From IMG/VR virus record IMGVR_UViG_3300015263_000376, positions 1-25,681 of that record: a DNA stretch of 25,681 bases, one strand, 5' to 3'. Below are positions 1 through 25,681 of the stretch, in pieces (positions within the stretch are counted from its first letter, which is position 1; every line of letters begins with the position of its first letter). Position numbers and translations under genes: made by a program. Source of the DNA: a virus. The notes beneath the pieces were generated by a model that worked only from the letters and a program-made list of their open reading frames with translations, was not told the origin of the DNA and did not search any database.

Positions 1-161
1 TCCCCGTGGGACTTGATGAGATCACTAATGTCCTCTTCCAATCCTTTGTGTTGATGCTGGATGGTCTTGACCCGCTCGTCGATTCGTGTGCTCAGGTCGT
101 AGAGCTTTTGAATGTTTTCTGCGGTTTGGGCCAAGATCTGTGCTGTGATATCTTCCGGCAT
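1..161 (-). CDS. Reverse-strand coding region of unknown function, N-terminal part only (runs off the left edge)
   Basis: Reading the reverse strand from 161, an ATG opens a frame with no stop through position 1, giving 53 residues starting MPEDITAQILAQTAENIQKL. A Shine-Dalgarno-like AAGGGGAA lies a few bases upstream on the reverse strand (about 166-173), which supports both the start and the reality of the gene. The visible part is all helix-forming and rich in Q, E, K, D and I, with heptad-like hydrophobic spacing, so a coiled coil is likely. The gene is divergent from the long + strand tail operon beginning at 206, so the two share a short promoter region. No family is recognised and most of the protein lies outside the window. 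Confidence 0.6.
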   Translation of the reverse strand, partial: MPEDITAQILAQTAENIQKLYDLSTRIDERVKTIQHQHKGLEEDISDLIKSHG

Positions 162-205
162 TGTTTCCCCTTAATATCTCTCCACCTACCCTATATATCA
201 TTGTT
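162..205. promoter_or_regulatory. Short divergent intergenic region, possible promoters both ways
   Basis: These 44 bases separate two divergently transcribed genes, so any local promoters must lie here or inside the flanking genes. The stretch is A/T-rich and contains CTATATATCATT at 191-202, a weak match to the T4-type late box TATAAATA. It is only a few bases from the ATG at 206, so a transcript from it would have almost no leader. The reverse-strand reading also contains GATATTAAGGGG, of which the AAGGGG part is the ribosome binding site of the leftward gene. No sigma-70 style -35/-10 pair is obvious. The regulatory role rests on gene orientation more than on a motif. Confidence 0.3.
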
Positions 206-724
206 ATGGAAAAGCATGAACCACCAAAAACAGAAGTCGTGGACAAAGACGACGACCTTAGCGATATCGCCCCAGAACTCATTGAGGAATTGGAGGCGGA
301 CATCGACGAGTTGATGATGCCCACGATGACTGTTGACCAAAGCCTAATCGAGCCTGAAGAGAAGGAGTGCATCGTTAGCGATGACGACCTGCTGGGCCTC
401 TACAAAGAAATCTTGGACAACTGCCGACAGGACCGAGCGGCCATAGATGAAATCTTAGTGAACTTCATCGATATGGTCATCAACGAAGGTGACGCCTCTT
501 CTGCGAGCAAGGAAGCCGTCGTCAATCTGATCAAAACCAAGACAGACGTGAACGATAAGATGGCGAAGATTGCCGATCTTGAAACTCGTATGAAGCTAAA
601 GGAAAAGGACACCTTCCCTAGATATCTTGCCGCCCAGCAGAACAACAAGGTTGTCATCGAAGGCAGCAAGCGGGAGATGATCAAGAGTGTCAACAAGCTG
701 ATGGCGAGGAGCAAGAAAAAATGA
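206..724 (+). CDS. Acidic helical protein, conserved-phage-type, unknown function
   Basis: This 172-residue protein starts MEKHEPPKTEVVDKDDDLSD. Residues 1-60 are very acidic, and the rest is predicted helical with a basic end (ARSKKK). The middle (about 95-145) contains SSASKEAVVNLIKTKTDVND and later LETRMKLKEKDTFPRYLAAQ, a pattern I associate from memory with small proteins next to virion genes in T4-like marine phages. That is recollection, not a search result. The ATG at 206 is preferred over an in-frame TTG at 161, because 161 coincides with the start of the divergent gene. Neither has a good Shine-Dalgarno. Its stop overlaps the next ATG (ATGA, 721-724), indicating translational coupling to the following virion-type gene. 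No enzyme motif or membrane segment is seen. Confidence 0.75.
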   Translation: MEKHEPPKTEVVDKDDDLSDIAPELIEELEADIDELMMPTMTVDQSLIEPEEKECIVSDDDLLGLYKEILDNCRQDRAAIDEILVNFIDMVINEGDASSASKEAVVNLIKTKTDVNDKMAKIADLETRMKLKEKDTFPRYLAAQQNNKVVIEGSKREMIKSVNKLMARSKKK

Positions 725-2019
725 CAAACAGAATCAATGACTACGATTGGATCGATGAAGTCTCCAAGAAGTTTCATGAGCAGGACATTCCTCCGATGGG
801 TGGTCAGCCTGACATGGGGGCTGGCGGGCCTCCTATGACTCAACCCGGTGGTCCCGGCGATCCCATGGGGCAAGAACCACCAAACCAGATGTCGATGGAC
901 ATGCAACCGGGAGAGGATATCACACAAGATCCTCAGTTCCCAGACATGCCCGAGGAAGAGGAGCAGGACGATTTCGAGATCTGGAAGATCAAGTTCATTA
1001 AGGAATCAATCAAAGGCGATCCGAACTCACTGATCGAAAAGATCATGCAGGTTCGTGACCGAGAACTCGATCCCCCACAACGCAAGTTTGTGGAGGACAA
1101 CCTCGACATCAACTTCCTTCGACAAAACTCCAACGTCTTCCAAGCATCCAACGAGATTCGCAAACGAATCAAAAAGGATTTCGACAGAACCAACCCATCC
1201 ACGTCGGTCGTCAATCACATCACCGCAGTTTTGGATGAGAGCCCGATGATGAATCAGGTCTACATCAAACTGACTGGTCTGGGTGGCGGCAAGATGGACC
1301 AACACAGAAAGTTTATCGGATCATTGGTGGGTGCTGTTCAAGTCGGCAGCGGCGGACAGAACGAGGACTTGGTGTTCGAAGAGGCCGACTACTCAATCCG
1401 TCTCTCGACTCGATTCAACTCGAAGTGGGGTGATGTGAACATCGGACGCTGGTATCTGAAAGAAGATGATCCTGATAGATTCTTGAAGGAAGCTGAACTA
1501 GATCGTTTGGAAGGTGGAAGTCCTGAAGAGAAAGACGTGCTTCGCCGACGTATCGTGATTGAGTCGATTGCGGCTCAGTTCATGGAGCGGGCTTTCATCA
1601 TCAACGTGATTAGCCCAGATGGAGCAGTCCAACATTTGGGTTGGGATCTCGGCAACTCTTTGAAGGGAGCCTTCTTGGACGGCAAGCTGGTTGTTCGCAC
1701 GGGCGACAATGACAACAAGGAAGCCTTCATTGATGAGGAGGGCTCAATCATCACTGTGCCTCACATGGCGATCTACTACATCAAGGAGAGTGCAGAACTC
1801 GACAGCATGGGCAAGACGAGCATTGAAGAAGTTCAATTCATGGAACACAGAGATGGGATGTTGTACCTGACGGCTCCTTTGGATTTGGTCAAGGAAGCAT
1901 CTGTTTCTCTTCAAGGAATGGTTTTCAAGGAAACACTTTGGCAGGGCAACCCAACCGATCTTCTGAAGGTCCAGCGTTGCGTGCCGTCAACACCCGAGAT
2001 GCTGCTGCGTCAGTGCTAA
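721..2019 (+). CDS. Large conserved phage protein with Pro/Met/Gly-rich N-terminal tail, probable virion protein
   Basis: The 432-residue product has two parts. Residues about 25-85 are low-complexity and rich in P, G, M, Q and then acidic residues (for example PPMGGQPDMGAGGPP), which should be disordered. Residues about 90-432 look like a folded alpha/beta region with strongly patterned segments such as RKFVEDNLDINFLRQ, HRKFIGSLVGAVQVGSGG, STRFNSKWGDV and LGWDLGNSL. These segments resemble a conserved structural protein of T4-like marine phages as I recall it, but I cannot name its role. It starts inside the stop of the preceding gene (ATGA) and is followed by a GGAG site and the next gene 9 bases on. 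Position just upstream of the tape measure cluster supports a role in virion assembly. No catalytic motif was recognised. Confidence 0.8.
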   Translation: MTNRINDYDWIDEVSKKFHEQDIPPMGGQPDMGAGGPPMTQPGGPGDPMGQEPPNQMSMDMQPGEDITQDPQFPDMPEEEEQDDFEIWKIKFIKESIKGDPNSLIEKIMQVRDRELDPPQRKFVEDNLDINFLRQNSNVFQASNEIRKRIKKDFDRTNPSTSVVNHITAVLDESPMMNQVYIKLTGLGGGKMDQHRKFIGSLVGAVQVGSGGQNEDLVFEEADYSIRLSTRFNSKWGDVNIGRWYLKEDDPDRFLKEAELDRLEGGSPEEKDVLRRRIVIESIAAQFMERAFIINVISPDGAVQHLGWDLGNSLKGAFLDGKLVVRTGDNDNKEAFIDEEGSIITVPHMAIYYIKESAELDSMGKTSIEEVQFMEHRDGMLYLTAPLDLVKEASVSLQGMVFKETLWQGNPTDLLKVQRCVPSTPEMLLRQC

Positions 2020-2028
2020 GGAGACTAC

Positions 2029-2538
2029 ATGAAAAGACGAACATTCGGCGAATTCGTGGATCGCAAAAAGCGTGAGTGCATCAAACAACTGATGACAATC
2101 AAAGAGATGTTGGCATCCAACGGCCTGAAAGTGGACAACTTCTTGACTGAGAGCGAAGACGATCCATACATCTACTGCTACAACCCGGCACGAAGCGGCA
2201 GTTTTGATGGGATTCGGATATATAAGGTTGGCAACACCATTGCCTTTCGTATTCAAAAAGAAAACGAAACCCATCCTTACGGTTCTGCCTACCAACTCCC
2301 AATTGAAGAAATGTTCCACGACTTTCTTGGCGATGGAGATATGGATCAGGAAAAGGCTGGCAAAAAAGTCATTGAATCTGTGACAAAAGAGATTCGTCGA
2401 TTCTTTGATAAGAGTGCTGAAGCAGAAAGCAAAGAAAGAGAGCAGAACAGTGAAATGAACAAAGACAGTGCAGGTGCGGCACTGGTACGAACGACTGGTA
2501 CTGATTACTCGGCGTTAATTTACAACAAAGCAGGCTGA
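2029..2538 (+). CDS. Hypothetical protein upstream of the tape measure
   Basis: The 169-residue protein begins MKRRTFGEFVDRKKRECIKQ behind an AAGGAG ribosome binding site at 2018-2023. The first half mixes helix and strand (DDPYIYCYNPARSGSFDGIR followed by FRIQKENE). Residues about 105-150 form a charged helix rich in K and E (KEIRRFFDKSAEAESKEREQ). The position two genes before the tape measure is where many phages keep tail assembly chaperones. However, its end does not overlap the next frame in the way expected for a -1 frameshifted chaperone pair, and no slippery heptamer was spotted near the stop. Function is unknown; virion morphogenesis is the likeliest role from context. Confidence 0.75.
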   Translation: MKRRTFGEFVDRKKRECIKQLMTIKEMLASNGLKVDNFLTESEDDPYIYCYNPARSGSFDGIRIYKVGNTIAFRIQKENETHPYGSAYQLPIEEMFHDFLGDGDMDQEKAGKKVIESVTKEIRRFFDKSAEAESKEREQNSEMNKDSAGAALVRTTGTDYSALIYNKAG

Positions 2539-2541
2539 TGA

Positions 2542-3231
2542 ATGGCAGGGCTCTTCGAAGATTTCAACCCGGTCCAAAGGTTGGCTTCGAACCAGTATGG
2601 GGTGAGTGTAAACAAGATCACTTCGGGTTCGTTGGTTGCATTCCATTACCCACTGAGCTACGCCACGATCCCAAATGTGATTCATGATCCATACCCAATG
2701 GTCTTAATCACAGACATCTGGCCCCGCTACATCCGAGGTGTCAACCTACATTATCTGACGTTTCCATACATTAAGAGACTTTTGACAGGTTTCGGTGGTC
2801 GCCCTTTCAACTATCAGGCGAACATCAAGGCCGACAAGTATCTGGCTAATTCGTTCAGGATGTATGTAAGGCAAGGAATTCGCCAACCAAAAAGGCTTGA
2901 TACAGACTTTCTCTTAAACGTACTGGCAAGCGTTCGATCATTTGCACCGGGCGAGCTTGAGCGAATTCGGATGAACATTCAACAGCAAATCCAAAATCGA
3001 CTCCAAGCCAAAGCCAGCGAACTGACTTCCTACGAACAGTGGCGAGCTTCTTTGACGGAATCTCAGAAGCGGCAACTGCGAGGCAAGGGCCTTGAAACTC
3101 AACAAGCCCTGACGGGAGGCATAGAACGAAACTTGATCTATCCAAACGAAGGTCAGGCAGGACTGAGGCCATCACCAAACCCTCCACAACCGGGAGAGGG
3201 AGGGCCGATGAGTACAGACTCGAATCTGTAA
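2542..3231 (+). CDS. Structural protein with a GxNLHYL-type motif, unknown exact role
   Basis: The 229-residue protein starts at an ATG three bases after the previous stop. Residues 28-85 hold SLVAFHYPLSYATIPNV, then DPYPMVLITDIW and YIRGVNLHYLTFPYIKRLL. The combination of a hydrophobic strand ending in D-x-x-P and a downstream G-x-N-L-H-Y-L motif is one I recall from T4-like phage proteins, some annotated as DNA end protector (gp2-like) and others simply as structural, so the assignment is tentative. Residues about 150-190 are a charged helix, and the last 40 residues are P, G and N-rich and probably flexible. It sits directly before the tape measure start. Confidence 0.72.
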   Translation: MAGLFEDFNPVQRLASNQYGVSVNKITSGSLVAFHYPLSYATIPNVIHDPYPMVLITDIWPRYIRGVNLHYLTFPYIKRLLTGFGGRPFNYQANIKADKYLANSFRMYVRQGIRQPKRLDTDFLLNVLASVRSFAPGELERIRMNIQQQIQNRLQAKASELTSYEQWRASLTESQKRQLRGKGLETQQALTGGIERNLIYPNEGQAGLRPSPNPPQPGEGGPMSTDSNL

Positions 3232-3232
3232 C

Positions 3233-3245
3233 GGAGTAAGAATTG
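3233..3245 (+). promoter_or_regulatory. Ribosome binding site and TTG start of the tape measure gene
   Basis: GGAG at 3233-3236 sits six bases before a TTG at 3243-3245. The next in-frame ATG is about 30 codons downstream and has no comparable site, so TTG is the likely initiator. A weak initiator would suit a protein needed in only a few copies per virion; that is inference. Confidence 0.65.
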
Positions 3246-6200
3246 GCAATCGATAACTTAGGCAGAGACACCGGCGAATTGAATGCAAGGTCACTGCTTT
3301 CCGGCCTCAACAAACAAGTTGGCGAGGTGATGGAAACCAGTGACTCTCGTAATTCGGGGAAGATGAACGATCTCCTCGAAGCCGTGAACAATCTGTCTGA
3401 TGTCATCGGTGACAACCTTAATGAATCATCCAGAGAAGCGAGCGGCTACGCCCAGCAAATCATCTCTGCTTTCGAGAACATCCACAAGAGAGAAGCTCGC
3501 CAAGATCGCAATCAATCCGACGCCTCAGCAGCTTATGCCAAGAAAGGCGTCGATCTCATTGAGCGTATCTACAAGATGGGTAAGTCCCCAAGAACCTTCT
3601 GGGTTGGTTTGGGACATCTACATCCCACTGCCGTCAGTCAGTTCCAGAAGATTCTGAAGGACTGCGGATTGTGCAGGAGCGGTGCGTCAAATGTTGCCGA
3701 GAGCATCAAAGAATCTGTGCTTCGCAGAAGTGCAGGATCAGGTGGTCGTGGCACGGGACCACTGGGAGATGTCATGAGCGGCCCAGCCGGTGGTGTAATG
3801 GGCGGCGGACCCGGTGGCATGGGATTTATGGTCGCAGCAAAGGGCATCACGGCTGCGGTTCACTTGCTTACAGCAGCATCTCAGAGATTGATGAATGCCT
3901 TCAATGTCAATGTCATGAATGCCTTCGATGGCGTCTTGTCACAAAGCAATGCGTTCCGTGAAAGAATCAGAGCTATTGTTTATGAAACGAGAGGCTTCGG
4001 TGATCTGAACAGAGATATTGAGAAACAATACACAAACATCACCGCCGCTGTTTCGGCTACAGGAGTGCAACGAGGAAAATTCCAGCAAGTCTGGGTTGGA
4101 AACCTCCAGCGAGGCTTGGTGATGGAGAATGCTCTGTCTGAAGCTGGTAAAGAATACAACAAACTCATGACTGATCGCATCAAGAAGACGATGCGAGTGC
4201 AAACGACTGCGATGCACACAGCCATGCAGCTTAACATGAGCGTCGATAACATGAACAACTTGTTCATGGATTGGCGTATGCACCTCGGCATGGGTGTGCT
4301 TGAGATCCAATCAATGGGTCGAGGGATGCAGGATGTCGCCCGTGCCACCGGACTCACTGGAGCCGAGCTTGAAAAAGCTGTCAAGGCCACCGACCAGATC
4401 ATGAAGAAGATGAAGAATGCTGGTCGTCTTTCGGCTGAATCTGCCAAGGCTGTGATGGGAATGATGGCAGCGGCACAGAAGTATGGTGTCGGCGACCAAA
4501 TGGGCAAGATGATGGAAGCCCTCTCCAGTCCTCGTGGGTTCCTTGAGGCCAGCAACCAGATGAAGGTTTTGTTGCTCCGTTCGGCACAATTGAGTGGCGA
4601 TAACGGACTCGCCCAACGTGTGATGTTTGGTCAGGCCACAAGTGCCCAAGATCTGAACAACTTGGCAAAGGGTTTTGAAGAGAACATGCGTCGGACGCTG
4701 AAGGGCTTCGGCATCGACGATGATTATTTGAAGATGCAGCTTGGCATCGAAGGCGGTTTGGACATGACCAACTTGAGTGGCATGATCCAAGAAATGGAAC
4801 GTCTCGATCCGGCCAAAGCTCGCCATCTCCAGTTGACGCTTGAGCAAGCTTATGGAATGGGCATCGGAGAAATCGAACAGTTGTCGAAGGCCATGGCTGA
4901 AGCTGCCGAAGCAAACAAGCCATTCGGCGAACGCATCGACAAGATGACGCAAGAACTCAGAGACATGGAACGAGCAGGCATGGGTGCCAGCGATGCGGCC
5001 AATGAACTCCGTGCTCGACTCCAAGAAACAAACACATCTGCTCTTCAGGATGGTTTTACTGCTTGGCAGAAAGCTATTCAGAGAAGCAATGGCGACATGG
5101 TTGCAGCCCAACGAGACTTGGAGCAGCGACTTCAGAGTTCAATGGGTCCAGAGATGGCCCGAGAATTCGCTGCAAACATTGGCGGAAAAGCGGGCGAACT
5201 TCTCGATGATTTGAGAGCAAGAGCGGCAGCACAAGGTAAAGACCTTGACGCTCTTCTGCAAAAACGTGGCTTCAACATGGCTCAAATCAAAAGAGCGATG
5301 ACGAGTGGCACCGCAGAAGAGATGGAAAACGCCATGTCCATTCTGAACGAAGCTCAGCAAGAGATCGGCAGAAAGGAACGTGAAGGCCAAGATCCGATCA
5401 CGGAAATCCGTGGACAGATCGTGGATATCAATAACAAGCTCGGATCGATTGCTGACAGCATTCTGTTCGCAATCCCCAACATGTTAATGAAGATCATCTT
5501 CTGGACGGCCACTATCGGCGGTGTTATTACATCGCTTTTGGCCTTCTTCATGAGCGGGGCATGGCTGGCAGGTCTCTTCAGTGGTGCTGGCATTCCCGGT
5601 GGCGGCGGCTTGATGGGAATGCTTGGCGGTGGCGGGGGCCTCATGGGAGGCGTCGGCGGCGGTGGCGGATTAGCTGCCGGTGCTTCAATTGCAGGTGCCA
5701 TTGCTGCTCCAATCATGGCCCTTGTCGGTGCCGTCAAAGGATTCTCTGAGGCCGAAGAAGCTGGCCGTACCAAACTGGGCGGCACACTGTTGGGAATTCT
5801 TACAGGTGGTGCTGGAACAGGTGGCGGCTTAGTGGGAAAAATGTTTGGGACAGAGGAAGGGACTGGAGCCGACAAAGCGGCAGGCGTGGCAACTGCTGGT
5901 TTGTGGGGTGCGGGTCTTGGTGCAGCGATTGGTACTGCCATTGCTCCCGGTATCGGTACGGCCATTGGAGCCGCAATTGGCGGTGTGGTCGGAATGGGAA
6001 CTCAGTTCCTCAAGATCATCACAGCAGGCACGACAATCCTTGAAGATCTGCTGCAACCATTCCAGATTTTGATCACTTACGTCACAGAAAACCTGAAGGA
6101 CGTATGGGCGATCATTAAGGCAATCTTCAGCTTTGATCTCGGAACCATCATGGACAGTGTGCTCAACATCATTGGGCGGACGATCATGTTGATCCCGAGC

Positions 6201-8534
6201 TTGATCTGGGCTGGATTGAAGATGATCGTCATCACACTGCCTCAGTTGTTCTTCGCTGCGATCAAAGGCATCTTCGTCGATCTCCCAATGTTCCTTTGGG
6301 GAGCAGTCAAGTCTGGACTGGAGAGTTTGGCGAACAGCGAATGGGTTGGTCCAATCTTCGAGACACTCAGCGAAGCATTCAATGAAATCTATGATGGGGT
6401 CATGGCGATCTACGAGCCGATCTCGGAAGCTTTCGGGGCTATCATCGGAATCTTCCAAGAGATCGGTGAAGCCCTGTTTGGAGCGAGTGATGGCGGCACA
6501 GCCTTGGGCTTCGTGATGGATCTTCTGAAGGGAGCGATTCATGGTCTCGCCACAGTAATTGGTTGGGCTTTGAAGCCTGTCGTTTGGTTGGCTCAAGCAT
6601 TCGGTGCGGTTCTTAAAACTGTCGGTTGGATTGTTGAAGGAATCGTGGCTCCGTTCAAATGGTTGTACGATGTGCTGGTTGGACACTCAATCATCCCAGA
6701 TCTTGTGTTCGGTATTGTGAAATTCTTCGCCATGCTTCCGATCAGAATCTTGGAAGCTTTGGGCGAACTTGCAATTTCGATTGTTGGATTCTTCTTAGAA
6801 CTGCCCGGTAAGATCTTGGATGCACTGGCAACTCTGGCTGGCAAGATCGTCGATTTCTTCTTGGAGCTTCCCGGCAAGATTATTGCCGCTTTGGGCGATC
6901 TCGCTGGGGCACTGGCTGCAAAAATCGGGGACATCATCACTGGCATTCCAATGATGCTGCTGGATGCCGCCAAGAGCGTCTTTGTTGACTTCCCATCTTG
7001 GTTGTTCGACACACTCACAGGCGGGTTGGCAGACCTTGGTACATGGATTTGGGACCACACTATCGGTGCTCTCATCAACATGATCCCTGACTGGATCAAG
7101 AACATGTTCACCGATGAGAACTCTGTCTTGAAAGACGAGGGTGGCGGCACAGTCTTGGGCGAAGCTGGAGAAACCTTGTCTGATGTTGCTGGCGGTGCTG
7201 GCCGCATGACTCTCGGTGCGGGCGGCAAGTTGCTTGAAGGCGACGTGTTGGGAGCGGCTGGCGAAGTTCTCGGCGGCGCAAAAGATATGGTAGTAGGTGC
7301 CGTTGACGGCATCATCGATACCGGTGCGGCTGTGCTTGATGCTGTGAACCCGTTCAACTGGTTCGATGCTGGATCGAGAGAGATTAAAAACACCGGTGTC
7401 GCCATGGTTCACGAAGGCGAAATGATCATCCCGAAGGATATTTGGGAATCGATTACCGCTGTCGGTGGTGGCTTTGGTAGTGGGGGCGGAATCACAGATG
7501 CCTTTGCTACCTTGCTCAATCCACTGGGAATGATGGGAGGCGGCGGCTTGTCTTCGATCTTCAATCCGGTTGGTTTGATCGGAGATGCAATGACGGGAAT
7601 CGGAAGCGTTGTGTCCGGTGCGGTTGACATGCTGAATCCGTTCAATTGGTTTGGCGGCAACGAAGATGTAGCCGAAGCACTACCTGAAGAAACAGCGGCA
7701 GCAGTAGGCTTGTATGATTATCTCGATATCGCAATCGACGCCTTGATGTCAATTGCTGGCTCTAACGAAGCAATCGCCGAGAATCTCGGTGCTTTCTCCC
7801 CAGAAGCTCCAACAACAGCTTTAGAAAAGGGCATCGAAGAGAAAGCATCTGATTCTGATAGCGGTTGGCTTAGTTCTGTGTCTGACATGATTTCTGGTTG
7901 GTTCGGCGAACCTGCTGGAGACATGTTCGATGACATCGTGGCCGACTTGGAATCTGCTTTTGGGTTCAAGTCTGAGGCTGACAAGAAATCTCCGGTCGCA
8001 GATGCAGGCAAGGGTTTGTACTACGACATGAACAACCCAATGATGACTGCATTCAATGCGATCACCAACCCTGTCGGAGCAATTGCATCTGGAATCGGCA
8101 GCCTGTTTGGAATTGGCGGCAGCGGCGGTTCAATAAGTGCAGGGTCGGGACTCAATTACAGAGACCAGATGAAGGGAGAAGTTTCGGCTTCGACAATGAC
8201 TCTGGGTGCTATGGAACAAAGGCTTGCTAGTGAGAAGGCTGGTTCTGAAGGAAGTGGCACGGGAACCGCCATGGGCATGAGTGGTGTGGAGGGTTTGCTG
8301 CATGAAGAGGTTACTTTGATGGGAATGATGTACGAAACACTTGAAGCAATCAAATCCAACACCAGCAGCAAACCGAGACCGAAGGTTATCGATGCACCGG
8401 GTGCTGGAAACAGACCACCTCACGCTCAAGGTGTGAAATCAATCGCAATGGATTATGTAAGAGGTTACTGGGATCTGACCACGGGCGATTACGCACCGCC
8501 AGCAGTCACCAATGACGGACGAGGAGGCAACTAA
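3243..8534 (+). CDS. Tail tape measure protein
   Basis: At 1763 residues this is by far the largest product. It has the classic tape measure layout: a long helical N-terminal half (about 1-735) rich in A, Q, E, K and M; a hydrophobic segment around 735-785; glycine-rich spacers around 785-815 and 855-915; a long stretch of amphipathic or hydrophobic helices around 925-1290; and a Gly/Ala-rich C-terminal region. Near residue 1388 it carries VHEGEMIIPKDIW, close to the motif commonly seen near the C-terminus of tape measure proteins. The protein spans the tail tube lumen, sets tail length, and is released during DNA ejection. At about 0.15 nm per residue (a known approximate ratio) the length predicts a tail near 260 nm, much longer than that of T4. 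It starts at TTG with a GGAG site, and its stop overlaps the next ATG (TAATG). Confidence 0.93.
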   Translation: MAIDNLGRDTGELNARSLLSGLNKQVGEVMETSDSRNSGKMNDLLEAVNNLSDVIGDNLNESSREASGYAQQIISAFENIHKREARQDRNQSDASAAYAKKGVDLIERIYKMGKSPRTFWVGLGHLHPTAVSQFQKILKDCGLCRSGASNVAESIKESVLRRSAGSGGRGTGPLGDVMSGPAGGVMGGGPGGMGFMVAAKGITAAVHLLTAASQRLMNAFNVNVMNAFDGVLSQSNAFRERIRAIVYETRGFGDLNRDIEKQYTNITAAVSATGVQRGKFQQVWVGNLQRGLVMENALSEAGKEYNKLMTDRIKKTMRVQTTAMHTAMQLNMSVDNMNNLFMDWRMHLGMGVLEIQSMGRGMQDVARATGLTGAELEKAVKATDQIMKKMKNAGRLSAESAKAVMGMMAAAQKYGVGDQMGKMMEALSSPRGFLEASNQMKVLLLRSAQLSGDNGLAQRVMFGQATSAQDLNNLAKGFEENMRRTLKGFGIDDDYLKMQLGIEGGLDMTNLSGMIQEMERLDPAKARHLQLTLEQAYGMGIGEIEQLSKAMAEAAEANKPFGERIDKMTQELRDMERAGMGASDAANELRARLQETNTSALQDGFTAWQKAIQRSNGDMVAAQRDLEQRLQSSMGPEMAREFAANIGGKAGELLDDLRARAAAQGKDLDALLQKRGFNMAQIKRAMTSGTAEEMENAMSILNEAQQEIGRKEREGQDPITEIRGQIVDINNKLGSIADSILFAIPNMLMKIIFWTATIGGVITSLLAFFMSGAWLAGLFSGAGIPGGGGLMGMLGGGGGLMGGVGGGGGLAAGASIAGAIAAPIMALVGAVKGFSEAEEAGRTKLGGTLLGILTGGAGTGGGLVGKMFGTEEGTGADKAAGVATAGLWGAGLGAAIGTAIAPGIGTAIGAAIGGVVGMGTQFLKIITAGTTILEDLLQPFQILITYVTENLKDVWAIIKAIFSFDLGTIMDSVLNIIGRTIMLIPSLIWAGLKMIVITLPQLFFAAIKGIFVDLPMFLWGAVKSGLESLANSEWVGPIFETLSEAFNEIYDGVMAIYEPISEAFGAIIGIFQEIGEALFGASDGGTALGFVMDLLKGAIHGLATVIGWALKPVVWLAQAFGAVLKTVGWIVEGIVAPFKWLYDVLVGHSIIPDLVFGIVKFFAMLPIRILEALGELAISIVGFFLELPGKILDALATLAGKIVDFFLELPGKIIAALGDLAGALAAKIGDIITGIPMMLLDAAKSVFVDFPSWLFDTLTGGLADLGTWIWDHTIGALINMIPDWIKNMFTDENSVLKDEGGGTVLGEAGETLSDVAGGAGRMTLGAGGKLLEGDVLGAAGEVLGGAKDMVVGAVDGIIDTGAAVLDAVNPFNWFDAGSREIKNTGVAMVHEGEMIIPKDIWESITAVGGGFGSGGGITDAFATLLNPLGMMGGGGLSSIFNPVGLIGDAMTGIGSVVSGAVDMLNPFNWFGGNEDVAEALPEETAAAVGLYDYLDIAIDALMSIAGSNEAIAENLGAFSPEAPTTALEKGIEEKASDSDSGWLSSVSDMISGWFGEPAGDMFDDIVADLESAFGFKSEADKKSPVADAGKGLYYDMNNPMMTAFNAITNPVGAIASGIGSLFGIGGSGGSISAGSGLNYRDQMKGEVSASTMTLGAMEQRLASEKAGSEGSGTGTAMGMSGVEGLLHEEVTLMGMMYETLEAIKSNTSSKPRPKVIDAPGAGNRPPHAQGVKSIAMDYVRGYWDLTTGDYAPPAVTNDGRGGN
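6723..6920 (+). repeat. Three tandem 22-codon repeats inside the tape measure gene
   Basis: Codons 1161-1226 comprise three in-register 22-residue units beginning FFAMLPIRI, FFLELPGKI and FFLELPGKI. Each continues as an amphipathic helix with alanine, leucine and glycine (for example LDALATLAGKIVD). The units are 66 bases each, at 6723-6788, 6789-6854 and 6855-6920. The protein repeat is clearer than the DNA repeat because codons have diverged. Upstream, a related hydrophobic run has prolines about 15 residues apart (IPSLIWAG, TLPQLFFAA, DLPMFLWGA). The repeats look like a helical, possibly membrane-active part of the tape measure. Confidence 0.8.
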
Positions 8535-9085
8535 TGGCCCAACAACATAAAGCAACAAACACCGGTAGTCTAAATCGGATTGAAGATTGTTATCTTACAA
8601 TTCCCGGAGCAGGTACTATCATAATGAACAACCTGCCAGACATCTCTGATTCTAAAGGGGCTGTCTACAACAACGAAGCGATCATCGGTCGTTCTTTTCC
8701 GTTGTACACATATTCGCATTCGGCAGATCGAACGATCAGTATGCAAATGCACTTTTTCGTCGTTGATCCCAACGATGTATTTCAGAACTTAAACTATCTG
8801 AGATGGATTGAAAGTGCCGTGTATCCCCGTGAAGGCGGAAGCATCGGTGCCCCATTCATTCCACCTCCTGTGTGTCAAATCAAGTGTGGAGAACTTTTGG
8901 CTAAGGAGCCACTTTGTGTGGTTCTACAGTCTTATAGTGTGAAGTTTCCTACAGAAGTAGCGTGGGCACTAGATCCTCAGCCTGTCTTCACTCCATTTCG
9001 ATTTGACGTGGATACACAATGGTTGACGGTTTATACCTCGCCGGATCTTCCGTTCCAGAGCAGGATTGTACAGACAGGAAGGTAA
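8534..9085 (+). CDS. Baseplate/tail-tube adaptor candidate
   Basis: This 183-residue, beta-rich protein lies between the tape measure and the gp53-like gene. Residues 50-80 contain GRSFPLYTYSHSADRTISMQ followed by MHFFVVDP. This G-R-S-x-P-x-x-x-Y plus R-x-I-x-M/F pattern resembles phage tail-tube initiator or hub-adaptor proteins (the gp48/gp54 or LysM-domain baseplate position), by recollection and context. The C-terminal part (VVLQSYSVKFPTEVAW onward, ending FRFDVDTQWLTVYT) would be a further beta layer of a tube-like fold. It starts in a TAATG overlap with the tape measure stop, with GAGGAGG upstream at about 8520-8528. The exact equivalent in T4 is uncertain. Confidence 0.75.
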   Translation: MAQQHKATNTGSLNRIEDCYLTIPGAGTIIMNNLPDISDSKGAVYNNEAIIGRSFPLYTYSHSADRTISMQMHFFVVDPNDVFQNLNYLRWIESAVYPREGGSIGAPFIPPPVCQIKCGELLAKEPLCVVLQSYSVKFPTEVAWALDPQPVFTPFRFDVDTQWLTVYTSPDLPFQSRIVQTGR

Positions 9086-9086
9086 C

Positions 9087-9413
9087 ATGGCTGATATTCC
9101 AATTGAAATCGCAAACATTAGAACAGAAACAATTGTAGCCCCTCAGAGCAGATACACCAAGCAGAACGTGATCTACTATGGCGAGAATCGGTTTTTGACC
9201 TTTGACACATATCTGCGTGTTCCTTATGTACCAGAAGGGAATGAGCAGGTGATGTTGGTTAGCAAAGGTGTGGAGTACAGACCAGATCTAGTTTCTTTTG
9301 ACGTATATGGGTTCCCCGATGCTTGGTGGAACATTCTTGAAGCCAATGGCATGAAGGACGTATTTGAGTTTAAGGCCGGAAGAACAATCATGATTCCGAA
9401 CCGAGTGGGATGA
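9087..9413 (+). CDS. gp53-like baseplate wedge protein
   Basis: The 108-residue product begins MADIPIEIANIRTETIVAPQ at an ATG with AGGAAGG at 9076-9082; an upstream in-frame TTG at 9066 lies within the previous gene and is not needed. The C-terminal half reads YRPDLVSFDVYGFPDAWWNI, then EANGMKDVFEFKAGRTIMIP. This is the characteristic R-P-D/E-x-L, Y-G, W-W and F-x-x-G-x-x-I-x-I-P pattern of gp53 or LysM-like baseplate wedge proteins. T4 gp53 has 196 residues, so this is a compact version. In T4, gp53 joins wedges around the hub. The gene sits between the adaptor candidate and the hub gene, as expected for a baseplate operon. Confidence 0.8.
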   Translation: MADIPIEIANIRTETIVAPQSRYTKQNVIYYGENRFLTFDTYLRVPYVPEGNEQVMLVSKGVEYRPDLVSFDVYGFPDAWWNILEANGMKDVFEFKAGRTIMIPNRVG

Positions 9414-9414
9414 T

Positions 9415-10968
9415 ATGGCTGGATGTATTGAGACATACCAAAGCAGTTGTGTTAAGAAATTGCCGGAACCGGGCGAGACGCTCGCTCCATGGGTACAGAT
9501 CACCATTCAAAATCCATCGGCTGGCGCAGGGAGTGGTGGCTCGATTACGGTCGGCAATCGTTCTTTCCCTTCAAACCCTCACACTGCCGTCATCAAATCT
9601 TTTGAATTCGGCAAAGCCGATTCCTTGAGTTGCCGTGTGGTTGTCCATGACGAACAAGGCGGAAGCTTTGTGAAATTCGCCGAAGCACTTCTTAAAGATT
9701 ACAAGTGTGCCAAACCTCCATTCAATATGAAGGTCGAATGGGGTTGGGTGAAAACAAACTGTGGTGCGCCAGCGTCCCCCAGACTCTCCAAGCCTGCCTA
9801 TATGATCGTAGGTATGATGGAGACCAACTTCACTGGAGGAAAGTTTCAATACGAGATCACCGGAACAGAAGTGTTTTCTTCTGGTCAGGAAGGTGGTTCA
9901 GAAGAAGTGATTGGCGGTGACGGAGATGAGGGCGTTTATCTTAGAGATGCCATTGAACAATATCTGACCGAAGAACCACCACCAATCGTTGGCAAAGTGA
10001 AATTCTGTAAGGTTGTTCGAGGAAACTGTGTTCCTGTTGCTTTTGAGGAAGGAGAGAAGACCTCAGAAAATGGTCGCTCTGCTTCTTGGAAAGGCCCGAA
10101 AGGAAAGTGGCAGTGTCAGGGTCAAGATAAACTGCGAACAGTGGTTCGTTGGTTGGAAGGATGGCGCAGCGAAAACAAGAAGGCGTTTGTTCCGTTCTAC
10201 AACGACGAATCCGCTGATGGCGAGGTGATCTTCTGGGAAGATCCAAAGCCTCAGTGTAGCCAGAATTCCCCCGACGAAGGATGTGTGGGTTTTTACCTAG
10301 TCAACGGCGGCAAAGAGAGCCCGGTGATTGAGTTCAATCCATCCTTTAAGTGGGACTTTGCCATGCTCACCAACGTCGGTGGTAACACGTCTGTTCAGAC
10401 TATTGATCCTACAGACAATAACGCAAAGACAAAAGGACGAGATGAATGTCCTACTTTGTCACGAACGGGAAATCCGGGTGCTGGTCATGGTATGTCAACA
10501 CCACAAAGCGAAAACCACGATAACCGGTTCGGACAAGGCGGAACCGAGAAAAACAGAGAAGCTCAAGATGCAATGTTTCGAGCTTTAAGGCCAGCCGACA
10601 TGATCGAGGCCGATCTGGTGTTAGTCGGAGATCCATCAATCCATCCTCTGACACATTACCAGAAGCCAGTTTCAATTGCTTTCATCAATCCATTTCACTT
10701 GTTGGGAGCGAGCAATGCTGCCTTCGGGGGAGCAACAGATACATCGGGAATTGGTTCTTGTGGAGAGTGGTTGGCACTTCCATTGTGCAACCCTGTCTTA
10801 AGCAACGACAAATGGCAAATCAAATCAATCACACATCGAATCGAAGCTGGGAAATATACTACTACTCTAAGAGTATATCTCGCCGTGCCCGGCGTGGACC
10901 TTGATACAGGTCAGAATCTTGGCGGATCAGCATTAGGATGGAAACCTCCTGCGGGCTGCCCGTCATAA
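9415..10968 (+). CDS. Baseplate hub protein (gp27/gpD-like)
   Basis: The 517-residue protein lies immediately upstream of the OB-fold spike gene, the usual position of the hub. The C-terminal third is diagnostic: ADLVLVGDPSIHP near residue 400, VSIAFINPFHLL, and then WQIKSITHRIEAGKYTTTLR near residue 465. This matches the conserved end of gp27, P2 gpD and Mu gp44-type hub proteins, where the last segment (H-x-I-x-x-G-x-Y-T-T-x-L) is a beta hairpin of the tube-like domain. In the particle it should form a trimer linking tube and spike. The protein has about 14 cysteines (for example MAGCIETYQSSC at the start and LPLCNP near the end), unusual for this family. It begins two bases after the gp53-like stop. 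Confidence 0.85.
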   Translation: MAGCIETYQSSCVKKLPEPGETLAPWVQITIQNPSAGAGSGGSITVGNRSFPSNPHTAVIKSFEFGKADSLSCRVVVHDEQGGSFVKFAEALLKDYKCAKPPFNMKVEWGWVKTNCGAPASPRLSKPAYMIVGMMETNFTGGKFQYEITGTEVFSSGQEGGSEEVIGGDGDEGVYLRDAIEQYLTEEPPPIVGKVKFCKVVRGNCVPVAFEEGEKTSENGRSASWKGPKGKWQCQGQDKLRTVVRWLEGWRSENKKAFVPFYNDESADGEVIFWEDPKPQCSQNSPDEGCVGFYLVNGGKESPVIEFNPSFKWDFAMLTNVGGNTSVQTIDPTDNNAKTKGRDECPTLSRTGNPGAGHGMSTPQSENHDNRFGQGGTEKNREAQDAMFRALRPADMIEADLVLVGDPSIHPLTHYQKPVSIAFINPFHLLGASNAAFGGATDTSGIGSCGEWLALPLCNPVLSNDKWQIKSITHRIEAGKYTTTLRVYLAVPGVDLDTGQNLGGSALGWKPPAGCPS

Positions 10969-10971
10969 TTA

Positions 10972-10984
10972 AGGGGGACCATTG
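10972..10984 (+). promoter_or_regulatory. Ribosome binding site and TTG start of the spike gene
   Basis: AGGGGGA at 10972-10978 precedes TTG at 10982-10984 in the 13-base gap after the hub stop. The N-terminal residues up to the OB-fold fit the family and no closer ATG has a site. This is the second TTG start of a low-copy tail component in the window. Confidence 0.6.
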
Positions 10985-13261
10985 ACGACTAATCCATTAC
11001 GAGGGACCGATGTTCCTATCGAAGATCATGTAACTCACATGGCCGAACGAATCGCCGAACTTGAGCGAGTCGTTACGATGATCGGATACCACTCGAAAGC
11101 TTCTAAGAAAAGAAGATTCAAGAGCAAGAAGCAAGCCTCTGTATATTGGGGTTTCAACCGTGCTTTCTGCGTAGAAACTGTGGACCCATGGAAGCAGAAT
11201 CGGGTTCGTTTCTATCATCCGATGCTTCATGATCCCGAGACAAAACTGCTCGACCTTCCATTTGCCAATGCTGTATCGGCCATGGGAGGCTTCGATGATT
11301 GTGGGCTGAACTGGGTTCCTCCTGCTGGTTCGACCATCGTGCTGTTTTTCGAGGGTGGACACCGTGATGCTCCCTTCTATATGGGAACAGTCTGGCACAG
11401 ACACCGTGGACCGGGCGGCGGCAAGCACCCATTCCCGAGCCGTGAATGGGATAGCGTCTACCGTGGGCACCGAAAGGGTTACTTCTTGGGGCCGGGTGGC
11501 GATCCCAACAGTGAAGATCAGGTTCTTCCACCATGGAACACCGAGAGCTACAACGGCTATGACATCGATGACATTCGGGAATTCACAGAAGATCCTCAAG
11601 AACAACGACGAGTGACCTACCCGAACATCTATGGCTTCAAGACTCCTGAGAAGCACATGTTCAAGATGGTCGATGGAAACGCCAAGTGTAATCGCAGATG
11701 GAAGCGTCTGGAGATTCAATCGGGCTGTGGCAACTACATGGTCTTCAAAGACGATCACCTTCATTATGGGGGTCAGTGGGCACATCCTTCGTGTCCTCCA
11801 ACACCGGGTGGCGCAGGACTTGATGTTTGCTCGATCCACAATGACGGCAATCCGGGGCCATTCTTTACAGACTTTCACGGAAAGCCCATTGAAGGCAAAG
11901 CATTGTGCGAACCCGGATGTGCCAATCCAGAAGGTGTCCAGTGTAGCAAGATCTTGGGCGGACACAGCAGTACGCCCGGTTTGCCGCCTGACAATCCAAC
12001 CAAATATCACGAAGTACAATCGGGTGCCAACAAGTTCTTCAAACACGAAAACGAATGTCGCCCAGTTAAAGGGCCGGGCACGCCTCAGAACAACAAGTTG
12101 GATTTGCCACAATCTGGCATCCAGTTCTTGTCGATCAGCGGTCACACGATGGTTATGGACGATTCGGTCGAAGAGCCCAAGGGTATTCCAGAGTGGGAGC
12201 GATCCACCAAAGCTTTTGACTTCGGATGTAATGACAAGTATCTCGGCGTCTTCTATATGAAGTCGGCCACCGGCCACTCCTTCACCATGAGCGATGTGGA
12301 AGAATTGAGCCAACTTCGAGGCAAAGACAACTACGTCGAATTGAAGTCGGCCAGTGGAAACAAGATTCAACTGAACGATCATACGATTGGTGCCCCGGAT
12401 TGCCCCGGCTGCCCACCGAATATCGCAGGTGAGGAGCGTGGCATTCATCTGGAGAGCACAAGCACGCACAGAATCAAGATGATCGACCATCTTAATGAAC
12501 AGTGTGCTCCTTGCCGCAAAGAGGGCGGAACTCCAACACCAAAGGCTACCAGAGCTTACATCCAGATCAGATCGGGATACGGTCTGGAGATGCGATACAA
12601 CGACGACTTCTCACAGCAGGAGACCCAGCAGCAGTGGATACAAATTTTGCATCCACAGTGCGTGGACCCGAACACAGATGTTTATTGTAACTCCTGCGAG
12701 AGTGCGGAGTGTCGTGGGCCTCACTTCCTGAGATTCCAAGGGCGACCCAAGGGAACTCCGGGCGTGGTGTTCTTGCGAGCGGGCGGACATGCGATCCGGC
12801 AGACTTATGATATGGATATCGTTCTGGTGGGCGACAAGGAAAAGAACCCATCAGACAAGTTTACTTATGTTTCCAAGAAGTTCATCACTTCTGCGGAAGA
12901 CATTCACTTCAGGTATTCTGGAGAACTACACATCTTCTTTGCGGAGAAACAGATTCTCCTGATGGCTGGTCGAGACTGTCCACCGCCAGAAGATGATCCG
13001 ACCGGATGTAAGGGTCCGTGCCTATATAACGTAATCGTGGCTCGTTGCCCAGTCATCTGTCCTCTCACTGGTATCCTACACTGGACCGAGAAGGCAGCCA
13101 GCGAGCGTGTGTTTGCTTCGGCATACCATCCATGTCAGGTGCCTTGCGGCGGCGGCGATTGCGGCAGTTATTTTGCTCGAATGGCAGCAGCGGGCGATCC
13201 GCCAGAGTGTCTGGAGCAGAATAGCGGTTTCGGAATTGACACAGGAGCAGGGACAATCTAA
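10982..13261 (+). CDS. Baseplate central spike with OB-fold domain (gp5/VgrG-like), cysteine-rich, no lysozyme domain
   Basis: The 759-residue product has a short N-terminal helix (AERIAELERVVTMIG). It is followed by an OB-fold domain (about 55-140) with the recognisable elements RVRFYHP, FANAVSAMGGFDDCGLNWVP, PAGSTIVLFFEGGH and APFYMGTVWHR. The C-terminal region carries irregular repeats of the gp5/VgrG beta-prism type: SISGHTMVMDD, SATGHSFTMSD, SASGNKIQLND, STSTHRIKMID. T4 gp5 has a lysozyme domain between these parts; none is visible here. About 28 cysteines occur, many in C-x-x-C or C-x-x-x-C pairs (CPGC, CAPC, CNSCESAEC, CQVPCGGGDC), suggesting metal binding or a reinforced needle. The stop overlaps the next ATG. 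Confidence 0.87.
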   Translation: MTTNPLRGTDVPIEDHVTHMAERIAELERVVTMIGYHSKASKKRRFKSKKQASVYWGFNRAFCVETVDPWKQNRVRFYHPMLHDPETKLLDLPFANAVSAMGGFDDCGLNWVPPAGSTIVLFFEGGHRDAPFYMGTVWHRHRGPGGGKHPFPSREWDSVYRGHRKGYFLGPGGDPNSEDQVLPPWNTESYNGYDIDDIREFTEDPQEQRRVTYPNIYGFKTPEKHMFKMVDGNAKCNRRWKRLEIQSGCGNYMVFKDDHLHYGGQWAHPSCPPTPGGAGLDVCSIHNDGNPGPFFTDFHGKPIEGKALCEPGCANPEGVQCSKILGGHSSTPGLPPDNPTKYHEVQSGANKFFKHENECRPVKGPGTPQNNKLDLPQSGIQFLSISGHTMVMDDSVEEPKGIPEWERSTKAFDFGCNDKYLGVFYMKSATGHSFTMSDVEELSQLRGKDNYVELKSASGNKIQLNDHTIGAPDCPGCPPNIAGEERGIHLESTSTHRIKMIDHLNEQCAPCRKEGGTPTPKATRAYIQIRSGYGLEMRYNDDFSQQETQQQWIQILHPQCVDPNTDVYCNSCESAECRGPHFLRFQGRPKGTPGVVFLRAGGHAIRQTYDMDIVLVGDKEKNPSDKFTYVSKKFITSAEDIHFRYSGELHIFFAEKQILLMAGRDCPPPEDDPTGCKGPCLYNVIVARCPVICPLTGILHWTEKAASERVFASAYHPCQVPCGGGDCGSYFARMAAAGDPPECLEQNSGFGIDTGAGTI

Positions 13262-13692
13262 TGGCAAAAGCAAAGTTTCTAGGACTGCAATACCCGTTGG
13301 TTAAGACGCCCAGAGGCATCTTAGCCCAGAAAAGCGGCGTCGATCAGATCAAGGCGGATTTGTTGCAATTGCTTCTGACGAACCCCGGCGAACGTGTCAT
13401 GTTGCCCACATATGGAACGCCTTTACGGGAATTGTTCTTCGAACAGAATGACAGATCACTGGAGTTACAGGCCAGAAATATGATCGCCAGTGCTATTTTG
13501 AGATGGGAGCCCCGAATTGTCGTTCAGAACATCACTGTTCAAGCCGGGTTGGACAGAAACGACAGCCGATTACACCCAGATGATTCTCAGGACGAAGTTG
13601 AGAGCATCTTAATGATCAGCATTGAGTTTGTGGACCCAGAAAACATTTCGGAAGTTGAAGAACTTGTTCTTCAAGTCCCTGTACAGAGGTAA
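13261..13692 (+). CDS. 25: gp25-like baseplate wedge protein
   Basis: The 143-residue protein is of typical size for the GPW/gp25 family. The core motif NPGERVMLPTYGTPLRELFF at residues 41-60 matches the family signature (P-G-E-R, P-x-x-G, L-x-x-L-F-F). It is followed by the helix with ELQARNMIASAILRWEPRIV and the strands at the end. In T4 and other contractile systems gp25 is part of the wedge core bundle and initiates sheath assembly by mimicking a sheath handle. It starts in a TAATG overlap with the spike gene and ends in a TAATG overlap with the gp6-like gene, so hub, spike and wedge are translationally linked. Confidence 0.93.
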   Translation: MAKAKFLGLQYPLVKTPRGILAQKSGVDQIKADLLQLLLTNPGERVMLPTYGTPLRELFFEQNDRSLELQARNMIASAILRWEPRIVVQNITVQAGLDRNDSRLHPDDSQDEVESILMISIEFVDPENISEVEELVLQVPVQR

Positions 13693-15251
13693 TGATGGCT
13701 TACAAGAACTGCCCTTTCGAGGTAACACCTTACGACACATCCAACTTGGTCAAAACGCCAAACTTGGTCAGTCTGAACTACACCAACCAAGACTTTTGGT
13801 CGATGAAGGCACGTCTGATCGATTTCATCAAGGAAAAATTCGCTGAGCAGTTCAACGACTTTGTGGAATCAGACTTGGCGATCATGTTGATTGAGAACTG
13901 GGCATTCGTCGCAGACACTCTTTCCTTCAAGATCGATCAGATCGCCAACGAGATCTTCATCGACACTGTGACTGAGGTGGACAATGCCTTTCGTTTGGCG
14001 ATGTTGGTTGGATTCCGACCAACACCTCCAATTGGGGCACGCTCGCTATGGTCGGCCACCATCACGAATGTTTTGGAAACCGACATGGTGATCGACGCAC
14101 CAGTTTCGATTCCCATCACAACAGAAGAAGGCCCCAAAACGATTGAGTTGTTCCCCGCCGATGCAGACAACAATCCAATTTTTGGACAGTCCATCATCAT
14201 CCCTGCGGGCAGCTTCTTGAATACTGGTGTCGTTGGTGTGGAAGGCGAAACGAGAGTTCAAGTCCAGATTGCCACTGGTGAAATCAACCAGTCGGTCGCA
14301 TTGAGCTTCGGCCCAGTGATCCAGAAATCAATACGAGTCAAAGTGGATGGCGTGGAGTGGACCCAAGTTCCTTATTTCACAGACTCGCAACCTCGTCGAG
14401 AATTCCGAGTTGAATACGACCCCAACTACAACGCCTTTGTGATGTTCGGCAACAGCCGGGCGGGAATGATCCCGTCTTCTGGTTCTAACATTCAGATCAC
14501 CTATCGGGTCGGCGGCGGCGTTTCTGGGAACATCGTGACCGGATCTGTAGAAATTCAGAGAAACTACATTGTGCCGGGATTCGACTTCCGTGTCCCAGTA
14601 ACCTTCAGAAATTACACCAGAGGTGAGTTCGGTTACGCTGGCGACACAATTGATGACATCAAACGTAAATTGCCGCCATGGCTCAGAACACAAAACCGTG
14701 CTGTGACGGGCGACGACTATGAAACGCTGGCAGATCAATTTGTGACGGAGTTCAATGGGCAGATTGGGAAATCCAAAGCGGCCCTGAGAAATTACGGCTG
14801 TGCCGCTAATTTAATTGATCTCTACATCCTATCCTTGGATGGCGAAGATGGCCTGCAAGAAGCCACCGATGGCTTGAAGAATGAACTGGCTGATGAATTG
14901 GATTCCAAGAAGATGATCACAGATACCGTCTGCATCAGAGACGGCATCATCATCGAGACCGATGTGTCTATCGACTGTGTTCTCGACAAGTTCTATCGAA
15001 AGTTCGAGGACGAGATCGAGATCAGAATCCTCAGAAGAATGAACTCGTTCTTCTCTTTGAACAACTGGGATTATGGGAAGCCGTTGCGATCCATTGATCT
15101 CGTCAAAGAATTGTCTGATATCAAGGAAGTTCGGACCTTTGAAATCAATTTCATCACGGATGATCCTGACAACTCGGGCGAACTGGTAACGACTAAGTTC
15201 AACGAGATCATCAGACCGGGAACACTAGAAATCAATTTTGTGTATGAGTAA
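13692..15251 (+). CDS. 6: gp6/J-like baseplate wedge protein
   Basis: This 519-residue protein follows gp25, as in T4-like and P2-like baseplate operons. The N-terminal part contains FVESDLAIMLIENWAFVADT, then ANEIFIDTVTEVDNAFRLAM and LVGFRPTPPIGA, the conserved helical region of baseplate J/gp6 proteins. The middle is beta-rich with GNSRAGMIPSSGSNIQITYR. The later signature RAVTGDDYETLADQF is the well-known R-A-V-T-x-x-D-Y motif of the family. In the particle it forms the inner wedge ring with gp25 and gp7. The start may be 13692 or the adjacent ATG at 13695; the former overlaps the gp25 stop. It is shorter than T4 gp6 (660 residues) and larger than P2 gpJ. Confidence 0.92.
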   Translation: MMAYKNCPFEVTPYDTSNLVKTPNLVSLNYTNQDFWSMKARLIDFIKEKFAEQFNDFVESDLAIMLIENWAFVADTLSFKIDQIANEIFIDTVTEVDNAFRLAMLVGFRPTPPIGARSLWSATITNVLETDMVIDAPVSIPITTEEGPKTIELFPADADNNPIFGQSIIIPAGSFLNTGVVGVEGETRVQVQIATGEINQSVALSFGPVIQKSIRVKVDGVEWTQVPYFTDSQPRREFRVEYDPNYNAFVMFGNSRAGMIPSSGSNIQITYRVGGGVSGNIVTGSVEIQRNYIVPGFDFRVPVTFRNYTRGEFGYAGDTIDDIKRKLPPWLRTQNRAVTGDDYETLADQFVTEFNGQIGKSKAALRNYGCAANLIDLYILSLDGEDGLQEATDGLKNELADELDSKKMITDTVCIRDGIIIETDVSIDCVLDKFYRKFEDEIEIRILRRMNSFFSLNNWDYGKPLRSIDLVKELSDIKEVRTFEINFITDDPDNSGELVTTKFNEIIRPGTLEINFVYE

Positions 15252-18200
15252 TGGCACTTAAGAAGATAACCGAAAATCCGAAGATCACCGACACCATCCT
15301 TTTCGAGATCGAAACGCCCGATGGGGATGATTGTTTTGTAAGTGATCCATACAAAGTAGACAGTGTAATCGTGTATTACATTGAACGGGATTTTCTCGGC
15401 ACGAACTTCGGCGATTACGATGTCCTCGTTCAAGACGCCGATCTGGTGGCTGCTGTAGAAGCAGCTAAGGCTGCTGTGTGTGCCGATCCCAGCGAGGCGA
15501 ATCTTCAAGAACTCACGGAAGCCGTCAACAAGCTTGAATCATCGCAACAAAAGAACACCTACTACTACAAAGATCGAGTGGCGGTAGAAGTCTTTGGGAA
15601 TTCCAGTTTCCCAGCGTGGCTATCCACAGACACCGACAACTCCCCCATGGTCAAGGTGGAAGAGGATGAAGACGGTAATCCTTTGTATGGTCATTTCACT
15701 TTAGAGTGGATGCCGCAAGGAAAGGTCAGAGAAGGCGACTACATCGTCTGTTGGACTTGGACCCCATTGGCAGCAGGCGAGAAACTTTCGGCCCACACGC
15801 CGTTCTCGATCAGCGGCGACCCAAAAGCTGTCACCACGATCCCAACGCACATTACGCCAGACGGCAAGTACGACACATTGTTGGAACGCTATCTCCCCGA
15901 AATGTACAAGGCGGTTTTGTGTGAGGGAGACCTGACCCCCGAAACAACTTTGAGGTTCAACCGAGCCGTGGCGGAAGGGTTCACATTCATCGAAGATTTT
16001 GCGAATCAGATCATCGACTTGTTCGATGCCAATGCTTTGCACGAATCGCTGTTGATGTATCTGTCGAATTTGTTCCACCTGAAGTTGAAGTCCGACGATC
16101 CGACATTGTGGCGGCGTCAAATCAAAGAGGCCGTGCCATTGTTCAAAAAGAAAGGCACGCTCTCAGGTCTACAGGACGCTTTCGCACAAGCTGGGATGAC
16201 TCTCGACAAATACACACAGTTTTGGCAACTGGTGTCTCCTTACACATGGCAAGAGTCGTTCAAGGTTGAAGGGTCGGCAATGTGGATCTTGGAGAAGGAC
16301 AACATTGTTCTTCCCATCAATACTACAAATTTTGGACTGTGGCTTCGACGAGCGGGCACCGATACCTACACGCCGCTAACAGCAGACTATGTTGATTTCC
16401 AGATCGAAGAGGATTCCTGTCAAGTCAAGATGATCTGGATTGGCGACGAACTCTCTGTGAACCCGGTGGTTTTGAACACGGGGGATTTTGTCAGAGTTCT
16501 CTACGAATACAACGATGTGCCGGATGTTTCTGCTCAGACTCTTGAGGAGTACATTCGAAACTTACCATTGGCCGATCTGCGTGACGAGGCCGATCAGGAT
16601 TATCCGCCGAAAAACTGGAATGTACGAGTTATTGATGAAGAAGACCCGCTCTTCGACATTCTGATTCCTGTGCGCCATCCGTTCCATGATGCACTGATTT
16701 TTGGATACATCCGAACGGAGTTTCCATACGGCGAAAACATCTACAACATGGAAGAGTACAACGGCAGCACTCGACCTGCCTTCGAAGCGTGCTTCATTGA
16801 CAAAGATTTCATTGATCCATGTGGGTCGTGTCTCGGATCGAAGTACAGCGTCGATGTCAGTGTGGAGGCCCTGTCGAATGACCGGATGATTGAGTCACAG
16901 GACATTCTCCGGGAATACATGCCGTTTCATGCCCAGTTGCACTCAATTAACTTCACTGGCGATGTGGTGGAATTTGTCACATCTCCGGTGGAAGACATCG
17001 ATTTGTTGATCACGATTGACCGTACAGAAAACCATCTTTCGGGACAAGCAAATCCGTTCTTCCATAGGGTAATGGAGGGCGGATTGGCAGAATGGATCAT
17101 CGACAGAGAAGACCTGACAACTAAGACAACGGTGCTCTCTGGAAAATTGGGAACCGGCTATAACAGCAACATCATCGTGATTTCCCCAGATGTGATTCTT
17201 GAAGACTTAGGAGTCTACCCACTCGGACAACATATCTTTGAAGTTCTGAGTCCTTCCGCAAATGCGGGAAACTATAAGATCAAAGACATCTCGGGCCATA
17301 TCGCCGTGGTAAGTTCTGCCGTCACAGAACCATTGGACGAAAGCCAATTCACGTTCAGACTGTCGAACATCACTTACGAAAGCCCGAACCCAGTTTCGAT
17401 TCTTCAGGCTGACAAGTTCATATTCACAGATGACAGCCAAAGCTTTTCGGAGATCGGTGTCAAGGGAACGTGGGATGTGAACAATGTGCCCGATTACACG
17501 GGCGGTGCTTGGGAAGTGTCAATTCCGTCATTGTCGGCAACGCCATATGTGGTTGAAAACGTCATTGGCGATCAATTGATTCTTACAGATGATGGATCGC
17601 TCCCAGTCTCAGGAACATTTACTTACACACTGTATGATGATTCGTCAAACGCAGTCCTGAGCAGCACCACTGGAGCTTTGGCGAGCGAGAAGCGGGGGTT
17701 AGTAGATCTGAATGACCCCAACATCATCAATCGAGACGAAATCTTCCAAATCGGCGACTTCTTATACTACGACGGAACCGAGTATGAGATCATTGAGTTT
17801 ACTGGCACCGACAGTTTCTACATTTACGGATGGGTAGATGGAGATGTGGCCGGGGCCGACGTAGAGACTCGACGCCGTTTGGTGAAAAGTTCTGTGGGCC
17901 AGTTTGGTTACAGAGGTTTGGAACTGATCACATTCTCTGATCATGAGGCTGAGTTCGGCATTGTCAACGGCGAAAACCCGCCGAGCATCATCACCGACAA
18001 CAACCTTTTCAAAGAGAACTTCATGTTCTTAATCAACAACCAATTCTTCCGCATCCTTGAGTGGGACGGGGTGAATGTCAAATTGGCAGGCCGAGAACAA
18101 TCATGGACCACACTGACAGCGGGCGGCACCGTCCTTGCTTACAGTCTGGTGCAATTTACAAAGAATCAAGTGAACGTCCAATTCATTGTGTTCGATCACC

Positions 18201-18382
18201 TAGATAGAGATGGGCACGACCCCATCATTCGCACCATCGAAGACCTTACGGATATGAATCAGGCGATTGTCGCACTTTCGTCTGGCCCGTCCAGCGGTGT
18301 GCAAGAGCAGGTGGGACAAGACGAAAGCATCTCTTTCGTGATTGAGACAAGCAGCGGACAGATTGAAGAAGGTGAGATATGA
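15251..18382 (+). CDS. gp7/gpI-like baseplate wedge protein with long beta-rich extension
   Basis: At 1043 residues this is the second-longest product. The N-terminal 100 residues look like an Ig-type domain (TILFEIETPDGDD, YYIERDFLGTNFGDY) interrupted by an alanine-rich helix (AAVEAAKAAV). Residues about 205-330 fit the P2 gpI tail protein fold: LLERYLPEMYKAV, FANQIIDLFDANAL, MYLSNLFHLKL, WRRQIKEAVPLFKKKGTLSG. That domain is present in T4 gp7 and completes the wedge core with gp25 and gp6. Residues about 330-620 contain loop and beta segments, and about 630-1043 are mostly beta with no recognised family, perhaps peripheral domains that hold fibres. It starts in TAATG and ends in ATGA overlaps. 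Confidence 0.82.
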   Translation: MALKKITENPKITDTILFEIETPDGDDCFVSDPYKVDSVIVYYIERDFLGTNFGDYDVLVQDADLVAAVEAAKAAVCADPSEANLQELTEAVNKLESSQQKNTYYYKDRVAVEVFGNSSFPAWLSTDTDNSPMVKVEEDEDGNPLYGHFTLEWMPQGKVREGDYIVCWTWTPLAAGEKLSAHTPFSISGDPKAVTTIPTHITPDGKYDTLLERYLPEMYKAVLCEGDLTPETTLRFNRAVAEGFTFIEDFANQIIDLFDANALHESLLMYLSNLFHLKLKSDDPTLWRRQIKEAVPLFKKKGTLSGLQDAFAQAGMTLDKYTQFWQLVSPYTWQESFKVEGSAMWILEKDNIVLPINTTNFGLWLRRAGTDTYTPLTADYVDFQIEEDSCQVKMIWIGDELSVNPVVLNTGDFVRVLYEYNDVPDVSAQTLEEYIRNLPLADLRDEADQDYPPKNWNVRVIDEEDPLFDILIPVRHPFHDALIFGYIRTEFPYGENIYNMEEYNGSTRPAFEACFIDKDFIDPCGSCLGSKYSVDVSVEALSNDRMIESQDILREYMPFHAQLHSINFTGDVVEFVTSPVEDIDLLITIDRTENHLSGQANPFFHRVMEGGLAEWIIDREDLTTKTTVLSGKLGTGYNSNIIVISPDVILEDLGVYPLGQHIFEVLSPSANAGNYKIKDISGHIAVVSSAVTEPLDESQFTFRLSNITYESPNPVSILQADKFIFTDDSQSFSEIGVKGTWDVNNVPDYTGGAWEVSIPSLSATPYVVENVIGDQLILTDDGSLPVSGTFTYTLYDDSSNAVLSSTTGALASEKRGLVDLNDPNIINRDEIFQIGDFLYYDGTEYEIIEFTGTDSFYIYGWVDGDVAGADVETRRRLVKSSVGQFGYRGLELITFSDHEAEFGIVNGENPPSIITDNNLFKENFMFLINNQFFRILEWDGVNVKLAGREQSWTTLTAGGTVLAYSLVQFTKNQVNVQFIVFDHLDRDGHDPIIRTIEDLTDMNQAIVALSSGPSSGVQEQVGQDESISFVIETSSGQIEEGEI

Positions 18383-18852
18383 TCCAAGAACAACTCCAGA
18401 CAAGGGGTGATGTCGAAATTATCGCAGAATGGAAGGATGGTAGGAAAGAACTGTTAGATGTTCGGAACACAATTCTTCTGACTGGCCGACGTGCTCTGGC
18501 ACTGGGTCTGGCGAATGCCATTGGTGACGCCTTCGAGTTCTATATCACTCGAATGTTGTTCGGCGATGGCGGCACCAGCGGTGGCGAAAAGCGTTTCGTG
18601 AATGCGAACCGAGATGGTTTGTTCGGTGTGGTAAAGGTGTCGAAGCCTGTCCTATCGAACATTGACAACTCGATTCCCACTCAGGTCATTCTGACATCTG
18701 TATTGGCCTATGATGAGGCTGTGGGCATTACTCTGAATGAGATGGCCCTCCAGATGGCAAACGGTGATTTGTACAGCATGACGACATTTCCTGACTTGAA
18801 CAAAACAGAAGACATGCAGATTACGTTCAACTGGCGGTTGAACTTCATCTAA
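18379..18852 (+). CDS. Small baseplate- or fibre-associated protein, unknown function
   Basis: The 157-residue protein overlaps the stop of the gp7-like gene (ATGA, 18379-18382). It contains an early helix with N-x-I-L-L-T-G-R-R-A-L-A-L-G-L and then FYITRMLFGDGGTSGG, where N-x-I, G-R, L-A and G-D-G-G are the pattern of a small tail protein found downstream of wedge genes in various myoviruses (recollection). The C-terminal half is beta-rich and ends in DMQITFNWRLNFI, typical for an end strand of a virion beta domain. Coupling to the wedge operon and its being the last gene before a promoter-like gap suggest a distal baseplate or fibre-network component. Confidence 0.75.
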   Translation: MIQEQLQTRGDVEIIAEWKDGRKELLDVRNTILLTGRRALALGLANAIGDAFEFYITRMLFGDGGTSGGEKRFVNANRDGLFGVVKVSKPVLSNIDNSIPTQVILTSVLAYDEAVGITLNEMALQMANGDLYSMTTFPDLNKTEDMQITFNWRLNFI

Positions 18853-18871
18853 GATTTCGGGGGCGTTTTGG

Positions 18872-18880
18872 CTAAATACC
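18872..18880 (+). promoter_or_regulatory. CTAAATACC, candidate T4-type late promoter
   Basis: The 61-base gap between 18852 and 18914 contains CTAAATACC at 18872-18880, followed by ATAGAAA. T4 late promoters have TATAAATA around -10, and related phages use variants including CTAAATA (family knowledge). The box lies 33 bases before the ATG at 18914, leaving room for a short leader with AGAGG at 18901-18905. It is the only copy of this motif I noticed in an intergenic position. The motif match and position are seen; promoter function is inferred. Confidence 0.5.
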
Positions 18881-18913
18881 ATAGAAAACACGCTTCCCAA
18901 AGAGGTTGGATAA

Positions 18914-19693
18914 ATGCCACGCATTGAATTGATTGATCCAGTATATTACGCTCCCAACGATCCGATCCATTGGGAGATCGACAATCTGCCCTTAAAGAAC
19001 ATCATCCGTCGCCAAGAACTCATCAATTTGGCTTTGGATGGGGCTTTGGAGCAGATGCGGGATGCCATCGGCACACAGGGATCTTTCGCCAACCGCCTCA
19101 ACCAGTCTCTCAATGCTGACGGTAGCCTTAAAACAACCGCCATTGATGAAGCCCTTCATAGCATTGAAGAGCACCAAGACACAGACAACTATGTTCGAAT
19201 GACCAAAGATCAATCGGACAAACTGGATCTTATCGCCAGCGAAGCTACAGATTTGGCCTTGCATATTTCAGCAGATGGCAGTAGTTTTATAACATTCGAT
19301 GGCGGGGTCGTGAAGCTTGTTCCTTCAGACACAGTTACGCCCAGCATTGATGCACCAAACATCTTAAAGCTGCATTTGGCGTTTCCGGCTTCGGCGGCAC
19401 ATCAGCATTTCTACAGCCTTACGCCTGTGGATGTTGACACACTCGATCCTGATTACATCAATTACAAAGTAAACTCGGTCTCGTCTCCCTACATTGACGG
19501 GTCTCTCCGAGTTTTCATCAACGGAGTGAGAATCTTCGAAGATGATGCCGTCTATGTTCCGGGCAATCTGGTAGACGACCCTTGGACGCTCCTTTCCTAT
19601 ACGTCCGACGCCACCAGCGGAACATTCGCTTTGTCACAAGCGATCTCAAGCGACGACATCATCAAAATTGATTTCGATATCTCCTTCGTGTAA
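18914..19693 (+). CDS. Short tail-fibre or baseplate-periphery protein
   Basis: The 259-residue protein starts MPRIELIDPVYYAPNDPIHW and continues EIDNLPLKNIIRRQELINLA, an N-terminal docking pattern (D-P, W-E-I-D-N-L-P-L, R-x-x-L-I-N) of a kind seen in phage fibre and baseplate-edge proteins. Residues about 60-120 are helical linker. The C-terminal 90 residues contain YIDGSLRVFINGVRIFEDD, then TSGTFALSQAISSDDIIKID, the beta-sandwich pattern (S-L-R-V-F-x-N-G-x-R, F-x-L, D-x-I-x-I-D-F) common at the ends of phage fibres. The AGAGG site is at 18901-18905, and the candidate late promoter is just upstream. Role in receptor contact is inferred. Confidence 0.75.
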   Translation: MPRIELIDPVYYAPNDPIHWEIDNLPLKNIIRRQELINLALDGALEQMRDAIGTQGSFANRLNQSLNADGSLKTTAIDEALHSIEEHQDTDNYVRMTKDQSDKLDLIASEATDLALHISADGSSFITFDGGVVKLVPSDTVTPSIDAPNILKLHLAFPASAAHQHFYSLTPVDVDTLDPDYINYKVNSVSSPYIDGSLRVFINGVRIFEDDAVYVPGNLVDDPWTLLSYTSDATSGTFALSQAISSDDIIKIDFDISFV

Positions 19694-19706
19694 AGCGAGG
19701 AAAAAC

Positions 19707-20246
19707 ATGGAAGTCGATCTAGGCTTCATCATCTTATGTCCCGACAGGAACATAGGAGGATTGAAGAATACTTACGGTTCCATCAACTACCACTCATACA
19801 ACAGGGATGCTATATGCGTGGTCGGCAATGATGCGACACCAACAGACATCAAAGAAATGAAGGAGATTTGCCCGACCTACAAGGGCAAGGATACCATCAC
19901 CAGCCTCATAAACACAGGGTTCCGCCATCTTAAACATGAATGGGGTCTCCTGCTGTTCGGCGGAAGCCGAATCCCTATCTTCTTAGAAAGAAGAATATCC
20001 TCTTTTACCAAGAATGAAGAAGACATCTTATTCCCAGTCGTAGAAAAGAGATACGACTTTGTAAGCGGCTCGTTCAACGGCGTCTTAATCAATAAGAAGT
20101 TCTTCAAGAAAGTTGGCAACTTCCCTGACACACAGATGGAAAAGGCCGGAATGAATGACTTCGAAATGGCAAAGTTGTTATGGGCTCTTGACGCACACGA
20201 AAAAGGTGCTATATTTAAGGGAATTGTCGGAATGAGAATCATCTAG
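19707..20246 (+). CDS. Small glycosyltransferase-fold (GT-A-like) protein, probably conserved phage accessory
   Basis: The 179-residue product from ATG 19707 (site GCGAGGA) begins with a beta strand and turn LGFIILCPDRNIGGLKNTYG. This is followed by AICVVGNDATPTD, a helix, then INTGFRHLKHEWGLLLFGGS and later NGVLINKKFFKKVGNFPD and NDFEMAKLLWALDAHEKG. That order resembles the nucleotide-sugar domain of family 2 glycosyltransferases: beta strand, N-x-G helix, W-x-L-L-hydrophobic strand, and an F-x-x-V-G-x-F/L-x-D motif near the acceptor site. The expected D-x-D after the WGLLLF strand is replaced by GGS, so activity is doubtful. It is shorter than typical enzymes (about 250 or more). Similar proteins occur, to my recollection, in T4-like marine phages. 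It is more A/T-rich than its left neighbour and encodes many K and I. Confidence 0.68.
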   Translation: MEVDLGFIILCPDRNIGGLKNTYGSINYHSYNRDAICVVGNDATPTDIKEMKEICPTYKGKDTITSLINTGFRHLKHEWGLLLFGGSRIPIFLERRISSFTKNEEDILFPVVEKRYDFVSGSFNGVLINKKFFKKVGNFPDTQMEKAGMNDFEMAKLLWALDAHEKGAIFKGIVGMRII

Positions 20247-20257
20247 GAGGGCAGTTG
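20245..20257 (+). promoter_or_regulatory. AGGAGG ribosome binding site with TTG start
   Basis: A full AGGAGG at 20245-20250 overlaps the TAG stop of the preceding gene and precedes TTG at 20255-20257 by four bases. No ATG near the start is in frame. The strong site supports TTG initiation. Confidence 0.7.
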
Positions 20258-20776
20258 CCAGAAGTACGCAACTGGGTTGTTCACATCAAGGACGTTGAGA
20301 CCGGGCACCACATCATAGAACCAGTGGTAGCATCTAAGATTCAGGTCTCATATGAACAATGGTCGCAGGAAATATCCACTCTGAGGGGCGACGTATTTCA
20401 AGTCGCCGGGCCACGCACTGGCTCGATCAGGATGGAATTCGACCTCTTCAACGACAACTACAGGATGTTCACGGCGTTGTGGGATAATGCTCCACAGCGA
20501 GCAGACATTCAAGTTAATCCGAGGGACAACGATCAGAATAATGGCTACAGCCGATGTGTTCTTAGATCGATGAACTTCGACCCCGCACCTGCCCCAGACT
20601 GGAACGATGTACTCGTTCTGGAGTGGGTCTTCATGAACGCAGAAGCTCAAATCAACGTACCCAGAGAACTCCAAAGTGACTATGTGTCACCTTGGCAACA
20701 TGCAATGGGACGACTTGGCCGAAGAAGACGAATTGAACCAGTACAAAAATTGGACTGGCGAGTATCAGGCTTTTGA
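20255..20776 (+). CDS. Beta-rich tail-associated protein, possibly tube-like fold
   Basis: The 173-residue product starts at TTG with a perfect AGGAGG site. It begins MPEVRNWVVHIKDVETGHHI and contains YEQWSQEISTLRGDVF, then GPRTGSIRMEFDLFNDNYRM and LVLEWVFMNAEAQINVP. Alternating polar and hydrophobic strands and a long W-containing last strand suggest a beta-barrel or tube-like domain, as in small tail proteins. The C-terminal 25 residues are basic (GRLGRRRRIEP). Its stop at 20774-20776 lies inside the convergent reverse-strand gene. No specific family is recognised; a tail terminator, tube or fibre-base role is possible from context only. Confidence 0.7.
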   Translation: MPEVRNWVVHIKDVETGHHIIEPVVASKIQVSYEQWSQEISTLRGDVFQVAGPRTGSIRMEFDLFNDNYRMFTALWDNAPQRADIQVNPRDNDQNNGYSRCVLRSMNFDPAPAPDWNDVLVLEWVFMNAEAQINVPRELQSDYVSPWQHAMGRLGRRRRIEPVQKLDWRVSGF

Positions 20777-21364
20777 TCTTCGCCGTTCGATGTCCTTCCG
20801 CACAAGCACCCACTCATCACTCAAAGGTTTCTGGCCCGAGTTCAAGGCGACCAATTCGGCCACAACATCCTCGACACTTTGATAGACGTTTGATTGCTTG
20901 ATGGCTTCTTCTGGGTCGTCTGTCTCGATCTTATCGATGACATCGAAGAGCCAGCGTGGAAGGTTATAGAGAGAATTCTCACAGATGAAGAAGTTCGGCT
21001 TGTGCTGGCCTTCTCCCAGATAGACCTCGTTCCCGGTTCCCCACTGAGGCACACGAGGATCGACGACTGTGACGAGAAAGTCTGAAATGTCCACGAATCG
21101 CAGATCGTACCTTCGGTACTCGTGAACGTACTCCTGAAGCTCCCTGAAACGTCCATCACGCTGAAGTTGTTCTTGAACGGCTTTGTTCTCGCCGATCTTG
21201 ATGTCCTCGCCACCGGGTTTGTCTGTGGGATCAATCAAGTCGATATCAAGACCCGCTTCACGGATCAACTTAATGAACTTACGCCGCCATTCTACGCCGT
21301 GGTCGGCCACGAATTCCATTGGGCCGCTCAAATAACCACAGGCACCATCAAGCTTTCCTGACAT
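20765..21364 (-). CDS. Nucleoside 2-deoxyribosyltransferase-like protein
   Basis: This 199-residue reverse-strand protein begins at ATG 21364-21362, with GGAGGA just upstream on its strand. The N-terminal strand and loop YLSGPMEF (residues 11-18), followed by WRRKFIKLIREAGLDIDLID and P46, is the classic start of this fold. Residues 86-115 give YDLRFVDISDFLVTVVDPR, then WGTGNEVYLG and HKPNFFI, matching the D-x-x-x-x-x-x-D ... G-T-x-x-E-x-x-x-G/A pattern; E113 aligns with the expected catalytic glutamate. Family enzymes cleave or exchange the N-glycosidic bond of deoxynucleosides, and relatives act on nucleotides such as dNMPs. It may modify nucleotide pools or signals, but substrate is unknown. 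It is the only complete reverse-strand gene seen. Confidence 0.72.
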   Translation of the reverse strand: MSGKLDGACGYLSGPMEFVADHGVEWRRKFIKLIREAGLDIDLIDPTDKPGGEDIKIGENKAVQEQLQRDGRFRELQEYVHEYRRYDLRFVDISDFLVTVVDPRVPQWGTGNEVYLGEGQHKPNFFICENSLYNLPRWLFDVIDKIETDDPEEAIKQSNVYQSVEDVVAELVALNSGQKPLSDEWVLVRKDIERRRSKA

Positions 21365-21417
21365 TTGGAGTCCTCCTTTACTCTACTAGAACAACAGCAT
21401 CCCAGAATGAGGTGAAT
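21365..21417. promoter_or_regulatory. Divergent intergenic gap, promoter expected, no clear motif
   Basis: These 53 bases separate the reverse-strand enzyme gene from the + strand coiled-coil gene. They hold the two ribosome binding sites (GGAGGA on the reverse strand near 21368-21375 and GAGGTGA near 21410-21416 on the + strand). No TATAAATA or CTAAATA box and no convincing -35/-10 pair was found on either strand. Confidence 0.3.
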
Positions 21418-22143
21418 ATGTCAACAGAAGTAAATGCCGAACTGCAAGAACTCATCGTCAAGGCCGACGAAATCTTAAAGAATGCAGATCTCCCAGATCG
21501 CCATTCATTCTTTCAGATCGAAAAATTCATCATTGGCAAGGAACCCACAGTTCACGCCCAATTGTGGCAGATTGTACGGGAAATCCAAGCAAGAGTCGAG
21601 ACCTTCGATTCCTTACAGAAGCAACTGGAGGACGCCGAGGATAATCTGGAACTGATGGATATCCAGATCCAGAAAATGGCCCGAGAAGTCCGCTTGCTTT
21701 CTGAAAGGGCAGAAATCATGACGGACCTAGAAATCCAAGAGCGAGAGATAAATATCAGAAAGCTCGAACGTGAGAAAAAGGCTCTCATCCGATCTGCCAA
21801 GAAGGTGCGGCACAAGTTTAAGTCGCTATTGGAAGAATTGTCCTTCCTAGTGGTGGGATATGAGAAGATCGTCGCCAACAACGGCGACCTAAAGCCATTC
21901 GATGACGATCAGGCTCAAAGAGAGATGTGGAATGAGAAACTCTTGGAAGAATTCAATCTGAGAGTGATCTTGCAACGGCCTCTCGACCCCGAATTTGTGA
22001 AAACGGTTCTATGTTTGGGTGACGAGGCTCCGGTTAAGCAGCACGTCACAAAGATGATTGATCAAGTTCAGAGAAAGATGATCGAGCAAAAGAAGCAGAT
22101 AGAACAACACGTTGAAACCAAGGTGAAGCAGAGGGGAGAGTAA
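21418..22143 (+). CDS. Coiled-coil protein of unknown function
   Basis: The 241-residue protein starts at ATG 21418 with GAGGTGA four bases upstream. An upstream in-frame start at 21319 would add 33 residues that read as the reverse-strand neighbour's shadow, so it is not used. From residue about 60 to 160 it is a continuous charged helix with heptad-like leucine, isoleucine and valine (SLQKQLEDAEDNLELMDIQI, then LEIQEREINIRKLEREKKAL). The last 40 residues form another K/Q/E-rich helix (VQRKMIEQKKQIEQHVETKV). It resembles rod or scaffolding proteins rather than an enzyme. The stop overlaps the next ATG (TAATG), so it is coupled to the PKD fibre gene and may be a fibre stalk partner or assembly chaperone. 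Confidence 0.75.
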   Translation: MSTEVNAELQELIVKADEILKNADLPDRHSFFQIEKFIIGKEPTVHAQLWQIVREIQARVETFDSLQKQLEDAEDNLELMDIQIQKMAREVRLLSERAEIMTDLEIQEREINIRKLEREKKALIRSAKKVRHKFKSLLEELSFLVVGYEKIVANNGDLKPFDDDQAQREMWNEKLLEEFNLRVILQRPLDPEFVKTVLCLGDEAPVKQHVTKMIDQVQRKMIEQKKQIEQHVETKVKQRGE

Positions 22144-23168
22144 TGGCAGAACGCATTTCAAGTCTGGATGTCGGATATCAGGCGGGAGACCTTTCTTTGT
22201 TTCCAGTCGCACTGGATGACAAAGAGACCCTTTATGAAGCAACCAACAACGCCAGCACCACCTTGAAGCAAACTCTGGCATTCAACAGCAAAGCCATTAT
22301 CGTCGAAGACACTTCTGGGTTCCCCGACAATGGACAACTACGAATTGGCCCGCCTCCCGGAGTTCCCGGTGAGTATGAACTCGTCGCTTATGGTAAGAGA
22401 ACAGCCAACACGTTCCAACAACTACAACGAGGTTTCAAGGGTTCCAGAATCAACCAGTGGCCTGCACGCAAAACTTGGATTTCGAATGCTGTGGCCTCCG
22501 AGCACCACAATGCCATCAAAGATGCCATCATCAACCTTGAGGTCGATCTGGGGCTCAAGAAAGATCCAGATCCAGAATCACTGAATGGTATCCTTAAGGC
22601 TCAAGAGGTTCGATTCCTAGCACCGAAGCCGCTGTTTCGGGCTTACCCGATCAAAGGTCCGCCGCCCTTACAGGTGAGATTCCAGAACTTTACTACCGGC
22701 CACATTGCTCGATTCCTTTGGGATTTTGGCGATGGCGGCACGTCACTCGAACGCAGCCCGATTCACACATATCTCACAGAGGGCGTTTATACGGTGAAAC
22801 TCAATGTGGTAACAACCACAGGAGCACAGGGAATTGCAACGAAAATCGAATACATAGTTGTAGATGCCGACGAGGCATTGCCCTTCTTCTATGTGGATTC
22901 CGTGGACAATCCATACTCAGTGCAAACAGCCACAGCCCTGAGCGAAAGTCCCAAAGAGTTTCGCTTCATCGATCAATCAGATGGCGACATCGTTCAGCGT
23001 AACTGGATTTTTGGAGATGGCGACACCTACACAGAAGAAGACCCGGATGTTCATGAAATCACCCACATCTACCAAGAGCCGGGTGAGTACGTTGTGACAG
23101 AATTGATTCAGTTCAGCACAGGAAGATTGAAACGGGTGGAACTCCCAGAACCGTTAGTTGTATTGTAA
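22143..23168 (+). CDS. PKD-domain fibre/adhesin-like protein
   Basis: The 341-residue protein begins with a beta-rich N-terminal domain (1-110; LFPVALDDKETLYEATN, IIVEDTSGFPDNGQLRIG, GEYELVAYG). A short helical linker with ASEHHNAIKDAIINLE (about 118-135) follows, and then two PKD-type immunoglobulin-like domains. The first has FLWDFGDGGTSLE and HTYLTEGVYTVKLNV near residue 190; the second has NWIFGDGDTYTEED and HIYQEPGEYVVTELI near residue 287. The W-x-F-G-D-G and G-x-Y-x-V-x-L signatures are the family hallmarks. The H-H-N-x-I-K/R-D linker is frequent in phage fibre proteins. PKD domains mediate protein or polysaccharide contact, so a receptor-binding or fibre-shaft role is likely. Confidence 0.82.
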   Translation: MAERISSLDVGYQAGDLSLFPVALDDKETLYEATNNASTTLKQTLAFNSKAIIVEDTSGFPDNGQLRIGPPPGVPGEYELVAYGKRTANTFQQLQRGFKGSRINQWPARKTWISNAVASEHHNAIKDAIINLEVDLGLKKDPDPESLNGILKAQEVRFLAPKPLFRAYPIKGPPPLQVRFQNFTTGHIARFLWDFGDGGTSLERSPIHTYLTEGVYTVKLNVVTTTGAQGIATKIEYIVVDADEALPFFYVDSVDNPYSVQTATALSESPKEFRFIDQSDGDIVQRNWIFGDGDTYTEEDPDVHEITHIYQEPGEYVVTELIQFSTGRLKRVELPEPLVVL

Positions 23169-23176
23169 GGTAAGAA

Positions 23177-25462
23177 ATGGCAATCCCAACAGCACCACTG
23201 TATCCAGATCAATTCGACAATGATACAAACTTGTATCATGTCCACGACTCCATCAGACTTCGGCTGCGTGAAGATTTCAATCCGGGCGATACTGTCGTCA
23301 AGGCTTTTGGCGATCCCTTTGTCATTGCTCGAATGCCAGAGAGTGGGCGAATCACGCTCACAGAACAATGCAGCGAATTGGATACTCGTGCTGTGTCTTA
23401 CCATTACACCACATTCGACCCACTGAATGTGGAATTCAGCGGACTAACAGTCTTGCCGGGATTCACAGAAATCGCCAAACCCAAGAGTATCACAAACGTC
23501 ACCATCAATGTGATGGCCGACGACCATAACAACATCAAGGATTCGCTGATCGCCATCCAAGAGTTTGCTGGAGTAAAGGGCACAGAAGACAAAGAACCAT
23601 TCGGTGAAACTCTTGAAGGTCGCATCAATTTTCTGCGCCGTCTCGTGTTGCAACCGAAGGCTTGGTTTACCTCAGATATTCGTACAGGCAATGTCCCGCT
23701 CTGTGTTGAGTTCAAAGAGCAGGCATTTCGTCTGGGAACTGATGGAAACACTGGGACAATCAAGTACACTTGGGACTTCGGCGATCAATCTTCGATCATC
23801 TCAGTTTACAGTACCATCAGCGTCTCTGATGCAGTCCCGAACAATAGCGTCGATGTGTTGGTGAGGGACACAGATGGTGGAACCGTTAAGAAGTGCTATT
23901 ACCAGCCGGGCCTTTACACAGTGAAGCTGACTGTGGAGAACGATTTCGGTTCTGATACCGTCGAGTTCCCAGCTTACATCAATGCCAAGGTTAAGGCTCC
24001 AGAGGACGCTATCATTCGTTTCATCGAAAACACCTCGAACCAAGACGCTACGCCGGGCGTGCCTCCGAATGGGCCATTTGAAACTCTGCCAAAGATTCGA
24101 TCTCCAATCAATACACTGATTCAGATTGAAATTCAGGACGGTGAAAACCCTGCTACGCCGGGCCGAAGTTTCGGTGGCGAACCATTGGACGAACTGGGCA
24201 ACGCACTCGATCCAATCACCAATTACACATGGGAGTTGGGCGACGACCTTCTGCATCCAAACTCTCCTCTCACCAAGGCTTCTTACAGTGTTGGTGGAAT
24301 CTATGACTTGAAACTGCGTGTGGATACACAATTCGGTGCTTACAGAATTACCACCTACGAGGATAGCATTGACATCATCGAGAACACAAACCTTTGGTTG
24401 TGGACATTCACGACGGCATCGACTGTGCGAGCCTACGAGTTCGGTCTGATCAGCGAAACATTCAAGTTGACCCCGGCAGCCACACTGACGGTAGATCGCA
24501 ACGACGACTTCTTGGCAAACGCAAACAACTCCGATCAACAGATCACGGAGTTCCTGAGAAACTCTGCTCTGGCCCCGAGAGGCACCTTGTCTTCTGGGCA
24601 GGGCGGCACAACCATGTTGTATTGGGCCAGCGGTAGAAACGAATCAGACCCGGCTGCCAGCGAAGTCATCAATGTTGTTGAGTATGACGGATTCGGTGGT
24701 GTTTACATCAATCGCTCGCCGATCACAAGACAATGGAACTGGGCGCATCTTGCATCGCCAAGCGGCTTCTCGTACTTCATTTTTGGAGACATGCCAACTC
24801 GTGCCCCAAACACTTCGCTCACAAATACAAACAAGCAGACTTTCACGTTGGCGGACTTTACCACCAGCAGCACGGCCTTGTCAGACGGAAACTACCTGAA
24901 TGGGGCCATTGAACTAGAACAAAATCCTGCGGTATTCGATGGTGCAGGCGAATCCATTTATGGACACTTCAGCGTCTACAGAACCGGTTGGAAGGACCAA
25001 ACAGGGTACATCTGTAGAAATGACGGTGTGGGACCGTTCTTCCGAATCAAGAGCTTTTATCGTACAGAAGGGTTGGTTGGAAATCCGTTCGTCAACATTC
25101 GAAAGATGCAAGACATTCAAGGCCCAACGAAGCTGAATGGGGAATTGGTGGATCTTAGCGAGGGCATGTATTTCTTAAGCAACTCTGGCTCCGTCTCGCA
25201 GTTCGATGATCTTGCCGAGGTTTGGTCTACTGGTGGTCCGGGAGCGAACTCGTTGCTGTATCGGTCTCTCCAAGACACTACAGTTGTAGGATTCGATGAT
25301 CCGGCAAATTCAATGAGATTGGCATCAGATGGAGACAAGCGGGCATATCTAAGTTTTGATTACAGCCCGAACGCCTTCGTTAAGTTCAATGAGATCGATC
25401 TGACCTTCAGTTCGTTGATCTCCAGACCCGAAGGCGAGCAGTGGCTCATGGGAGTTTATTGA
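23177..25462 (+). CDS. Large PKD-domain fibre/adhesin-like protein, paralogue of the preceding gene, with possible beta-propeller head
   Basis: The 761-residue protein repeats the previous gene's plan: an N-terminal domain (PLYPDQFDNDTNLYHVHD), a linker with ADDHNNIKDSLIAIQE (about 115-130), then LVLQPKAWFTSD and PKD-like domains. These show YTWDFGDQSS near 196, YYQPGLYTVKLTVEND near 240, and a divergent YTWELGDD plus GGIYDLKLRVD near 350-375. Residues about 405-761 are different: repeated short strands such as YEFGLISETF, GGVYINRSPI, FSYFIFGDMP, YFLSNSGSVSQFDDLAEVW and AYLSFDYSPNAFVKFNEIDL resemble blades of a beta-propeller or kelch-like head. Receptor binding is the likely role (inference). 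The ATG at 23177 follows a weak AAGGTAAG site. Confidence 0.8.
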   Translation: MAIPTAPLYPDQFDNDTNLYHVHDSIRLRLREDFNPGDTVVKAFGDPFVIARMPESGRITLTEQCSELDTRAVSYHYTTFDPLNVEFSGLTVLPGFTEIAKPKSITNVTINVMADDHNNIKDSLIAIQEFAGVKGTEDKEPFGETLEGRINFLRRLVLQPKAWFTSDIRTGNVPLCVEFKEQAFRLGTDGNTGTIKYTWDFGDQSSIISVYSTISVSDAVPNNSVDVLVRDTDGGTVKKCYYQPGLYTVKLTVENDFGSDTVEFPAYINAKVKAPEDAIIRFIENTSNQDATPGVPPNGPFETLPKIRSPINTLIQIEIQDGENPATPGRSFGGEPLDELGNALDPITNYTWELGDDLLHPNSPLTKASYSVGGIYDLKLRVDTQFGAYRITTYEDSIDIIENTNLWLWTFTTASTVRAYEFGLISETFKLTPAATLTVDRNDDFLANANNSDQQITEFLRNSALAPRGTLSSGQGGTTMLYWASGRNESDPAASEVINVVEYDGFGGVYINRSPITRQWNWAHLASPSGFSYFIFGDMPTRAPNTSLTNTNKQTFTLADFTTSSTALSDGNYLNGAIELEQNPAVFDGAGESIYGHFSVYRTGWKDQTGYICRNDGVGPFFRIKSFYRTEGLVGNPFVNIRKMQDIQGPTKLNGELVDLSEGMYFLSNSGSVSQFDDLAEVWSTGGPGANSLLYRSLQDTTVVGFDDPANSMRLASDGDKRAYLSFDYSPNAFVKFNEIDLTFSSLISRPEGEQWLMGVY

Positions 25463-25681
25463 TGACATTTCCTCCAGTACCCACATATCCTGAAGCAATT
25501 GATACAGATCATACGCTGTTCTTGGTCTACAACACGACTGAGACCAAGCTGACCAGTGACAATGCGCCGTGGGCTCAAGAAATCGACATCATGCCGGTTG
25601 CTGCCGATGCCCAAGAGATCTGGGCAGACAACGGTTTTGCCAATCTGAGCGGAGAACTTCTGTACTATGATGCTGTAGCCA
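25462..25681 (+). CDS. Start of a third fibre/adhesin-like gene in the tandem set (cut by the right edge)
   Basis: The ATG at 25462 overlaps the TGA of the preceding gene by one base, and the frame stays open to the window end, giving 73 residues. The beginning MTFPPVPTYPEAIDTDHTLF parallels the neighbours' openings (PTAPLYPDQFDNDTNLY and FPVALDDKETLY). The later IWADNGFANLSGELLYYDAV parallels the first paralogue's FPDNGQLRIG and GEYELVAYG. The same N-terminal docking domain is therefore probably present. The rest of the protein lies outside the window. Confidence 0.7.
   Translation, partial: MTFPPVPTYPEAIDTDHTLFLVYNTTETKLTSDNAPWAQEIDIMPVAADAQEIWADNGFANLSGELLYYDAVA

Follow-up and report, generated by a model that had tools for sequence, protein, structure and literature searches.

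Three adjacent paralogous genes with a common N-terminal module form a fixed trio beside the baseplate genes of a lineage of huge uncultured phages

Phage tail proteins that are paralogous and share their front part are of a known kind. The jumbo phage phiKp24, for instance, is said to carry branched fibres in which several appendage proteins have common attachment parts, and serves here as a general comparison. Other described systems correspond to single parts of the locus analysed below. In the T4-like cyanophages P-HM1, S-H9-2 and S-SSM7, the baseplate wedge initiator gp7, encoded directly after gp25 and gp6, carries near its N-terminus a module that recurs in all three proteins of this locus. 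The kelch propellers of Keap1, and the kelch-like proteins of phages BcepSaruman, CBB and PS119XW, have the fold of the C-terminal region of the second protein. The trio of genes itself, of which no description was found in the literature, differs from fibre sets of the phiKp24 type in having an invariant number of copies and in the conservation of genes 1 and 2 at their distal ends. Its unusual points are the fixed trio and a repeat stretch in gene 3.

The window, meaning the whole stretch of DNA analysed, is 25,681 nucleotides long and corresponds to the 25.7-kb virus record IMGVR_UViG_3300015263_000376 of IMG/VR. The features discussed are the following.

13261..18852, + strand: baseplate genes upstream of the trio, coding for gp25, a gp6/J-like protein, Tail_P2_I and a small protein with weak similarity to a tail-collar fibre (Pfam, PHROGs)
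22143..23168, + strand: gene 1 of the trio, 341 aa, an open reading frame (ORF) with N-module, two-helix linker and two PKD domains
22185..22490, + strand: beta module at the N-terminus of gene 1, roughly residues 15-116 (profile matches to genes 2 and 3; PHROG 2885)
22497..22619, + strand: two-helix linker of gene 1, helices 119-136 and 147-159 (AlphaFold2 model; profile matches)
22620..23165, + strand: PKD pair of gene 1, spanning roughly residues 160-242 and 246-341 (Pfam, model)
23177..25462, + strand: gene 2 of the trio, 761 aa, an ORF with N-module, linker, two PKD domains and a kelch-like propeller
23192..23650, + strand: N-module and two-helix linker of gene 2, helices 115-131 and 146-158 (model, profiles)
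23654..24382, + strand: PKD pair of gene 2; residues 206-233 form an insert of low confidence in the first (Pfam, model)
24383..25459, + strand: kelch-like beta-propeller of gene 2, residues 403-761 (Foldseek on the model)
25462..25681, + strand: gene 3 of the trio, of which the first 73 aa are visible, an ORF running off the end of the window

The trio is nearly gapless and lies on one strand; the start codon of gene 1 begins on the final base of the stop codon of the preceding gene, and the stop of gene 2 is overlapped by the start of gene 3. The contig L001, which is 99.9% identical to the window over 13.5 kb, extends further to the right and contains gene 3 in complete form (L001:13320-15182, 620 aa), with the linker VVAEHHNQLVDAI and the PKD-like sequence FRLDFGDG. 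The array had been expected from the sequence alone to continue rightward; it does pass the edge of the window, but it ends with copy 3.

Ahead of the trio, Pfam and PHROGs identified a run of baseplate genes for an OB-fold spike (Phage_base_V), gp25, a gp6/J-like protein, Tail_P2_I and a small protein; those from gp25 onwards are kept ahead of the trio, in this order, in most relatives. The Tail_P2_I-type protein (15251-18382, + strand) has a C-terminal extension of about 700 residues that gave no Pfam match. Five genes, one of them on the opposite strand, separate the Tail_P2_I gene from the trio. The opposite-strand gene within the tail operon (20765-21364, − strand, 199 aa) is also minus-strand in 33 of 42 relatives, and its product is weakly similar to nucleoside 2-deoxyribosyltransferase (PF05014, E=1e-4, below the curated cut-off). 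The gene at 20255-20776 (+ strand, 173 aa) was detected in one of 42 non-redundant loci, that of the window phage itself, and its neighbours are conserved; either it was inserted recently or it changes very fast. The trio is also flanked by two conserved genes for proteins of 192 aa (19668-20246, + strand) and 285 aa (L001:15191-16048, + strand), neither with a Pfam match. The 192-aa protein appears glycosyltransferase-like by eye, and both are possible modifiers of virion proteins.

The sequence-only reading had proposed that three consecutive genes open with the same kind of domain, and this was confirmed for every pair by profiles built from orthologues. Profile-to-profile comparison of domain 1 gave E=8e-10 (gene 1 versus 2), 6e-8 (1 versus 3) and 1e-4 (2 versus 3), and that of the linker gave 7e-19, 3e-18 and 4e-16 for the same pairs. 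When domain 1 and linker were aligned together by hhalign, the values were 3e-26, 4e-24 and 9e-19, with reversed-profile controls at 2e-3 or worse. Reversed-profile controls over the N-terminal pairs ranged from 2e-4 (one linker pair) to 0.4, and the strongest control with unrelated segments reached 1.5e-3. Since reversed controls reached 2e-4, the match of domain 1 between genes 2 and 3 is by itself suggestive; their relation is carried by the longer alignments and by the match of both to gene 1. Single sequences gave concordant results: the matching helical linker noted between copies 1 and 2 was recovered by BLASTP (E=1e-8) and is present in copy 3 as well, and copy 2 matched the visible part of copy 3 at E=1e-5. 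The similarity extends into the first PKD domain, which aligned between genes 1 and 2 at E=1e-18 and, more weakly, between gene 1 and the PKD-like region of gene 3 at E=2e-7 (profiles). The profile alignment of genes 1 and 2 covers 314 columns.

The order of parts is common to all three proteins: a leader with the pattern YP..D...LY, the beta module, the AEHHN helix, a second helix and the first PKD. Structure prediction led to the same view for the N-termini of the two proteins complete in the window. The AlphaFold2 models of gene 1 (mean pLDDT 82) and gene 2 (mean pLDDT 85) agree in strand order, in a helix of 17-18 residues and in a 13-residue helix ahead of the PKD; prediction was poor for the first 25-35 residues or so and where the linker helix of gene 2 begins. 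The F-L-x4-L-x4-F approach described before as matching between the first two genes did not hold as a literal pattern at the level of single residues; what can be aligned is the second helix followed by A/Q-P-K-x-x-F. The PKD domains had also been described as differing in number and length; the lengths do differ, but the number is two in each according to Pfam. These observations altogether indicate that the three N-termini are homologous beyond chance, and the paralogy of the trio is close to certain.

Exactly three copies were found in all 128 loci that are long enough to tell. The loci fetched were 136, corresponding by hand count to about 112 distinct contigs because some were fetched twice, and the remaining eight end inside the array. 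Searches of 11 whole records of 81-595 kb detected three matches in each, all adjacent and none extra. A profile grown from any of the three N-termini converged on the same 192 domains in 66 contigs, which come as triplets except at contig ends, and a second scan extended this set. Because all loci were recruited through gene 1 or the common module, these counts apply to phages that carry them, and phages lacking gene 1 could be missed. In a tree of 102 N-modules, three clades were formed by gene position, each on one side of a branch with SH-aLRT support of 97-99; the duplications are thus ancient, older than the sampled lineage. The trio therefore consists of three fixed orthologous groups in constant order. 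In seven larger contigs, PKD matches were confined to genes 1 and 2 of the trio.

In some relatives, genes of the trio are separated by insertions of about 650-990 bp; these were considered as possible extra copies and discarded, as none contains the N-module. Several of them resemble by eye ORFs of the homing-endonuclease type. These free-standing ORFs of 210-310 aa, HNH- or LAGLIDADG-like by eye, were seen between genes 1 and 2 in L003, and ORFs of the same kind between genes 2 and 3 in L004, L014, L021, L032 and L034.

Behind the common part, the three proteins differ. Gene 1 terminates after its two PKD domains, detected by Pfam as two stretches. PKD domains (PF00801 / PF18911) are found two apiece in genes 1 and 2, above the Pfam curated cut-off, and in degenerate, sub-threshold form in gene 3; those of gene 2 were detected in 40 of 40 orthologues. 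The distal 360 residues or so of gene 2 fold as a kelch-like propeller, a block with pLDDT mostly above 90, for which the best Foldseek matches were Keap1 kelch domains (TM-score 0.71 by target length, E=6e-10). The confident model thus has a kelch-type propeller fold. Compared with known kelch propellers, that of gene 2 has about 10% sequence identity, lacks the kelch motif among the Pfam matches of 40 orthologues, and is fused behind the putative docking module and two PKD domains. A lectin match (1xd5, E=0.007) was dropped in favour of the propeller. The prediction of paralogues with different distal parts was accordingly borne out, and the propeller had escaped that earlier inspection.

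Gene 3 has one degenerate PKD followed by a proline-rich stretch, and its complete proteins range from 604 to 1496 aa, a more than twofold spread across the lineage. Its middle part varies, chiefly in length and to some extent in identity; close relatives are nearly alike, and the C-terminal end is kept in most relatives. The long forms (L022, L064, L038, L029, L057 and L059) carry tens of units of 10 or 11 residues, the putative shaft being made of dozens of copies of P-S/T-x-I-x-V or P-S-F-x-x-I-S-F. The 10-residue unit is IPT-T-I-x-V-x-D-D; L022 (14522-15912) has about 50 decapeptides of the type DDIPTTIxV with a DNA period of 30, and L064 (13901-17455) has Cys/Phe-rich undecapeptides of the type PSFxxISFCEP. 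No DNA tandem repeat was found in the proline-rich stretch of gene 3 of the window phage. The repeat arrays gave no meaningful PDB match; the hit to 9lc0 ('60 kDa protein') was rejected as compositional, its best stretch having an i-Evalue of 0.05. Searches with narrow repeat patterns returned only the contigs from which the patterns were taken and one contig that starts inside such a repeat. Among 29 gene 3 orthologues, one had a weak match to a family called only 'appendage'.

Outside the lineage, the best match of domain 1 was PHROG 2885, a baseplate wedge family (E=8e-7). Nearly all of the weak tblastn matches of domain 1 fell within structural proteins of T4-like cyanophages, and several of these were in gp7. 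The gp7 matches were weak as single tblastn E-values (0.01-0.6) and better with profiles, the domain 1 HMM locating at residues 92-152 and 67-125 of two gp7 proteins and occurring twice in one protein. The part in common, about 65-90 residues, has the pattern TTL...I.V....FP..G.I.I..E..YY......F....RG. Domain 1 is thus related to the N-terminal module of gp7, and is the sole part that aligns: gp7 is thousands of residues long, and the AEHHN linker, the first PKD and the tandem arrangement of the trio have no match there. As domain 1 resides inside the far larger gp7 and in other virion proteins, it may be a general virion module instead of a baseplate docking part. Neither domain 1 nor the linker belongs to a Pfam family, and a Foldseek search with the gene 1 model, intended to place domain 1, was swamped by PKD and Ig-like proteins. 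The N-module was absent from the 80 PKD-matching GTDB loci listed. A DNA-level search of annotated phages gave no match; in the annotated-phage collection, the one record with the trio is LR756511.1, an uncultured phage of 595 kb that is itself unannotated, in which the three genes are adjacent as in the window, with about 34-42% identity.

What is established for the trio is that its genes are of common origin, are constant in number and order, are constrained in sequence, lie near the baseplate genes and end in distinct distal folds. The reading that we favour, with a probability of roughly 60%, is that the trio codes for specialised appendage or connector proteins, all three of which dock on the baseplate through a common module; in this reading we infer both location and function. 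The N-module would dock each protein on the baseplate or tail tip, at sites that are identical or equivalent. The short linker helix has a hydrophobic spacing compatible with a coiled coil and may be an oligomerisation element, so that each protein would be an oligomeric appendage, with the PKD domains as putative rigid spacers. Gene 1 may provide a short structural or adaptor piece; the propeller of gene 2 may serve as a head for binding, and gene 3 may form an extended shaft, longer or shorter according to the number of short repeats. The trio would cooperate in adsorption or baseplate stabilisation, and would be kept as fixed virion parts rather than swapped host-range cassettes; the presence of exactly three copies in all sufficiently long relatives makes the proteins look like fixed parts, not like changeable fibres. 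A more specific arrangement is possible, if unlikely: the trio might form one hetero-oligomeric baseplate node through its N-modules, with three heads (PKD rod, propeller and repeat shaft) in fixed ratio, the gene 3 shaft being an undescribed fibre fold.

The sequence-only reading had favoured a tandem array of receptor-binding fibres, duplicated and then diversified in the distal parts to shift host range. A common N-terminus with unlike distal ends, the length range of gene 3 and the propeller of gene 2, a fold able to bind ligands, all agree with this proposal. Its first part, duplication of a gene with the attachment part kept, is upheld by the profiles and by the secondary-structure order in the models of genes 1 and 2. 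An open-ended, diversifying array is nevertheless unlikely. Copy number variation was absent from the 128 loci and 11 whole records, and the copies fall into three old orthologous groups. Hypervariability of the distal relative to the attachment part was not observed for genes 1 and 2, in which the distal part and the N-module have similar mean pairwise identity. Median identity to the window phage was 52% for gene 1 and 48% for gene 2, as compared with 52% for gp25 and 59% for J; because genes 1 and 2 are conserved like these baseplate genes, distal host-range diversification is unsupported for them. Even in gene 3, close relatives differ little in length, and the C-terminal end is conserved across most of the relatives. 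The label 'fibre/adhesin' is best kept provisional, as neither complete protein of the window matched a tail fibre family in Pfam or PHROGs and domain 1 has its best outside match in a baseplate wedge family.

It is still less probable that the trio consists of decoration proteins of another virion part, such as neck whiskers, sheath or capsid, that happen to be encoded beside baseplate genes. Phage decoration proteins often contain PKD and Ig-like domains, and domain 1 also matches phrog_4406, a virion structural family filed under head and packaging (E=4e-6); against this stand the lineage-wide position of the genes with the baseplate module and the baseplate wedge family as top match of domain 1. 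That common phage modules (beta module, helix and PKD) were recruited independently, without duplication, is very improbable, for although domain 1 is mobile, one cyanophage gp7 containing it twice, and PKD domains occur widely, the identical order of leader, module, two helices and first PKD in three adjacent genes, the linker matches at E 4e-16 to 7e-19 and the unbroken alignments of 204-314 columns all speak for common descent.

As a marker of a widespread lineage of huge uncultured phages, with contigs up to 595 kb, the trio can be used as an annotation anchor for the poorly annotated tail region of this lineage. The short repeats of gene 3, an unusual and variable stretch, merit a structure. 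Taken as three specialised proteins docked by one module, the trio would be a clean case of a docking module reused three times and thereafter fixed, whereas duplicated fibre genes are usually seen as parts that change fast and set host range.
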